A DNA stretch of 64,000 bases, taken from assembly GCA_000621985.1 (NCBI GenBank), contig JHWW01000001.1, positions 186,001 to 250,000 of the forward strand. Direction: 5' to 3'. The translations under genes were made by a program, and so were the position numbers. The notes under the pieces were generated by a model. It was given only the letters and a program-made list of their open reading frames with translations. It ran no database searches and was not told the origin of the DNA. This DNA is from Lachnospiraceae bacterium V9D3004 (GTDB lineage Bacteria; Bacillota; Clostridia; Lachnospirales; Lachnospiraceae). Each line of letters starts with the position of its first letter. Within the stretch, counting starts at the first letter, position 1. This document shows, in pieces, positions 1 through 64,000 of this stretch.

Positions 1-956
1 AATTAAAGCTTCTCAGAAAACACGGTTCGGCAATAGTGATCGTTCTTACGCTTGCGATTGTGATCTCTTTGCTCTACGGACTTGTGTATGTACTGATAAA
101 ACAGGGGATAGCTTTTGCTCATAATGTGCCGGAGCTGTATAAGTCCGCGATCGATACTCTTCAGAATACGATTGAAGAGTGGCGCGGTGATTCTTCTATA
201 CTTCCTGACGGAGTTAAAGATTTTCTTGATAATGCCAATGAAAAGATTGGGCTTGCGGTCAATGATTTTGCCAAGGATGTATTGTCGTCAAATCTTAATG
301 TGGGTACAGCCGGCACGGTTGTAAAAAATGTTGCGGAAGCATTGCTCATGACAGTTCTTACGATTCTTTTCAGTTATTTCCTTATGGCTGAACACGATAA
401 TATAGTTAAGACATGTTCAGAAAAAGTTCCCGCTCCCATCAAAAAAACATACAAGATGGTCATGGATCATATTGTATATGCTCTTGTTGGATATTTTAAA
501 GCGCAGTTCAAGATAATGATATGTATATTCGTGATCCTGTCCATCGGTCTGATGTGTCTCGGAACGAAATATGCACTTTTGCTCGCGCTTATCATTGCCT
601 TTGTTGATTTTCTTCCGGTTCTCGGTTCGGGAACAATAATATGGCCATGGTGTGTATATGAGATAATAGTGGGAAGATATGTTTCAGCGATAGTATTGTT
701 CGTTTTATATATAGTATGTCAGGCGGTAAGGAATTTCCTGCAGCCCAAGATGGTTGCGGACAGTATAGGCTTAAGTCCTCTTGCAACCCTGTTCTTCATG
801 TTCGTGGGATACCGGTTTGGAGGTGTTCTCGGAATGATAGTGGGTATTCCGGTCGGAATGATACTTGTATCATTCTATAAGGGAGGAATGTTCGATAATC
901 TGATCCGCGGAGCCGTTATAATAGTGAGTGATCTGGATAAATGGAGAAGATTTTAG
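1..956 (+). CDS. AI-2E family transporter, 5' truncated by window
   Basis: Membrane protein of the AI-2E/YdiK/PerM permease family; members are linked to export of small molecules or ions, and the substrate cannot be told from sequence. The frame is open from base 3 with no stop before a GTG at 36, so the real start lies upstream of the window and the gene is partial. What remains is about 317 residues. Hydrophobic stretches, a polar middle region, and the later segment IIAFVDFLPVLGSGTIIWP (around residues 188-206 counted from the GTG) fit the conserved C-terminal half of the family, followed by further hydrophobic segments. It ends with TAG at 954-956, just before a tRNA promoter. Confidence 0.85.
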   Translation, partial: LKLLRKHGSAIVIVLTLAIVISLLYGLVYVLIKQGIAFAHNVPELYKSAIDTLQNTIEEWRGDSSILPDGVKDFLDNANEKIGLAVNDFAKDVLSSNLNVGTAGTVVKNVAEALLMTVLTILFSYFLMAEHDNIVKTCSEKVPAPIKKTYKMVMDHIVYALVGYFKAQFKIMICIFVILSIGLMCLGTKYALLLALIIAFVDFLPVLGSGTIIWPWCVYEIIVGRYVSAIVLFVLYIVCQAVRNFLQPKMVADSIGLSPLATLFFMFVGYRFGGVLGMIVGIPVGMILVSFYKGGMFDNLIRGAVIIVSDLDKWRRF

Positions 957-963
957 AAAATGC

Positions 964-992
964 TTGACAAGCAGGTTAATACTATATATAAT
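964..992 (+). promoter_or_regulatory. Sigma-A type promoter for tRNA-Val/tRNA-Met
   Basis: TTGACA at 964-969 and TATAAT at 987-992 are separated by exactly 17 bases, both perfect consensus hexamers. It lies 43 bases before the first tRNA. Confidence 0.85.
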
Positions 993-1035
993 ATGTTGAT
1001 GTTGAGTGCCATTATAATAAATGACCTTGCAACAT

Positions 1036-1108
1036 GGGATCTTAGCTCAGCTGGGAGAGCATCTGCCTTACAAGCAGAGGGTCACAGGTTCGAGCCCTGT
1101 AGGTCCCA
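1036..1108 (+). tRNA. tRNA-Val (anticodon TAC)
   Basis: A 73-base cloverleaf. The acceptor arm GGGATCT pairs with AGGTCCC (one T-G pair), with discriminator A at 1108. The anticodon loop reads TTACAA inside the CTGCC/GCAG stem, giving UAC for valine GUA codons. The T arm contains GGTTCGAGCC. CCA is not encoded. Confidence 0.95.
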
Positions 1109-1143
1109 TTAGTCATTTGGAGATTCTCCGAATGACTGAATAT

Positions 1144-1217
1144 GGCGAGATAGCTCAGTTGGCTAGAGCATGCGGTTCATACCCGCAGTGTCGAGGGTTC
1201 GAATCCCCCTCTCGCTA
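1144..1217 (+). tRNA. tRNA-Met (anticodon CAT), elongator type
   Basis: A 74-base cloverleaf with acceptor GGCGAGA/TCTCGCT and discriminator A. The anticodon loop is TTCATAC in a GCGG/CCGC stem. The paired first position and lack of the initiator-type GGG/CCC anticodon stem favour elongator Met. A CAU anticodon could also be the lysidine-modified Ile2 tRNA, but the overall sequence resembles clostridial elongator tRNA-Met. Confidence 0.88.
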
Positions 1218-1218
1218 T

Positions 1219-1250
1219 TAAAAAACGGTGCAGGAGCGCACCGTTTTTTT
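1219..1250 (+). terminator. Rho-independent terminator after the tRNA pair
   Basis: ACGGTGC, a short loop and GCACCGT, followed by seven T and preceded by six A, so it can act in both directions. It would also end the convergent AraC gene, whose stop lies at 1249. Confidence 0.9.
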
Positions 1251-2103
1251 AGTCTCTTTTTTCTCTGTAGGCCTTTGGGGATAATCCCGTATGATTCTTG
1301 AATACTTTTGAGAATGCAAGTGAGTCTTCGTAACCGACTCTTGTGGCGATCTCATGGATCGGAATCCCGGTTCCGGTCAGAAGGGATTTTGCTTTATTCA
1401 TCCTGTATTCGTTAAGATATTGTCTCGGTGACATGTTAGTTACTTTCTTGAAACATGTTGTAAGATAAGAACGGTTGATCCCGATGTAATCGGCAATATC
1501 CGTGATCTTGATATTATTAAAATAATTATTCTCGATATAATCAAGCGTATGCTCAACGTAAGTCTGGTAAGGATACATGGGTTCATCGGTGTTACCCGCC
1601 GTTTCGTGAAGATCATCAACAAGCTGGGCAGCCATTGTATAAAGACATGCTTCTCTCTTGAATTCATTTGAAAATGTAAGCTGGCATGAATCAAGGATTC
1701 CGGTGACACCGTTTATATACGGGGTTGTGTCGGGAACCTTGTTGGTCGGAGAATCGGCAGACAGGCCGGCGTGTCTTAAAAGTTCGTCAGCTTTCAGTCC
1801 GTTAAAACCGAACCATATGTACGACCAGGGATCGTTATCGTCCGCTTTGTAATAAGTAGTCACTCCGGGACATATAAGGAACAGTGATCCGGCTTCAAGA
1901 TTGTATGTCTTACCGTTGGTCTTGAAGATTCCCCTGCCCGCAGTGACGACATGGACAAGGTAATCCTTACGGGTGGTGGGTCCGAAGAAATGACCTGGGT
2001 AGCAATCCTGGATGCCGCAATAACATAGATACAGATCATGCTGGCTCTTTTCGACAGACTCCAGACATTTATAATGTGCCAATCTTGTAATGTGATGCTG
2101 CAT
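1249..2103 (-). CDS. AraC family transcriptional regulator
   Basis: A 284-residue DNA-binding regulator. The N-terminal about 150 residues have the pattern of a sugar-sensing cupin (AraC_binding). The C-terminal about 100 residues contain two helix-turn-helix units, with ITDIADYIGINRSYLTTCFK in the first and FSKVFKNHTGLSPKAYR closing the second, the AraC family signature. The ATG at 2103 is preceded on this strand by AGAGGTGAT. It is divergent from the GH97 gene 232 bases away, which by the usual logic of such pairs suggests it controls that gene. That link, and the inducer, are inference. The C-terminus overlaps the tRNA terminator. Confidence 0.9.
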   Translation of the reverse strand: MQHHITRLAHYKCLESVEKSQHDLYLCYCGIQDCYPGHFFGPTTRKDYLVHVVTAGRGIFKTNGKTYNLEAGSLFLICPGVTTYYKADDNDPWSYIWFGFNGLKADELLRHAGLSADSPTNKVPDTTPYINGVTGILDSCQLTFSNEFKREACLYTMAAQLVDDLHETAGNTDEPMYPYQTYVEHTLDYIENNYFNNIKITDIADYIGINRSYLTTCFKKVTNMSPRQYLNEYRMNKAKSLLTGTGIPIHEIATRVGYEDSLAFSKVFKNHTGLSPKAYREKRD

Positions 2104-2260
2104 GATATCACCTCTGTGATGTGTATGATTATATTGTGTGTAATTTAATTTTTCATGATTATATTGCCTATGATATCACATTTTCCTACGTTAATTCAAT
2201 ATGTTGTCCGAAATACTGATACTTTTAACATTTTTGCATGTTAAAGTTACATACTTCCAT

Positions 2261-2289
2261 TTGTGCATTTACGGAGAAAGTATTATAAT
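2261..2289 (+). promoter_or_regulatory. Putative promoter of the GH97 gene
   Basis: TTGTGC at 2261-2266 and TATAAT at 2284-2289 with a 17-base spacer. The weak -35 box fits an activator-dependent promoter, consistent with the divergent AraC gene. Confidence 0.65.
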
Positions 2290-2335
2290 AGTATAATCAG
2301 TTTTTATAATTAACATATATGAGGAGGAATATTTT

Positions 2336-5300
2336 ATGGGAATGAGGAACATTGTTAAGAGATCGTTGTCATATGCGGTTGCGACAGCTATGGTTCTTTC
2401 GACTGTATTCGTTATGCCTGCCGGAAACGGTGCCGATACGGCAAAAGCTGCAGTTAAGGGCGATGAGGCATCAGACGGACTCAGCCCAGTTGATAAACTG
2501 ACCGTAAGTTCGCCGAATGGCAAGATCAGAGTTCAGATCTGGGAAAGTGACACGGGAGAATATTATTATTCAGCATATCTGAATGATTATGTTGTATTAC
2601 AGTGTTCGCCCTTCGGACTTGTTACAAAAGGAATCGATCTTACGACCGGAATGAATCTTGATGATTCTTCGATCAAGGTTGAAGAGGGTTTATATGATTA
2701 CGATCTTATTCAGGGGCCGGTCAATCATGTTAACAAAGAATATAAAGAGCTTGATTTCAAACTTACAAGAGATAATTCAAGCGTAGTTATGAACTTCAGA
2801 GTTGATAACGAGGGAATTGCTTACAGATATCAGGTTGATGCCGATACAACAACCGATAGTGAAGAAGTATCCATCACAAGCGAAGAAAGCGCATTCGTAC
2901 TTCCGGATTCATCAACACTGTGGACGATCGGAAGAAGTGCTACATATGAAGCAGGTGAGTATACCCAGAGAACAATGGAATCCGTAAAGAATGCTTCATC
3001 AACATATTCGACACCTATACTTGCCGATACGGGAGCAGATGCAGGTAATGCATGGGTTCTTTTATCGGAGGCGAGTGTATATAATAATGACAATCCTTAC
3101 TGTGCATCGGTATTCGAGACCAAGTCCGGCAAGAAGGATATCAAAGTTAAGTTTGGTGAAGACCTTAACGGCGAGCAGGACTTAAGTAACCATAAGAAGA
3201 CCATGGATCGCCGTCATACATGGCTTTCATCTGTAGATTTCACAGGTTCGTTCGAGACTCCGTGGAGAGTTGCTATCATAGGCGAGGATCTTAATGCCAT
3301 CACAAGCAGCACGCTTATACCTGACCTTAATCCGCCGGCAGAGGGAGATTTCTCATGGGTAGTACCGGGAACTTCCGTATGGTCATGGTGGTCAACAGGT
3401 GACAACATCGATTACAACAGTATGGAAGATTATATCGACTTCTGTTCCAATGCCGGAATCACATACTGCCTTATCGACTTCGGATGGGAGAACTGGGCTG
3501 ATTATGAGACAAAGGTAAAGGGACTTGTTGATTATGCAAATGATAAGAACGTTGGAATCCTTCTCTGGTACGGCGTTCATAAGTGGGATAATGCTCATAT
3601 CTTTGACCTTGACAATATCCCTGATATTGAAGAGCAGTTCGCATGGTGCGAAGAGATCGGTGTCAAAGGTGTTAAGGTTGACTACATCGAGAGTGACAGT
3701 CAGTTCGCTATGTGGAACATGTATGAGATCATCGATATCGCAGCAAAGCATCACCTTGTAGTTAACTTCCATGGTGTAACAGACCCGAACGGTGAGAACA
3801 GAACATATCCCAACCTTCTGTCCAGTGAAGCCGTTTGCGGAATGGAATATTTCAAGTGGGGCAATGCTTCACCGGTTGAGACTCTTGTTACTCTTCCTTT
3901 CACAAGAAATGTAATCGGATCAATGGAGTATACACCTGCATTGTTCAGTATCAAGCGTAACCAGACCAATTCACAGTACAGTCCTGCCACGACCGGATTC
4001 ATGCTTTCTATGTGTATCGAGTATGAATCGGCAGTTGAGACATTTGCACAGTCGGGTTATGTATATCCGGGATATACGGCATTCCCGCTTATCGCAGATG
4101 TTCCGAGCACATGGGATGAGAGTATCCTTCTTGAAGGTTATCCTATGAAGGACGTAATACGTGCAAGAAGAAGCGGCGAGAACTGGTATATCGGCGCAAT
4201 GTCGGTTAAGGGAGGTTCTTACAGTGTTCCGCTTAATTTCCTTGATGATGATGAGACATATTATGCATATATTTACAAAGATACCGATGACGGAGAGAAT
4301 ATTGAGGTTGAGACCAAGACTGTAACATCGGATCAGTATCTTGACTTCGATCTTCTTCAGTACGGCGGATGTGCAGTCAAGCTTTCAAAGAATGATCCCG
4401 AGAAATGGACAGTATATGATGATTATACCTTCTATGAAGCTGAGAATGCCGATCTGTCAGGTAATGCAAGTGTTAAGAATGAAGAGATATACATATCCGG
4501 CAAAGCATATGTTCAGGGACTTGGAAACGGACAGAACAACAGCATTACATTCAATATAGAAAATGTGCCTGAGGCAGGAACATATGATCTTAAGGTATAT
4601 GCTATCTCGGCTAATAACAGCAGACTTGTTATCAATGTTAACGGAGAAGATGTTACGACACTTACAGATGTTATCGGAATGGTAGGTAACGGCAGTGCTG
4701 TAGGTGCTTACAGATATCCTATAGATATAGAGCTGAAAGAAGGAGATAATACCATACAGCTTTATACCGATTCAGGCAGTGCTCCGAAGATTGACAGAAT
4801 TGCAGTTCAAAAGCCGCTTATCACTGATGCTAAAGTTACTCTCGATAAGACGGAATTCGATTATTCGGGTAATAAATGTGAACCGGCAGTAACGGTAACA
4901 CGCGACGGAAAAACTCTTACGAAGGATAAGGAATATTCATTATTCTATTCCAATAATAAGAAGGCTGGAACAGCTTCCGTATATGTAACAGGTGCCAACG
5001 GATACGGCGGACAGATCAAGACGGACTTCACTATCAAGGCGCTTCCGGAACCGACAGCGCCTGCGGTAACCAATCCGCCTGTGACATCAACAGCAGTACC
5101 GACCACGCCGGGAACTGTGACTGCACCGGGTTCAACATCAACCGGAGACAACACAAAAGCCGAAGTTAAAAAACCCGGAAAGGCAGCAATAAAATCTGTT
5201 AAGAGTCCAAAGAAAAAACAGATGAAAGTTGTTGTTAAAAAAGTTAAAGGTGCCGAAGGATATCAGATATCTTATTCGCTTAACAAGAAATTTAAAAAGG

Positions 5301-5458
5301 CTGTTAATGTAATTATAAAAGGAAAAGCAACAAGCAAAGTCATCAAAAAATTAAAGTCAAAGAAAAAATATTTTGTTAAGGCAAGAGCATTTGTTACAGC
5401 TGACGGCAAGAAAGTTTACGGAGCATGGAGTGCAGTGAAAAATGTCAAAGTAAAATGA
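2336..5458 (+). CDS. Secreted GH97 alpha-glycosidase with CBM and Fn3 modules
   Basis: A 1040-residue extracellular enzyme. A signal peptide spans roughly residues 1-39. The GH97 N-terminal beta domain runs about 50-300, the catalytic barrel about 310-590 and the C-terminal beta domain about 600-690. A CBM6/35-like lectin domain follows at about 705-830, opening YTFYEAENADLSGN, then an Ig-like unit, a Pro/Thr linker (about 905-945) and a lysine-rich Fn3 domain. In GVKGVKVDYIESDSQ, Asp449 fits the nucleophile of the retaining (alpha-galactosidase-like) GH97 branch, and Glu504 in GMEYFKW fits the acid/base; their spacing of 55 agrees with the Bacteroides enzyme as I remember it. The inverting SusB type is less likely. 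AGGAGG lies before the ATG. No sortase motif is seen. Confidence 0.9.
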   Translation: MGMRNIVKRSLSYAVATAMVLSTVFVMPAGNGADTAKAAVKGDEASDGLSPVDKLTVSSPNGKIRVQIWESDTGEYYYSAYLNDYVVLQCSPFGLVTKGIDLTTGMNLDDSSIKVEEGLYDYDLIQGPVNHVNKEYKELDFKLTRDNSSVVMNFRVDNEGIAYRYQVDADTTTDSEEVSITSEESAFVLPDSSTLWTIGRSATYEAGEYTQRTMESVKNASSTYSTPILADTGADAGNAWVLLSEASVYNNDNPYCASVFETKSGKKDIKVKFGEDLNGEQDLSNHKKTMDRRHTWLSSVDFTGSFETPWRVAIIGEDLNAITSSTLIPDLNPPAEGDFSWVVPGTSVWSWWSTGDNIDYNSMEDYIDFCSNAGITYCLIDFGWENWADYETKVKGLVDYANDKNVGILLWYGVHKWDNAHIFDLDNIPDIEEQFAWCEEIGVKGVKVDYIESDSQFAMWNMYEIIDIAAKHHLVVNFHGVTDPNGENRTYPNLLSSEAVCGMEYFKWGNASPVETLVTLPFTRNVIGSMEYTPALFSIKRNQTNSQYSPATTGFMLSMCIEYESAVETFAQSGYVYPGYTAFPLIADVPSTWDESILLEGYPMKDVIRARRSGENWYIGAMSVKGGSYSVPLNFLDDDETYYAYIYKDTDDGENIEVETKTVTSDQYLDFDLLQYGGCAVKLSKNDPEKWTVYDDYTFYEAENADLSGNASVKNEEIYISGKAYVQGLGNGQNNSITFNIENVPEAGTYDLKVYAISANNSRLVINVNGEDVTTLTDVIGMVGNGSAVGAYRYPIDIELKEGDNTIQLYTDSGSAPKIDRIAVQKPLITDAKVTLDKTEFDYSGNKCEPAVTVTRDGKTLTKDKEYSLFYSNNKKAGTASVYVTGANGYGGQIKTDFTIKALPEPTAPAVTNPPVTSTAVPTTPGTVTAPGSTSTGDNTKAEVKKPGKAAIKSVKSPKKKQMKVVVKKVKGAEGYQISYSLNKKFKKAVNVIIKGKATSKVIKKLKSKKKYFVKARAFVTADGKKVYGAWSAVKNVKVK

Positions 5459-5505
5459 TGAACTGTTACTTAAAAAATATTTTTTGAAAAGTTGCTGAAA
5501 ATATT

Positions 5506-5548
5506 AAATGCGTATGCGGTTGGTTTGAAACCGTATACGCATTTTTAT
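5506..5548 (+). terminator. Terminator after the GH97 gene
   Basis: An imperfect hairpin of AATGCGTATGCGGTT and AACCGTATACGCATT, followed by TTTTA. Confidence 0.8.
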
Positions 5549-5575
5549 TCTCAAAAATTATTTCTGAAAAAATGC

Positions 5576-5604
5576 TTGCATTATTAAAACGATTGTGCTA
5601 ATAT
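5576..5604 (+). promoter_or_regulatory. Promoter of tRNA-Pro
   Basis: TTGCAT at 5576-5581 and TAATAT at 5599-5604 with a 17-base spacer, 27 bases before the tRNA. Confidence 0.65.
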
Positions 5605-5630
5605 ACGTTTGTATGTTCAATATACACATC

Positions 5631-5703
5631 GAGGTGTGGCTAAGTTTGGTATAGCGCTGCGTTCGGGACGCAGAGGTCGCAGGTTCAAATCCTGTCACCT
5701 CGA
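5631..5703 (+). tRNA. tRNA-Pro (anticodon CGG)
   Basis: A 73-base cloverleaf. The acceptor CGAGGTG pairs with CACCTCG, discriminator A. The anticodon stem CTGCG/CGCAG encloses TTCGGGA, giving CGG for CCG codons. The T arm has GGTTCAAATCC. Confidence 0.93.
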
Positions 5704-5788
5704 TTGTCAACTTTTTGTAACAGTAAATGTAACTATTTTAATTATCATTTTTATTATTATTTTTTTTATTTATTTGGGAGGTTTTATA

Positions 5789-6238
5789 ATGGCTACAACA
5801 AAAAAGACTGACACAGCTGATAAGAAAGTTACAACAAAGGAAGAAGTTAAGAAGACACCGGTAGCAACCGCTACAGTAAAGAAAGAGACAACTCCGGCAA
5901 AAGCACCGGCTGCTAAAGAAGAGACCAAGAAGGCACCTGCAAAGGCAGAAGCTTCCAAGAAAGAAGCTCCTAAGGCTGCAGCAAAGACACAGGCTAAGAA
6001 GCCGGCTAAGTCATTCTCCAAGAAGAATATCGTATATAAGACAATTGCTGTTGAGCATGGTGAGAACCAGATCGACCTTGAGAGCATTAAGAAAAAAGCA
6101 ATTGATGCATGGCAGAAAGCCGGCAACAAGGTTAGAGATATTAAGACTATCGATCTTTATATCAAGCCGGAAGACGGAAAGTTCTATCCTGTAGTTAACG
6201 GCGATGATCTTGGCGGCAACGGATTCGATTTGTTTTAA
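5789..6238 (+). CDS. DUF6465-like protein with Lys/Ala-rich N-terminus
   Basis: A 149-residue protein. The ATG at 5789 is chosen because GGGAGG lies 7 bases before it; the longer open frame from 5609 runs through the tRNA. Residues 1-75 are almost only Lys, Ala, Thr, Pro and Glu, like a histone-H1-type or other disordered basic tail. The C-terminal 70 residues form a compact domain ending in IDLYIKPEDGKFYPVVNGDD, which I recognise as the DUF6465 family common in Lachnospiraceae. Function is not established. Basic tails of this kind may bind nucleic acid or acidic polymers, but that is a guess. It is monocistronic, between tRNA-Pro and its own terminator. Confidence 0.8.
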   Translation: MATTKKTDTADKKVTTKEEVKKTPVATATVKKETTPAKAPAAKEETKKAPAKAEASKKEAPKAAAKTQAKKPAKSFSKKNIVYKTIAVEHGENQIDLESIKKKAIDAWQKAGNKVRDIKTIDLYIKPEDGKFYPVVNGDDLGGNGFDLF

Positions 6239-6269
6239 TAAGTATTGAAAATATAGCTGATGAATTTAC

Positions 6270-6305
6270 AAGCAGCTTCACGTATCATGAAGCTGCTTTG
6301 TTGTA
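6270..6305 (+). terminator. Terminator after the DUF6465 gene
   Basis: AGCAGCTTCA and TGAAGCTGCT are perfect arms around a 7-base loop, followed by TTGTTGT. Confidence 0.8.
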
Positions 6306-6370
6306 CTTTTTGATCTTGAGTGGTATTGTTGTGCCGAACAGTTACGAATAATTAAAGAGGAGTAAATATT

Positions 6371-6664
6371 ATGGCTAATATTATATCTGATGAGACTATA
6401 GAATATGTCGGAATACTTGCCAAACTTGAACTGTCTGATGAAGAAAAAGAACAGGCAAAAAAAGATATGGGCAGTATGCTTGATTATATTGACAAACTTA
6501 ACGAGCTTGATACTTCAGGTGTTGAACCCATGTCACATGTATTCCCGGTCAATAACGTTTTTCGTGAGGATGTTGTTACCAATGGGGATGACAGGGAAGC
6601 TATCCTGTCCAATGCACCCGAAGAAAAAGACGGTTCATTTGTTGTACCGAAGACATTTGATTAG
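6371..6664 (+). CDS. gatC: Aspartyl/glutamyl-tRNA amidotransferase subunit C
   Basis: A 97-residue subunit of the GatCAB complex, which converts Glu-tRNA(Gln) and Asp-tRNA(Asn) to the amidated forms. The usual small-subunit features are present: a helical N-terminus ([20 protein letters not shown]), [18 protein letters not shown] in the centre, and VFREDVV near the end. GAGGAG precedes the ATG. It heads the operon gatC-gatA-gatB, 14 bases before gatA. GatC acts as the belt joining the A and B subunits. Length is normal for the family. Confidence 0.95.
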
Positions 6665-6678
6665 GAGGAGAATACAAG

Positions 6679-8142
6679 ATGAGCTTAATGGATATAGGAG
6701 CCGTAGAGCTTGGCAAAAAAATAAGTTCCGGTGAAGTCTCGGCCGTTGATGCTGCAAAAGATGCTCTGGCGCAGATCGGAAAAGTTGAAAAAGATGTTAA
6801 CAGTTATGTTACGGTTCTTGATGAAGCAGCCATAATTAAAAGAGCGGAAGAAGTACAGCAGGGCATTAAGGACGGAATATATTCCGGACCTCTTGCCGGT
6901 GTACCGGTTGCAATAAAAGATAATATGTGTACGGAAGGAATTCTTACGACATGCAGCTCTAAGATCCTTAATAATTTTAAACCAATGTATACTGCCGAAG
7001 CGGTTATCAATCTTGAGAAATCCGGAGCGGTGATAATCGGAAAGACCAATATGGATGAATTCGCAATGGGTAGTACAACTGAGACTTCATATTACGGACC
7101 TACCCATAATCCATGGAAATTGGATCATGTTCCGGGCGGTTCTTCGGGCGGTTCATGTGCGGCAGTCGCTGCAAATGAATGTTCTTATGCGCTTGGTTCT
7201 GATACGGGCGGATCGATAAGACAGCCGAGTTCGTTTTGCGGTGTGACCGGAATAAAACCTACTTACGGAACAGTATCAAGATACGGTCTTATCGCATACG
7301 GTTCATCTCTTGACCAGATCGGACCGATCGCAAAGAATGTTTCGGATTGTGCAGCGATTCTTGAAACTATCGCATCATATGATCCCAAAGACAGCACATC
7401 CGTTAAGAGAGATTCTTATAATTTTTCAGAAGCACTTACAGACGATGTTAAGGGAATGAGAATAGGAATTCCAAAAGATTATTTTGGCGAGGGACTTGAT
7501 GATGAAGTCAAGTCTGCTGTACTTGCTGCTGTTGACGTTCTTAAGGACAAGGGAGCAGTAGTTGAAGAATTCGATCTGAGTCTTGTTGAGTATGCCATTC
7601 CTGCATATTATGTAATAGCTTCTGCGGAGGCAAGTTCTAACCTTGCCAGATTCGAAGGCGTAAAATACGGTTACAGGGCTGAAGAATACGAAGGACTTCA
7701 TAATATGTTCAAGAAGACCCGTTCGGAAGGATTCGGAGCAGAAGTTAAGCGAAGGATAATGCTTGGATCTTTCGTATTAAGCAGCGGATATTATGATGCG
7801 TATTATCTGAAAGCACTCAGAACAAAGGCTCTTATCAAGCAGGCATTTGATAAGGCATTTGAAAAATATGATGTTATAATCGCTCCTGCAGCGCCTACAA
7901 CGGCACCTGCGATAGGAGACAGCTTAAGTGATCCGATCAAGATGTATCTCGGAGATATATATACTATATCAGTTAACCTCGCGGGACTTCCGGGAATATC
8001 GGTTCCGTGCGGAATCGATTCAAAAGGATTGCCGATAGGAATCCAGATGATCGGAGACTGCTTTAACGAGAATAAGATAATTCAGACAGCATACGCATAT
8101 GAACAGACAAGAGAATATGTAAGCTGTGGATTATGCAGGTAA
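6679..8142 (+). CDS. gatA: Glutamyl-tRNA(Gln) amidotransferase subunit A
   Basis: The 487-residue amidase subunit, which releases ammonia from glutamine for tRNA amidation. The amidase signature is clear: PVAIKDNM holds the catalytic Lys, VPGGSSGGSCAAVAAN the cis-Ser region, and SDTGGSIRQPSSFCGVTGIK the nucleophile serine region. Full length. AGGAGG lies before the ATG. The gene lies in gatCAB, and its stop is 13 bases before the gatB ATG, where the gatB ribosome binding site begins. Presence of GatCAB suggests this organism makes Gln-tRNA, and possibly Asn-tRNA, indirectly. Confidence 0.97.
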   Translation: MSLMDIGAVELGKKISSGEVSAVDAAKDALAQIGKVEKDVNSYVTVLDEAAIIKRAEEVQQGIKDGIYSGPLAGVPVAIKDNMCTEGILTTCSSKILNNFKPMYTAEAVINLEKSGAVIIGKTNMDEFAMGSTTETSYYGPTHNPWKLDHVPGGSSGGSCAAVAANECSYALGSDTGGSIRQPSSFCGVTGIKPTYGTVSRYGLIAYGSSLDQIGPIAKNVSDCAAILETIASYDPKDSTSVKRDSYNFSEALTDDVKGMRIGIPKDYFGEGLDDEVKSAVLAAVDVLKDKGAVVEEFDLSLVEYAIPAYYVIASAEASSNLARFEGVKYGYRAEEYEGLHNMFKKTRSEGFGAEVKRRIMLGSFVLSSGYYDAYYLKALRTKALIKQAFDKAFEKYDVIIAPAAPTTAPAIGDSLSDPIKMYLGDIYTISVNLAGLPGISVPCGIDSKGLPIGIQMIGDCFNENKIIQTAYAYEQTREYVSCGLCR

Positions 8143-8155
8143 GGAGGAGAACATC

Positions 8156-9601
8156 ATGAGTAAGGAATACGAGGTAGTCATAGGACTTGAAGTTCATGTT
8201 GAACTTGCAACAAAGACCAAGATATTCTGCGGCTGCAGCACTGAATTCGGTGGCGCGCCGAATACACATACATGTCCGGTCTGTACAGGAATGCCGGGTT
8301 CACTTCCCGTACTTAACAAACAGGTGGTTGAATACGCTGCGTCTGTCGGAATTGCAACTAATTGTAAAATAAACCAGAATTGCAAATTTGACAGAAAGAA
8401 TTATTTTTATCCGGATAACCCGCAGAATTATCAGATATCCCAGTTATATCAGCCGATATGCATTAACGGCGGAGTTGAGATAGAGACAGAAAAAGGCGGC
8501 AAAAAAACCGTCGGTATTCATGAGATACATATGGAAGAAGATGCCGGAAAATTAATACATGATGAGTGGGGAGAATCTTCACTCGTTGACTTCAACCGTT
8601 CGGGTGTACCGCTTATCGAGATCGTTTCGGAACCTGATATGAGAAGTGCTGATGAAGTAATTGCTTATCTTGAAAAATTAAGGATGATAATCCAGTATCT
8701 CGGTGCGTCGGATTGTAAGCTTAATGAGGGCTCTATGAGAGCTGACGTCAACCTTTCCGTGCGTGAAAAAGGAGCGTCGGAATTCGGAACAAGAACCGAG
8801 ACAAAAAATCTCAATTCATTTAAGGCGATAACGCATGCTATAGAAAATGAAACAGCACGTCAGATAGATATAATCGAGTCAGGCGGAAAAGTTGTTCAGG
8901 AAACAAGAAGATGGGATGATACCAAGGAATATTCTTATCCGATGAGATCAAAAGAAGATGCACAGGATTACAGATATTTCCCGGAGCCTGACCTTGTCCC
9001 CATCGTTATAAGCGATGAATGGCTTGAGGATATCAAGAGCAGACAGCCGGAATTCCGTGATGCCAAGATGGCTCGTTATGCTGAAGAATTTGACATTCCG
9101 GAATATGATATAGATATAATAACAGGCCACAAAAAACTTGCGGATATTTTTGAGCAGACGGTGGCTCTCGGAGCTAATCCGAAGAAGGTATCCAACTGGC
9201 TTATGGTAGAGACAATGTTCCTTCTCAAAGAACGCGGACAGTCTCCTGAAGATGTATCATTTTCACCGGAGAATCTTGCAAAACTTATCAAGCTTGCCGA
9301 TTCAAAAACCATTAACAATAATGTGGCAAAAGAAGTGTTCGCAAAAATATTTGATGAAGATATCGATCCCGAAAAATATGTTGCAGACAACGGACTCGGA
9401 GCTGTAAGTGACGAGGGAGAACTGAAGGCTGTTGTTGAAAAAGTGATCGCTGCCAATCCTAAATCGGTGGAAGACATCAAAGCAGGAAAGGTTAAGGCAA
9501 TGGGCTTTCTTGTTGGACAGACGATGAAAGAAATGAAGGGTAAGGCAGATCCGGGAACGGTCAATGCAATACTAAAGGAACATTTTAAAGAATATATGTA
9601 G
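8156..9601 (+). CDS. gatB: Aspartyl/glutamyl-tRNA amidotransferase subunit B
   Basis: The 481-residue kinase/tRNA-binding subunit of GatCAB, which phosphorylates the Glu or Asp on the tRNA before amidation. The start at 8156 is used because GGAGGAGA stands just before it; the frame is open further upstream into gatA. Visible signs are GLEVHVEL at the N-terminus, the zinc-site cysteines in FCGCSTEF and HTCPVCTGMPG, and LNEGSMRADVN and YRYFPEPDL in the body. The C-terminal GatB/YqeY helical domain ends with GTVNAILKEHFKEYM. Last gene of the operon. Confidence 0.97.
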   Translation: MSKEYEVVIGLEVHVELATKTKIFCGCSTEFGGAPNTHTCPVCTGMPGSLPVLNKQVVEYAASVGIATNCKINQNCKFDRKNYFYPDNPQNYQISQLYQPICINGGVEIETEKGGKKTVGIHEIHMEEDAGKLIHDEWGESSLVDFNRSGVPLIEIVSEPDMRSADEVIAYLEKLRMIIQYLGASDCKLNEGSMRADVNLSVREKGASEFGTRTETKNLNSFKAITHAIENETARQIDIIESGGKVVQETRRWDDTKEYSYPMRSKEDAQDYRYFPEPDLVPIVISDEWLEDIKSRQPEFRDAKMARYAEEFDIPEYDIDIITGHKKLADIFEQTVALGANPKKVSNWLMVETMFLLKERGQSPEDVSFSPENLAKLIKLADSKTINNNVAKEVFAKIFDEDIDPEKYVADNGLGAVSDEGELKAVVEKVIAANPKSVEDIKAGKVKAMGFLVGQTMKEMKGKADPGTVNAILKEHFKEYM

Positions 9602-9610
9602 AATTTTGTC

Positions 9611-9639
9611 TTGACAATGATAAATATTTAAGTTATTAT
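9611..9639 (+). promoter_or_regulatory. Promoter of tRNA-Trp
   Basis: TTGACA at 9611-9616 and TATTAT at 9634-9639 with a 17-base spacer; the tRNA begins 21 bases later. Confidence 0.8.
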
Positions 9640-9659
9640 ATTCTTCGGCTGATCGCCGT

Positions 9660-9730
9660 AGGGGAATCATACAGTGGCAGTATGACGGTCTCCAAAACCG
9701 TTCACGGGGGTTCGAATCCCTCTTCCCCTG
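9660..9730 (+). tRNA. tRNA-Trp (anticodon CCA)
   Basis: A 71-base cloverleaf with acceptor AGGGGAA/TTCCCCT and discriminator G, which is typical for tryptophan. The anticodon stem ACGGT/ACCGT encloses CTCCAAA. The T arm contains GGTTCGAATCC. Confidence 0.93.
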
Positions 9731-9749
9731 CTTATATAGCATATTTAAG

Positions 9750-9786
9750 CCTTCATTACATCAATTTGTTGTTATGAAGGTTTTTA
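9750..9786 (+). terminator. Terminator after tRNA-Trp
   Basis: CCTTCAT and ATGAAGG arms around a 17-base loop, followed by TTTTT. Confidence 0.7.
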
Positions 9787-9893
9787 AATTTCTGTTGAAA
9801 AATAAATATGTTGCGGTTATACTGTTACTATCCGTGCGCATTAACGACAAAAGATTGTCAGGATAATGTATGGGAAGAGAGAGGTGACAGAGA

Positions 9894-11027
9894 ATGTACG
9901 AACTGATATGCAGGGACGGTCTTGCAAGGCGAGGAAGAATGACTACGGTTCATGGGGTGATCGAAACTCCGGTTTTCATGAATGTGGGAACAGTCGGTGC
10001 CATCAAAGGAGCCGTATCAACTGAAGATCTTGAGAATATAGGAACCCAGGTTGAGCTGTCCAATACTTACCATCTTCATGTTCGTACAGGAGACCGGCTG
10101 ATCAAAGAGATGGGCGGACTTCACAGGTTTATGTCATGGAACAAACCGATACTTACGGATTCCGGTGGGTTTCAGGTGTTTTCACTGGCGGGACTTCGTA
10201 AGATCAAAGAGGAAGGCGTATCATTTCAATCGCACATTGACGGACATAAGATATTTATGGGACCTGAGGAGAGCATGCAGATACAATCCAATCTCGGTTC
10301 TACGATAGCAATGGCATTCGACGAATGTGCACCTTATCCTTCCACAAGAGAATATATGATGAATTCCGTTAACAGGACTACAAGATGGCTTGTCAGAAGT
10401 ATGAATGAGATGACAAGGCTTAACGCGCTTGAGGATACTATCAACAGAGAACAGCTCTTATTCGGTATAAATCAGGGCGGTGTGTTCGAAGATATAAGGA
10501 TAGATCACGCCAAGAGAATATCGGAACTTGATCTTCCCGGATATGCCATAGGCGGACTTGCAGTGGGTGAATCACATGAGCAGATGTACGGAATACTTGA
10601 TGTAACCGTTCCGCATCTTCCACAGGATAAGCCAATATATCTTATGGGTGTGGGAACACCGGCCAATATTCTTGAGTCGGTGGAACGCGGAGTTGATTTT
10701 TTTGATTGTGTGTATCCGACAAGAAACGGTCGCCATGGTCACGCGTATACTGCATTCGGTAAACTTAATCTTCTTAATGCGAAGTATGAGAAGGATGACA
10801 GGCCGATTGAAGAAGGTTGCGGTTGCCCGGCATGTAAAAGATACAGCAGGGCATATGTGAGACATCTTCTGAAGGCTAAGGAGATGCTTGGACTCAGACT
10901 GATGGTTCTGCACAATCTGTATTATTATAATAACCTGATGGCTGATATAAGAAAAGCTATCGAAGAAGGAAGATATTCCGAATTTAAGAAAGAAACATTA
11001 GCCGGTTTTGAGGCCGGTAATGAATAA
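9894..11027 (+). CDS. tgt: tRNA-guanine transglycosylase (queuine tRNA-ribosyltransferase)
   Basis: A 377-residue enzyme that replaces guanine-34 of GUN-anticodon tRNAs with a queuosine precursor. The family hallmarks are present: ILTDSGGFQVFSL carries the catalytic Asp and substrate pocket, AIGGLAVGE sits in the barrel, GVDFFDCVYPTRNGRHG holds the second catalytic Asp, and the zinc site is GCGCPACKRYSRAYVRHL with the later His in VLHNLYYYN. Normal length, GAGAGGTGA before the ATG. It is followed 33 bases later by yajC, the usual bacterial pairing with the Sec accessory genes, although secD and secF are not seen here. Confidence 0.96.
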   Translation: MYELICRDGLARRGRMTTVHGVIETPVFMNVGTVGAIKGAVSTEDLENIGTQVELSNTYHLHVRTGDRLIKEMGGLHRFMSWNKPILTDSGGFQVFSLAGLRKIKEEGVSFQSHIDGHKIFMGPEESMQIQSNLGSTIAMAFDECAPYPSTREYMMNSVNRTTRWLVRSMNEMTRLNALEDTINREQLLFGINQGGVFEDIRIDHAKRISELDLPGYAIGGLAVGESHEQMYGILDVTVPHLPQDKPIYLMGVGTPANILESVERGVDFFDCVYPTRNGRHGHAYTAFGKLNLLNAKYEKDDRPIEEGCGCPACKRYSRAYVRHLLKAKEMLGLRLMVLHNLYYYNNLMADIRKAIEEGRYSEFKKETLAGFEAGNE

Positions 11028-11060
11028 ATGAAAATGAAAAATTCAGGAGGTTAATTATTT

Positions 11061-11459
11061 ATGTTGAGTGTTATTTTGAGTGGAGGCCAGGCAGCAAATG
11101 ATGCGGCAGCAGGTGGCGGAGGAAACTGGTTTTTTATGATCGCTCTTTACGCGGTTATTATCGGAGCATTTTACTTTTTCGCGATCCGTCCTCAGAAGAA
11201 AAAACAGAAGGAGCAGGAAGCTCTTGTATCTTCGGTTGAGATAGGTGACAGTGTACTTACCACAAGCGGATTCTACGGTGTGGTTATCAGTATCAGCGAA
11301 GAAGTTGTGGTTGTTGAATTCGGAAGTAATAAAAATTGCAGAATTCCAATGAAGAAGGAAGCGATCATTGAAGTGGAAAAAGCAGTTAAGCCGGGAAGCG
11401 TTAAGGCATCAAGCGCCGATACCGATAAAAAAGAATCCAAAAAGGCTGTAAAAAAATAA
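11061..11459 (+). CDS. yajC: Preprotein translocase subunit YajC
   Basis: A 132-residue membrane protein of the Sec holotranslocon. One transmembrane helix (FFMIALYAVIIGAFYFFAI, about residues 24-42) is followed by the family motif IRPQKKKQKEQEAL, then a small beta domain with GDSVLTTSGFYGVV, and a lysine-rich tail. AGGAGG is present before the ATG. It forms an apparent operon with tgt, and its end is 9 bases from the stop of a convergent gene. Confidence 0.93.
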   Translation: MLSVILSGGQAANDAAAGGGGNWFFMIALYAVIIGAFYFFAIRPQKKKQKEQEALVSSVEIGDSVLTTSGFYGVVISISEEVVVVEFGSNKNCRIPMKKEAIIEVEKAVKPGSVKASSADTDKKESKKAVKK

Positions 11460-11468
11460 TGTTTTTGT

Positions 11469-12323
11469 TCAGCACCCCATGACATTTTTAATACCGGTAA
11501 GAACGCTGTAGGGAACTTTTAAATTTCCCTTGCCGGTTCCAATCGCAATATCGGGTTTGTTGGAACCGTGAAAATCGGAACCGCCGGATATGATAAGTGA
11601 ATGTCTGTGGGCTATGGAGCGCACGATCTCTTCGTCAGTATTGGAGTATGTTGAATATATTGCTTCGATCCCGAGAAGACCGGATTTTTTGAGACGGATC
11701 ACAAGCTCTTCAAGTTCATCTGACGGAAGATGATATAATATCGGATGAGCAAGTATGGGAACTCCGCCGCAATCAAGTATCAGCTGAACACATTGTTCGG
11801 GCGTGAGATATCGTCTTTTAACAAAATACGGAGTATGAGTACCGAGGTATTGTTTAAATGCCTCGGTTTTATTTTTTACATAACCGTGTTCTTCGAGATA
11901 TCTTGCAAAATGCGCTCTGGTCACAACAGTTTTATTGTCGCCGTTTCGGATTTTTTCTACGCTTATATCTATGCCGGCAGCTGATAATTTTTTTGCCATT
12001 TCGCGGTTTCGCCATTCACGTTCTTCAACGATGTCTTCCGACATTTTTTTCAGATGCGTTGAAGTATGGTCAATATATAATCCTACAATATGAATGTCGC
12101 CGTCACCGTATCCGGCAGATAGTTCAATGCCCGGTACAACTTCGATCGGAAGATCGGAAGCTATTGCTTCGGCCACTCCGTCCACGGTATCGTGATCCGT
12201 TAAGGCAACAGCAGCAAGCCCGGCCTCGTAAGCGAGCTTAACAACCTGTGACGGTGAATTGGTTCCGTCCGAAGCAGTTGAATGTGTGTGCAGATCTATA
12301 TATTTTTCGTTTTTTTCTGACAT
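11469..12323 (-). CDS. PHP domain phosphoesterase (YciV/TrpH-like)
   Basis: A 284-residue metal-dependent phosphoesterase. The start at 12323 is preferred, since GGAAAGGAT precedes it; the frame is open to 12368 with no good ribosome site. PHP motifs are YIDLHTHSTASDGTNSP near the N-terminus, VALTDHDTVDG, VVPGIELSA, and the C-terminal SGGSDFHGSNKP. This branch includes 3',5'-nucleotide bisphosphate phosphatases/RNase AM; the exact substrate here is inferred, not shown. It is convergent with yajC and reads away from the repeat element upstream. Confidence 0.9.
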   Translation of the reverse strand: MSEKNEKYIDLHTHSTASDGTNSPSQVVKLAYEAGLAAVALTDHDTVDGVAEAIASDLPIEVVPGIELSAGYGDGDIHIVGLYIDHTSTHLKKMSEDIVEEREWRNREMAKKLSAAGIDISVEKIRNGDNKTVVTRAHFARYLEEHGYVKNKTEAFKQYLGTHTPYFVKRRYLTPEQCVQLILDCGGVPILAHPILYHLPSDELEELVIRLKKSGLLGIEAIYSTYSNTDEEIVRSIAHRHSLIISGGSDFHGSNKPDIAIGTGKGNLKVPYSVLTGIKNVMGC

Positions 12324-12394
12324 GATCGTTATCCTTTCCGTTGTTTGAGTATATTTTTTGCGTCGCATTTCTTTGTCACTTTTTATACTGAAGA

Positions 12395-12590
12395 GTTACT
12401 ATATCATTATATCAGATAAAAATCAACCCATAGCCCATCTGCTTCGCATCTGTCGCATCTTCGATGCTTGTGGCTATGGGGCGTGGGGAAGGTTCCTGCT
12501 TCACAGAAACCTCACACGTAACGTCATACAGATTCTTACGTGCGAGCACGACGAATCCGTATGCCATTACGTGTTTCTGTGAATAGTAAC
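12395..12590. repeat. Palindromic intergenic repeat element, copy A
   Basis: About 196 bases with 8-base perfect terminal inverted repeats, GTTACTAT at 12395-12402 and ATAGTAAC at 12583-12590. Its body is about 160 bases long and closely matches copy B at 23852-24033. It folds into two stem-loops. The first uses CCCATAGCC/GGCTATGGG with an inner GCATC-TTC-GATGC hairpin. The second uses TTCACAGAAA/TTTCTGTGAA with ACACGTAA/TTACGTGT inside. It has no protein-coding potential that I trust. A MITE-like or structured-RNA element is possible. Confidence 0.8.
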
Positions 12591-12605
12591 AACTTGAATT
12601 TCATG

Positions 12606-12634
12606 TTGATATCAATAAAAAAGTGTGCTATACT
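12606..12634 (+). promoter_or_regulatory. Promoter of the SCIFF operon
   Basis: TTGATA at 12606-12611 and TATACT at 12629-12634 with a 17-base spacer, 56 bases before the scfA ATG. Confidence 0.75.
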
Positions 12635-12690
12635 TGTAGAACACATGGACTGTAGTATAGAAAATATTAAGATAAGAGAGGATTTTTATC

Positions 12691-12834
12691 ATGAAGCACA
12701 TTAAAACATTGAATTCCAGAAATCTTAAAGAAAGCGTTAAGAAGGGTGGATGCGGCGAATGCCAGACATCATGTCAGTCAGCATGTAAGACCTCATGCAC
12801 AGTAGGTAACCAGACTTGTGAGAATAAGAAATAA
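12691..12834 (+). CDS. scfA: SCIFF ranthipeptide precursor (six cysteines in forty-five)
   Basis: A 47-residue precursor of a ribosomally made, post-translationally modified peptide, too short for many gene finders. Six cysteines sit at residues 21, 24, 28, 32, 36 and 43 (CGECQTSCQSACKTSC then a last Cys), preceded by a leader beginning MKHIKTLNSRNLKESVKKGG. This is the nearly invariant SCIFF pattern of Clostridia. In characterised systems the maturase links Cys sulfur to a Thr by a thioether outside the alpha carbon. AGAGAGGA is found before the ATG. The maturase gene is immediately downstream. The biological role of SCIFF peptides is not settled. Confidence 0.95.
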   Translation: MKHIKTLNSRNLKESVKKGGCGECQTSCQSACKTSCTVGNQTCENKK

Positions 12835-12847
12835 ATTAAGATTTACC

Positions 12848-12913
12848 GGGAGAGCAACGGAGGGCTGGTTTGGCAGAACCTGTTGAGAGGTATGCCGAGG
12901 GGCTCTCTTTTAG
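12848..12913 (+). other. Structured spacer between scfA and scfB (attenuator-like)
   Basis: GAGAGC at 12850-12855 pairs with GCTCTC at 12902-12907, followed by TTTTAG. Inside is a second hairpin, GGCA-ACCT (12872-12881) with AGGT-TGCC (12888-12896) and a six-base loop. An alternative inner hairpin GGTT/AACC is mutually exclusive. It could be a leaky terminator that gives more precursor than maturase transcript; this is inference. Confidence 0.55.
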
Positions 12914-12938
12914 TTGCATATAAAAAGGATAATTCAAT

Positions 12939-14318
12939 ATGATACATAGATATAAAAGTAATGGTTACAATATCGTTCTTGATGTTGTAAGCGGATGCGT
13001 TCATTCTGTTGATGATATTGCATATGAAGCGATAGGACTCTATGAACAGGATGGCAGAATTGATATAGAAAAGCTTAGAAAAGAATGTCCTTCCGTAACG
13101 GAAGAAGAAGTGGCAGAGATCACGGAAGAGATTGAAGAACTTGTTAAGAACGGTGAATTATTCACCGAGGATATATATGAACCTTATCTGAAAGATATAG
13201 GTGAGCGTAAGACTGTGGTGAAGGCACTGTGTCTTCACATTGCCCACGATTGTAATCTTGCCTGTAAATATTGTTTTGCGGGTAAAGGTGAATACAACGG
13301 CGATGCGGCTCTGATGAGCTTCGAAGTAGGAAAGAAAGCCATCGATTTTCTTGTGGCATCTTCAGGTGGCAGAAGGAATCTTGAAGTTGATTTCTTCGGT
13401 GGGGAACCGCTTATGAATTTTGATGTGGTCAAAAAGATTGTTGAATACGGAAGAAGCCTTGAAGAAAAGCATGATAAGAAGTTCAGGTTTACATTAACGA
13501 CGAACGGAATTCTTCTTAATGATGAGATAATAGAATTTGTCAATAAGGAAATGTCAAACCTTGTTCTCAGTATTGACGGCCGCAGAGAAGTCAATGACAG
13601 AATGCGTCCCACCAGAAACGGTAAGAGCAGTTATGATGTAATACTTCCGAAGTTTATTAAGGCAGCAGAGTCAAGGAATCAGACGAATTATTATGTGAGA
13701 GGAACATTTACACATTATAATACGGATTTCGTTAAGGATGTGCTTCATCTTGCGGATCTGGGATTTGAGCAGATAAGTGTGGAGCCGGTAGTATCGCCTC
13801 CGGAAGAATCGTATGCTATAACGGAAGAAGATATTCCGGCTATATGTGAAGGATATGACGAGCTTGCAAAGGAAATGCTTGCGAGGGAGGAAGAAGGAAA
13901 AGGATTTAATTTCTTCCATTATATGATAGATCTTGAAGGCGGACCTTGTGTCGCCAAGAGATTATCCGGTTGCGGTTCGGGCACTGAATACCTGGCTGTT
14001 ACACCGTGGGGGGATCTGTATCCGTGTCATCAGTTCGTCGGAAATGAAGATTTCCTGTTAGGTAATCTGGATGAAGGAATTAAAAGAACGGATATCGTGG
14101 CAGATTTTAAGTTGTGTAATGTGTATTCCAAGCCAAAATGTCGTGACTGCTTTGCAAGATTTTTCTGCAGTGGAGGGTGTGCAGCGAATGCTTATAATTT
14201 CCACGGCAGTATAAATGAGTCGTATGATATAGGATGCGAGCTTCAGAAGAAGAGGGTTGAATGTGCTCTCATGCTTGAAGTGGCAAGAGATGAACGTAAA
14301 GCATTGACTTCGATGTAA
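12939..14318 (+). CDS. scfB: SCIFF peptide maturase, radical SAM/SPASM
   Basis: A 459-residue radical S-adenosylmethionine enzyme that installs thioether links in the SCIFF peptide. An N-terminal precursor-recognition-like region (about 1-90) is followed by the radical SAM CxxxCxxC in HDCNLACKYCF and a GGEPLMNF motif. The C-terminal SPASM region binds auxiliary FeS clusters, with cysteines in LSGCGSGTEY, GDLYPCHQF, KCRDCFARFFCSGGCAANA and a late DIGCELQ. AAAGGAT precedes the ATG. It lies 104 bases after scfA and shares its promoter. Length and motifs match the CLI_3235/Tte1186-type maturases. Confidence 0.95.
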   Translation: MIHRYKSNGYNIVLDVVSGCVHSVDDIAYEAIGLYEQDGRIDIEKLRKECPSVTEEEVAEITEEIEELVKNGELFTEDIYEPYLKDIGERKTVVKALCLHIAHDCNLACKYCFAGKGEYNGDAALMSFEVGKKAIDFLVASSGGRRNLEVDFFGGEPLMNFDVVKKIVEYGRSLEEKHDKKFRFTLTTNGILLNDEIIEFVNKEMSNLVLSIDGRREVNDRMRPTRNGKSSYDVILPKFIKAAESRNQTNYYVRGTFTHYNTDFVKDVLHLADLGFEQISVEPVVSPPEESYAITEEDIPAICEGYDELAKEMLAREEEGKGFNFFHYMIDLEGGPCVAKRLSGCGSGTEYLAVTPWGDLYPCHQFVGNEDFLLGNLDEGIKRTDIVADFKLCNVYSKPKCRDCFARFFCSGGCAANAYNFHGSINESYDIGCELQKKRVECALMLEVARDERKALTSM

Positions 14319-14407
14319 TAATAGGTTATAAAAGATGATAATAGTGATAATACCTGGGTTAGAGAATTAGAAATAATGTGACATGATTTGAAAGGAGATA
14401 TATTCAG

Positions 14408-15397
14408 ATGGGCAGTGATATTGGAATAGATCTTGGAACGGCGAGCGTTCTTGTATATATAACCGGCAGAGGGGTTGTGTTAAGAGAGCCCTCTGTAGTC
14501 GCTTTTGACAGGGATACGGGCAAGATCAAGGAGATCGGTGAGGAAGCAAGACTGATGCTCGGAAGGACTCCGGGTAATATAGTTGCGATACGTCCTTTAA
14601 GACAGGGCGTTATTTCCGATTATACCGTAACCGAGAAGATGCTTGTTCATTTTATCAGGAAAGCAGTCGGAAAGAAACGTATCAGAAAACCGAAGATCAG
14701 CATATGCGTTCCCAGCGGTGCCACGGAAGTTGAAAAGAATGCGGTTGAACAGGCTGCATATCAGGCAGGCGCAAGGGATGTAATGATAATTGAGGAACCG
14801 ATCGCTGCTGCTATCGGAGCGGGAATTGATATATCCAAACCATGCGGTAATATGATCGTGGATATCGGTGGAGGAACTACCGACGTAGCGGTTATCTCTC
14901 TCGGGGGAACCGTTGTAAGTACATCTATAAAGATCGCAGGCGATGATTTTGATGAAGCTATCGTAAGATATATGAGAAAGCAGCATAACCTTCTTATCGG
15001 TGAGAGAACAGCCGAGGAGATCAAGGTTAATATAGGTTCGGCATTCAGACGTGCGGAGCCGGATACAATGGATGTAAGAGGACGTAATCTTGTGACGGGA
15101 CTTCCGAAGACGATTACGGTATCTTCCGATGAAACCGAAGAGGCACTTAAGGATGCCACTTCACAGATCGTTGATGCTGTTCACAGTGTTCTTGAGAAGA
15201 CTCCGCCGGAACTTGCTGCGGATATTGCTGACAGGGGAATCGTCCTTACGGGAGGTGGAAGTCTGTTGTACGGGCTTGACGAGCTTATAGAATCAAGAAC
15301 CGGAATCAAGACAATGACCGCAGATGATCCTACAACTGCAGTTGCTATCGGAACAGGTAAGTTCGTTGATTTCATGGCAGGAAGAAGAGATGACTGA
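14408..15397 (+). CDS. mbl: MreB/Mbl-type actin-like cell shape protein
   Basis: A 329-residue bacterial actin that organises cell wall synthesis along the cylinder. Nucleotide-binding motifs are GIDLGTASVLVYITGRG (phosphate 1), IVDIGGGTTDVAVISLGG (phosphate 2) and VLTGGGSLLYGLDEL (adenosine). AAAGGAGA precedes the ATG. It is followed by two flagellar basal-body genes, the same order as mbl-flhO-flhP in Bacillus, which is why I prefer mbl over mreB; the sequence alone does not separate the two. In this position it may link cell shape with flagellar assembly. Confidence 0.88.
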   Translation: MGSDIGIDLGTASVLVYITGRGVVLREPSVVAFDRDTGKIKEIGEEARLMLGRTPGNIVAIRPLRQGVISDYTVTEKMLVHFIRKAVGKKRIRKPKISICVPSGATEVEKNAVEQAAYQAGARDVMIIEEPIAAAIGAGIDISKPCGNMIVDIGGGTTDVAVISLGGTVVSTSIKIAGDDFDEAIVRYMRKQHNLLIGERTAEEIKVNIGSAFRRAEPDTMDVRGRNLVTGLPKTITVSSDETEEALKDATSQIVDAVHSVLEKTPPELAADIADRGIVLTGGGSLLYGLDELIESRTGIKTMTADDPTTAVAIGTGKFVDFMAGRRDD

Positions 15398-15519
15398 TCA
15401 CAGATAGATTCCATTTATTTATTCAGTATATGATATAATGTCAACAGGGAAATATGCCGATATAGATTTTGGTTGCTACAACATTGCTGCCAATTGTAAA
15501 TAAAACCGGAGGGAAATGT

Positions 15520-16293
15520 ATGGTAAGATCTTTATACACTGCTTATACAGGGATGTATAATGAGCAGACAAGGCTTGATATTATATCCAATAACATAGCC
15601 AATGCAGCTACAAGCGGATATAAGCAGGAGAGTGTTACCAGCCAGGCATTTGAGAAAATGCTTGCGATCAAGATCCGTGACGGTTCCGACGCATATATTG
15701 ACAGACCGATCGGTAAGATGAGTCTTGGAGTTAAGGTTGGAGAGGTATTCACGGATTACGGACAGGGTTCTTTAAGAGAAACATCCGGTACATATGACCT
15801 TGCACTTACGGGTGAGGGTTTCTTCCAGTTAAGAGTTCTTGCAAAGGACGGAAGCTCTTCGATCAAATATACCAGGGACGGTAATTTTACAATGACAAAT
15901 GAAGGATTTATTGTCGATTACAGAGGCAATCACCTTCAGGGACAGAGCGGCGACCTTCAGGTCGATCCGACATCAACGAACGTGGTCGTTGATAAACAGG
16001 GTTATGTAAGAGTTGACGGTAATATAGTTGACAGAATAGCTCTGGTTGATTTTGAAGATTATGATTATCTCAAAAAATCGGGAGATAACGAGTATACAAC
16101 CGTTAACGGTGCAACACCGAAAGTTGCAACAGCCGGGATTGAACAGGGATATCTTGAACAATCCAACGTCAATGTCGTATCGGAGATGGTTGATATGATC
16201 ACGATAACAAGGGCATATGAAGCAAATCAGAGAGTTATCCGCTCGGTTGATACGATGCTTGAGAATGCCGCTAACCAGATAGGAAGAGTATAA
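15520..16293 (+). CDS. flhO: Flagellar hook-basal body protein FlhO (FlgF/FlgG type)
   Basis: A 257-residue rod protein. The start at 15520 is chosen by the GGAGGG upstream and because MVRSLYTAYTGMYNEQTRLD is the usual N-terminus; the open frame begins earlier at 15469. The N-terminal flagellar rod motif DIISNNIANAATSGYKQ, the central FlgF/G domain (YDLALTGEGFFQL) and the C-terminal MITITRAYEANQRVIRSVD are all visible. It is exported by the flagellar type III system. It lies between mbl and flhP. Confidence 0.93.
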   Translation: MVRSLYTAYTGMYNEQTRLDIISNNIANAATSGYKQESVTSQAFEKMLAIKIRDGSDAYIDRPIGKMSLGVKVGEVFTDYGQGSLRETSGTYDLALTGEGFFQLRVLAKDGSSSIKYTRDGNFTMTNEGFIVDYRGNHLQGQSGDLQVDPTSTNVVVDKQGYVRVDGNIVDRIALVDFEDYDYLKKSGDNEYTTVNGATPKVATAGIEQGYLEQSNVNVVSEMVDMITITRAYEANQRVIRSVDTMLENAANQIGRV

Positions 16294-16319
16294 TTGCCGG
16301 AATCGGAGGTGTATGAATT

Positions 16320-17129
16320 ATGATGCGAGCATTATGGACAGGTGCATCGGGAATGATAGCACAGCAGACCAATGTAGATACAATAGGTAATAACCTTGCC
16401 AATGTTAATACTACAGGATATAAGACGGGAACAGCAGAATTCAAATCGCTTTTATACCAGACGGTACAGGCTACTTCAACCAATTCGGAAGGCAAGTTTA
16501 AGCCGGTTGGAGTTCAGGTCGGACTCGGTGTAAGGAATTCAGCGATAAGTACCAATTTCAGACAGGGATCGCTTCTTGAGACAGGAGGAGATTTTGATTT
16601 CGCGATAGAAGGCGAAGGCTTCTTCATGGTTCAGATGGACGATGGAAGTACAGCTTATACGAGAGACGGTAATCTCGTAATGGCTATAGGAACTGATGGA
16701 TATACCCTTACAAACAGTGCGGGTAATCCTATACTTGATACAAACCTTAATCCTATTGTAATTCCGGAAGGATATGATATTAATGACGTATCCGTTGACA
16801 GATTCGGTAATTTCATGGCTAAGGGAGAAGACGGCAACGCTCATACGATAGGAATTCAGATGGGTATCGCACTTTTCAACAATCCGGGTGGATTGAATAA
16901 GATAGGCGGATCCAACTACGCAGAGACAGGTGCTTCGGGAGAGGCAAGAGTTACCACTGCAGGCGCAGTCGGAACCAAGATAGTTAACGGTTATCTCGAA
17001 GGTTCGAATGTGCAGGTTGTTGATGAGATGGTTAACCTCATCGTTGCCCAGAGAGCTTATGAATTCAATTCAAAGGTGATCAATGCATCCGATGAGATGC
17101 TCCAGCAGGCCAATAACCTCAGATCGTAG
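16320..17129 (+). CDS. flhP: Flagellar hook-basal body protein FlhP (FlgG type)
   Basis: A 269-residue distal-rod-like protein, paralogous to the preceding gene. It shows MRALWTGASGMIAQQTNVD, then IGNNLANVNTTGYKTG, FDFAIEGEGFFMVQM and the C-terminal MVNLIVAQRAYEFNSKVINA. GGAGGTG lies before ATGATG; either ATG may be used. It is 26 bases after flhO and 17 before the FlgJ-like gene, so the three are one operon. Confidence 0.93.
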   Translation: MMRALWTGASGMIAQQTNVDTIGNNLANVNTTGYKTGTAEFKSLLYQTVQATSTNSEGKFKPVGVQVGLGVRNSAISTNFRQGSLLETGGDFDFAIEGEGFFMVQMDDGSTAYTRDGNLVMAIGTDGYTLTNSAGNPILDTNLNPIVIPEGYDINDVSVDRFGNFMAKGEDGNAHTIGIQMGIALFNNPGGLNKIGGSNYAETGASGEARVTTAGAVGTKIVNGYLEGSNVQVVDEMVNLIVAQRAYEFNSKVINASDEMLQQANNLRS

Positions 17130-17146
17130 AAAGGTGGTAGCGTAAT

Positions 17147-17494
17147 ATGGCAATATCAATAGGTTCTACATATATGGAATACAATAATGCGCTTGCTGAC
17201 ACATCAAAGGTCAACGCCGATAAGTTATCTACAAGTATTAACCGGATCAATTCGGAGACGACCGATGAAGAGCTTATGGAAGCCTGCAAAGGTTTTGAAC
17301 AGTATTTCATTGAACAGGTCATGAAGGAATTCACCAAATCAATAGAGGAATTCGAAGATAACAAGTATATGAACGTGTTCGGTGATACACTTATAAGCGA
17401 ATATGCTGATAAAGTAAGTGACAGCGGTAATCTTGGAATCGCACAGATGCTTTATGATTCGATGAAGAATAATGTTCAGAATAAGATTCAGTGA
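17147..17494 (+). CDS. FlgJ-like flagellar rod-binding protein
   Basis: A 115-residue protein matching the N-terminal rod-binding domain of FlgJ, with CKGFEQYFIEQVMKEF and FGDTLISEYADKVSDSGNLG. It lacks the muramidase domain found in proteobacterial FlgJ, as is common in Firmicutes. It probably caps or scaffolds rod assembly. AGGTGG precedes the ATG. Last gene of the mbl-flhO-flhP operon. Confidence 0.85.
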   Translation: MAISIGSTYMEYNNALADTSKVNADKLSTSINRINSETTDEELMEACKGFEQYFIEQVMKEFTKSIEEFEDNKYMNVFGDTLISEYADKVSDSGNLGIAQMLYDSMKNNVQNKIQ

Positions 17495-17523
17495 ACTGCC
17501 GCAATTAATATATAGTTATCATG

Positions 17524-17590
17524 AAAATATACGTATATTGTCATTGAGGTCATTTGACTGACTGTATGATGATATACGTATTTGATTTTT
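17524..17590 (+). terminator. Probable terminator of the flagellar operon
   Basis: AATATACGTATA and GATATACGTATTT form a long imperfect hairpin with a large loop, followed by GATTTTT. Confidence 0.5.
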
Positions 17591-17659
17591 GGGGTGACAG
17601 GATAGTCCGAGGGGTACATAGATGTACCCGGTTACTGATCAGGTGGTGAAAGATAAGAA

Positions 17660-19894
17660 TTGTCAGAGACGATCAAAGGATATATAGAAAAGATAATATT
17701 CCGTAATGATTCCAATGGATATACTGTGTTTGAGATTTCCGGAGATGACGGCAGTGAGGAGACGTGTTTCGGAACATTTCCCGTGATAAATGCGGGAGAA
17801 AAGATTGAGGTCACCGGAGAATATGTGGATCATTCCAGATATGGTCCGCAGCTTAAGATGTCAAGCTACAAGATCCTTCAGCCCGATGATTCCGATGCGG
17901 CACTCAGATATCTTGCTTCGGGTGCCATAAAAGGTATCGGTAAGGTGATGGCAGAGAGGATTGTGTCAAAATTCGGGGACGATACATTCAGAATTATGGA
18001 AGAAGAACCCGAGAGACTAGCGGAAGTGCGTGGCATAAGTGTTAGGATCGCCCGCAAGATATCTGCGCAGTTTGATGAAAAAAAAGAGATGAGGGAAGCG
18101 ATGATATTCCTGCAGAATTACGGAATATCCAATCAGCTTGCCGTTAAGATATACAGCGAATACAAAGACAATATGTATAACATAATCAGGAATAATCCGT
18201 ATCAGCTTGCTGACGATATTAAGGGTGTGGGCTTTAAGATCGCGGATGAGATCGGAAAAAGGGTCGGTATCAGCGAAGATTCGTCCTTCAGAAAAAAAAG
18301 TGCGATCAACTATGTGCTTACCATGTCGGGAGGATACGGGAACATATATCTTCCCGAAGATGATCTGATAAAAAGTGTCAATGAACTTCTTGGGATCGGA
18401 GAAGTTGATATAACACATGAGCTGGAGGATATGATAGCTGACAGGATCATAATCCGAAAGAAGGAAGATAATCTGAATCTGTATTATAGTAGCTACATGT
18501 ATTACATGGAACTTAACTGTGCCAGGATGTTGTTAGATCTCAACTGTTCATTTCGCGTGTCGGAGAGCAGGATAGATTCCATAATAAAAAATATTGAGAA
18601 AAATCATGATATCGAACTTGCCGACATGCAAAAAAGTGCTGTGGTCGCTGCAATGGAGAACGGAGTGCTGGTTGTTACGGGAGGCCCCGGAACAGGAAAG
18701 ACGACTACGATAGATGCCATAATAAGCGCATTTGAAGAGGATGGAATGGATATCCTCCTGGCGGCTCCAACGGGGAGAGCAGCTAAGAGAATGAGTGAGA
18801 CTACAGGTTATCCGGCGCAGACCATACACAGACTGCTTGAACTTAGCGGGTCTGCCGAAGATGACGACAGAGTAATGACATTTGCCAGAAATGAATCATA
18901 TCCGCTTGAAACCGATGTAGTAATAATTGATGAGATGTCAATGGTGGATCTGCCGCTTCTTAATGCACTTCTCAAGGCGATAGTTGTAGGAACAAGACTT
19001 ATTATGGTCGGTGATGTAAACCAGCTGCCGTCTGTCGGCCCTGGAAATGTGTTGAAAGATATAATTGCTTCGAACAGCTTCAGGGTCGTTATGCTCAACA
19101 AAGTATTCAGGCAGGCGCAGGACAGCGACATAATAATGAATGCCCACAGGATCAATGCGGGAGAACAGATCAGTCTTGATAATAAGAGCAGGGATTTCTT
19201 CATGCTGGAGCGAAATGATCCCAACGTTATCATTAATGTAATGCTTCAGCTTATAATTGAAAAACTGCCGTCGTACGTAAATGCCGGAATGTTTGACATT
19301 CAGGTGTTGAGCCCGATGAGAAAGGGAGAACTGGGCGTTATCAATCTTAATATAATGCTGCAGAGATATATTAATCCGCCGTCGCCCGAAAAGACCGAGC
19401 TCGAATATCATGAGACTGTATTTCGTGAAGGCGATAAGGTAATGCAGATCAAGAATAATTATCAGCTCGTATGGGAGCGCAGGGGTTACAACAGTGTTGT
19501 CATAGAAGAAGGAACAGGCGTATTCAACGGGGATTGCGGTATAATCAGATATATCGACAGGGAAACACATGATATAACCGTTGAATTCGAAGATAACAAA
19601 TATGTTGAATACCAGTATGCGCTGCTTGACGAACTTGAGCTTGCCTATGCCGTTACGGTGCATAAGTCGCAGGGAAGTGAATATCCCGCAGTGATAATAC
19701 CGCTCCTCACAGGATCGACACTGCTCCTTCACCGCAATCTTCTTTATACGGCTGTAACAAGGGCAAGAAAGTGTGTAGTCATAGTCGGCATGGAGAATAC
19801 GGTCAGAAAAATGATCGAAAATGAGCGCGAAATGAAGCGGTATTCGACGCTTGACATAAGAATCTGTGAAATGAATAAAAAAAATGATGCATAA
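17660..19894 (+). CDS. recD2: RecD2-type ATP-dependent DNA helicase
   Basis: A 744-residue superfamily 1 5'-3' DNA helicase of the RecD2/YrrC type, found in bacteria without using RecBC partners. The N-terminal about 300 residues hold the OB-like and helix-hairpin-helix region (AIKGIGKVMAERIVSKFG). Walker A is GGPGTGKTTTIDAI at about residues 341-348, Walker B VVIIDEMSMVD, then MVGDVNQLPSVGPGNVL, and the C-terminal motif AVTVHKSQGSEYPAVIIP. The start is TTG at 17660, supported by AGGTGG 9 bases upstream. The leader contains a perfect hairpin GGGTACAT/ATGTACCC. Role: replication stress and DNA repair. Confidence 0.93.
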   Translation: MSETIKGYIEKIIFRNDSNGYTVFEISGDDGSEETCFGTFPVINAGEKIEVTGEYVDHSRYGPQLKMSSYKILQPDDSDAALRYLASGAIKGIGKVMAERIVSKFGDDTFRIMEEEPERLAEVRGISVRIARKISAQFDEKKEMREAMIFLQNYGISNQLAVKIYSEYKDNMYNIIRNNPYQLADDIKGVGFKIADEIGKRVGISEDSSFRKKSAINYVLTMSGGYGNIYLPEDDLIKSVNELLGIGEVDITHELEDMIADRIIIRKKEDNLNLYYSSYMYYMELNCARMLLDLNCSFRVSESRIDSIIKNIEKNHDIELADMQKSAVVAAMENGVLVVTGGPGTGKTTTIDAIISAFEEDGMDILLAAPTGRAAKRMSETTGYPAQTIHRLLELSGSAEDDDRVMTFARNESYPLETDVVIIDEMSMVDLPLLNALLKAIVVGTRLIMVGDVNQLPSVGPGNVLKDIIASNSFRVVMLNKVFRQAQDSDIIMNAHRINAGEQISLDNKSRDFFMLERNDPNVIINVMLQLIIEKLPSYVNAGMFDIQVLSPMRKGELGVINLNIMLQRYINPPSPEKTELEYHETVFREGDKVMQIKNNYQLVWERRGYNSVVIEEGTGVFNGDCGIIRYIDRETHDITVEFEDNKYVEYQYALLDELELAYAVTVHKSQGSEYPAVIIPLLTGSTLLLHRNLLYTAVTRARKCVVIVGMENTVRKMIENEREMKRYSTLDIRICEMNKKNDA

Positions 19895-19967
19895 TTATTA
19901 AAAAAATGTTATAATATATTAGGTTGATGCTGATTGAATTATCACTTGTGGAATATTTTGTAAAAAG

Positions 19968-20714
19968 GTGGTAATTTTTATCAGAAAGAAAATGAGATTA
20001 AATATACCGGGTTTGAAGATATTATATCCGGTAAAGTGCCTTGTATGCGGGAAAGTATTGTGGCATGATGAACACGGCGTGTGTGACACGTGTTCCGACA
20101 GACTTCCGTATATAAGAGGTGATCGCTGTATGATATGCAGTAAGCCCGTATCCAAAGATGAGGTCTACTGCAGGGATTGTGCCCGCACATCACACGGGTA
20201 TGAATGTGGCTATGCAATGTGGAGCTACAACAGGATCACTGAAGGAATAGTGGCTGACATAAAATATCGCAGAAGCTTAAGCGGTATTGAATTCATGGTA
20301 TCGGAACTTGTGTACAGAAGCGCGGATCTGATCAGGCTGTGGAATGTTAATGCGGTTGTTCCGGTTCCTCTTCACAGAAAAAAGCTCAAACAGAGGGGGT
20401 TTAATCAGGCCGGTATAATAGGAGAGCATTATGCGGCAAAGCTGGGTATATGTTATATTGATGATGTGCTGTACAGAATAAGGTATACGATGCCCCAGAA
20501 ACTCTTTGATGATACAGGAAGAAAGAATAATCTGCAAGGAGCGTTCAGAGTCGATGAAGAGAAGCTTGCCTCATATGGTAAGGCAGAGAACGTCGTGCTG
20601 GTTGATGATATATATACTTCCGGAAGCACGATAAATGAATGTTCCATGGCATTAAAAGAAGCAGGAGTTAAAAAAGTATATTTTGTCTGCCTGTGTATAG
20701 GTGACGGATATTGA
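19968..20714 (+). CDS. ComF family phosphoribosyltransferase-like protein
   Basis: About 240 residues of the ComFC/GntX family, with an N-terminal double zinc ribbon (PVKCLVCGK, GVCDTCSD, RCMICSK, YCRDCAR) and a C-terminal phosphoribosyltransferase fold with the PRPP motif VVLVDDIYTSGSTINE. Family members act in DNA uptake and perhaps DNA metabolism. The start is uncertain: GTG at 19968 overlaps the AAAAGGTGG that should be the ribosome site, and the first ATG is at 19992. A TATAAT at 19910-19915 may be its -10 box. It is 19 bases before yvyF, the order known from Bacillus comFC-yvyF. Confidence 0.88.
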   Translation: MVIFIRKKMRLNIPGLKILYPVKCLVCGKVLWHDEHGVCDTCSDRLPYIRGDRCMICSKPVSKDEVYCRDCARTSHGYECGYAMWSYNRITEGIVADIKYRRSLSGIEFMVSELVYRSADLIRLWNVNAVVPVPLHRKKLKQRGFNQAGIIGEHYAAKLGICYIDDVLYRIRYTMPQKLFDDTGRKNNLQGAFRVDEEKLASYGKAENVVLVDDIYTSGSTINECSMALKEAGVKKVYFVCLCIGDGY

Positions 20715-20733
20715 TAAAGGGAGGAATTGTGTA

Positions 20734-21141
20734 ATGGATGTTAGAAATTGCAGAAGTTGCGGAGCAATGTTTCAGTACAACGGTTACGGGCCGCCAATGT
20801 GCGCCAACTGCCGTAAGAAACTTGACGAATCATTTTTGAAAGTAAGACAGTATCTTAAGGATAATCCGGATGCTTCCATCAACGAGCTTGCCGAAAGCGC
20901 TGAAGTAAGTATTCCGCAGATTAACCAGTGGATACGTGAAGAGAGACTGATATTCTCTAAGAATTCGAGTGTTCAGATTCCGTGCGAAAGCTGCGGTAAG
21001 ATGATCAGAACAGGAAGATATTGCAAGGATTGTAAAGATACCATGATCCATTCGCTTGGCGGAGACAAGAAGGGCGTTGTGGCAGAGCCGCAGAAGCCAT
21101 CGGGATCATCCAAAGCAAGAATGAGATTTTTGGATCATTGA
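20734..21141 (+). CDS. yvyF: YvyF/TIGR03826-type flagellar operon protein
   Basis: A 135-residue protein with two zinc-ribbon-like parts, CRSCG plus CANC near the N-terminus and CESCGK plus CKDCKD near the C-terminus, flanking a small helix-turn-helix-like centre (SINELAESAEVSIPQINQWI). I recognise it as the YvyF family that follows comFC and precedes flgM in Bacillus-type flagellar loci. Its function in regulation of flagellar genes is likely but not proven. GGGAGG precedes the ATG at 20734. No flgM follows here; the next gene is convergent. Confidence 0.85.
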   Translation: MDVRNCRSCGAMFQYNGYGPPMCANCRKKLDESFLKVRQYLKDNPDASINELAESAEVSIPQINQWIREERLIFSKNSSVQIPCESCGKMIRTGRYCKDCKDTMIHSLGGDKKGVVAEPQKPSGSSKARMRFLDH

Positions 21142-21154
21142 TGTGAATGTAAAA

Positions 21155-21193
21155 CCCCCGGTTCGTATGTGGAAATGATATGTGAACCGGGGG
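21155..21193. terminator. Bidirectional terminator between convergent genes
   Basis: CCCCCGGTTC and GAACCGGGGG are perfect 10-base arms with a 19-base loop. The reverse strand continues with TTTT, and the forward strand with TATTATTAT, so it is stronger for the reverse-strand gene. Confidence 0.75.
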
Positions 21194-21213
21194 ATATTAT
21201 TATCTGTGGTTTT

Positions 21214-22074
21214 TTACACCACCAAGTGGATGCCGTCGTCTTTGATGAGGATCATTTTGTTCTTATAGAGATTGCCTATGGCACGTTTGAATTCCGACTT
21301 GCTCATCTCGAATTCGCGTTTTATGTCTTCCGGAGAAGACTTGTCACCATAAGGAAGATAACCATCATTTTCATTAAGACGTTCCAGTATTATCTTACTG
21401 TTGCTCTCAATCTGATATTGTGTTTTTTCACGGATACTGAGTGTCAGCTTTCCGTCTTCTCTTACAGACTTGACTCTGGCATGAATGCGTTCGCCGATAT
21501 ATACTTTCCGGAACAGCTCATTTTTGGGGATCAGTGCGGAATATATATTATCGACAGCAACAAATGCACCGTAATTATCCGACAGTTCGTATATTGTTCC
21601 GGTTACTGAGGAATTCTCAGTATAATCCGAATCGGTTGACAGTATATTATAGAGTTTCATTGTGGCGCAGAGACGGTTGCTCTTATCGATGTACAGGCTG
21701 ACAAGGACCGAGTCTCCTTTATTTACACGGTAAGTCTGCTCTTTGAACGGAAGAAACAGATCTTTTACAAGTCCCCATGATAAAAATGCACCTATATCGG
21801 TCACCTGAGAAACCTTAAGTATAGCGGTTTTCCCGACAGTAAGGGGCGGAATTATAGTTGTTGCTATCGGTCTGTCTTCCGAATCTTTATATATGAAGAC
21901 ATCTATCAGGTCGCCTGCCTGTATATCGTCGGGCATTTCTTTTTTTGGAAGCAGAATGAGTTCCCGTTCTTCGCCGTCGGGCATCATGGTATCGGGAACT
22001 GTCAGATAAGCCCCCATGGGAACCGGTTTTGCAACCTGAAGACGTTGTATCTCGCCAAGTTTAAACAGGCTCAT
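21214..22074 (-). CDS. cvfB: S1 RNA-binding protein, CvfB-like
   Basis: A 286-residue RNA-binding protein with three S1-type beta barrels and a C-terminal winged helix, the CvfB layout. Visible pieces are an N-terminal GAYLTVP with LILLPKKE, then the middle S1 with VTDIGAFLSWGLVKDLFLP, a third with GAFVAVDNIYSALIPKNEL, and the end FEMSKSEFKRAIGNLYKNK. In Staphylococcus this family affects virulence gene expression; here it is probably a post-transcriptional regulator. AAGGGA lies before the ATG. It is convergent with yvyF. Confidence 0.88.
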   Translation of the reverse strand: MSLFKLGEIQRLQVAKPVPMGAYLTVPDTMMPDGEERELILLPKKEMPDDIQAGDLIDVFIYKDSEDRPIATTIIPPLTVGKTAILKVSQVTDIGAFLSWGLVKDLFLPFKEQTYRVNKGDSVLVSLYIDKSNRLCATMKLYNILSTDSDYTENSSVTGTIYELSDNYGAFVAVDNIYSALIPKNELFRKVYIGERIHARVKSVREDGKLTLSIREKTQYQIESNSKIILERLNENDGYLPYGDKSSPEDIKREFEMSKSEFKRAIGNLYKNKMILIKDDGIHLVV

Positions 22075-22178
22075 GTATCATCAATCCCTTCTGAATATGA
22101 TTGTGCAAAGTATAGCATATACCGCGTGGCTCCGTCAAAAAATTTACAAATGATTCACATTTGCGTTATAACTTGGTG

Positions 22179-22207
22179 TTGACAATGCATGGTACATGGT
22201 ATATACT
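22179..22207 (+). promoter_or_regulatory. Promoter of the NlpC/P60 gene
   Basis: TTGACA at 22179-22184 and TATACT at 22202-22207 with a 17-base spacer. The transcript would have a leader of about 85 bases. Confidence 0.8.
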
Positions 22208-22299
22208 ATCGAAGTAGTACGAATTATGAAATATAATTAATATTTTAATTGAGAGATAATTTTGGGGAGACTTTAGAGACGAAAGGAGATATTTTTTTA

Positions 22300-23781
22300 A
22301 TGAAGAAAAGGTTACACATTGGCGTTGCATTGTTTTCGTGTGTTGCTGTTATCGGAATTACAGGTAATCTGAGCGCTTCTTCACAATGTTCCGAGACAGA
22401 GATGGCAGGAATGTCGATGATGCTCGATTCCTACTATAATGCATGTGACCAGGTGGCAAGCATCGATCCGGAGAGTATCGTTCCGATTGATGATTCATAT
22501 ACAGATGATTATGAAGGTTCGATCAGTAAATATGTATTTGAACCTGTTGGTATAGAAGATGACGATGTTCAGATTGAAGCAGGTGGGGAAACTGACCCGC
22601 AGACAGGAGCGGAAGATGCGGCAGCAGCGGTTTCGGACGGAGCACTTGATGTAACCGAACCTGTTGCAACGGCAGAACCGGTATCACCGCTCGCAGATGT
22701 CGGAATATCGATCGCACATGAATATGTAAATATTCGTAAGAAACCCAATACAGACAGTAAGATCCTCGGTAAACTTTACCGCGGAAGTGCAGCTAAGATA
22801 ATTAATACAGTCGGTGACTGGGTTGAGATCAAGTCAGGAAGTGTTACCGGATATATCAAGTCAGAATATCTGGCAATAGGATTTGATGCAGAGAAGCTTG
22901 TTAACAAATACGGAACCAAGCTTGCAACTGTTAACACAACGACACTTAAGGTTCGTGAAGAACGTAATACCGATTGTACGGTATTGACACTTGTACCGGA
23001 AGATGAGACATTTGAGGTTATCAAGGAATATCCGGAATGGGTTAAGATCCTTGTTGATGACAGCACAAAAGGTTATGTATTTAAGGATTATGTTACAATA
23101 GAAGTTGAATTCACTGAAGCAATATCAATAGAAGAAGAGAAAGCGAAAGAAGAAGCTGAGAGAAGAAGAAGGGAAGCTGAAGAAGAAGCTGCAAGACAGG
23201 ATGAGGCAGAGAGACAGGCAGAGATAGCAAGACAGGAAGCAGCAAGAAGACAGTCATCAAGTTCTTCAAGCAGCAGTTCATCAAGAAGAAGCTCATCATC
23301 AAGTAGCAGCTCATCGAGCAAGAGTTCTTCAAGTAGCAGTTCATCAAGGAGGAGTTCATCGAGCAGCAGTTCTTCAAGCAAGAGTTCATCGAGCAGTTCG
23401 AGCAGCTCATCAAGTGCAAGCGGAACAGGTTCAAGTGCAGCAAGTTACGCACAGAACTTCATAGGTAATCCGTATGCATACGGTGGAACAAGTCTTACAA
23501 ACGGAACAGACTGTTCAGGTTTTGTTAAGTCTGTATATTCAAAATACGGTGTGAGCCTTCCGAGAACATCATCGGCGCAGTCAAATTCAGGTAAGAGCGT
23601 AAGCCTTGATAATCTGGAACCTGGTGACCTGGTATTCTATTCATCAGGCGGAAGCGTTAACCATGTGGCAATGTACATCGGAGACGGCAAGGTAGTTCAT
23701 GCAAGTAATAAGAGAGACGGAATCAAAGTATCCAATATGAATTACCGTACACCTTCAAAGGCAAGAAGAGTGGCCAACTAA
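22300..23781 (+). CDS. Secreted SH3-domain NlpC/P60 peptidoglycan hydrolase
   Basis: A 493-residue cell-wall enzyme. The ATG at 22300 follows AAAGGAGA; the frame is open slightly upstream. A signal peptide (about 1-28) is followed by two SH3b domains (ISIAHEYVNIRKKPNTDSK and TTTLKVREERNTDCTVL), a charged Glu/Arg helix, and a serine-rich linker of roughly 60 residues broken only by Lys and Arg. The C-terminal NlpC/P60 domain has the catalytic Cys in GTDCSGFVKSVY and His in VNHVAMYIGDG, with a later HAS. It should cleave peptide stem bonds, perhaps for cell separation. The linker DNA is low complexity. Confidence 0.93.
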   Translation: MKKRLHIGVALFSCVAVIGITGNLSASSQCSETEMAGMSMMLDSYYNACDQVASIDPESIVPIDDSYTDDYEGSISKYVFEPVGIEDDDVQIEAGGETDPQTGAEDAAAAVSDGALDVTEPVATAEPVSPLADVGISIAHEYVNIRKKPNTDSKILGKLYRGSAAKIINTVGDWVEIKSGSVTGYIKSEYLAIGFDAEKLVNKYGTKLATVNTTTLKVREERNTDCTVLTLVPEDETFEVIKEYPEWVKILVDDSTKGYVFKDYVTIEVEFTEAISIEEEKAKEEAERRRREAEEEAARQDEAERQAEIARQEAARRQSSSSSSSSSSRRSSSSSSSSSSKSSSSSSSSRRSSSSSSSSSKSSSSSSSSSSSASGTGSSAASYAQNFIGNPYAYGGTSLTNGTDCSGFVKSVYSKYGVSLPRTSSAQSNSGKSVSLDNLEPGDLVFYSSGGSVNHVAMYIGDGKVVHASNKRDGIKVSNMNYRTPSKARRVAN

Positions 23782-23806
23782 TTAAATAATTGCAAGTATA
23801 TGATAG

Positions 23807-23833
23807 GGGCACAGTCGGATGACTGTGCCCTTT
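23807..23833 (+). terminator. Terminator after the NlpC/P60 gene
   Basis: GGGCACAGTC and GACTGTGCCC around a GGAT loop, followed by TTT. Confidence 0.8.
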
Positions 23834-23851
23834 ATGGGTATTCCCCTTTGT

Positions 23852-24033
23852 GGCTATTCACGGTTCCCCACGCCCCATAGCCCATCTGCTTCGCATCTGA
23901 CGCGGCTTTGCCGCTTATGGCTATGGGGCGTGGGGCGGTTCCTGCTTCACAGGATCCTTGCACGTAACGACACGCAGATTCTTACGTGCGAGCACGACGA
24001 ATCTGTATGTCGTTACGTGCCCCGTGAATAGCA
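23852..24033. repeat. Palindromic intergenic repeat element, copy B
   Basis: 182 bases with perfect 11-base terminal inverted repeats, GCTATTCACGG at 23853-23863 and CCGTGAATAGC at 24023-24033. The first stem-loop has 17-base perfect arms (23866-23882 and 23919-23935) with an inner GCGGC-TTT-GCCGC hairpin. The second is built from GCACGTAACGAC/GTCGTTACGTGC and CAGATTC/GAATCTG, with the central ACGTGCGAGCACGACGAATC identical to copy A. It fills most of the 342-base gap between the NlpC/P60 and GH43 genes. Confidence 0.85.
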
Positions 24034-24054
24034 ACCTGTTTTGCTCATAAGGCT

Positions 24055-24083
24055 TGCTTTACAAATGCTTATGTGATATTATA
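24055..24083 (+). promoter_or_regulatory. Promoter of the first GH43 gene
   Basis: TTGCTT at 24055-24060 and TATTAT at 24078-24083, 17-base spacer. CATAAG and CTTATG form an inverted repeat overlapping the -35 and spacer, a possible operator. Confidence 0.6.
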
Positions 24084-24123
24084 AATTGTATGGGTATAAA
24101 CTAAACTACAGGAGGAGATATTA

Positions 24124-26574
24124 ATGAGGAAAACAATGAAAACTATGGGAGTGCTGACATTGTCAATGGCAATGCTTCTTACTTCTGTGCCATGGAGCGC
24201 AAAGGAAGCTGATGCTGCGACTGACTATGTGTATGACGACTCGTACACTCTTGGCTGGTTTTCAAGCGATGACAGCGTTGGTGACGGCAAGAATGGTGAG
24301 ATATCCGTATATCTTAAGGGAGATTCGGTAAGGAAGACTGTCGAAGAAGCCGGAATACCGGTATATGACAAGTCCGGTGATAATCCTTTTGGTTCGGAGA
24401 TCGATCAGAAATGGGATGCGGAAAAGCTTATTCTTACAAGACCGGTACAGTATACTACAGCTGACGGTGTTGTTCACAATGTTGAGAGTATGCTGACGGG
24501 ATTTGACTTCATAGCAGATCCGACAGCTATCGATAATTCAAAGGTTGACGGTAAGTTGTACGTATACGGTACAACAGAAGGCTTCTCATACAGCGGAGGC
24601 AAGATGGCAGATAATGCTTACGATAACCATTCGCTTACGATCCTTTCATCATCCGATATGGTTAACTGGACTGATGAAGGATTCATGGATACACAGAACC
24701 TTGAAAATGATGTATCAACATGGGGCGATAAGGTTAAGTGTGCATGGGCTACCAAGGCATGGGCACCTTCGGGTCTTGCATATGACGGAGATAATGACGG
24801 ACAGGATGAATACTATCTGTTCCATACCAACTCGGGTGCAGTAGGTTATGTAATGAGTGATACTCCTACAGGTCCGTGGAGAGATCCTCTCAAGAAGACA
24901 TTATTCTCAGGCGTTTCAGGCGTAAAATGGTGTTTTGACCCTGCAGTGTTAAGAGATGATAAGGGTAATGCTTACTGCTACTTTGGTGGCGGATGCTGGA
25001 GCGACGGCAACGAAGTAAACCAGCACCCGGACGGAATCGCAAGACCTAAGACAGGTCGTGTCAGCAAGCTTAAGTTCAATGAGAACGGTGAAGCACTTGC
25101 AGACGGCAGTCCGCTTGAGATGAATACATATTATATGTTCGAAGACAGTGAGATCAATCAGTTCAACGGCAAATATTATTATTCATATTGTGCAAACTTC
25201 CATGTTCCAAGCAACAGGAATGACCTTCTTAAATCTGGAAGTATCGCATGTTATGTATCATCGGATCCTATGGATATAGCTTTTGATCCGTATCCGGACG
25301 GTGAAGACGCAGATCCTGATCTTACACCTAACTTCGGTGATGGCGTATATCATCATTATCTCGGTATGGTTCTTGACAACCCGAGTGTAATATACGGTCA
25401 GTCATATAATAACCATCATCATATGCAGGACTTCAGAGGTCATCATTATATTCTGTATCATTCAACAGAGCTTAACAACGCACTTCATCGTTCAAGCCAT
25501 CAATACAGGAATCTTCATGTCGATGAGATCAATGTTGATAAAGAGACAGATATGATCACATGTACACCTTCATACGAAGGCGCTAAGCAGATCGGTAACT
25601 ACAATCTGTATAAGAATATTAAGATCAAAGAAGACGGTTCTGAAGAGATAACCGACGACAAGACTATAAACGCTACAACAACTTCATACAGTGCCGGCGT
25701 TAAGTCATACAGATCCGATGCTATGGTAGACGCTGTATATAACGAAGATTCTAAGTGCGGTGGTTCACCGATGGTACTTGATGCTATCGATACCGGTGAC
25801 TGGACCAAGCTTCAGGGCGTTGACTTCGGTAAGGGTATCAAAAAGTTCGAGGCTGTTGTTGCTTCAACTACAACAGAAGGTGCTATCGAGCTCTTCAAGG
25901 ATGATCCTACCAAAGCTTCCAACATGATCGGTAAGATTCAGATCAAGGATACAGGCGATATCGAAAGTTATGATACGATCTCAACCACAGAGATAGATCA
26001 TAATGTAACGGGAGTACATGATCTGTATTTCGTATTCAGAGGTTCTGATTACAGAGTTGCTTCATGGAAGTTTGAAGAGAGTCCTGTTGCACCTGCAACA
26101 GCTACTCCTGAGCCGACAGCAGTTGTTACCGCAACTTTGGCTCCCGCTGCAACACAGGCTCCTGTAGCACCAGCTTCTCCATCACCTGTACAGGCAGCTC
26201 CTGAAAAAACTGCAGTTGACACAACTAAGACATATACTGTTGGTAAAAATAAATATAAGATCACAGATGCAGATGCAAAGACTGTTGATTATGCCGGTCC
26301 GGCAAAGAAGAATGTCAAGAGCGTGGTGATTCCGGGTTCGGTTAAGATTGGCGGAGTATCCTATAAGGTTACCGGAATCGCAGCAAAGGCTTTCAAGGGA
26401 TGCAAGAAGGTTACGACCATAACCGTTAAGGCTACCGGACTTAAGAAAGTCGGAGCAAAAGCATTTGCGGGAATTGCGGCAAAAGCCAAGATCAAAGTTC
26501 CAAAGGGCAAGCTAAAGGATTATAAGAAGCTGTTCAAGGGCAAAGGTCAGGGCAAGAAAGTTAAGATCAAATAA
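24124..26574 (+). CDS. Secreted GH43 enzyme with CBM6-like and leucine-rich modules
   Basis: An 816-residue extracellular enzyme, probably an arabinofuranosidase or xylosidase acting on arabinoxylan; the exact linkage is not clear. Signal peptide about 1-32. The five-bladed propeller has the GH43 triad Asp132 (IADPTAID), Asp272 (CFDPAVLRDD) and Glu340 (FEDSEINQFNGKYYY). A CBM6-like sandwich (about 515-645, SYSAGVKSYRSD to LYFVFRG) follows, then an Ala/Pro/Thr linker (about 655-700) and a basic BspA-type leucine-rich C-terminus ending KGQGKKVKIK. AGGAGG precedes the ATG. It is paralogous to the next gene, with closely similar catalytic and CBM domains but a different tail. Confidence 0.9.
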   Translation: MRKTMKTMGVLTLSMAMLLTSVPWSAKEADAATDYVYDDSYTLGWFSSDDSVGDGKNGEISVYLKGDSVRKTVEEAGIPVYDKSGDNPFGSEIDQKWDAEKLILTRPVQYTTADGVVHNVESMLTGFDFIADPTAIDNSKVDGKLYVYGTTEGFSYSGGKMADNAYDNHSLTILSSSDMVNWTDEGFMDTQNLENDVSTWGDKVKCAWATKAWAPSGLAYDGDNDGQDEYYLFHTNSGAVGYVMSDTPTGPWRDPLKKTLFSGVSGVKWCFDPAVLRDDKGNAYCYFGGGCWSDGNEVNQHPDGIARPKTGRVSKLKFNENGEALADGSPLEMNTYYMFEDSEINQFNGKYYYSYCANFHVPSNRNDLLKSGSIACYVSSDPMDIAFDPYPDGEDADPDLTPNFGDGVYHHYLGMVLDNPSVIYGQSYNNHHHMQDFRGHHYILYHSTELNNALHRSSHQYRNLHVDEINVDKETDMITCTPSYEGAKQIGNYNLYKNIKIKEDGSEEITDDKTINATTTSYSAGVKSYRSDAMVDAVYNEDSKCGGSPMVLDAIDTGDWTKLQGVDFGKGIKKFEAVVASTTTEGAIELFKDDPTKASNMIGKIQIKDTGDIESYDTISTTEIDHNVTGVHDLYFVFRGSDYRVASWKFEESPVAPATATPEPTAVVTATLAPAATQAPVAPASPSPVQAAPEKTAVDTTKTYTVGKNKYKITDADAKTVDYAGPAKKNVKSVVIPGSVKIGGVSYKVTGIAAKAFKGCKKVTTITVKATGLKKVGAKAFAGIAAKAKIKVPKGKLKDYKKLFKGKGQGKKVKIK

Positions 26575-26585
26575 TCATACGATCC

Positions 26586-26699
26586 AATGTTACGCCAAAC
26601 TCATGTTTATGAATAACATTGATTGGTTTTGTGTGACCTAACGCAGAGGTAAGGGGGCAGATCATATTTCGTTATGATACATAAACATGGGTTGTAACA
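26586..26699 (+). other. Structured spacer between the two GH43 genes
   Basis: CATGTTTATG at 26602-26611 and CATAAACATG at 26680-26689 are perfect 10-base arms, flanked outside by TGTTAC and GTAACA. A nested competing pair, AATGTTA and TAACATT, lies at 26586-26620. It may end the first transcript or regulate the second gene. No clear T-run is present. Confidence 0.45.
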
Positions 26700-26739
26700 A
26701 AAAATATTTATACAAAACAATCTTACAGGAGGTATTACA

Positions 26740-28956
26740 ATGAAAAGAACTTTTAAGGTGTTTGGGGCAGCTACATTATCACTTGCTATGGTTGCTTCCG
26801 TAATTCCGGGAATTACAGCTGAGAATGCAAAGGCATATACTCCCGGTAATTATTCTTATTTTAATGATTACACTCTTGGCTATCAGGGTTCGGTAGTAGC
26901 GTACGTTGATGGACAGAGAACGTCATTAGATGCAGCAGGTGTAAAGGTATATGACAGAGAGGACGACAGACCGTTCAAGGCTGAAGAACAGCAGCAATGG
27001 GATGCAGATGTTATTACACTTACACAGCCTGTTAAGTATACTACCAATGATGGTGTTGCTCATGATGTTGAGAGTATGCTTACCAACTTCGACTTCATAG
27101 CAGACCCGACAGCTATTGATAACTCTGATATCGATGGTAAATTATATGTTTACGGTACAACAGAAGGATTCTCTTATGATAATAATGGAAGAATGGCCAA
27201 TAACGGTTACAAGAATCATTCATTAACCATTCTTTCATCATCGGATATGGTTAACTGGACAGACGAAGGATTCATGGACAGCGCAAACCTGACTAACCTT
27301 CCGTCTTATGAGTCAGATAACTATGTTAAGGGCAGATTCACATCAGCTCAGTCATGGGCTCCTTCGGGACTTAAGTATGACTATGATCATGATGGAACAT
27401 ATACATATTATCTGTTCTATACACAGGGTGGTTCAACCGGTTATGTAATGAGTGATTCTCCGACAGGACCGTGGGAAGATCCTGAAGGTAAGGCATTATT
27501 CGATAAGTCTTCACCTAACTGCTCTGACTGTAATACATGTTTTGACCCTGCTGTTCTCGTAGACGACAAGGGTGATGCATATGTATACTTCGGAGGACTT
27601 ACAAGAACTTCAGCTCGTGGATGTAAGGTAACATTCAATGAGGAAACCGGTAGAGTAGAGCCTGACGGTGAACCGGTTAAGCTTAATAACCACGCTCATT
27701 TCGAGGATAATGAGATCAACCAGTTCAACGGATTATATTATTATTCATATTGTACAGACTTCAGTTCACAGGCTATAACAGGTCAGGGAACTATAGCTGT
27801 ATATGTATCGGATGATCCGTTACTTTTCGGATTTGATCCTACACTCAGTCAGTACAAAGGCAAAGAAAAGGAAGCATTCACAGGAGATGATGGAATATAT
27901 CGTCATTTCCTCGGTACAGTACTTAACAACCCGAGTACAATATACGGACAGTCATATAACAACCATCATCATATGCAGGAGTTCAAGGGACATACATATA
28001 TCCTTTATCATTCAACAGTTCTTAACAACTCCATACATCGTTCAAGCCACTCATACAGAAATCTTCACGTAGATGAGATATACATCAACAAGGATACTGA
28101 TGATATCGAATGCGAAGCTACATATGAAGGTGCAGAACAGATCGAAGACTTCAATCCGTACTTCAACTTTGACGGATCACATAAGATCATCAATGCTACA
28201 ACAACATCCTACAGTGCAGGCGTTAAGTCTACAAGAGATGACTGGATGGTAGAGAATACAGATAATGGTTCACCTATGGTTCTTGATGAGATCGATACAG
28301 GTGACTGGACCAAGATCCAGGGTGTTAAGTTCTCATCCAAACCGACTAAGTTCACTGCAGCTGTTTCATCACAGACAAATGAAGGTGCTATCGAAGTATT
28401 CGTAGATGATCCTACACAGGCAAGCAACCTTGTTGCATCACTTCCGATCAAGGCTACCGGCGGAGATGAGTATGAGAAGCTCAGCACAGATATCAACATT
28501 CCTGATATCGATAAAGCTCATGACCTGTTCTTCGTATTCAGAGGTACAGATTATAAGGTAGGTTCATGGATCTTCAATTCACCTGAGACAGATGCTACAC
28601 CGGCTCCTTCAGCTCCTACAACTACAACAGCACCTACAGTTACAACAGCACCTACAGCTACAACAGCTCCTGTAATTGCATCAGCTTCTCCGGCACCTTC
28701 AACAGATACACAGGCAACTGTTAAGAAGGCAAGCATCAAGATCACAGGTAAGAAGGTTGTTAAGGTTGGCAAATCTATAACACTTAGGGCTAAGCTTTCC
28801 AATGTAAAGGGAACAGTTAAGTGGAGTGTTAATAAGAAGAAGATTGCTACGATCAACAAGAAGGGCAAGCTTAAAGCTAAGAAACCGGGTAAAGTTAAGG
28901 TAACTGCAGCTGTTAAGAAAGTTAAGGCTTCAGTAACCATTACGGTTAAGAAATAA
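26740..28956 (+). CDS. Secreted GH43 enzyme with CBM6-like and Big2 modules
   Basis: A 738-residue paralogue of the preceding enzyme. Signal peptide about 1-31. GH43 catalytic residues are Asp122 (IADPTAID), Asp269 (TCFDPAVLVDD) and Glu322 (FEDNEINQFNGLYYY). A CBM6-like domain spans about 482-612, then a Thr/Ala/Pro linker (about 612-660) and a lysine-rich Big2 domain (KKVVKVGKSITLRAKLSN) in place of the leucine-rich tail of its neighbour. AGGAGG lies before the ATG. The pair probably arose by tandem duplication with exchange of C-terminal modules. Substrate is inferred to be arabinoxylan side chains or xylo-oligomers. Confidence 0.9.
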   Translation: MKRTFKVFGAATLSLAMVASVIPGITAENAKAYTPGNYSYFNDYTLGYQGSVVAYVDGQRTSLDAAGVKVYDREDDRPFKAEEQQQWDADVITLTQPVKYTTNDGVAHDVESMLTNFDFIADPTAIDNSDIDGKLYVYGTTEGFSYDNNGRMANNGYKNHSLTILSSSDMVNWTDEGFMDSANLTNLPSYESDNYVKGRFTSAQSWAPSGLKYDYDHDGTYTYYLFYTQGGSTGYVMSDSPTGPWEDPEGKALFDKSSPNCSDCNTCFDPAVLVDDKGDAYVYFGGLTRTSARGCKVTFNEETGRVEPDGEPVKLNNHAHFEDNEINQFNGLYYYSYCTDFSSQAITGQGTIAVYVSDDPLLFGFDPTLSQYKGKEKEAFTGDDGIYRHFLGTVLNNPSTIYGQSYNNHHHMQEFKGHTYILYHSTVLNNSIHRSSHSYRNLHVDEIYINKDTDDIECEATYEGAEQIEDFNPYFNFDGSHKIINATTTSYSAGVKSTRDDWMVENTDNGSPMVLDEIDTGDWTKIQGVKFSSKPTKFTAAVSSQTNEGAIEVFVDDPTQASNLVASLPIKATGGDEYEKLSTDINIPDIDKAHDLFFVFRGTDYKVGSWIFNSPETDATPAPSAPTTTTAPTVTTAPTATTAPVIASASPAPSTDTQATVKKASIKITGKKVVKVGKSITLRAKLSNVKGTVKWSVNKKKIATINKKGKLKAKKPGKVKVTAAVKKVKASVTITVKK

Positions 28957-28988
28957 ACTGTGTATAATATTGTACATAATTAACAAGA

Positions 28989-29017
28989 GGACTGTCACAA
29001 TTGTGGCAGTCCTTTTT
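28989..29017 (+). terminator. Terminator after the second GH43 gene
   Basis: GGACTGTCAC and GTGGCAGTCC arms around AATT, followed by TTTTT. Confidence 0.88.
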
Positions 29018-29204
29018 ATGTAGCATAGGAAATTGCGATGCATTTCCTATGCTACATAAAAACGCTCCGCTAAGGATGCGTACTCGCGCGCAAGGAAAAT
29101 GTTGCCTGCGGCAACCGCGGTCTTCGCTCCGCTACGGTCCGTGCTAAACGCATGTCCCCCGGATATGCAGCACCGACGCGGAGAGTTTCGCAAAGCGAAA
29201 CTCT
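29018..29204. repeat. Stack of perfect hairpins, possible repeat element
   Basis: Three stem-loops lie between the GH43 and thiC genes. ATGTAGCATAGGAAAT (29018-29033) pairs perfectly with 29042-29057. GTTGCC/GGCAAC lie at 29101-29115. AGAGTTTCGC/GCGAAACTCT lie at 29182-29204. The base composition is more GC-rich than neighbouring gaps. The last hairpin may end the reverse-strand thi transcript. No coding potential was seen. Confidence 0.55.
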
Positions 29205-29225
29205 TTGTTCTAGCAACCGAGAAAC

Positions 29226-30533
29226 TTACTCATCAAATATAGATATGATCTCACCGTCAAGTATACGGTTAACATTCTTAACGGCGCAGAAGTTACCGCA
29301 CATGCTACAGGTATCTTCTTTCTCAGGCTGTGAGGATTCTCTGTATCTTCTCGCTTTTTCGGGATCGAGCGCTAGTGAGAACATCTTGTCCCAGTCAAGC
29401 TTATGACGGGCATCGCTCATTTTGTTATCCCATTCTATTGCACCCGGAACTTTCTTGGCTACGTCAGCAGCATGTGCTGCGATCTTTGCTGCGATTATTC
29501 CTTCCTTGACATCATCGACATCGGGAAGTCTTAAATGTTCGGCAGGTGTAACGTAACATAAGAAAGCTGCTCCGTTCCAGGCAGCGATTGCACCGCCGAT
29601 CGCGGAAGTAATATGGTCATAACCCGGAGCAACGTCTGTGACTATAGGTCCGAGCACGTAGAACGGCGCACCATGACATAGAGTCTTTTGAATCTCCATA
29701 TTGGCTGCGATCTGATTAAGAGGCATATGTCCGGGACCTTCTATCATGACCTGAACGTCCTTTTCCCAGGCGCGCTTTGTCAGTTCCCCAAGAGTGATAA
29801 GTTCCTCAATCTGTGATGCATCTGTTCCGTCTGCAAGACAGCCCGGTCTGCATGCGTCACCAAGACTTAGTGTTACATCGTACTGTCTGCATATATCAAG
29901 AATATCATCAAAATGCTCATAGAACGGATTTTCTTTGCCGGTCATTTCCATCCATGCAAATATTATGGAACCCCCTCTTGATACAATATTCATCTTACGC
30001 TTGTTGCGTTTGAACTTTTCTGCAGTCTCGCGGTTGATACCACAATGGATAGTCATGAAATCAACGCCGTCTTCGGCATGCATTTTAACTATATCAAGCC
30101 ATTCTTCGGTTGTGATCTTCATGAGAGGCTTGTGATAATATACAACGGCGTCATATATCGGAACTGTTCCGATAATGGCAGGGCACTGTTCTGTAAGCAT
30201 CTGCCTGAATTTTCGTGTATCTCCGAAAGAACTAAGATCCATAATGGCTTCAGCACCCATATCAACAGCAGCCTGAACCTTCTTCATCTCAAGGTCAAGA
30301 TCTTTGCAGTCGCGACTTGTACCGAGATTGACATTTATCTTTGTTTTGAGCATACTGCCGATCGCATAAGGTGTAAGACAGCTGTGATTCTTATTTGCAC
30401 AAAGAACCACCTGTCCTTTAGCTATAAGACTTCTTAAGTATTCGGAATCCACTCCTTCATACTTTGCTGCCATTTTCATTTCGGGAGTGATAATGTTCTG
30501 ACGCGCTGCGTCCATCTGTGTTGTGTAACTCAT
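29226..30533 (-). CDS. thiC: Phosphomethylpyrimidine synthase ThiC
   Basis: A 435-residue radical SAM enzyme that rearranges aminoimidazole ribotide to the thiamine pyrimidine HMP-P. Typical segments are [56 protein letters not shown] and [18 protein letters not shown]. The C-terminal iron-sulfur motif is [11 protein letters not shown] (CxxCxxxxC). It is the short form without the long N-terminal domain, as in many Firmicutes. It overlaps thiE by 4 bases and is the last gene of the operon. Confidence 0.97.
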
Positions 30534-31123
30534 ATGTAACCTCCTGGTAAATTATTTAGATTCATATACCACGACATTCTGCATACGCCGTCGGCACCGT
30601 TTTCAAGAGCGATGTGCTCATTTTCATCGTTGATACCTCCGAGTGCGTATATCGGGATATCTGTGATAGACCGGATTTCTTTTAGCAGAGAAGGACCTTT
30701 TGGGGGTAATCCTGCCTTACAGTCCGTTTCGAATATGTGACTTGCGATAAGATAATCTGCTGACAGCCTGATTGCCTCAGAGGCTTCGGCTACCGAATGG
30801 ACAGAAGCTCCTATCAGGTCAAAATCTTCAAGCTTTCCTTCATTTTCACTTAATATATAGAGAGGAAGATGAATCTGCTTATGGTGCAATGATCTTGCCA
30901 CATCAATGAATGAGTGGAGAATGCATTGTCTGTCGTGACGCTTGCAAAGGGCGATAACATCTTTTGCAAGTTCGGAATATTCATCCGCATCCATGTCTTT
31001 TTCTCTAAGTATTACAATGTCAATTAGCGGCATTATCCTTTCAAGCTGTGCAGTAAGAGAAATGTCGCAAAGCTTTCTGTTTGTAATGGCTATTTTACGG
31101 AAATGACTGTAATAAGATATCAT
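30530..31123 (-). CDS. thiE: Thiamine phosphate synthase family protein (ThiE/TenI)
   Basis: A 197-residue TIM-barrel protein of the ThiE/TenI family. It has [43 protein letters not shown] and [12 protein letters not shown] with the phosphate-binding glycines. ThiE joins HMP-PP and thiazole phosphate; TenI relatives are aromatase-like. The motif VREKD/HL common in ThiE appears here as LREKD, and the second motif is degenerate, so TenI-like activity is a real alternative. It sits between thiH and thiC and overlaps thiC by 4 bases. Confidence 0.82.
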
Positions 31124-31140
31124 GGTATATAATCTCCAAT

Positions 31141-32352
31141 TTATACGAAAACGTATTCATTCATGACGGGGCACAGTCCTCCTTCGCGGATCGCGGCAAC
31201 TACTTCGTCAACGTTGCGATCGTCTGCGATCTCGAACTGGTCGTCGCCCTGTTCTTCCTTATTGCCGTGTCCTCCGATACCTGTGCTGACTCCGGCGGAT
31301 ATCTTGGTGGCCGCAAGATCGATGACATGGTTGCGGAAATCGGAACGCTCTCTTGTTGAGATCGTCATTCCGGCATATGGCATGAATAACCTATATGCTA
31401 ACATTACCTGCAGAAGTTCACGCTCATGCACATCTTTTGGATTGATCTTATCATTGTTGATTATAGGGCGAAGGCGTGGGCAGGAGAATGAGATCTCTGC
31501 ATGGGGGTACTTGCGCTGAAGCAGATACGCGTGCATTCCGGTTGCAAACGCATCTTTTCTGAAGTCGCTCAGACCAAGAAGCGCAGCAAATGCCACACCT
31601 CGCATACCGCCTTTTAACGCGCGCTCCTGAGCGTTGAATCTGTAAGGAAATACCCGTTTGTGGCCGGCAAGGTGAAGAGTCTCGTATACGTCTGAATTGT
31701 ATGTCTCCTGGAATACGGTCACGTAATCAACGCCGCATTCGTGCAGATAGGCATATTCGTCTGAATTCATAGGATAGACTTCAATACCTACCATTTTGAA
31801 ATATTTGCGAGCCATTTTACAAGCTTCGCCGATATAGGTGACATCGGACATCTTGCGGCTTTCACCGGTAAGAATAAGAATCTCTTCTAGTCCTGTGGCG
31901 CTTATTGCTTTCATTTCCTGTTCAATCCCGTCAATGTCAAGTCTTGCCCGACGGATCTTATTGTGACAGTTGAAGCCGCAATATACACAATAGTTCTCAC
32001 AATAATTTGCAATATATAAAGGAGTGAACAGATATACGTTATTGCCGAAGTGCTTCCTTCGTTCCTCGCGGGCCTTTGCAGCCATCTGTTCAAGAAGCGG
32101 TATGGCAGCGGGAGACAGAAAAGCTTTAAAGTCTTCAATGCTGCATGTATCTTTCTTCAGGGCGTTGGCAACATCCCTGCCTGTAAATGTATTGTAATCA
32201 TACTCATTCATGGCGCCAATGACTTCGTCCATGACTGTGCTTTCATGAAGAATCTCCATGCCTTCCATGTATTCCATGTGGTTTGTGCGTGGTGATTTAA
32301 TATTATCTTCCTGTATGTCAGAAGAATGCTTATCAATATTATTGGAATCCAT
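31141..32352 (-). CDS. thiH: 2-iminoacetate synthase ThiH
   Basis: A 403-residue radical SAM lyase that cleaves tyrosine to dehydroglycine for thiazole synthesis, used in anaerobes instead of ThiO. The cluster motif CxxxCxxC is in YCENYCVYCGFNC. Further marks are EILILTGESRKMS, YVTVFQETYNSDVYETLH and ISFSCPRLRP. The ATG at 32352, preceded by AGAAAGG, is favoured over the longer frame to 32415. The N-terminal about 25 residues are poorly conserved. It lies downstream of thiG with a gap of 102 bases. Confidence 0.95.
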   Translation of the reverse strand: MDSNNIDKHSSDIQEDNIKSPRTNHMEYMEGMEILHESTVMDEVIGAMNEYDYNTFTGRDVANALKKDTCSIEDFKAFLSPAAIPLLEQMAAKAREERRKHFGNNVYLFTPLYIANYCENYCVYCGFNCHNKIRRARLDIDGIEQEMKAISATGLEEILILTGESRKMSDVTYIGEACKMARKYFKMVGIEVYPMNSDEYAYLHECGVDYVTVFQETYNSDVYETLHLAGHKRVFPYRFNAQERALKGGMRGVAFAALLGLSDFRKDAFATGMHAYLLQRKYPHAEISFSCPRLRPIINNDKINPKDVHERELLQVMLAYRLFMPYAGMTISTRERSDFRNHVIDLAATKISAGVSTGIGGHGNKEEQGDDQFEIADDRNVDEVVAAIREGGLCPVMNEYVFV

Positions 32353-32454
32353 ATTGTATGCCTTTCTTATAAATATAATTACATAATGTAGGTTTTGTCT
32401 GCGTAAAGTCTTCATTATGTATTACGTCATGTTGCAGAAATTATATATACAGGT

Positions 32455-33228
32455 TTACTCTGACAAAAATCCGGTTAACGGTGATGAGGCAGAGCCTCCC
32501 TTATCAAGAATTCTTCCGGGGCCGGCAAGATAAGCTCTTCGTCCGGCTTCGATTGCGAGCTTGAATGCATTTGCCATCTCAGGGATATCGCCTGCTGTAG
32601 CAATTGCAGTGTTGGCCATAACGGCAGCGGCACCCATTTCCATTGCTTCACAGGCCTGTGAAGGTCTGCCGATTCCTGCATCCACTATAATAGGAAGATC
32701 TATCTCATCAATGAGAATCTGTATGAAATCTTTTGTGCAAAGGCCTTTGTTGGAGCCGATCGGTGCTCCGAGAGGCATAACAGCTGCTGCTCCTGCGTTA
32801 GCCATGTCGCGGGCGGCGTTAAGATCCGGATACATGTAAGGCATTACAACAAAACCTTCTTTTGCAAGGATCTCGGTCGCCTTTGCGGTTTCATAATTAT
32901 CCGGGAGAAGATATTTTGAATCGTGGATCACTTCTATCTTAATGAAGTCTCCGCATCCGACTTCTCTTGCCAGTCTTGCGATGCGTACTGCCTCGTCGGC
33001 ATTTCTCGCACCGGAAGTGTTGGGAAGGATCGTTACACCCTTCGGTATGAAATCAAGAATATTCTCTTCGCCTGAAGTGTTGGCGCGTCTTAACGCCAAA
33101 GTGATTATCTGGGCGCCTGCATTTGTTACCGCGGCATTGATTAAATCAAGATTATACTTTCCTGAACCCAGTATGAATCTGCTGTCAAATGAATGGCCGC
33201 CGATAATGAGCTTGTCATCATTTATCAT
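32455..33228 (-). CDS. thiG: Thiazole synthase ThiG
   Basis: A 257-residue TIM-barrel enzyme that condenses deoxyxylulose 5-phosphate, dehydroglycine and ThiS-thiocarboxylate into the thiazole ring. Visible motifs are FILGSGKY at the N-terminus, [33 protein letters not shown] (the Schiff base lysine region), [12 protein letters not shown] and [19 protein letters not shown]. Its ribosome binding site is the GGAGGAGGA that also codes for the C-terminal glycines of ThiS. Second gene of the operon. Confidence 0.97.
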
Positions 33229-33232
33229 GGTA

Positions 33233-33430
33233 TTATCTTCCTCCTCCTACAAAATGTACAATTTCGATCACATCTTCATCCGTAAGTACAACGGATTCGT
33301 ATTCAGCTTTCGGAATAATAGCTCCGTTTCGTTCCACGGCAATATGCGTGGGTACGTAGCCTTCTGCCGTAAGAAAATCGATCAGTGATGTTCCTTCTGT
33401 TATACTGATTTTCTCGCCGTTAACTATCAT
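33233..33430 (-). CDS. thiS: Sulfur carrier protein ThiS with extra C-terminal Arg
   Basis: A 65-residue ubiquitin-like sulfur carrier for thiazole formation. The ATG at 33430 ([13 protein letters not shown]) is chosen because GGAG precedes it; the frame is open to 33457. The end reads [10 protein letters not shown], so one Arg follows the glycines that are normally terminal and carry the thiocarboxylate. The codons GGA GGA GGA AGA TAA double as the thiG ribosome site. It is the first gene after the TPP riboswitch. Confidence 0.93.
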
Positions 33431-33476
33431 ATATAGTCTCCTTTCTTTATAGAACAAAGAGTTTCCTTACATATTT

Positions 33477-33503
33477 TAAAAGACCGCACGTAAAATGCGG
33501 TCT
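33477..33503 (-). terminator. Riboswitch-controlled terminator of the thi operon
   Basis: Read on the reverse strand, AGACCGCA and TGCGGTCT form a hairpin ending in TTTT directly after the TPP aptamer and before thiS. This suggests control by premature termination. Confidence 0.85.
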
Positions 33504-33517
33504 CTGTAAGTGTCATA

Positions 33518-33612
33518 ATATGGCTTCCTACGACGGCATTATCCGTATCAGGTATGCGGGTCGAAGCAGATTAGCTCCCTCTCAGCCGGTTCCCCCGGCT
33601 CCCCGGATCATA
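33518..33612 (-). promoter_or_regulatory. TPP riboswitch (THI element)
   Basis: On the reverse strand the conserved core is present in order: CCGGGGAGCC, GGCTGAGAGG, CGACCCGCATACCTGAT, GGATAATGCCGTCGTAGGA. This is the thiamine pyrophosphate aptamer, with CTGAGA and ACCTGAT as the key motifs. It lies in the leader of thiS-thiG-thiH-thiE-thiC and should switch the operon off when TPP is abundant. Confidence 0.97.
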
Positions 33613-33619
33613 TGTTCAA

Positions 33620-33648
33620 AGGGTAGCACAGATCGTGCTTTGTGTCAA
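33620..33648 (-). promoter_or_regulatory. Putative promoter of the thi operon
   Basis: On the reverse strand TTGACA (33648-33643) and TACCCT (33625-33620) have a 17-base spacer. The -10 box is weak. It lies just upstream of the TPP aptamer. Confidence 0.55.
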
Positions 33649-33715
33649 GGTCAATAGTAATACCGATTTTTTGTGTCAAAATTGTAGCAATGTTAAAATT
33701 TTTATAAAATAATTC

Positions 33716-33744
33716 TTGCATTTTTAATAAAAACATGATAAAAT
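33716..33744 (+). promoter_or_regulatory. Putative promoter of the first acidic Fn3 gene
   Basis: TTGCAT at 33716-33721 and TAAAAT at 33739-33744 with a 17-base spacer, 44 bases before the ATG. Confidence 0.6.
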
Positions 33745-33788
33745 GTCTTTGAACTTAAAATTTTTGCGGGAAAACGCGGGAGGAGTGT

Positions 33789-34679
33789 ATGTTTATGATG
33801 AAAAAGAGATTGTTTCCGTTGTTGGCGTATATGCTTGCATTTGCGCTTATGTTCACCACAGTAGGTGTATTCAATACATCTTATGCTTCGGCAGACGATG
33901 TTGATGCTGAAGATGAAGAAGATGAAGAAGACGAAGAGGATGATGAAGATCTTGAAGGACTTGGTGATGTTGCGAATTTCGATGCGGTTTCTATCTCGAA
34001 AGACAAAGCCACACTCAAGTGGGACAAGGTTGAAGATGCTGACGGTTACGAGATTCAGTACAAGTTAGACAAGAAGGGTGCTAACTGGTGCGATCCTATT
34101 ACCGTGACTAAGGCAAGGTATGAAGTTAAGAAGTTATCACCGGGTAAGAAGTATGTATTCAGGATCAGAGCATTTATCTATTATGAAGAGGATCTTGACG
34201 ACGAAGAAGAAGAGGAAGAAGTAGATGACGGATTAACTTACGAGGATGCTGAAGAGGATGACGAAGATTCAGAAGATGAAGAGATAGACGATTATGATTA
34301 CGGCGAATATACCACTTTGAAGTTCACTACTCTTGACAGACAGGGTAAAGGCCAGACGTCTACTGTTACAGTTAAGCCTGCTATGATAAAGAAGATCAGT
34401 TACAGCAAGTCAAGCAAGAAAGTAACGTTGAAGTGGAAACAGGTAAGTAACGCAGACGGTTATATTATTCAGGTTGCAACTAAGAAAGACGGTAAATATA
34501 AGACTGTTACAACTTTGAAGACGAATAAAAAGACTCAGTTCCAGAAAGCATATAAGCAGGGCAAGAAAGATGCTAAGTATTACTTCCAGATCATCGCATA
34601 CAAGGGAAGCGGTAAGAACAGGGTATGTGCAAAGGCATCACCGGCAAAAGCAGTTACTGTTCCTAAGAAAAAGAAGTAA
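33789..34679 (+). CDS. Secreted acidic/basic Fn3 protein, paralogue 1
   Basis: A 296-residue exported protein of unknown function. A signal peptide (about 1-36) is followed by a run of Asp and Glu (about 38-56), then an Fn3-like domain (VSISKDKATLKWDKVEDADG, YVFRIRAFIYYEED). A second acidic stretch of about 40 residues is inserted between the last strands of that domain. The C-terminal about 100 residues form another Fn3-like domain that is very lysine-rich and ends VPKKKK. Mature halves are thus oppositely charged. GGGAGG precedes the ATG. The next gene has the same plan. It may be surface-retained by charge or bind calcium; neither is shown. Confidence 0.75.
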   Translation: MFMMKKRLFPLLAYMLAFALMFTTVGVFNTSYASADDVDAEDEEDEEDEEDDEDLEGLGDVANFDAVSISKDKATLKWDKVEDADGYEIQYKLDKKGANWCDPITVTKARYEVKKLSPGKKYVFRIRAFIYYEEDLDDEEEEEEVDDGLTYEDAEEDDEDSEDEEIDDYDYGEYTTLKFTTLDRQGKGQTSTVTVKPAMIKKISYSKSSKKVTLKWKQVSNADGYIIQVATKKDGKYKTVTTLKTNKKTQFQKAYKQGKKDAKYYFQIIAYKGSGKNRVCAKASPAKAVTVPKKKK

Positions 34680-34735
34680 TATGAGTATTAAAGGGTAATA
34701 TGAAGTAATGGAGTGTGGAGTAGTTGAGTAACGGT

Positions 34736-34772
34736 ATCGAGTAGGGGATGAATTTTCCCTACTCGATTTGTA
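34736..34772 (+). terminator. Hairpin between the paired Fn3 genes
   Basis: ATCGAGTAGGG and CCCTACTCGAT are perfect 11-base arms around a 10-base loop, followed by TTGTATAT. The short T-run makes termination partial. Confidence 0.55.
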
Positions 34773-34793
34773 TATAGTATGAGGAGGATGTCT

Positions 34794-35705
34794 ATGAAGA
34801 AAAAATTGTATCAGTTATTAGCTTGTATATTAGCGTTTAATCTAGTTATTGCTTCGACAGGATTCGTCAGTGTTACTGTATATGCAGATGACGAGGAAGA
34901 AGATTATGATGATGAAGAAGATGAGGAAGAAGAAGACGAGGAAGAGGAAGGGATTCCTGCAGTTGAGAATTTCACCGTGACTTCGATAGCACCGACATCT
35001 GTTGATCTGAAATGGGACAAAGTAGATGATGTTGATGGTTATCAGATCACTTACAACGGTAAGACTGTTGATACTTACAAGACCAAGATCACAATTAAGC
35101 AGTTGAAAGTGAACACAAAATATACGTTTAAGATCAGAGCTTACATTTTCTATGAAGAAGACACTTCGGAAGAAGCGGATGAGAGTGATGCCGAGGCAGA
35201 CGTTGATGTCGACGAGGAGGCAGATGAAGAGGAAGATGAAGGAAGCAATTATGAATACAGCGAAGAGTATGTAAAGGTAACCGTAACTACTCTTAAAAAG
35301 GGAGAATCACCCAAGAAAGTTAAAATAACCGCTGATTCCGCTACTTCGGCTTCTTCGATAATTGCACAGTCCGATTCCACAGTTACCAAAGTTGATAAAG
35401 GAATGAAGGCTGTTAAAAAGGTAAAAGCCACTTACAGCAAAAAAGATAAGGGAGTTAAGATCACTTGGGCTAAGAATTCCAAGGCAAAAGGATATTACGT
35501 ATACAGAGCCGAGAAGACAAAGAAAGTAAAATATAAGAAGATCGCAACCGTTACGAAGAAAGCATATACAAAAAACAAGGGATATGTTGATAAGAAGGGA
35601 CTTAAGGCAAAACAGACTTATATGTACATAGTAGTGGGATATAAGAATAAGAAAACGGTTTCACCGGATTCAAATATAGCAAAAGTCAAGATATCTAAGA
35701 AGTGA
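34794..35705 (+). CDS. Secreted acidic/basic Fn3 protein, paralogue 2
   Basis: A 303-residue paralogue of the previous gene with the same order: signal peptide (about 1-31), acidic tract (about 32-54), Fn3-like domain (VTSIAPTSVDLKWDKVDDVDG, FKIRAYIFYEED split into two reads of the same strand pair), an inserted acidic loop of about 35 residues, a Ser/Thr-rich connector, and a C-terminal Fn3-like domain rich in lysine that ends KVKISKK. The start at 34794 has GAGGAGG 6 bases before it; an ATG at 34779 overlaps that site and is less likely. Function unknown. It is followed by a strong terminator. Confidence 0.75.
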   Translation: MKKKLYQLLACILAFNLVIASTGFVSVTVYADDEEEDYDDEEDEEEEDEEEEGIPAVENFTVTSIAPTSVDLKWDKVDDVDGYQITYNGKTVDTYKTKITIKQLKVNTKYTFKIRAYIFYEEDTSEEADESDAEADVDVDEEADEEEDEGSNYEYSEEYVKVTVTTLKKGESPKKVKITADSATSASSIIAQSDSTVTKVDKGMKAVKKVKATYSKKDKGVKITWAKNSKAKGYYVYRAEKTKKVKYKKIATVTKKAYTKNKGYVDKKGLKAKQTYMYIVVGYKNKKTVSPDSNIAKVKISKK

Positions 35706-35734
35706 TAATATCATTTTATGTTTTGATCACATTC

Positions 35735-35801
35735 GCCGCCACTGAAATATTATAACTGATAAAACACTTCAGTTAAAAATATTAAAGTGGCGGCTTTTTT
35801 T
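35735..35801 (+). terminator. Terminator after the paired Fn3 genes
   Basis: GCCGCCACT and AGTGGCGGC close a large hairpin with an inner AACTG/CAGTT stem, followed by seven or eight T. Confidence 0.85.
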
Positions 35802-35918
35802 CGTGTATGTTATACTGTAACTCGTGGTAGTCAGGAAAAGCCTCCGCATGAACGAAAATATGGATGTATATGGATAAACATGGTAAATTATGGTTAAAAA
35901 ACGCGCGGAGGATACTAT

Positions 35919-37022
35919 TTGAAAGGAATCAGACATAATATGATAAAGAAAATATCTGTTGTCATTCTCTATATATCGATATCGGTCATTCTTGCGGGAT
36001 GTTCTGTTGTTCCAAAGGAAGAAGAATATAATACCGCATCATTTGTAAAGGAGTATGAAGGAGAAGAATTCAGCATGGTTACGGTAAAGAGGGGAGATGT
36101 GCGCGATTTTCAAAGGATCAATTGCGAATATCGAAGCTCCAATATACAGGAGGCCGAGCTCGGTGACTGGGACATGCTTAAAGAAGTATATGTAAAAGCC
36201 GGTGACAAGGTTAAGAAGGATCAGGTTCTTGCAGTACTGATGTCGGAAGATATTGATTCACGTATCGAAGATGTAAAATATCAGATGGAGTTGAAGAAGG
36301 CAGCCATAGGACAGGCAGAAAAGATGGAACAGCTTGAGATCAGAAAGCAAAGGCTGGTTCTTGATGACGAAACGGCTATTAAGGCGATAAAAGAGAATTA
36401 CGATGCCGAGATCTCAAGGAATACTTCAGAACTTGAAGCACTTAAGGAGCAGCTTAAGAATCTTAAACTTGAATTACGGAGCTATCAGATAAGAGCGGAT
36501 TTTGACGGAACAGTCACATATGTCAATACCGGGATCATAATGTCCAATCCCTGGGAAAGAGGCGGTAACGGCGCCGGAAGAGGTATGAAGGGTGCAAGGA
36601 ATTCAAAGATCTTGTCTCTTACTGACGGTGCAAAGCCTTATTTTGCCGCAGAGCGCTCCTCATCGGAATATATTGACAAGCTGTCGGAGGGAGATAAGAT
36701 AACGGTGTCAAGCGGAGAAGACAGATATGAGACAACGGTACATTTCCCGGATGAGGATAACGTTTACTTCCTGCCCGATGATGAACCGGAGAACATAGAA
36801 AACGGTAATCAGGCAACAGCGGAATATGTGATAAATGAAAGGCTTAACGTGCTGTATCTTCCGGAAAGTGCCATCAACAAGATGGGAGACGGATACGTGG
36901 TGTATTATGAGGATGAGAACGGTCTTAAGAGCGTAAAAGAAGTGAAAGTGGGGCTCAGTGCCGCTAACAGGACAGAGATTGTAAGCGGATTAAAGTTTGG
37001 AGATTCGGTCATCGTAAGATGA
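35919..37022 (+). CDS. Exporter adaptor lipoprotein 1 (membrane fusion protein)
   Basis: A 367-residue HlyD/MacA-type adaptor. TTG at 35919 is the preferred start because GGAGG lies 9 bases upstream; an ATG at 35940 has no clear site. A lipoprotein signal ends in ILAGC. Then come half of a biotinyl-lipoyl domain (VYVKAGDKVKKDQVLAVLMS), a coiled coil of about 85 residues, the second half (IRADFDGTVTYVN) and beta-barrel domains ending VSGLKFGDSVIVR. First of three such adaptor genes before an FtsX/MacB-type permease and two ATPases. It probably couples the permease to an external substrate. Confidence 0.88.
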   Translation: MKGIRHNMIKKISVVILYISISVILAGCSVVPKEEEYNTASFVKEYEGEEFSMVTVKRGDVRDFQRINCEYRSSNIQEAELGDWDMLKEVYVKAGDKVKKDQVLAVLMSEDIDSRIEDVKYQMELKKAAIGQAEKMEQLEIRKQRLVLDDETAIKAIKENYDAEISRNTSELEALKEQLKNLKLELRSYQIRADFDGTVTYVNTGIIMSNPWERGGNGAGRGMKGARNSKILSLTDGAKPYFAAERSSSEYIDKLSEGDKITVSSGEDRYETTVHFPDEDNVYFLPDDEPENIENGNQATAEYVINERLNVLYLPESAINKMGDGYVVYYEDENGLKSVKEVKVGLSAANRTEIVSGLKFGDSVIVR

Positions 37023-37041
37023 TCAAAGGATTGGAGAGTAT

Positions 37042-38241
37042 ATGAGGATGCATACAGGCAGTGATGATAGGATGTCAGCTAAAAGAAGAGCAGGTGGATC
37101 TGACAGGCGCGTTGCAGGCCTTAAGCCGGTCTTGTTATGCTGCATATATATAATAATGACAGGTTTGTTGCTTTCAGGATGCGGTAAGAAACAGCAGGAG
37201 ATGAAAGTGCCCGAACTTCTTGAACCGGTAGGAGATATATCGGATACAGCCGAGGTGACCCGCGGAGACATCAGTAATACAAAGATATATGATGCCCAGG
37301 TCATACCTTACACGGAAGAACTGGGATTTGGCATGGACGGGATCGTGTCGGATATAAATGTGCATATCGGTGATGAAGTAAAGCAGGGTGACATCATCGC
37401 GGTTCTTGACGGTGCAGGGGAAGGTAACGAATATGACAATGCCGTAAAAGAACTTGAGCTAAAAACTGCCGGTTATTCCGAAGAGAATCTTACTGCCGAA
37501 TACGATATAAGGATAATGGAGACCGAACTCAAACAACTTAAATCAAGACTGAATAAATCACCTGACGAAGGAAAAAGTGAGATAAAGAAGCAGATAGACA
37601 TAAAGAACGCGGACATTGCAATTGCAAAGGCGGATCTTGAAGGTAAAAAAGAGGTGCAGCAGATAGAACTTAAGGAGCTTAATCGTAAAAAAGAAGCTGC
37701 AAAAAAGGCAGTGGAGAATTATTATCTGTATGCGACCATGGATGGCACCATAACTTATCTTAATATGGAACCGGGAAATGAAGTGCTTGCCAATTCATTT
37801 GTGGTGGCGTTATCGGATACGGATAATCTGCAGATCAAATCCGTGTTTGTATCGCGAAGAGAGCTTAATGCAGCCGATGATTATTACGTTCTGTACAAGG
37901 ACAAACATTACGGAGTTATACAACATGAATACGATCCTGACGAGATCGATTCGTTATTTGATGAGGAAAAAACCGCATATGCTTATTATGATATCAAGGA
38001 AAAGAATCCCGGATTCAAGGCAGGTGATTCACTGGATCTGTATGTTGTATCCGATGAAAAGAAAGACGTACTCATGGTGCCTGTGAATGCGCTGTATAAA
38101 GAGGGATCGGAATATTATGTGTATAAGAAGACAGGGGATTCCAAGACAAGGACTGAAATAACCGTAGGAACCATGTCTGCATCAATGGTCCAGGTGGTTG
38201 ACGGACTGGAGGAAGGAGATGTGGTATATGTTAAGGAATAA
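37042..38241 (+). CDS. Exporter adaptor lipoprotein 2 (membrane fusion protein)
   Basis: A 399-residue paralogue of the first adaptor. An N-terminal basic stretch of about 28 residues precedes a hydrophobic lipoprotein signal ending LLLSGC. The biotinyl-lipoyl halves are VNVHIGDEVKQGD-like (here INVHIGDEVKQGDIIAVLDG) and YATMDGTITYLNMEPG, separated by a coiled coil. The barrel ends VVDGLEEGDVVYVKE. It follows adaptor 1 by 19 bases and overlaps the start of adaptor 3 by 14 bases. The ATG at 37042 has GGAG upstream. Confidence 0.87.
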   Translation: MRMHTGSDDRMSAKRRAGGSDRRVAGLKPVLLCCIYIIMTGLLLSGCGKKQQEMKVPELLEPVGDISDTAEVTRGDISNTKIYDAQVIPYTEELGFGMDGIVSDINVHIGDEVKQGDIIAVLDGAGEGNEYDNAVKELELKTAGYSEENLTAEYDIRIMETELKQLKSRLNKSPDEGKSEIKKQIDIKNADIAIAKADLEGKKEVQQIELKELNRKKEAAKKAVENYYLYATMDGTITYLNMEPGNEVLANSFVVALSDTDNLQIKSVFVSRRELNAADDYYVLYKDKHYGVIQHEYDPDEIDSLFDEEKTAYAYYDIKEKNPGFKAGDSLDLYVVSDEKKDVLMVPVNALYKEGSEYYVYKKTGDSKTRTEITVGTMSASMVQVVDGLEEGDVVYVKE

Positions 38242-39586
38242 GCGGAATGTAAGAATAATATCCGTGATCATATGCATGTGTATGGCGCTTATGATGACAG
38301 AAGGATGTTCCGGGGGCAATTCCGGCAATAACGGTGGCGGTAAGAGCGCGAACTCGGGCAACAATGGGGCCTCGGGTAGCAACGCCGGAAGTGGTAAGAA
38401 CCCAAACGCAGGTAACGGTAACAACAATAACGGGGCCTCGGGTAACAACTCAGGTAACAGCAAGAATAGCGGCAACGGCGATGCCGGAGATCTTGCGGTT
38501 TCATTTGACAAGAAGGATAATGAGCTCCTTCTTAACACTGAAGCTCTTGAAAAAAATGACTCCTCCAAGGTAAGTGCCGGCGATATTAAGGAGGTTGTTG
38601 AAGTAAAGCGCGGTGATTATTCACATGAAATGAATGCACTGGGTGAAGTGTTCTATCTTGATAAATATTACGAGACCGTTAATGTGGCAGACGCAACATT
38701 TAAAGAATACAAAGTCGAAAAAGGCGACATGGTAAAAAAAGGTGACACATTATTTACATATAAGACAGAACCTGACGAAGCAGATATAAAGCAGAGAGAG
38801 GCGGAGGTGCTCCAGCGCGAGAAAGATTATACCGCAGGATATGATTCGAGAAAGGCAGAGATAAATCAGGCTGAACATGACCTTGGATTGCTTACCGACA
38901 AAGATGAGATTCAGATCAAGAAACTTGAGATCAAAAAGCTGAAGCTTGCATTAAAGGAATATAAGGAAACGGGGAAAGATATCGAAAAAGATAAATCAGA
39001 ACTTAACAAATACATCGAAGGCGTAAGATCAACCAAAATGACAGCCGGCCATGACGGATGCGTATTGTTTCTGGCGGAATTGAAAAAAGATGATCCGCTT
39101 ACGGAAGGCACTGTTGTTGCTGTAATATCCCCGCAGAAGGAATATTGTGTCAGAGTGGATGATATATCGGAAAGTACATTAAGATATAACAGTGAAGTGA
39201 CTATCAATGTTGATAAAGGCGAGGGCAGTGAGGCAGTGTCTATGAAGGGGCTTGTTATAGGAGCCAACAATCTGCTGACATCTGACAATGCAAAGGAATT
39301 CGCTTATGTTAAGATACTGGATGAGCCTAAAGGGGTAAACTGGAACAACATAATAAAGATATCCTACACGAGCAAAGAGTTAAAAGATGTTTTAATTATT
39401 CCCCGGACGGCATTATATTACGAAGAAACCGGAGAAGGCAGGGATATAGTCAGAACACCTTATGTATATCTGTACGAGGACGGACATGCATTTAAGAGGT
39501 ATGTTGACGTATATGATGACGGAGGAGATGAATGTGTCATCATTCAGGGAGTTACCGAAGGCCAGAAACTGGCTGTCTATGAGTAG
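38228..39586 (+). CDS. Exporter adaptor lipoprotein 3 with Gly/Asn/Ser linker
   Basis: A 452-residue adaptor. The ATG at 38228 is chosen by GGAAGGAG 9 bases upstream; two earlier ATG codons (38198, 38219) overlap that site. A lipoprotein signal ends MMTEGC. A low-complexity Gly/Asn/Ser linker covers about residues 28-88, longer than in the other two adaptors. Biotinyl-lipoyl halves are YKVEKGDMVKKGDTLFTYK and TAGHDGCVLFL, with a coiled coil between, and the barrel ends GVTEGQKLAVYE. The linker may let this adaptor reach further through the thick wall. It is 20 bases before the permease. Confidence 0.86.
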   Translation: MLRNKRNVRIISVIICMCMALMMTEGCSGGNSGNNGGGKSANSGNNGASGSNAGSGKNPNAGNGNNNNGASGNNSGNSKNSGNGDAGDLAVSFDKKDNELLLNTEALEKNDSSKVSAGDIKEVVEVKRGDYSHEMNALGEVFYLDKYYETVNVADATFKEYKVEKGDMVKKGDTLFTYKTEPDEADIKQREAEVLQREKDYTAGYDSRKAEINQAEHDLGLLTDKDEIQIKKLEIKKLKLALKEYKETGKDIEKDKSELNKYIEGVRSTKMTAGHDGCVLFLAELKKDDPLTEGTVVAVISPQKEYCVRVDDISESTLRYNSEVTINVDKGEGSEAVSMKGLVIGANNLLTSDNAKEFAYVKILDEPKGVNWNNIIKISYTSKELKDVLIIPRTALYYEETGEGRDIVRTPYVYLYEDGHAFKRYVDVYDDGGDECVIIQGVTEGQKLAVYE

Positions 39587-39606
39587 GAAAGGCAGGATGG
39601 ATTCAG

Positions 39607-42435
39607 ATGTTCAGATTCATGATTCAGAAGTTAATACATAAGAAATGGATGGTTATCTGTCTGTTGATCGGTAATATTCTGCTTATAGCCATTGCCTGCA
39701 GTAACCCTATGTATAAGAATGCTTCACTGCAGCGTTCCCTTACAAAACAGATCAGTGATCATATAGACAGTACCGGTGACAGTCCCGCTGTCATAACCAT
39801 ACAATCGGCTATGACTAACGGAGGTTCGGGGAAGGAGCAATACCTTGAAATGAGTGAACTTGCCGATACGGTCATGGACAGAATGGGACTTATTCAGACT
39901 GATAAAGTACAATACCTTGCGACTATGAAAAGTAATGCAAGTTCGCTTATGGAAAGAGAAGACAATCGCAAGGGTCATACCATGAGGATCGCCTCACTGA
40001 CCGGACTGGAGAACCATGTCAAGCTTATATCCGGCAGGATGTATTCGGATAAAGTGACTGACGGAGTGTTTGAAGCAATAGTAAGTCAGAAGGCATTTGT
40101 AAAGGCCAATCTTATACTTGACGAAGAGATGGAATTTAGGGATGAGGTTGATAATAACGGCAATCCCATCGTTGTGAAAGTAGTCGGAGTCTATACCAAT
40201 TCCGAAACCAATGATTCGTACTGGGTGAACAGTCCGTCGGAGTATGTGACGGAATGCTTTATTGCGCCTGAACTTTTTGAAAAACAGTTTGTTAATATAG
40301 ACAAACAGTCATACAACATTGAGAGCACGTGGTACGATTTCTTTGATTATACGAGACTCGAACCGGGCAATGTAGATCATGTAGTAAAACTTACGGAGGA
40401 ATATGTTAATAAGTATAACAACAGGCTTACAAGGGTAAAGGAACCTCTGTATATGCCGATCCTTAAGGAATTTCTTGTGTCTAAAAAGAAGAGCGTCGCA
40501 ACACTTCTGATACTGCAGGTTCCCGTGCTGGTGCTTCTTTGCGCATTTATTTTTATGATATCAAGACAGATGCTTGATCTTGAGCAGAACGAGATGGCGC
40601 TGTTAAAGAGCCGTGGTTCAAGTAAATGGCAGATAATCATGATATATCTGCTGCAATCCTCAATCATAACCGGAGTAAGTGTGATAATCGGACTTCCGCT
40701 TGGAATGTTCATGTGCAGGGTACTCGGTTCCGCCAACGGCTTTTTAGAATTTGTCAGAAGAAGTTATCTTAACGTGACGGTTGACGGTCAGGTGTTACTG
40801 TATTGTCTGGGCGCGGCGGTCATATCAATAGCATTTATGGTGCTTCCGGTGATAAAGGACGCGGGAGTGTCGATCGTTAATTATAAACAACTGAAAAATA
40901 AGATAAAAAAGAGCCTTTGGCAAAAAGTATATCTGGATTTAATAATGCTTCTGGTATCAATATACGGTCTCTATTCATTTAACGGAAGAAAAGAAAATAT
41001 GATAATGCAGATGCTTTCGGGGGAATCGGTCGATCCGCTGTTATTTCTGTGCGCTTCGTTATTCATAATAAGTGCCGGTATGGTGGCACTGAGGATTCAG
41101 CCGATCCTTGTAAGGATCGTATATTTTGTCGGCAAGAAGCTGTGGCACCCGGCTTCGTTTGCATCATTTTTACAGATACTCCGTACGGGAGCCAAGCAGA
41201 AGTTCATGATGGTATTTCTTATACTGACTGTTGCGCTCGGTATATATAATGCCACAGTGGCGAGAACCATATTGTCCAATGCCGAAAAGACCATAGAGTA
41301 TGCCAACGGGGCTGATATCGTATTTCAGGAAAAATGGAAGGATAATTCGGCATTTCTCGTATCAACGCCGGAATATGAGGCTGAAGAAGATCTTGAACTG
41401 ATGTATACGGAGCCTGATTATAAGGTGTACGAGAGCATGCCCGAGGTCAGATCGCTCGCAAGGGTATTAAGGAACGAGGTGTCATTTTATAAGGATAATC
41501 TCGGCAAAAATGTAATGCCCGCTTCAGTAATGGGTATTAACACAAAGGAATTCGGAGAGACGATCAACTTTGACAGTTCGCTTCTTCCGGTTCATATCAA
41601 TGAATATCTTAACGTTATGTCGGTTGACAGGGAGGCCGTACTGCTTTCGATGAATTTTCATACTGTGGAGCAGATCGATATAGGTGATACGATAACTTAT
41701 ATGGATGAAGAGAAAGGACCGGTTAACGGGGTTGTGTACGGTTTCTTCGATTACTGGCCGGGCTATATCCCTACTCAGTACAGTGTAAATGATGAAGGAG
41801 TTGTCGAATCATCGGGCAATTACATGATAGTGGCTAACCTGTCTCATCTTCAGAGTGTGTGGGGAATAACGCCTTATCAGATATGGCTTAAGACAGACGG
41901 TGATTCGCGTTTTATATATGATTATGCAAATGAGAACGGAGTACAGTTTACGGAACTAAAAGACAAGGCAGCCGAAATGGTTGATGTCAGAAATGCCACG
42001 CTGTTTCAGGGAACCAACGGTATACTGACAATGAGTTTCATAGTCGTACTTATTCTTTGCTCGGTCGGATTCCTGATATACTGGATATTGTCGATCAGAC
42101 AGAGAGAGTTGCTGTTCGGCGTATTCAGAGCCATGGGAATGCGTAAGAGCGAGATAATACATATGCTTGTAAATGAACAGATATTCAGTTCGGGATTATC
42201 GGTTGTTATTGGCGGGATCATAGGAAGCATATCTTCGGTGCTCTTTGTTCCTCTCGTACAGATATTCTATTCAACTACCGAACAGGCTGTTCCGCTCGAA
42301 GTGGTAAGTGAGAGGCTCGACATGATAAGACTGTTTGGCGTTGTCGGTGCTGTAATATTGTTATGTATGGTGATCCTGGGAATTCTTATATCAAGAATTA
42401 ACATATCACAGGCATTGAAGCTGGGTGAAGATTAG
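39607..42435 (+). CDS. ABC transporter permease, FtsX/MacB type
   Basis: A 942-residue permease with two FtsX-like units. The first N-terminal helix is WMVICLLIGNILLIAIACS, followed by a large external domain (about 35-300). Three helices come next (TLLILQVPVLVLLCAFIFMI onward), a middle helix pair, a second external domain (about 560-800), and the last three helices (MSFIVVLILCSVGFLIYWI to LGILISRINI). It ends SQALKLGED, like many FtsX permeases. Such proteins move lipids, peptides or antibiotics, or transmit force, rather than import. It lies between three adaptor genes and two ATPase genes. Confidence 0.88.
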   Translation: MFRFMIQKLIHKKWMVICLLIGNILLIAIACSNPMYKNASLQRSLTKQISDHIDSTGDSPAVITIQSAMTNGGSGKEQYLEMSELADTVMDRMGLIQTDKVQYLATMKSNASSLMEREDNRKGHTMRIASLTGLENHVKLISGRMYSDKVTDGVFEAIVSQKAFVKANLILDEEMEFRDEVDNNGNPIVVKVVGVYTNSETNDSYWVNSPSEYVTECFIAPELFEKQFVNIDKQSYNIESTWYDFFDYTRLEPGNVDHVVKLTEEYVNKYNNRLTRVKEPLYMPILKEFLVSKKKSVATLLILQVPVLVLLCAFIFMISRQMLDLEQNEMALLKSRGSSKWQIIMIYLLQSSIITGVSVIIGLPLGMFMCRVLGSANGFLEFVRRSYLNVTVDGQVLLYCLGAAVISIAFMVLPVIKDAGVSIVNYKQLKNKIKKSLWQKVYLDLIMLLVSIYGLYSFNGRKENMIMQMLSGESVDPLLFLCASLFIISAGMVALRIQPILVRIVYFVGKKLWHPASFASFLQILRTGAKQKFMMVFLILTVALGIYNATVARTILSNAEKTIEYANGADIVFQEKWKDNSAFLVSTPEYEAEEDLELMYTEPDYKVYESMPEVRSLARVLRNEVSFYKDNLGKNVMPASVMGINTKEFGETINFDSSLLPVHINEYLNVMSVDREAVLLSMNFHTVEQIDIGDTITYMDEEKGPVNGVVYGFFDYWPGYIPTQYSVNDEGVVESSGNYMIVANLSHLQSVWGITPYQIWLKTDGDSRFIYDYANENGVQFTELKDKAAEMVDVRNATLFQGTNGILTMSFIVVLILCSVGFLIYWILSIRQRELLFGVFRAMGMRKSEIIHMLVNEQIFSSGLSVVIGGIIGSISSVLFVPLVQIFYSTTEQAVPLEVVSERLDMIRLFGVVGAVILLCMVILGILISRINISQALKLGED

Positions 42436-42503
42436 GGCATAATTTTGCCATATTCGATTGTGGGTGTGATCAAGGCGAAGAATCATTTCTTGGAGGATCA
42501 GGT

Positions 42504-43280
42504 ATGAAGGAAGGACAGGATATAATAATAAAAACATGTGATGTCATGCAGAGCTTTCCGACTGCTGCCGGTGAGTTCGTGGCACTTAATAAGATAAATA
42601 TTGAAATTGCGGCAGGGGCACTTACCGTGCTGAGAGGAAGATCCGGATCAGGCAAGACTACGTTGATGAATATCCTCGGAGCGCTTGATTATCCAAAGTC
42701 GGGGCAGGTATTCGTGAATTTTAAGGGAGTCCAGAGATCGGGCAGTCAAGGATCCGGCAGTCCGGGATCAGACGAACCTAAAGCAGGCAGTCCTGAATCA
42801 GGTGTCCCGGAAGCAGGTGTCGATCTTGCATCCATGTCTGATAAGGAACGTGAGGAGATCAGGCGACGTAAGATAGGTTTTGTGTTCCAGTCGGTAGCGC
42901 TTATACCTATGATGACTGCTTATGAGAACGTGGAATTCGCATTGAGACTTGCCGGATACAAAGGAGACAGGGCGGCGAGGACAAAAGAGGTACTTTCGCT
43001 TGTGGGATTGAAGAAACGAATGAATCATATGCCGCAGGAACTGTCGGGAGGAGAGCAGCAGCGTGTGGCCATAGCAAGAGCCATTGCCCATAAGCCGGAT
43101 ATAGTATATGCGGATGAACCGACCGCAGAGCTTGATTCCGGTACGAGTATAGTTGTAATGAAGCTTTTCAGGAAGCTTGTGGATGAAGAAGGGATAACCG
43201 TTGTCATGACAACCCACGATGTGGGGCTTATGGAAGCGGCTGACTATATGTATGAGCTTGAGGATGGTGAGATACAATGA
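42504..43280 (+). CDS. ABC transporter ATP-binding protein 1 with inserted linker
   Basis: A 258-residue LolD/MacB-type ATPase. Walker A is GRSGSGKTTLMNIL, the Q-loop FVFQSVALIP, the signature [14 protein letters not shown], Walker B DIVYADEPTAELDS, and the switch TTHDVG. Between Walker A and the Q-loop is an insertion of about 30 Gly/Ser/Pro/Glu residues (about 77-108) coded by short imperfect repeats, absent from most relatives. GGAGG lies before the ATG at 42504. It overlaps the second ATPase by 4 bases (ATGA), so the two are translationally coupled. Confidence 0.9.
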   Translation: MKEGQDIIIKTCDVMQSFPTAAGEFVALNKINIEIAAGALTVLRGRSGSGKTTLMNILGALDYPKSGQVFVNFKGVQRSGSQGSGSPGSDEPKAGSPESGVPEAGVDLASMSDKEREEIRRRKIGFVFQSVALIPMMTAYENVEFALRLAGYKGDRAARTKEVLSLVGLKKRMNHMPQELSGGEQQRVAIARAIAHKPDIVYADEPTAELDSGTSIVVMKLFRKLVDEEGITVVMTTHDVGLMEAADYMYELEDGEIQ

Positions 43281-44167
43281 TAGAGTGTGATAATCTTGTT
43301 AAGATATATAAGACCAGGGATCTTGAAGTACTTGCTCTTCAGGGGCTCGACCTTAAAGTGGAAGATAAGGAACTTATGGCTGTGATCGGTAACAGCGGCA
43401 GCGGCAAATCCACATTTTTGAACCTGCTTGGAGGCCTTGACAGACCAAGTGCGGGAAAACTCTATGTCGACGGCAGGGATCTTTTTCGGATGACCGAGGC
43501 CGAGCTTGTGGAATATAAGAAGAATACCGTAGGATTCGTATGGCAGAATAACGCAAGGAATCTTCTTCCGTATCTTACCGCATGGGAGAATGTGATGACT
43601 CCGATGTTATTTACACCCGGTAATAACAAAAAGAAAAAGGAACGCGCACTTGAACTGCTTGAGATGGTTGGATTAAGCCACAGGAAGAACAACCGTCTGA
43701 ACCAACTCTCCGGCGGTGAACAGCAGAGAGTGGCCATAGCGATAGCCCTTGCCAACAGTCCGAAACTTCTTCTGGCCGACGAACCTACCGGTTCTGTTGA
43801 CAGGAATACTTCGGATTATATACTTGACGTATTCCGTGAACTGAACGAAAATATGGGAATTACCATAGTGATCGTAACTCATGATCAGGGACTTGCAAAG
43901 AAGGTTAACAGGGTTGTGTCCATCAGAGACGGCAAGACAAGCAGTGAGAGGATAATGAAGAATGATTATATTGAGAAAATGAAGGACAGTGACTTCAGCT
44001 GGCATGATGTAGGAGAAACACAGGAGGAATATGCAGTGCTGGATCGTGCCGGAAGACTGCAGATACCTGAGGAGCTGTTAGACAGGCTCGGAATCAAAGG
44101 GAATAAAGTTAAATTAGAATATAACAATGGAAAAATAACTATTGAGAAGCCGGAGGGAGATAATTAA
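43277..44167 (+). CDS. ABC transporter ATP-binding protein 2 with AbrB-like tail
   Basis: A 296-residue ATPase of the same family: Walker [16 protein letters not shown]-loop [10 protein letters not shown], signature [14 protein letters not shown], Walker [14 protein letters not shown], switch VTHDQGL. About 70 residues extend past the usual end. The last 40, with [20 protein letters not shown] and a following [15 protein letters not shown], look like a SpoVT/AbrB swapped-hairpin domain. It may bind DNA, dimerise or sense the permease state; this is inference. It starts inside the previous gene and ends 1 base before the thioesterase ATG. Confidence 0.88.
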
Positions 44168-44168
44168 A

Positions 44169-44579
44169 ATGAGTCTATATTATCACAAAGTACAATATTA
44201 TGAAACCGACATGATGCAGATAGTACATCATTCCAATTATATCAGATGGTTTGAAGAAGCAAGAACGGATATGCTCGATAAGATCGGTTTTCCGTATGCA
44301 AAGCTTGAGGAAGACGGAATTCTCATACCGGTACTTTCAGCCGAAGCAGAATATAAAAAAGTATGTAAGTTCGGAGAGACAGTCTGTATTGAAACAACCG
44401 TCGCAGGATATTCGGGGGTTAAATTAAGACTTAACTATAAGATCTGGGATGAAACAAGGTCCGAAGTAAGAACTGTTGGAAGCAGTTCTCACTGCTTTGT
44501 GGATTCATCCTTCAGACCCATCTCCCCAAGAAGATGCTATGCCTCCCTCGACGAAGCCCTTAGAGGGACTGTGGAATGA
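44169..44579 (+). CDS. Acyl-CoA thioesterase, YbgC/FadM-like hotdog
   Basis: A 136-residue hotdog-fold thioesterase. The 4HBT signature is YYETDMMQIVHHSNYIRWFEE, with the conserved Asp and His. The ATG at 44169 has GGAGGGAG before it, inside the end of the ATPase gene, so translation may be coupled. Family members cleave acyl-CoA or acyl-ACP and are often found near Tol-Pal or lipid genes. Its place behind an exporter raises the possibility of a lipid-related substrate, but it may simply be a passenger. Confidence 0.88.
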   Translation: MSLYYHKVQYYETDMMQIVHHSNYIRWFEEARTDMLDKIGFPYAKLEEDGILIPVLSAEAEYKKVCKFGETVCIETTVAGYSGVKLRLNYKIWDETRSEVRTVGSSSHCFVDSSFRPISPRRCYASLDEALRGTVE

Positions 44580-44641
44580 AGCCAAAACCTTTCATACCAC
44601 ACCTTTCGCATTCCAACTTAAAAGCTACAGCCGATACCTCA

Positions 44642-45613
44642 TTACACAGCCCTTTTCTTCCCCACAAAACAGTACCACTCACCGAGCGTATCCGTTTCAA
44701 GGATCTCGAACCCGTTTTCTTCAAGCGCCGCTTTGACATCGGGGGCGGCTGTATCGATTATTCCGGAAGATATGAATAAGCCTCCGGGTTTGATGTGCTT
44801 TCCAATCTCAGCGGAAAGAGGAATAATAACTCCAGCAAGTATATTGGCCACTGCGATGTCGTATATCTCAAAACCTGCTTTTTTCTGCAGTTCTTCATCA
44901 TCGATTATATTGCCGCAGGCAACTTCGAATGTTTCTTCGGATACACCGTTTATATCACGGTTTTCGATCGTAGACGGTATTGCATGTTCGTCTATGTCAA
45001 TGCCCAGGGCGTGGGAAGCTCCGTATTTTGCTGCCGCTATAGAGAGAATACCGCTTCCGCAACCGATGTCAAGAATGTTATATCCGGATTTAACATGCCT
45101 CTCGAGGGCTCTGATACACAATTTTGTGGTTTCATGGGAGCCGGTGCCGAAAGCCGTGCCGGGATCTATGCTTATGACTATATCTGAAGATTTGTGATCG
45201 CTGTATGTTGTTTCGTCTTCCCATGAAGGTCTTATGATCATCTTATCGGTCACCCTGAAAGTATGGAAGAATTCTTTCCAATTGTTGATCCAGTCTTTGT
45301 CTGCTGTCTCGGATACCGTTACCGTACCTTCGCCGATATCCATAAAATCTCTTAATGAATCCAGTTCTTTGTTGACCTTTTGAAGGAATTCTTCGGGATT
45401 CTCTTCGGGATCTCTGTAGAATCTTATTATCGCGGTTCCGTCATCCGGCTCGGAATCCGGAAGGATATCCACGAACATCTGCTTTTTTTCATCTTCCGTA
45501 AGCGGAACATGATCTTCGATCTCAATGCCTTCAACGCCGATCTCGCCGAGAGTATAGCTTATCATGTCGGTGGCGGCGGTTGTCGTCTTCAGAGTGTAGC
45601 TTGTCCATTTCAT
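44642..45613 (-). CDS. prmA: Ribosomal protein L11 methyltransferase
   Basis: A 323-residue methyltransferase that trimethylates L11 lysines. MKWTSYTLKTTTAATDMIS starts at 45613 after AGGAGA; the frame is open further upstream to 45700. The SAM motif is YNILDIGCGSGILSIAAAKYGA, motif II contains GIDIDEHAI, and the NILAG(V)I signature is DIAVANILAGVIIPLS. Full length. It is convergent with the thioesterase and downstream of the cytoplasmic GH43 gene on the same strand. Confidence 0.96.
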   Translation of the reverse strand: MKWTSYTLKTTTAATDMISYTLGEIGVEGIEIEDHVPLTEDEKKQMFVDILPDSEPDDGTAIIRFYRDPEENPEEFLQKVNKELDSLRDFMDIGEGTVTVSETADKDWINNWKEFFHTFRVTDKMIIRPSWEDETTYSDHKSSDIVISIDPGTAFGTGSHETTKLCIRALERHVKSGYNILDIGCGSGILSIAAAKYGASHALGIDIDEHAIPSTIENRDINGVSEETFEVACGNIIDDEELQKKAGFEIYDIAVANILAGVIIPLSAEIGKHIKPGGLFISSGIIDTAAPDVKAALEENGFEILETDTLGEWYCFVGKKRAV

Positions 45614-45662
45614 AATAATATGTCTCCTTTCATAACCCTCGGAGGGAAGTGTCATTATAATT

Positions 45663-45688
45663 ATACCCCGGGGCGTGGCCACGGGGTA
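45663..45688 (-). other. Hairpin between the GH43 and prmA genes
   Basis: TACCCCG and CGGGGTA enclose GGCGTGGCCA, on the reverse strand followed at once by TATAATTATAAT. It may be part of the GH43 transcript end or of the prmA promoter; there is no T-run. Confidence 0.4.
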
Positions 45689-45715
45689 ATGTAATGTCAT
45701 ATTATGTGAACCGTA

Positions 45716-46690
45716 TCAATCGTTTGCATATGGATTGATGGTCTGTATGGTTCCGTCTTCATTGTATGTGATCTCTGTATATTTTACACATCTTAAGCTG
45801 TTGATTCCGCGTGAATATGAGGAATCATGATAGAAGAGAAGCCATTTGCCGTTACATTCAACAATTGAGTGATGTGTTGTCCATCCGATAACCGGCTCAA
45901 GTATCTTGCCGCGGAATGTGAACGGACCCATCGGATTCTCGCTAGTGGCATAAACGATCGAGCATGTTGTCCCTGTTGAATATGAGAGATAGTATAATCC
46001 GTTATATTTGTGCATCCATGGACCTTCGAAATAACGTCTGTTCTCATCACCGGCCTTTAACGGTTCGCCGTTCTCATCAAGAATGACGATCTCCTTTGCG
46101 GGTTCCTTGAACTGAAGCATGTCATCGGTAAGTCTTGCAACCCTTGGTCCGACAGCTTTCTGATCTCCTGTAGGAGCAACCGGGTTTTCAACGTATTCGT
46201 CTGTCATCCATTTTTCAAGCTGTCCACCCCACAGGCCTCCGAAGTAGATATATCCCTGTCCGTCATCATCAACAAGTACGGCCGGATCGATACTGAAGCT
46301 GCCTTTGATGTAGTCGGGTTCGGCAACGAATTTGCCTCCCGGTGTATCGCTGGTTGCAACTCCGATCCTGAATATTCCGTCTTTGTCGCGAGCCGGAAAA
46401 TACAGATAGTACTTGCCGTTCTTGAAGGCACAATCTGGTGCCCACATCTGTTTTGATACCCACGGAACGTCCTTCATATGAAGTACTTCTCCGCAGTCTT
46501 TACAGTCGGAATCGGTACTGTCCATGCACAGAACATGGTAGTCCTCCATTGCGTACTGGTCTCCGTTGTCGTTATCCACAAACTCTTTTTCAAGATCATG
46601 AGACGGATATATATATATCTTGCCATCATATACATGGGCTGAAGGATCCGCCGTATAGATATGAGTTACTAACGGTGTATTCTTTTTGAT
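45716..46690 (-). CDS. Cytoplasmic GH43 glycosidase with non-standard start
   Basis: A 324-residue single-domain enzyme without signal peptide, probably a beta-xylosidase or arabinofuranosidase acting on imported oligomers. The GH43 triad is Asp15 (YTADPSAHV), Asp135 (FSIDPAVLVDD) and Glu222 (FEGPWMHKYNGLYYLSY). No ATG, GTG or TTG lies where the family starts. AGGAAGG is followed 10 bases later by ATC AAA AAG at 46690, where relatives have ATG-Lys, so I place the start there with caution. A TTG at 46804 opens the frame but is the -35 box of the likely promoter. An operator-like palindrome lies at 46728-46763. Confidence 0.82.
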   Translation of the reverse strand: MKKNTPLVTHIYTADPSAHVYDGKIYIYPSHDLEKEFVDNDNGDQYAMEDYHVLCMDSTDSDCKDCGEVLHMKDVPWVSKQMWAPDCAFKNGKYYLYFPARDKDGIFRIGVATSDTPGGKFVAEPDYIKGSFSIDPAVLVDDDGQGYIYFGGLWGGQLEKWMTDEYVENPVAPTGDQKAVGPRVARLTDDMLQFKEPAKEIVILDENGEPLKAGDENRRYFEGPWMHKYNGLYYLSYSTGTTCSIVYATSENPMGPFTFRGKILEPVIGWTTHHSIVECNGKWLLFYHDSSYSRGINSLRCVKYTEITYNEDGTIQTINPYAND

Positions 46691-46727
46691 AGTGATCAGT
46701 CCTTCCTGTGTTTTATTAACTTGCAGT

Positions 46728-46763
46728 AACTGTTCAGCACCCTGATTCGCATGCTGAACAGTT
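46728..46763 (-). promoter_or_regulatory. Palindrome in the leader of the cytoplasmic GH43 gene
   Basis: AACTGTTCAGCA and TGCTGAACAGTT are perfect 12-base inverted repeats separated by 12 bases, beginning about 6 bases after the predicted transcription start. It could be a repressor operator or a leader hairpin. Confidence 0.65.
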
Positions 46764-46775
46764 ATAACTTGTATT

Positions 46776-46804
46776 AATATAACATGTGGGGACTTATAAT
46801 GCAA
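46776..46804 (-). promoter_or_regulatory. Promoter of the cytoplasmic GH43 gene
   Basis: On the reverse strand TTGCAT (46804-46799) and TATATT (46781-46776) have a 17-base spacer. It places the palindrome directly downstream of the start site. Confidence 0.65.
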
Positions 46805-46928
46805 TAAAAAAACTCTTTTAAGAAATGAGTTAAGGTGGTATACTTGATATAAGTGATGCCTTTTGGGATATAATTGTAACTGATTTGCAAAGCAGACAGT
46901 TGCATAAAATAATGGGAGGATAACGGTT

Positions 46929-48428
46929 ATGAAGAAAAGGATTATGGCAATAATAATGTCTGCATGCGTGGCAGCAGGTTTATTCTATACAGGAGGGATA
47001 CCGGCTTTTGCGGATAGCAATATAGTATGTGTGGAGGATTCCGATAATACAGCATATGATATCCAGAATGTCAAGGGAAGCAACAGTAACTGCTATCTCG
47101 TTAGCTACAAAGGAAAGGTTCAGAATGTATTGCTGCCTTCAAAGAATGTCAATGCAAAGAATCCGGAGAAGACCACATTGACAGAGATCGCTGCAGGTGC
47201 GTTCAGTGATAATGAGACGACTAAGAATGTTCAGATCCCCAATACGGTAACAAAGATAGATATCGGATTCATTGATGATAATTATACAATAGAGAACATT
47301 ATCGTGAGCGAGACCAATAACAGTTATTCTTCTGCTGACGGTATATTATATAATCCAGACAAGACCGAACTTATCAAATGTCCGAACACCAGAACATATG
47401 TAAAAGTACCGGATGGTGTTAAAACTCTCGGTCAGTATTCATTCTCTGACGATTCCACGGGTAAGAAAGGCTACAGCTCGGCAAGCAACATCAGCATGAT
47501 AAAGGCTGTAAGTATTCCAAAGAGTGTGGAGAATATTGAAGAAGGTGCTTTCCATGACTGTTATGATCTTACAGATGTGTACTATGAAGGAACGGAAGAT
47601 GACTGGAAGAATATATCTATAGTAAATGGTTCCACAGGGCTTAATGACATAGTTGTAAGTCAGGCGCAGATACATTATGAACAGTATGAAGCGCCGACAC
47701 CGACAACAGAGCCTGTAGGAGCAACAGCAACCGCACCTCCGGATCCTTCGGGCAGTACTTCGACAGCTGCTCCGACAGCCGATCCGGCATCGGGACAGGC
47801 TATAGCCGTTACCGATCAGTCTGTTGTTGTTACGGATCAGGCAGTTGTCGTTAAACCTACCGATGTACCGAAGCATTATTATCCAACACCGGCAGTTCCT
47901 ACTGCAGTGCCTCGTTCATATGCAACTAATGCGCCGGTTAATACGACAGCTTCGGCATCACCTGCACCTGGTATTCAGACAAAGCATATATCAAGATGTA
48001 TAGGAGAGAAGATCATATATTCGGTGGATGTTACAGATGACGGCAAGCTTATTGCGACCGTGATCGGTGTGTTGAATAAGAATGTCAAGTCACTTGTTAT
48101 TCCTTCATCGATAACCATAGGAGAATATGATTATCAGGTGACGGGTATTGCCGCTAAGGCGATCTCGGGCTGCAAGAAGCTGAAGAAAGTGATAATCGGC
48201 AAAAATGTTAAGAAGATTGGCAAGAATGCATTTAAGAACTGTAAGAAACTTAAGAGTGTCGCTGTATTGTCCAAGAAGCTTACAACCGTTGGAAATAACG
48301 CATTCAAGGGTATTGTGGCAAAAGCCGAGATACTTCTTCCAAAGAAGAAGTTCGCTGCACTGAAGAAGAAGTTTGCAAAGTCAGGTCTTTCTTCAAAAAC
48401 AAAATATAAAAAGATCGTAGTTTTATAG
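46929..48428 (+). CDS. Secreted BspA-type leucine-rich repeat protein
   Basis: A 499-residue exported protein. Signal peptide about 1-29 (MKKRIMAIIMSACVAAGLF, then IPAFA). The first half has LRR_5 units (IAAGAFSDNETTKNVQIPNTV, split by insertions; SIPKSVENIEEGAFHDC). A Thr/Pro/Ala linker spans about 255-350. The basic C-terminal LRR unit (YQVTGIAAKAISGCKKLKKV to KTKYKKIVVL) is close to the tail of the GH43 enzyme at 24124. It likely binds surfaces or polysaccharide. GGGAGG precedes the ATG. It is divergent from the cytoplasmic GH43 gene. Confidence 0.85.
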   Translation: MKKRIMAIIMSACVAAGLFYTGGIPAFADSNIVCVEDSDNTAYDIQNVKGSNSNCYLVSYKGKVQNVLLPSKNVNAKNPEKTTLTEIAAGAFSDNETTKNVQIPNTVTKIDIGFIDDNYTIENIIVSETNNSYSSADGILYNPDKTELIKCPNTRTYVKVPDGVKTLGQYSFSDDSTGKKGYSSASNISMIKAVSIPKSVENIEEGAFHDCYDLTDVYYEGTEDDWKNISIVNGSTGLNDIVVSQAQIHYEQYEAPTPTTEPVGATATAPPDPSGSTSTAAPTADPASGQAIAVTDQSVVVTDQAVVVKPTDVPKHYYPTPAVPTAVPRSYATNAPVNTTASASPAPGIQTKHISRCIGEKIIYSVDVTDDGKLIATVIGVLNKNVKSLVIPSSITIGEYDYQVTGIAAKAISGCKKLKKVIIGKNVKKIGKNAFKNCKKLKSVAVLSKKLTTVGNNAFKGIVAKAEILLPKKKFAALKKKFAKSGLSSKTKYKKIVVL

Positions 48429-48450
48429 GACTGAAAAGAGGTTTTTTTGA

Positions 48451-49458
48451 ATGGAAACAAGAAAAAGGTTCGCGAGACCGGGAATTCACGCTGCCCTTAT
48501 CATCTTCATATTCGTGATACTGTATATGTTGTTTGTATTTTCTTACGCACAGTATTACTGGGGCATGTGGGGATTGCTTGTCACCGAACTTGGAATATTG
48601 CTGATCGCACTTGTGGGAATGGTATTGTTCAATGTTGATTTTAAGAAGGCATTTCCCATAAGAAAGATAAAAATAAACCAGATTGCAGGAGTGATACTCC
48701 TTTGGGGAGGTGCATTCCTTCTTATAATACTGGTATCGTTCATAGTATTGTATTTTTATCCTCAGGGACTTGAAACCGGAGAGAGTCTCGAAGAGTTCGC
48801 AAGCGAGTGGCATCCGGTTGCGGCGTTGCTACTTATATCGGTAGCACCGGCAATATGCGAGGAAGCACTGCACAGAGGAGTTCTTCAATATTGCATATGG
48901 ACAACATTTAAGAACAGATGGATCACTTGTTTTCTTGTGGGTCTTTTGTTCGGGATCAATCACTTGGATCTGACAAGACTGTTATCGACCGGAATCCTTG
49001 GAATGGTGATGGCTTATATCCTTATTGAGACCGATAATTTCTGGTACAATATGATGTTTCATTTCATGAATAACTTCATCGTTGAAGGCTTTACGTATAT
49101 ATATTCATATATCTACAATTCCGGCAATACTATAGACGCCGCTACCAGAAAAGCGTCAATGCAGGAGATCATTGATATACTTCCCTTAAGCATCGCATGT
49201 TACCTTGTTATAGGATGCGTGATTCCCGAATTGCTGCTCGGAGGTGCGATGCTGTTGAAAGGAATGAGAAGGCTTAAGACATGGAGCAAAACTAAGGTGG
49301 TCGTATCCATCGTTACTGCAGTGTCGGTAAGCGTTATCATGTTATTTGCCGGAATGATGCTCTTTGTCTATCTTTACAGTATAGGAATGATCGACGATCT
49401 GTCACAAAAATATGATCTCGAGTCGGTACTACGGATCGGGACATTATGGCTTGGCTAG
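48451..49458 (+). CDS. CPBP family intramembrane metalloprotease
   Basis: A 335-residue membrane protein with about eight hydrophobic helices. The CPBP (Abi/CAAX) motifs are EEALHRG (Glu137, Glu138, Arg142) and FGINHLDL (His171), with a further His-rich helix YNMMFHFMNNF. Members cleave or process prenylated or other membrane peptides, and some give self-immunity to bacteriocins. Nothing here identifies a substrate. GAGG lies before the ATG, 22 bases after the LRR gene. Confidence 0.88.
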   Translation: METRKRFARPGIHAALIIFIFVILYMLFVFSYAQYYWGMWGLLVTELGILLIALVGMVLFNVDFKKAFPIRKIKINQIAGVILLWGGAFLLIILVSFIVLYFYPQGLETGESLEEFASEWHPVAALLLISVAPAICEEALHRGVLQYCIWTTFKNRWITCFLVGLLFGINHLDLTRLLSTGILGMVMAYILIETDNFWYNMMFHFMNNFIVEGFTYIYSYIYNSGNTIDAATRKASMQEIIDILPLSIACYLVIGCVIPELLLGGAMLLKGMRRLKTWSKTKVVVSIVTAVSVSVIMLFAGMMLFVYLYSIGMIDDLSQKYDLESVLRIGTLWLG

Positions 49459-49491
49459 TACATCAATTAACGGAGTATATCGTATAATATC

Positions 49492-50493
49492 ATGTCACAC
49501 AACAATTCAGATCATAATATAAGAATATATATGGCCCCTATGGAGGGGCTTACGGGTTATATCTACAGGGGGATGTGGAATCGTTATTACGGTGACGCCG
49601 ACAGATTTTTTACCCCTTTCATAGCAGCTGAAGGAAGTCGTAAGATGAAAAAAAGGGAGATAAGAGATATCCTCCCCGAGAACAATACAGACTGCAATGT
49701 GGTTCCTCAGATAATATCCAATAACGCAGATAATTTCATAAGGTTTGCAAAGCTGATAAGGGAATATGGTTATAACGAAGTCAATCTTAATCTCGGCTGT
49801 CCTTCCGGAACCGTCGTGTCAAGACACAAAGGCTCCGGTTTTCTTGGTGTACCCGATGAATTGGACAGATTTCTTGACAGCATATATTCGGGTTGTGACG
49901 GAATGAATATATCCATTAAGACGAGGATAGGTCTTAACGATCCTGAAGAGATATATGATCTAATGACAATATATAACCGTTATCCCGTATCCGAACTCAT
50001 AGTCCATCCGAGGATCCGAAAGGATTATTACAAACACGAACCCAGAATGGAATATTTTGAATATGTGTATGATAACAGTGTCAATCCCGTGGGATATAAC
50101 GGCAATGTATACTCAAAGGAAGGATACGATGAGATCGCAGCCCGTTATCCTAAGATCGGTTCGATTATGATAGGAAGAGGGCTTATACGCAATCCTGCCC
50201 TTGCAGGAATAATTAAAGGCAGATATAACAATATAGATATTGATACTCTGAAAGAATTCCATGATGCGGTATATAATGAATATCGCAGTACAATAGACGC
50301 AGAACAGGTAATAGTATTCAAGATGAAAGAGATATGGACCTATATGCTTGACTTGTTCGCGGATGACGGAACATTTAAAAGAATGTTGAATAAATGCAGA
50401 ATTCCTGCGGAATACAGTGTATTCGCAGGAAGAATATTCAGAGAATGCATATTAAAATGTAACGACAGCGAAAGACCGGAGTGGATGATATGA
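49492..50493 (+). CDS. tRNA-dihydrouridine synthase family protein
   Basis: A 333-residue FMN-dependent enzyme that reduces uridines in tRNA. The N-terminal YMAPMEGLTGYIYRGMW, the active-site cysteine in NEVNLNLGCPSGTVV, NISIKTRIG and the VHPRIR and IMIGRGLIRNPAL motifs fit the Dus family. It is nearest to the DusB/C-like group common in Clostridia; which uridine is reduced cannot be said. The ribosome site before the ATG at 49492 is weak (CGGAG, 16 bases away). Confidence 0.92.
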   Translation: MSHNNSDHNIRIYMAPMEGLTGYIYRGMWNRYYGDADRFFTPFIAAEGSRKMKKREIRDILPENNTDCNVVPQIISNNADNFIRFAKLIREYGYNEVNLNLGCPSGTVVSRHKGSGFLGVPDELDRFLDSIYSGCDGMNISIKTRIGLNDPEEIYDLMTIYNRYPVSELIVHPRIRKDYYKHEPRMEYFEYVYDNSVNPVGYNGNVYSKEGYDEIAARYPKIGSIMIGRGLIRNPALAGIIKGRYNNIDIDTLKEFHDAVYNEYRSTIDAEQVIVFKMKEIWTYMLDLFADDGTFKRMLNKCRIPAEYSVFAGRIFRECILKCNDSERPEWMI

Positions 50494-50551
50494 CAAAATA
50501 CCGGACATGCACAACCGGTGTGGGATGTTCGTGGGAAACCTTCCTACGCTG

Positions 50552-51376
50552 TCAGTCATCAACATCTTCAACTTCGATGTCGTCTTCGGCTTCAATGTCG
50601 TCTTCACTATCCGGTTCGACCGCATCCTTATCATACTTCGATTTATGCGGCATAATGAACAGTATCACACCGATTATAAGAATGAATATCGATACGAACT
50701 GTGAAGTTGACAGTTCGCCAACAGTTCCGCGGTGATCGGCTCTGAAGAATTCGATGATCGCACGGCCTATGCTGTACATTATAAGATACAGTGCACCGGT
50801 TCGTCCGGCCGGTCTGTCTTTTGTTGAATATATGAACAATATTGCTGCCATAATGAACAGGCAGGCACTTGATATAAGCTGTGTCGGAATGAGAGGCACG
50901 CCGTTGGGAGCGTAATTTGAATGTGTAAATGTTACCGAGATCGGACTCTCGCATTCCATTCCGTAGCAGCATCCGGCAAGAAAACAGCCAATCCTTCCGA
51001 ATCCCTGTGCGATCGCTACTGCGGGAAGCACAAGGTCAAAATATCTCCAGAATGATATCTTTCGAATTCTTGTATACACACCTGCGAGCGTTGTTCCCAG
51101 TATGATCCCTCCGTATACAACGAAACCGTCGGAGCCGATAACGCCTAACGGATCCTCGATGAATGCTTTCCATTCAACGATGCAGTACATTAACTTGGCA
51201 CCGAGCATACCTGTGATCACGCATACAAATGTAAGGTTGTATACTTCATCGGGATTAAGTCCTTTTCTCTTTGCCTGCCATATTCCCGCTGCGAGAGCGC
51301 AGGCTATTCCAATGGCTATCATAAGTCCGTATCCGTGAATTGTAAGCGGCCCTATGGATATTATATCGTTGTACAT
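50552..51376 (-). CDS. lgt: Prolipoprotein diacylglyceryl transferase
   Basis: A 274-residue membrane enzyme that attaches diacylglycerol to the lipobox cysteine of prolipoproteins, such as the three adaptors in this window. Seven hydrophobic segments are seen. Lgt signature residues are in GYGLMIAIG, FVVYGGIILG and GRIGCFLAGCCYGMEC, then GRAIIEFFRADHRG near the end. An acidic tail of about 25 residues (EDDIEAEDDIEVEDVDD) is unusual. GGGAGG precedes the ATG. Confidence 0.95.
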   Translation of the reverse strand: MYNDIISIGPLTIHGYGLMIAIGIACALAAGIWQAKRKGLNPDEVYNLTFVCVITGMLGAKLMYCIVEWKAFIEDPLGVIGSDGFVVYGGIILGTTLAGVYTRIRKISFWRYFDLVLPAVAIAQGFGRIGCFLAGCCYGMECESPISVTFTHSNYAPNGVPLIPTQLISSACLFIMAAILFIYSTKDRPAGRTGALYLIMYSIGRAIIEFFRADHRGTVGELSTSQFVSIFILIIGVILFIMPHKSKYDKDAVEPDSEDDIEAEDDIEVEDVDD

Positions 51377-51574
51377 GTTGTGTACCTCCCTGTATTCAAA
51401 AAGCTTCAGCCTGACAGTTGCCTAATTACTACTTATATCATAGATGATGATGATTTGCAATGCTGCTGTACAAACATATTTATAAGTGTTATAATCTTAA
51501 CTGTTTGATTTTTTATTGCCTTTTTGAGGCTATAGACGCTTGATCAAGAAACCGGATTTGAAAGGAGCATAACG

Positions 51575-52528
51575 ATGTCGGCATTTGTGGGTGAACTCGG
51601 CGGATTGTTAATGATAGCGCTGATCATGATCCTTCTGTATCATTTTATCGCAGACATGGGAGCGGATAAAGACAGGATCACGGGGAAAAAGGTGGCTGCC
51701 TATGCGCTGCCGGCTGTGCTTTTGGCACTGCTTCAGATATTTGCTGCCACTGTCATATGGGCATTTAATTTTCAATGGACCCCAATGTTCAATATAAGGG
51801 AGATATGGGTAAATGAGCCTTTTGCCCAAACATTCGATGCATTAGGTAATTATTCGGCAGATACAATGAGAGAGACCGGAATGATGCCGTTATATTATCT
51901 TGTCGTAGGATGGATCGCATCATTACTTTATGATATGAAAGACCAGTGTGCATTTTATATAAGCTTCCTGTCGGGAGTTGTGACATATGTATCTCTGGGG
52001 CTTTTGATATCGCATTGCAATAAAGATATGGAAGACGGCGGTAAGGAACTGACCGGACAGATGACAGGTCTGTTGTATCTGCTGCCGGGAAGCGTATTCC
52101 TGTTCATTCCTTCTTCGTTCTCAATGTGCATAGCACTGATGAGCGTGTTCTTATGTGTATGGAGGTTCGGAAAAGGAAGTAAAGTTGCGGCTATCATATT
52201 TGCATTGTTAAGTGTTCTTACGCATCTGTCGGGAATCGCAACATTTATAATATTACTTGCCGGACTGCTCGTAAAAAGCGATATGAAGAAGGCAGTATTA
52301 AGGGATATGGGTATTCTTGCGGGAATGCAGCTTATTATTGTGTTGTGTTTTATCGCAAACGGCTGGGGTTCGTTATATGAATATCTGTTTATGTTTGAGA
52401 TACCGGTCGTGCTCGTGCTCAACATATTGAGAGTCCGTATACCTTCAGGTGTTATGTCGATGACCGGTGTGTTTCTTGTGGTAATGAATGGTTTCTGGGT
52501 CACCGGAACGATAATTGGAAGAGTATAA
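51575..52528 (+). CDS. Polytopic membrane protein, glycosyltransferase-like partner
   Basis: A 317-residue integral membrane protein of about eight to nine helices. I do not recognise a family with confidence. The repeated aromatic/glycine-rich helices and the loop with FNIREIWVNEPFAQTFDAL and GMMPLYYLVVGW resemble the GT-C mannosyltransferase fold of the next gene, and the spacing (16 bases) suggests one operon. It could be an accessory half or a divergent paralogue. It lacks the acidic first-loop motif of true GT-C enzymes in a clear form. AAAGGAG precedes the ATG. Confidence 0.6.
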   Translation: MSAFVGELGGLLMIALIMILLYHFIADMGADKDRITGKKVAAYALPAVLLALLQIFAATVIWAFNFQWTPMFNIREIWVNEPFAQTFDALGNYSADTMRETGMMPLYYLVVGWIASLLYDMKDQCAFYISFLSGVVTYVSLGLLISHCNKDMEDGGKELTGQMTGLLYLLPGSVFLFIPSSFSMCIALMSVFLCVWRFGKGSKVAAIIFALLSVLTHLSGIATFIILLAGLLVKSDMKKAVLRDMGILAGMQLIIVLCFIANGWGSLYEYLFMFEIPVVLVLNILRVRIPSGVMSMTGVFLVVMNGFWVTGTIIGRV

Positions 52529-52544
52529 AAGGAGGGACTGCGCT

Positions 52545-53666
52545 GTGATAAGCTTTTTTAAGAATAATCGAAAAATGATGACATATGCAGGTCTTTTCCT
52601 GTTTACGATACTGATCCACTGGCTGATAATGGGGATTGCATTTATATTGTACAACAATCCTGACGGAGGTTCGATCTTCAAACAATTCTATGACAGATAT
52701 GCGGCATGCGGAGATGCATCGCATTATCTCAATATTGCGGAACACGGTTATTATGCAGACGGTGAATTTGCAAATCAGATCGTATTTTATCCTTTGTACC
52801 CGCTTCTTATGAAGATTGTTTCATTTGTGACAGGCAGCTATTTTGTTGCCGGTGTGCTGATATCCGATATATGTCTCGGTATCTCGGCATGCTTCATGTA
52901 CAGGCTTACCGCAAAGGAACTTGATGAGAGCAGGGCATTTGACAGTGTTGCGATATATCTTGTATATCCTTTCAGCGTATTTCTTGTGGCTGTATTCACG
53001 GAAAGTCTGTTCATAATGCTCGTGGTCATGTGTCTTACATATATTAAAGATAAAAAATGGATCATCGCGGGTATCGTCGGAATGCTCGCCGCTTTAACGA
53101 AATCGCAGGGAATAGCGTTGTTCGTGCCGGCAATGTACGAAGCTGTGGTGTACATGCTTGAGAACAGGCGCTTCAAGGTAAAATGTCTCGGAACACTGAT
53201 CGTACCGGTCGGAACGATCATATATCTGATCATCAATAAAGTCGTGCAGGGAGATTATTTCGCTTTTGTTGCACACGAAGAGGCCGAGCCGTGGTACAAT
53301 ACCGCAAAATGGATATCGGTAAACCTTGACACACAATACAATATGGCGATCGGAGACGGTTATCTCTCGATAATCATATACTGGGCGCAGATCATATTGT
53401 ATTTCCTTGGGATCATCGCATTATTCTATGGACTTCACAAGAAGATAAGTCCCTCGATCATAGCATACGGCGGAGCTTATATGTTCCTTTCGTTCCTTCA
53501 CGGCTGGCTTATAAGCGGACCGAGATATATGATGAGCTGTGTGACATTATACGTAGTCTATGCGGCTATAGACAACCGTTATGTGAAGAATGCGATACTT
53601 GTTGTAAGCGGAATATTTGTAATATTCTATACGCTTGGATCGTGGCAGGGACAGGCGATCATGTAA
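52545..53666 (+). CDS. Gpi18/PIG-V-like mannosyltransferase
   Basis: A 373-residue GT-C glycosyltransferase with about ten helices. The start is GTG at 52545, with AGGAGGG 9 bases upstream. The first external loop has CGDASHYLNIAEHGYYADG, close to the WDxxWYLxIAxxGY motif of the PIG-V/Gpi18 family, in which the Asp is catalytic; the following FYPLYPLLMKI also fits. It should transfer a sugar from a polyprenyl-phosphate donor outside the membrane. It forms a group with the membrane proteins on either side. The acceptor is unknown. Confidence 0.8.
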   Translation: MISFFKNNRKMMTYAGLFLFTILIHWLIMGIAFILYNNPDGGSIFKQFYDRYAACGDASHYLNIAEHGYYADGEFANQIVFYPLYPLLMKIVSFVTGSYFVAGVLISDICLGISACFMYRLTAKELDESRAFDSVAIYLVYPFSVFLVAVFTESLFIMLVVMCLTYIKDKKWIIAGIVGMLAALTKSQGIALFVPAMYEAVVYMLENRRFKVKCLGTLIVPVGTIIYLIINKVVQGDYFAFVAHEEAEPWYNTAKWISVNLDTQYNMAIGDGYLSIIIYWAQIILYFLGIIALFYGLHKKISPSIIAYGGAYMFLSFLHGWLISGPRYMMSCVTLYVVYAAIDNRYVKNAILVVSGIFVIFYTLGSWQGQAIM

Positions 53667-53774
53667 ATGGACCGTACACGGCGTTAAGAAGAGAAGAATA
53701 CCGTGTTGTGACGGTACTGATCATAACAGGAAAGAAAGCTATGCATATAACGGTAGGCTTGACGGGAGGCGCAT

Positions 53775-54260
53775 ATGCTGCTTAAGGAATCGGAAAATGA
53801 CACTTCAAAAGAAAAGAAAGACAATAAAGGTGATGGCAGGTCAAGGGGAAGACTTTTATTTCTCCTTGCCCTTCTTACGGTATATCTCGTTATCACTCTT
53901 GCGGTAGCGGTATTATTTGAATACTATACGATAAGCACAAGCGGCGGAGAGATCATATTCTCTCTGTCCATGAGCTGGCAGCTTATACTTTTTATTGTGG
54001 AAATGATCACGATAATAATTCAGATGACCGCAATACTGAAGACTCTTAAAAAACCGGAAGAGAGATATTACCGACTTTCATGGTATGCGGGAATTGCGGC
54101 GTGCGTTTCGGCAGTCACAGCCTTGATCGGGCTACTCGTTACGGAGGGGATCACGTCTCCTTCCACGGTCACATTTCTTATATATGCACTTATTATAACC
54201 GTTGTACGGACTTTCATACTGCCTCGTATGATCAAAACTCACACTTCAATAACCTATTGA
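53775..54260 (+). CDS. Small polytopic membrane protein
   Basis: A 161-residue protein with a hydrophilic N-terminus of about 26 residues rich in Lys, Asp and Ser, then four hydrophobic helices (LLFLLALLTVYLVITLAVAV, then LILFIVEMITIIIQM, AACVSAVTALIGLLV, FLIYALIITVVRTFIL). No known family is recognised. GGGAGG is 5 bases before the ATG. It is 108 bases behind the mannosyltransferase and may belong to that group. Confidence 0.65.
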   Translation: MLLKESENDTSKEKKDNKGDGRSRGRLLFLLALLTVYLVITLAVAVLFEYYTISTSGGEIIFSLSMSWQLILFIVEMITIIIQMTAILKTLKKPEERYYRLSWYAGIAACVSAVTALIGLLVTEGITSPSTVTFLIYALIITVVRTFILPRMIKTHTSITY

Positions 54261-54347
54261 TTTTATCGGCTCAAAACGCTATAATATAATTTAGCTGTAT
54301 ATACACCTGATATGGCAACACACAAAATAATGAGGAGGGTTTATATT

Positions 54348-56423
54348 ATGAAAAAAAGCCGTAAACTGAGTGCGGCGATCGCACTTATGCTTACAGTAGC
54401 TGTGGCAACTCCGTCAGTGGGCAATTCCGGAGCCGAAGCAGCAAAAAAGAAACCGAAACTTTCGACTAAGTCAATATCCGTTCAGGTTGGCAAGTCAAAG
54501 ACGGTCACTGTCAAGAATTATTCGAAGAAGGTGACATGGAAGATCGCTAAGCCTGCATTTGCTAAGATCAAGGCTAAGAAGAATTCCTGTAAAGTTACGG
54601 GTAAGAAGAAAGGTACTACCAAGCTTACAGCTTCATTCAAGCAGGGTAAGAAGAATGTAACACTTAAGTGTACTGTTAAAGTAACAGCAAAGAAAGCAGA
54701 TACACCTACCGAAGCACCGGCAACAGATGCACCGACACAGGCACCTGCACAGCCGACAGTTCAGGCACCGGCCAATACACCGGCACCTACGGAAGATCCG
54801 AATGCTACGGCAACACCTACACCGACGCATGATTATGATGCGGACGCTGATTGCCTCTGGAAGCAGCCGGGTGAGAAGATCAAGGATCTGTTCGATTTCA
54901 AGTGCGGTATCAGTACGGATGCGGGAAGTCTCAGAAACGGTGAGACAGCTGCTCTTGTAAGATATCATTTCGACAGTACAACAATGGGTAATGAGACAAA
55001 GCACGAGAGTCTTGTTAACGTTAATACAACAGATGATTATCCGGAAGGTCTTCAGTATGCAAACGTTGAGAATTATTACAAGTCAAACGGTGAAGCAAAG
55101 ATTCTTTTGAATTACCAGACTCTTGAAGACGTTCTCAGCTATTGCAAGGAAAACGGCGTTCAGATGCGTTATCATACTTTCATATGGCATTCACAGGCAA
55201 GAGAATATTTCTTCCTGAAGGATTATAATGATTTCTGTTATGATCTTGACGATTATGAAGAAAAAGGCTGGGATACAAGTAATTATCACAAGCTTGCCGA
55301 CAAAGAGACAATGAAGAAGAGACTTAATGATTACATTAGCCAGATCATTGAATATATCTATTCACATGGTTACGGTGAAGTAGTATATGCTTACGACGTG
55401 ATCAATGAGGCAACAAACGGCGGCGGTAACTACACAAGATATTATGTAAATGAGAGCGCTACTTCGGTAGACGATATCCTTTCAACAAGCGGAAGCGGTC
55501 CAACCTTCCAGACAAACGGTGCTACCAAGACCAGCAACGGAAGAACTGTTACAAGCGACAGCTCACCGGAAGATGTTATGGATATGATATCACATAACGG
55601 ACGTACTCCTGCAAATGACAGTTACTGGTTTGCAACAATGGGACCGGATTATCTCTATCTTGCATATCTGTATGCATACAATGCAATACAGGAGAACTTT
55701 GCAAAATACAAAGATCAGTTCGGATACAAGGAAGAGAATCTTCCGTCACTTATCTACAATGATTACAACGGACGTGCAAGCGATCATGTTGCGCTTGCCA
55801 AGTATATCAATACTGCATGTAACATAGAGAATAAGACTAACGGCGTTCTCTATTGCAAGGGTGTTGGTATCCAGGCACACAGTAACAGCGTGAGCAGCCA
55901 GGACAGCCAGATCAAGACAGTTGTTGACGCAGGTCTTGAAGCTCAGATCACAGAGCTTGATACCGGCGCTGACGGTGACAATCAGGCAAGCGAACTCAAA
56001 CAGTTATATCAGATGTATAAAAAATATGCTACAACCGGTGAATATGCACAGGGCAAATCGGATTATCTCGGTCTCACATCCGTAACATTGTGGGGAATAT
56101 GCGATGCTGACGGAAGCTGGTCCGGAGACAGGATCCATAACATATTCAAATATATCACCGAGAAGGCTATATATCAGAAGAAGCATCAGTGGCGTGACCG
56201 CTACGAGGAAATGACAAAAGAAAACGGTAAAGAGCCTACGATCGAGGAATATGCGGAAGCATACAATATCTCAATAAGCGATCCGGTATACGATGCAGAA
56301 GATATCGAATTGTTTGAAGAGATATCCAAGGGTCCCGTATCTTATATCAATATTGAGCCAAAGCCGGCATACTACGGTATACTTCAGGCGGGCGGCGTTT
56401 CATGCGGAGCTAAGGAATATTAA
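54348..56423 (+). CDS. Secreted GH10 xylanase with N-terminal Big2
   Basis: A 691-residue endo-beta-1,4-xylanase. The ATG at 54348 follows GAGGAGG; an in-frame ATG at 54312 is less likely. Signal peptide about 1-30, a lysine-rich Big2 domain (about 32-117), a Thr/Pro/Ala linker (about 118-160), then the GH10 barrel with MRYHTFIWHSQ, acid/base Glu354 in YAYDVINEAT and nucleophile Glu536 in AQITELDTG. The two Glu are 182 residues apart rather than the usual 105-115, because of an insertion of about 60 residues after the acid/base strand. It hydrolyses the xylan backbone. Strong terminator follows. Confidence 0.94.
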   Translation: MKKSRKLSAAIALMLTVAVATPSVGNSGAEAAKKKPKLSTKSISVQVGKSKTVTVKNYSKKVTWKIAKPAFAKIKAKKNSCKVTGKKKGTTKLTASFKQGKKNVTLKCTVKVTAKKADTPTEAPATDAPTQAPAQPTVQAPANTPAPTEDPNATATPTPTHDYDADADCLWKQPGEKIKDLFDFKCGISTDAGSLRNGETAALVRYHFDSTTMGNETKHESLVNVNTTDDYPEGLQYANVENYYKSNGEAKILLNYQTLEDVLSYCKENGVQMRYHTFIWHSQAREYFFLKDYNDFCYDLDDYEEKGWDTSNYHKLADKETMKKRLNDYISQIIEYIYSHGYGEVVYAYDVINEATNGGGNYTRYYVNESATSVDDILSTSGSGPTFQTNGATKTSNGRTVTSDSSPEDVMDMISHNGRTPANDSYWFATMGPDYLYLAYLYAYNAIQENFAKYKDQFGYKEENLPSLIYNDYNGRASDHVALAKYINTACNIENKTNGVLYCKGVGIQAHSNSVSSQDSQIKTVVDAGLEAQITELDTGADGDNQASELKQLYQMYKKYATTGEYAQGKSDYLGLTSVTLWGICDADGSWSGDRIHNIFKYITEKAIYQKKHQWRDRYEEMTKENGKEPTIEEYAEAYNISISDPVYDAEDIELFEEISKGPVSYINIEPKPAYYGILQAGGVSCGAKEY

Positions 56424-56461
56424 TATACAGTTATCGTATCTATTTACAACAGTTATCACAC

Positions 56462-56497
56462 CGGGCAGGGAGAAAGCATCCCTGCCCGTTTTTTTTT
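56462..56497 (+). terminator. Terminator after the xylanase gene
   Basis: CGGGCAGGGA and TCCCTGCCCG, 10-base perfect arms with a 7-base loop, followed by nine T. Confidence 0.95.
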
Positions 56498-56618
56498 GTA
56501 GCACCAACCCGGCAAGCGTGTGTCGTGCTTGCACGAACACACATTTGCCGGGTACAAGAACATGGAGCACGGTAGTGCGGAATGTAGCACCAACCCGGCA
56601 AGCGTGTGTCGTGCTTGC
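56497..56618. repeat. Two 36-base direct repeats with hairpins before valS
   Basis: An identical 36-base unit lies at 56497-56532 and 56583-56618, 86 bases apart. The first unit folds with downstream sequence (ACCCGGCAA at 56507 with TTGCCGGGT at 56545) and an inner CGTG/CACG stem. The second unit ends its own hairpin CCCGGCAAG/CTTGCCGGG just before the valS promoter. Confidence 0.8.
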
Positions 56619-56636
56619 CGGGGCGCACATTTTCCC

Positions 56637-56665
56637 TTGACATCATCGGAAAATTAGAATACTAT
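56637..56665 (+). promoter_or_regulatory. Promoter of valS
   Basis: TTGACA at 56637-56642 and TACTAT at 56660-56665, 17-base spacer. The leader would be only about 45 bases, too short for a T-box. Confidence 0.75.
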
Positions 56666-56716
56666 AACGTAGTGTATCTATATGCAAACGTATTAAAGGA
56701 AGAAGAGGAAAACACA

Positions 56717-59359
56717 ATGGGTAAAGAATTGGAAAAAAACTACAGTCCGGCGGATATTGAGGACAGGTTATATCAGAAATGGCTGGATAATAAATACTTT
56801 CATGCAGAGGTTGACAAGAGTAAGAAGCCGTTTACTATCGTAATGCCGCCGCCAAATATCACGGGACAGCTTCACATGGGACATGCCCTTGACAATACAC
56901 TGCAGGATATTCTTATAAGATTCAAGAGGATGCAGGGATATAATGCATTGTGGGTTCCCGGAACCGATCATGCCTCAATAGCTACCGAAGCCAAGATCGT
57001 TGAGACCATGAGGAAAGAAGGAGTTACCAAGGAGGATCTCGGAAGAGAAGGTTTCCTTGAACGCGCATGGGCATGGAAAGAGCAGTACGGCGGACGTATT
57101 GTATCACAGCTTAAGAAGATGGGTTCTTCCTGCGATTGGGACAGGGAGCGCTTTACAATGGACAAAGGCTGTAATGAGGCAGTTAAAGAAGTATTTGTCA
57201 AATTATATAATAAAGGACTTATATACAGAGGAGAGAGGATAATCAACTGGTGTCCTCACTGCCTTACTTCCATATCCGATGCGGAAGTTGAGCATGAGGA
57301 TCAGGCAGGTCATTTCTGGCATCTCAGATATAAGCTCACCGACGGAAGCGGATATATCGAGCTTGCCACCACAAGACCCGAGACGCTTCTCGGTGATACG
57401 GCTGTTGCGGTTAATCCAAAGGACGAAAGATATGCTTCATTCGTCGGAAAGACCGTTATACTTCCGCTTGTGCACAGAGAGATCCCTGTAGTAGCCGATG
57501 ATTATGTTGATATGGAATTCGGAACCGGTGTCGTTAAGATCACACCGGCACATGATCCTAACGATTTTGAAGTGGGACTCAGACATGATCTTCCTATAAT
57601 CAATGTCATGACCGATGATGCGAAGATCGTTGATGACTATCCTGCATACGCCGGCATGGACAGATATGAGGCAAGGAAAGTTATAGTAGAGGATCTTGAA
57701 AAAGAAGGCGCTCTCGTTAAGGTTGAAGATCATGACCATAACGTTGGCGTATGTTACCGTTGCGGTACAACTGTTGAGCCCAGAGTATCAAAGCAGTGGT
57801 TCGTAAAAATGAAACCGCTCGCAACTCCCGCTATTGAAGCAGTTAAGAAAGATGATACACAGTTTGTTCCGGAATATTTTGAAAAGACATATTTCCACTG
57901 GCTTGAGAATATACGTGACTGGTGTATATCAAGACAGCTCTGGTGGGGACACAGAATACCTGCATTCTACTGTGATGAATGCGGTGAGATGGTAGTATCA
58001 AAGGATGACGAGGCCGTATGTCCGAAGTGCGGTAAGAAGATGCGCCAGGATCCCGATACGCTCGATACATGGTTCTCATCGGCTCTGTGGCCGTTCTCAA
58101 CACTCGGCTGGCCGCATGATACCGAAGAGATGAATTATTTCTACCCGACAAGTACGCTTGTTACCGGATATGATATCATTCCTTTCTGGGTTATGAGAAT
58201 GATGTTCTCCGGACTTGAACAGACAGGAAAGGTTCCGTTCGATACAGTGCTTATCCACGGACTCGTAAGGGATTCGCTGGGTCGTAAGATGAGCAAGTCG
58301 CTCGGTAACGGTATCGATCCGCTTGAGATAATTGATAAATACGGCGCTGATGCCCTCAGATTCACGCTTATTACCGGTAATGCTCCGGGCAATGACATGC
58401 GTTTCTATTATGAGAGAGTTGAGGCAAGCCGTAACTTTGCCAATAAAGTATGGAATGCGTCGAGATTCATCATGATGAATCTGCCCGAAGGCGGCGTTGA
58501 TCTTAATAAGAAGCCTTGCCTTACCGACGCCGATAAGTGGATCATTTCGAAAATGAATGACGTAATAAAGGATGTGACTGACAACCTTACAAAATATGAG
58601 CTCGGAATAGCTGCGGATAAAATCTATAACTTCATATGGGAAGAGTTCTGTGACTGGTATATCGAGATGGTTAAGCCAAGACTCTACAATGAAGCCGATG
58701 AGACGAGAGATGCGGCGCTGTGGACACTTAAGAAAGTACTTATTGATGCGCTTAAGCTGCTTCATCCGTATATGCCGTTCGTAACCGAAGAGATATACTG
58801 CACACTTACAGATAATGAAAATGATTCGATAATGATAAGTGCATGGCCGGAATATGACGAAGCAAATCATTTTGCAAAAGAAGAAGATGCGGTTGAGAGG
58901 ATCAAGGAAGCTGTTAAGGGAATACGTAACATGCGCGCCGAGATGAATGTGCCGCCTGGCAGGAAGGCAGCAGTATATGTAGTTTCTGACAAGGATAATG
59001 TAAGACAGATATTTGAAGAGAGTAAGGTGTTCTTCGCAACTCTCGGATATGCATCGGAAGTATTCGTACAGACTGACAAGACAAGTATCGATGACGATGC
59101 CGTATCAATACTTGTTCATGAGGCAGCCATATACATTCCTTTTGCAGAACTTGTTGATGTAGAAAAAGAGATTGAACGTCTTAACAAAGAGAAGGCAAAA
59201 CTCGAATCGGAGCTTGCAAGATCGGAGAAAATGCTTGGCAATGAGAAGTTCGTATCAAAAGCACCGCAGGCAAAGATAGATGAAGAACGTGCAAAGCAGC
59301 AGAAGTATAAGGATATGATGGAACAGGTTGTAGCGAGACTTGCACAGCTTGGAAAGTAA
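56717..59359 (+). CDS. valS: Valyl-tRNA synthetase
   Basis: An 880-residue class I aminoacyl-tRNA synthetase. MGKELEKNYSPADIEDRLYQ begins at 56717; earlier in-frame starts lie in the repeat and promoter. The HIGH motif is PPPNITGQLHMGHALD, the KMSKS motif GRKMSKSLGNGIDP. The editing domain shows TTRPETLLGDTAVAV, and zinc-like clusters are present (FYCDECGEM, CPKCGKK). The C-terminal coiled-coil arm (KEIERLNKEKAKLESEL) binds tRNA. Full length. A 46-codon gene follows. Confidence 0.97.
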   Translation: MGKELEKNYSPADIEDRLYQKWLDNKYFHAEVDKSKKPFTIVMPPPNITGQLHMGHALDNTLQDILIRFKRMQGYNALWVPGTDHASIATEAKIVETMRKEGVTKEDLGREGFLERAWAWKEQYGGRIVSQLKKMGSSCDWDRERFTMDKGCNEAVKEVFVKLYNKGLIYRGERIINWCPHCLTSISDAEVEHEDQAGHFWHLRYKLTDGSGYIELATTRPETLLGDTAVAVNPKDERYASFVGKTVILPLVHREIPVVADDYVDMEFGTGVVKITPAHDPNDFEVGLRHDLPIINVMTDDAKIVDDYPAYAGMDRYEARKVIVEDLEKEGALVKVEDHDHNVGVCYRCGTTVEPRVSKQWFVKMKPLATPAIEAVKKDDTQFVPEYFEKTYFHWLENIRDWCISRQLWWGHRIPAFYCDECGEMVVSKDDEAVCPKCGKKMRQDPDTLDTWFSSALWPFSTLGWPHDTEEMNYFYPTSTLVTGYDIIPFWVMRMMFSGLEQTGKVPFDTVLIHGLVRDSLGRKMSKSLGNGIDPLEIIDKYGADALRFTLITGNAPGNDMRFYYERVEASRNFANKVWNASRFIMMNLPEGGVDLNKKPCLTDADKWIISKMNDVIKDVTDNLTKYELGIAADKIYNFIWEEFCDWYIEMVKPRLYNEADETRDAALWTLKKVLIDALKLLHPYMPFVTEEIYCTLTDNENDSIMISAWPEYDEANHFAKEEDAVERIKEAVKGIRNMRAEMNVPPGRKAAVYVVSDKDNVRQIFEESKVFFATLGYASEVFVQTDKTSIDDDAVSILVHEAAIYIPFAELVDVEKEIERLNKEKAKLESELARSEKMLGNEKFVSKAPQAKIDEERAKQQKYKDMMEQVVARLAQLGK

Positions 59360-59396
59360 GAGATAGTAATATATAAGATATCATTAGGAGGAACCG

Positions 59397-59537
59397 ATGA
59401 TCAATTTTGAGGAAGAACTGGAAAAATTCCAACCCAGCATCGAGATAGACCAGGTTGAAGATGCAATATACAATGTAGGATACGAAGATGTTGCGGATGC
59501 GGTCAAGGAACTGTTCAGAGAGCTTAATGCGGAATAG
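59397..59537 (+). CDS. Small acidic hypothetical protein, 46 residues
   Basis: ATG at 59397 has AGGAGG 5 bases upstream and the frame ends with TAG at 59535-59537. The protein MINFEEELEKFQPSIEIDQV and following residues is acidic and likely helical; it ends ADAVKELFRELNAE. No family is recognised. Its strong ribosome site, tight spacing (37 bases after valS, 24 before the TPR gene) and codon use like its neighbours support a real gene. Function unknown. Confidence 0.7.
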   Translation: MINFEEELEKFQPSIEIDQVEDAIYNVGYEDVADAVKELFRELNAE

Positions 59538-59561
59538 AATGACCCGATTGGAGGAAAAGAA

Positions 59562-60962
59562 ATGATATGCCCAAGATGTGGTAGGGACACCATTACCATG
59601 AAATCGATAAAGTGCAGCCGGTGCGGTCAGTATGTTGAGGTATATAAGAAGATACTTATGACATCCAACAGGTTGTACAATGCCGGTCTTGAAAAGGCGA
59701 GGGTCAGGGATCTGTCCGGAGCTGTGGCTGAACTTGAAAAGAGTCTCAAATTCAATAAATACAACATACAGGCTCGTAATCTGCTCGGTCTTGTCTATTA
59801 TGAGATGGGCGAGATAGTAATGGCGCTCACCGAGTGGATACTTAGCAAGAATTTCAAGCCTAATGATAATGAAGCGGGATATTATATTGATAAAGTTCAG
59901 TCCGATCCCGCAAAGCTTGAGATGACAAACCAGAATATCAAGAAATATAATGATGCTCTGCATGCCGCAAAACATGACAGCGAGGATATGGCTGTCATAG
60001 CTCTTAAGAAGATAGTAAACCAGAATCCCAATTTTATAAGAGCCCAGCTGCTTCTTGCATTATTATACATCAAGAGCGGCGAACGTTCACCGGCATTAAA
60101 ATGCCTTAATGCAGTCAGATCAATAGACATCAACAATACTACTGCGATAAGATATTTTCGGGAGATAGGAGTAAAGGCATCAACTCCGGTTTCCCAAAGA
60201 GAAGTGACCGGCAACAGGAAAGTGTTCACCGGTGACGCCAATGTGGAAGTAAAAGAGATAGGCAGTTATCATGAGGAAAAACCGAGGGCGTTCCCATTTA
60301 TAAATGTTATGATCGGAGTTATAATCGGTCTTCTTGTTGGAATAGTGCTTATCGCACCTACCATAAACAGTAACAAATCATCCGGTGATTCCGAAGAAGT
60401 GACTGACTACGGTGAGAAGCTGGCTGCAAAAGAAAGCGATATTACAAGTCTCAAGTATCAGAACGAGAACCTCACCGCTCAGGTACAGAAGCTTGAAGCT
60501 GATCTTAAGGAAGCAAAGGAAGACGATACGTTATCTGCGGCAGACACTTATGATGCGATATTAAAGGCGTATAAAAAATATACAGCAGGTAATATCGCTG
60601 AGGCTCTTGCCATAGTTAACGAACTTGATATCTCTCCTGTTAACAGCAAGATCGCTGAAGAGATCGTTAATACGATCAAGTCGGAGGATGCAAACGTCGC
60701 ATCGGGACAGATATTTGAAAAGGGCAGGACGGCATATAATGCAGGAAAATACGATGAAGCAAAAGAATTCCTCGAGGAGGCTGTTAAGCTGAATCCTCAG
60801 AATTATGATGCATTGTATTTCCTTGGAAGATTATTCCATAAGCAGGGTGACAAAGAGAAGGCTGTGGAATACTATAAGAAGGTTATTGAAGAGGCTCCGG
60901 ATTCCTCAAGAGCGAAGGAATCGGCAAACAGATTGAAGGAACTTGGAGTATCAACTGAATAA
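59562..60962 (+). CDS. Zinc-ribbon TPR membrane protein
   Basis: A 466-residue protein. An N-terminal zinc ribbon has cysteines 3, 6, 18 and 21 (CPRCG, CSRCG). TPR-like helices span about 30-190 (AVAELEKSLKFNKYNIQARN, YINQNP-type repeats). One transmembrane helix (FINVMIGVIIGLLVGIVLIA, about 246-265) leads to a coiled coil and a second TPR set near the C-terminus (AGKYDEAKEFLEEAVKLNP, KQGDKEKAVEYYKKVIE). It probably scaffolds other proteins at the membrane; the partner is unknown. GGAGG precedes the ATG. Confidence 0.85.
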   Translation: MICPRCGRDTITMKSIKCSRCGQYVEVYKKILMTSNRLYNAGLEKARVRDLSGAVAELEKSLKFNKYNIQARNLLGLVYYEMGEIVMALTEWILSKNFKPNDNEAGYYIDKVQSDPAKLEMTNQNIKKYNDALHAAKHDSEDMAVIALKKIVNQNPNFIRAQLLLALLYIKSGERSPALKCLNAVRSIDINNTTAIRYFREIGVKASTPVSQREVTGNRKVFTGDANVEVKEIGSYHEEKPRAFPFINVMIGVIIGLLVGIVLIAPTINSNKSSGDSEEVTDYGEKLAAKESDITSLKYQNENLTAQVQKLEADLKEAKEDDTLSAADTYDAILKAYKKYTAGNIAEALAIVNELDISPVNSKIAEEIVNTIKSEDANVASGQIFEKGRTAYNAGKYDEAKEFLEEAVKLNPQNYDALYFLGRLFHKQGDKEKAVEYYKKVIEEAPDSSRAKESANRLKELGVSTE

Positions 60963-61042
60963 ATATAATTGTGGCTGATCAGCACCGGGTGAACCGGGGC
61001 TGGTCAGTTGCAGATTAAATCAGGTAACAGAGGTGTATTAAA

Positions 61043-62212
61043 ATGGAAACATATGAAATATTCAAAAGTCTGGCTATCATTCTCGTATCTGCAAAGGTCT
61101 GCGGTCTCATCGCAGCAAAATTAAAGGCACCGCAGGTAGTGGGTGAGATCGTTGCCGGACTTCTTATAGGTCCGGGAGTGTTCGGACTTGTTGATCAGAG
61201 TGAACTTATAAGCGGAATGGCTGAGATCGGAGTTGTACTGCTTATGTTCTTTGCGGGACTTGAGACAAGCCTCAGGGACCTTGCAAAGACCGGAGTAAAA
61301 GCGCTTGTAATAGCATGTGCCGGAGTGGCTGTGCCTTTACTTGGCGGTTACTTGTTATATTCATGTTATTACGGATTTGCTGCGGCAGGCAGTGAAGAAT
61401 TCCTCACTGCGATATTCGTGGGCGTGATCATGACCGCCACATCGGTAAGTATAACCGTTGCATCTCTTCAGGAACTGGGTTATCTGAAAACAGATACCGG
61501 AACTACGATAATGAGCGCAGCGATAATAGATGATGTTATAGGAATAATAGTTCTTACGTTTGTTGTCGGAATGAAGGACCCCTCATCAAATGCCGGAAGG
61601 GTCATACTTAACACTGTTTTGTTCTTTGCCGGAGCGTTTGTTGTGGGGATCATCGTATATAAGATATTCAAACTTCTGGACAAAAGGTATCCTCATACCA
61701 GGAGAATACCGATATTCGGATTCGTGCTGGCATTTGCGCTTGCATATGTTGCGGAGAAGTTCTTCGGGATCGCCGATATCACCGGAGCATACGTTGCGGG
61801 AATAATACTCTGCAGCATTGACGATTCGGAATACATTGCCCGCAAGGTTGATGTGAGCAATTATATGATATTTGCACCGGTTTTCTTCTGCAGTATCGGT
61901 CTTAAGACATCCATAGGAGATATGGATGAATCGCTCCTTTTGTTCTGCGTTCTGTTCGTCATTGTTGCATTGGCGTCCAAGATAATAGGATGCGGACTTG
62001 CTTCAAAACTTCTTCGGTTTAACATACATGATTCTCTTAAGATCGGTGTGGGAATGATGACGAGGGGAGAGGTCGCACTTATCGTTGCGCAGAAAGGTCT
62101 GTCGGTCGGAATGATCGAATCCAGATACTTTACGGCAGTCATTCTCCTTATAATAGTATCTTCGATAGCAACCCCGATAACTCTCAAATATCTGTATTCA
62201 AAGCATTCATAA
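61043..62212 (+). CDS. CPA2-type cation/proton antiporter
   Basis: A 389-residue transporter of the KefB/NapA family with about 12 hydrophobic helices. LIGPGVFGLVDQ, VLLMFFAGLETSLRDL and TATSVSITVASLQELG hold conserved residues, and SAAIIDDVIGIIVLT carries the paired acidic residues that bind the ion. It exchanges Na+ or K+ for H+ and supports pH or salt balance. No C-terminal RCK domain is attached, unlike KefB. AGAGGTG lies before the ATG. It is followed by a terminator-like hairpin. Confidence 0.92.
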   Translation: METYEIFKSLAIILVSAKVCGLIAAKLKAPQVVGEIVAGLLIGPGVFGLVDQSELISGMAEIGVVLLMFFAGLETSLRDLAKTGVKALVIACAGVAVPLLGGYLLYSCYYGFAAAGSEEFLTAIFVGVIMTATSVSITVASLQELGYLKTDTGTTIMSAAIIDDVIGIIVLTFVVGMKDPSSNAGRVILNTVLFFAGAFVVGIIVYKIFKLLDKRYPHTRRIPIFGFVLAFALAYVAEKFFGIADITGAYVAGIILCSIDDSEYIARKVDVSNYMIFAPVFFCSIGLKTSIGDMDESLLLFCVLFVIVALASKIIGCGLASKLLRFNIHDSLKIGVGMMTRGEVALIVAQKGLSVGMIESRYFTAVILLIIVSSIATPITLKYLYSKHS

Positions 62213-62273
62213 GAATAGTACTGAATATAACCTTGAAAATGCTGAATTGAATGACAACTTCATGTGGAGATTC

Positions 62274-62329
62274 TACAGCTGTACCCAAACATTAATTCGG
62301 AATATACGTTTGGTACAGCTGTAATTTTA
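62274..62329 (+). terminator. Terminator after the antiporter gene
   Basis: TACAGCTGTACC and GGTACAGCTGTA form 12-base perfect arms, extended by AAAC/GTTT, with a loop of about 18 bases, then ATTTTAT. Confidence 0.7.
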
Positions 62330-62384
62330 TAATACATAATAGTTATTAACCCGATTTTTGAAAAATAACAACATGAAAATTGAG

Positions 62385-62414
62385 TTATTCACAAAGTTAT
62401 TCACGTTATTCACT
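62385..62414 (+). promoter_or_regulatory. Three DnaA-box-like nonamers
   Basis: TTATTCACA (62385-62393), TTATTCACG (62397-62405) and TTATTCACT (62406-62414) match the DnaA box TTATNCACA at 9, 8 and 8 positions. They lie in a 515-base AT-rich gap (62213-62727), which also has a small palindrome GTTGTTATACAAC and the hairpin AACTGC/GCAGTT near 62600. Confidence 0.4.
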
Positions 62415-62639
62415 ATTTTTGTAGACATGAGTAGTTGTTATACAACACTACCATAATTTGCCAAAAAAGGCATTTGTAAAAAAAATAAATAATGCTTGAC
62501 TTTGTAATTGTAATAACATTAGAAAAATAATGCACGAAATGTCTGAAAATTCCCGGGCCTGAAAACTTCCGGCACAGTTCTGTTTAACGGAAACTGCTTC
62601 GCAGTTATAAAAAAAAGATAAAAAAACTAATTATTTTTC

Positions 62640-62668
62640 TTGAACAGAGTGTAAGAGAATGGTATAAT
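62640..62668 (+). promoter_or_regulatory. Promoter of the chemoreceptor gene
   Basis: TTGAAC at 62640-62645 and TATAAT at 62663-62668 with a 17-base spacer, sigma-A type rather than the flagellar sigma-D type. Confidence 0.75.
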
Positions 62669-62727
62669 GATTACTAACTTTACAGAGGGTATAAGTAAAA
62701 GAATATAATTTTTGGGAGGAAAGCTAT

Positions 62728-64000
62728 ATGTTTAAAAATCTAAAACTAAAAGTTAGTATCACAATTGTTGTGGCTATCATTACGGCTGTGTTCATGGTAG
62801 TGCTCTTTGTCGTATCCGATATGAACATGACTCATGCTATGAGAACCACGGCGGAGAATAACATGGAGACATCCATGGATGCAAAGATTCAGATTGTTAA
62901 TGAATATATCGCCAATGCGGAGAGAACCTTGATCGAGTTCTCAAAGGGCGGAGAGATCCTTGCGGTTGCAAAGGATCCGCATAATGCTGAACTTCAGGCT
63001 GCAGCACAGAGGTTCAATGCTGATTTTGCTGAAGCAGCAGGCAACTGGGAAGGTATGTATTATGCAACATGGGAATCGGAGACCATTACCCATTCCAACC
63101 CCAAGGCGATCGGGCTTATACTTCGTGAGGGAGACAGACTTAAGGAATTGCAGGATGGTATTCTTGCTTCGGGTAATATTCATAATATCGGTATATTGTG
63201 CTCACCGGCATCGGGTCAGCTTGTTATATCAATGTATGCTCCTGTAAAAGACGGAGATACTCCGCTCGGATTCGTAGGCGGCGGTGTATATGCGGGAGGA
63301 CTTAAGGATCTTCTTGATGCGTCTGTTATGAAAGGTATGGAGAATTCAACATACTCACTTATCAATGTAGAGACGGGCGTGTACATATTTGACAGCGATG
63401 AGGCTCTTATCAATCAGGAAGTAACAGATCAGAATACACTTGATATAATCAAAGAGATCAAGGATAACGGCAAGGATAAAGGCAATGCGGAATATAAGGG
63501 CGAAGACGGAGAGAAGTATTTTGCTTCGTACAAGTCTCTTCCTGACAGAGGATGGGCATTTGTCGTAAAGGATAAGTCATCAGAGGTATTCGCTGCGGCA
63601 AACCAGAATAAAGTTATACTCGGTATACTGTGTATTGTTGCATTCCTTTTGATAACTGTTGTATCATGCATATTCGTAACTATCAGTATGCAGCCGCTTG
63701 CTCGTGTTCTTAAGTCTATCGACAGACTCAAGAATCTCAATCTTAAGCAGGATGCAGGCATCAAGAAGTATGTTGGAGGATCAAGTGAAGTCGGAATGAT
63801 CGCAACCGCGGTTGATTCACTGTCCGAGACTTTGAGAGAGATAATACAGACACTTAACAATTGTTCCGAATCACTCAGCGGAAGTTCCGATACAATGACG
63901 CTTACATCAAGAGATCTTCTTGACAGTATTGAGAATAATGCTGCAACCACCGAAGAATTATCGGCAAGTATCATCAGCACCAATTCTTCTATTGATGCTG
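62728..64000 (+). CDS. Methyl-accepting chemotaxis protein, 3' truncated
   Basis: A chemoreceptor cut by the window end after about 424 residues. An N-terminal transmembrane helix (KVSITIVVAIITAVFMVVLF) is followed by an extracellular Cache-type ligand domain (about 35-285; MYYATWESETITHSNPKAIG and YFASYKSLPDRGWAFVVKDK), a second helix (VILGILCIVAFLLITVVSC), a HAMP-like linker, and the start of the signalling coiled coil (ENNAATTEELSASI). GGGAGGA precedes the ATG. Ligand unknown. With the flagellar genes it supports a motile organism. Confidence 0.93.
   Translation, partial: MFKNLKLKVSITIVVAIITAVFMVVLFVVSDMNMTHAMRTTAENNMETSMDAKIQIVNEYIANAERTLIEFSKGGEILAVAKDPHNAELQAAAQRFNADFAEAAGNWEGMYYATWESETITHSNPKAIGLILREGDRLKELQDGILASGNIHNIGILCSPASGQLVISMYAPVKDGDTPLGFVGGGVYAGGLKDLLDASVMKGMENSTYSLINVETGVYIFDSDEALINQEVTDQNTLDIIKEIKDNGKDKGNAEYKGEDGEKYFASYKSLPDRGWAFVVKDKSSEVFAAANQNKVILGILCIVAFLLITVVSCIFVTISMQPLARVLKSIDRLKNLNLKQDAGIKKYVGGSSEVGMIATAVDSLSETLREIIQTLNNCSESLSGSSDTMTLTSRDLLDSIENNAATTEELSASIISTNSSIDA

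Follow-up and report, generated by a model that had tools for sequence, protein, structure and literature searches.

Two related elements, A and B, in the 64,000-nucleotide stretch of the Lachnospiraceae bacterium V9D3004 genome analysed here (the window) are probably old copies of a non-autonomous transposon (MITE), with ISBst12-type ends and a Clostridiales-1-like RNA core. That they belong to a mobile element family is almost certain. The original prediction had offered a MITE-like element or a structured RNA as alternatives; both appear to apply at once, the MITE part being indicated by multiple copies, terminal inverted repeats (TIRs), 8-bp duplications and a matching transposase family, and the RNA part by covariation, a strand-specific tolerance of G-U pairs and a relation to the Rfam family RF01699 (Clostridiales-1 RNA).

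Judged from its sequence, element B is best described as an IS66/ISBst12-type MITE with a Clostridiales-1-like RNA core. Its parts and immediate surroundings are as follows:

23850-24035 (186 bp), element B in its covariance-model boundaries; predicted RNA on the minus strand, 5′ end at 24035
23850-23863, plus strand, left TIR, GTGGCTATTCACGG (family consensus GTTACTATTCACRG); forms the 3′ end of the predicted RNA closing stem
23853-23863 and 24022-24032, perfect TIR core, GCTATTCACGG and CCGTGAATAGC
23866-23935, minus strand, branched hairpin with a 17-bp perfect outer stem, two inner hairpins with GCGAAGC-type loops; covarying pairs in helices 7-9
23866-23882 and 23919-23935, the 17-bp perfect arms of the branched hairpin
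23937-23957, minus strand, middle hairpin, GGTTCCTGCTTCACAGGATCC (helix 5), almost unvarying across a 21-copy alignment
23960-24020, minus strand, long hairpin, whose stem letters vary among copies while complementarity is kept
23960-23981 and 23999-24020, arms of the long hairpin (second stem), 22 nt, 91%
23979-24001, minus strand, conserved tip of the long hairpin, TTCTTACGTGCGAGCACGACGAA; RNA strand UUCGUCGUGCUCGCACGUAAGAA
24022-24035, plus strand, right TIR, CCGTGAATAGCAAC; forms the 5′ end of the predicted RNA closing stem
23807-23830, plus strand, outside the element, 10-bp hairpin without mismatches that presumably terminates the NlpC/P60-SH3 gene at 22249-23781
24058-24087, plus strand, outside the element, weak promoter match (9/12) upstream of the GH43/CBM6 gene at 24124-26574

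The extent predicted earlier, 23852-24033 (182 bases), was nearly right, the covariance model placing the boundaries one to two bases further out. The perfect 11-base terminal inverted repeats, the 17-base perfect hairpin and the second long stem were all recovered, the 11-bp perfect core lying within a 14-bp imperfect TIR. Open reading frames within B reach at most 70 amino acids and pass through the palindromes, in agreement with the earlier view that no plausible protein is encoded. The folding energy of B is -113 kcal/mol for the plus and -119 kcal/mol for the minus strand (z ~ -13, with 0 of 200 shuffled sequences equally low). The covariance model R1 scores B at 205 bits, a value that is high by construction, B being part of the model. 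The proposed setting between a gene end and a promoter also holds for B, which is flanked by the gene-end hairpin and the promoter match listed above, and A lies upstream of a promoter (see below); a terminator scan gave the hairpin at 23807-23830 no score as a terminator. Both genes flanking B run on the strand opposite to the RNA, and thus no obvious promoter would drive the RNA of this copy.

The second copy and its surroundings comprise:

12403-12590, minus strand, element A, oriented like B, with an eroded left TIR and an intact right TIR, CTGTGAATAGTAAC
12533-12555, minus strand, conserved tip of element A (G000:C1:198533-198555)
12606-12634, plus strand, outside the element, good extended -10 promoter serving the gene at 12692, which encodes a six-cysteine peptide; the promoter is conserved in relatives that lack the element

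A and B are the window's only two copies, 11 kb apart and 85% identical over 162 bp; the related block predicted at 12395-12590 is therefore present, with its start moved to 12403. Element A sits directly upstream of the promoter at 12606-12634. In all eight same-genus genomes in which scfA was found, the region upstream of this gene contained the promoter and lacked the element; the flanking genes differed, so that none of these regions is a clean empty site. The stretch 12692-14318 itself carries the six-cysteine peptide (SCIFF/scfA-like) gene, followed by that of its radical SAM maturase.

Searching the host genome by blastn, we obtained 41 alignments, five of which were palindrome self-matches, leaving ~36 distinct places with identities from 100% to ~70%, many half copies included. 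The TIR GTTACTATTCACRG occurs there, with at most one mismatch, at more than 50 sites, as against three for a reversed control pattern. Blastn in nine genomes of the same genus found no copy. The tip motif, again with at most one mismatch, was present in 10 of the 397 Lachnospiraceae genomes searched (controls gave 0 matches), and in a larger genome collection at more than 111 loci, nearly all in Lachnospiraceae, plus Pseudalkalibacillus caeni (Bacillaceae). Across genera the tip is kept together with its internal loop, and the surrounding stems are not. Neither the tip nor the element was matched in viral contigs or in phage and plasmid records. Rather than two copies without homologues, the family thus counts ~36 host places, with relatives in many Lachnospiraceae genera and one Bacillaceae genome. 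P. caeni holds at least four elements (L163, L167, L212, L217) with the same tip hairpin, TTTGCTCYCCC-type outer stems and another hairpin order.

We grouped these loci by their ends: class I has ends GTTACTATTCACRG (host, genome G273 and others), class II has ends GTAACTATTCAGAAC, and class III has ends of another kind and a TATAAT-like site upstream; copies recognised by the Rfam RF01699 model were called canonical. Among the 51 class I and II copies with both ends, 27 were flanked by an 8-bp repeat matching at seven or more of its eight positions, 17 of them exactly, whereas 20,000 shuffled pairings gave a mean of 0.73 and a maximum of 6. No exact repeat longer than 8 bp was seen among the class I and II copies tested for duplications. 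The target-site duplications that had been proposed as a check are therefore found in the family and kept by neither A nor B, at which no flanking 8-bp duplication was seen; these two are probably older insertions. The family is short, carries TIRs and no transposase gene, and occurs in dispersed copies with a target-site duplication, as MITEs do. A separate 79-bp MITE with ISBst12-type ends (L107, 1501-1579; G273:C16:4878-4956) has no hairpins and an exact duplication, TTTCGCTA, so the ends alone seem enough for movement. This short type may be extremely abundant in G273, which has 316 TIR sites. In the host genome, an unrelated long palindrome (GTGTGGGGGTATGGTGTGGG...; L037, ~1345-1500) lies just before a TIR-like CTGTGAATAGTAAC and perhaps represents another MITE type.

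The element ends are very probably of the ISBst12 type, a group of IS66. Transposons of this group share these ends (GTAACTATTCAG) and likewise leave 8-bp duplications; we found exact 8-bp repeats around ISBst12-type IS66 elements with GTAACTATTCAG-like ends in Geobacillus (GTAACTATTCAGCCC and AACTCGTC), Anoxybacillus (CTAACGAC) and Chlorohelix (AATTATTT). One member, ISDge4, has been captured in the act of transposition; its ends are GTAACTGCTCAGCA, and it has an 8-bp repeat (PMC12898284). Its likeness to the present elements, shared by a pHTA426 element annotated as ISGka4, lies in the terminal GTAACTRTTCAG and the 8-bp duplication; unlike the window elements, which encode nothing, the group encodes a transposase, and class I ends read GTTACTATTCACRG, the TTCAC form occurring only in L369. 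(The NCBI label ISGka4 on the pHTA426 element clashes with an ISLre2 element called ISGka4 in PMC8024623.) Within Lachnospiraceae, ISBst12-type members have ends GTAACTATTCAG, GTAACTATTCAC or GTATCTGTTCAG; six transposase genes or fragments and a host remnant adjoin GTAACTATTCAG, GTAACTATTCAC or close variants, and one right end, GGGTGGTTCTGAATAGTTAC, approximates the class II MITE end GGGGTTCTGAATAGTTAC.

The host remnant, a 91-aa piece of IS66 through which alone the ISBst12 subgroup was recognised, has ISBst12-like elements as its closest plasmid relatives, and its end GTAACTGTTCAG begins immediately past its stop codon. This end differs from the class I end GTTACTATTCACAG, and the exact class I partner is missing: neither the host nor the 25-copy genome yielded a complete transposon bounded by class I ends on both sides, and no convincing TIR pair surrounded a gene of 0.6-4 kb. 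From the shared ends, we propose that an ISBst12-type transposase acting in trans would move the element, leaving 8-bp duplications. Two other candidates were set aside. Ordinary IS66 (Pfam PF03050) at first looked absent in carriers, and its ends are mostly GTAAGCG; an ISLre2/UPF0236 transposase was absent in five of six carriers and had no matching ends in the sixth.

The interior, for its part, is likely under RNA-level constraint. When 11 host copies were fitted to the copy-B structure, 93.4% of cells could pair and 32 of 73 pairs showed double changes, with 13 of the 21 pairs of helix 3, the outer stem of the long hairpin, among the doubly changed. None of 500 shuffles reached any of five measures, and slid structures were 30-43% paired; deriving the structure from one aligned sequence (B) favours the percentage paired and does not explain the double changes. 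In a model-fitted alignment of 66 matches, G-U outnumbered A-C mismatches by 142:42 across the three internal hairpins and by 54:8 within the tip hairpin by itself, and the TIR gave 23:18. An alignment-free count that treated both mismatches alike gave 164:71 for a set of 121 tip hairpins and 36:5 for those of the host, the significance of this count being inflated by the relatedness of the copies, which makes mismatches non-independent. A role in DNA alone predicts equal numbers, and the asymmetry thus points to an RNA from the window's minus strand, although part of the G-U excess could reflect strand-biased mutation. The predicted folded RNA from the minus strand would be closed by a stem that the TIRs form and would carry three hairpins: a long one tipped with a conserved GCUYGC, a middle one and a branched one. 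Rfam matches of the hairpins to microRNAs and HBV epsilon were taken as chance.

Several comparisons make it highly likely that the element core is homologous to Clostridiales-1 RNA, described as a probable RNA that is not cis-regulatory, found in Clostridiales and the human gut, with no function given (Weinberg et al. 2010, PMC2864571). The RF01699 model, at its threshold of 48 bits, gave no hit on A or B, which we therefore regard as relatives, not members. Over its whole length, the RF01699 model gives 57.1 bits to L222, a locus with the exact tip, and a class I sister element, L104, with a TIR nearly as in host copies, reaches 39.1 bits (E 2.4e-7) at full length. Conversely, R1, built from host class I copies only, recovers the host RF01699 copies L313 and L315 at full length and on the same strand (E ~6e-8), and it also matches class II elements, with scores reaching 90 bits. 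The host has four RF01699 copies above threshold. The earlier statement that the element is not covered by common categories is thus right only in part: a related family exists in Rfam, and the elements fall below its threshold. Both types share a closing stem, a long GCUUGC-tipped hairpin and further branched hairpins on the same strand, and both are multi-copy in the same bacterial family; the window elements differ in an additional middle hairpin, other ends and a sub-threshold score. Read by eye, class II and canonical RNAs have in common a pairing of AUGAGCA with UGCGAAU, including tandem G-A mismatches, which is absent from host class I copies.

The RF01699 copies themselves look mobile, on good if not final sequence evidence; we found no report of this in the literature searched. 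Their right TIR (GACCTTTTGACCCCAACATCA) falls outside the Rfam model. An exact 5-bp repeat flanks nine of the 17 canonical copies whose right end could be recognised (shuffled mean 1.1, maximum 7 in 20,000); the sample is small, comes almost entirely from two genomes and has AT-rich flanks. The canonical mobile form would thus be TGAT...ATCA with ~5-bp duplications, as opposed to GTTACTATTCACRG and 8 bp in the family of the window elements and, if this evidence is right, the same RNA core rides two unrelated end types. It is possible, if speculative, that the core (tip UUCGUCRUGCUYGCAYGUAAGAA) is the cargo of at least two unrelated end systems, spread across Lachnospiraceae and into a Bacillaceae genome by the RNA's own usefulness to element or host through a dedicated tip-binding partner. 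The left flanks of canonical copies (L278-L306, L317) are often TATAAT-like and part of the 5-bp repeats, suggesting insertion beside -10 boxes or a TA-rich target preference. Class III loci (L158, L160, L165, L181, L182, L220, L226, L234 and others, in Coprococcus, Hungatella, C. symbiosum etc.) are preceded, on the RNA strand, by a conserved TGGTATAATGTNCACG-like site, and some form local tandem copies (L235).

Other explanations for A and B fare less well. Their spacing of 11 kb and shared orientation would suit the ordinary duplication of an intergenic block to a nearby place, which is practically excluded by the ~36 places genome-wide, by the homologues in many genera and by B's nearest relative, which lies on another contig at 89% identity against only 85% for A. 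It is improbable, though more worthy of attention, that the ends alone matter and that the hairpins are a by-product of palindrome copying or repair (template switching) with no RNA role. The hairpin-less 79-bp element fits this idea, as it shares the ends and is flanked by an exact 8-bp repeat, and quasi-palindrome correction can create compensatory changes. Such an origin, however, predicts equal G-U and A-C counts, contrary to the ratios in the internal hairpins and in the host's own tip hairpins, and it does not lead one to expect a tip and internal loop conserved across genera beside adjoining stems that are not. Less probable still is that the hairpins work as DNA, in cruciform or single-stranded form, which a single-strand nuclease, REP-type or other, would recognise as in REP/RAYT: both strands do fold strongly, and the tip sequence is conserved with its mismatch and bulge, but the 8-bp duplications and DDE-type ends speak against it, and the strand asymmetry of mismatches favours RNA.

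As to what the RNA of this ISBst12-type MITE might do, we tentatively consider an effect in cis on the mRNAs of adjacent genes most likely. The RNA would then work as a stable, structured part of a neighbour's mRNA, the two being transcribed together, with a conserved factor or nuclease recognising the tip. Of 35 copies with a co-directional 5′ neighbour, 19 have the RNA 5′ end within 20 nt of its stop codon, as against 4 of 17 in the mirror case at the 3′ end, a pattern that depends on simple ORF calling; overall, copies show a weak bias in how they are oriented to the genes beside them. The stop-codon placement lends weak support to this role and would suit an element transcribed as the structured 3′ part of an mRNA, as with ERIC and NEMIS. 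In one orientation ERIC influences mRNA stability, and NEMIS RNA is a proposed RNase III substrate (review PMC2229807). ERIC/IRU and Correia/NEMIS resemble the present elements in being shorter than 200 bp, non-coding and TIR-bearing, with highly base-paired transcripts (predicted, for the present elements); they differ in their unrelated sequence and their enterobacterial or neisserial hosts, whereas the present core, with its strongly conserved tip, occurs in many Lachnospiraceae genera and one Bacillaceae genome. Literature searches on the TIR strings, MITEs or REP elements in these bacteria returned nothing relevant. A stand-alone, trans-acting small RNA gene, with its own promoter in each copy and spread by transposition, would be a rival as to role, not mobility, and is rather unlikely. 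RF01699 was catalogued as likely non-cis (PMC2864571), the conserved TATAAT-like site ~25-30 nt upstream of class III, on the RNA strand, fits a free-standing RNA, and a TATAAT-like sequence often precedes canonical copies. Host class I copies, however, have no common promoter at the RNA 5′ side, and the TATAAT before canonical copies may reflect target-site preference, being part of the 5-bp repeats.

Since 2010, Clostridiales-1 has stood as an orphan RNA family, and transposon ends would explain the high, patchy copy number of both this family and the present relative; the element type in the window suggests a route by which a related RNA can spread between genomes. The analysis documents a MITE family with putative ISBst12 ends in gut and rumen bacteria and makes a concrete candidate for the mobilising enzyme of the window's class testable. 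It also recasts the role of the RNA as testable questions: whether it is transcribed with its neighbours, how it affects their mRNAs and what binds the tip. Elsewhere in the window, the minus strand at 33508-33615 carries a TPP riboswitch (Rfam RF00059, 63.6 bits).
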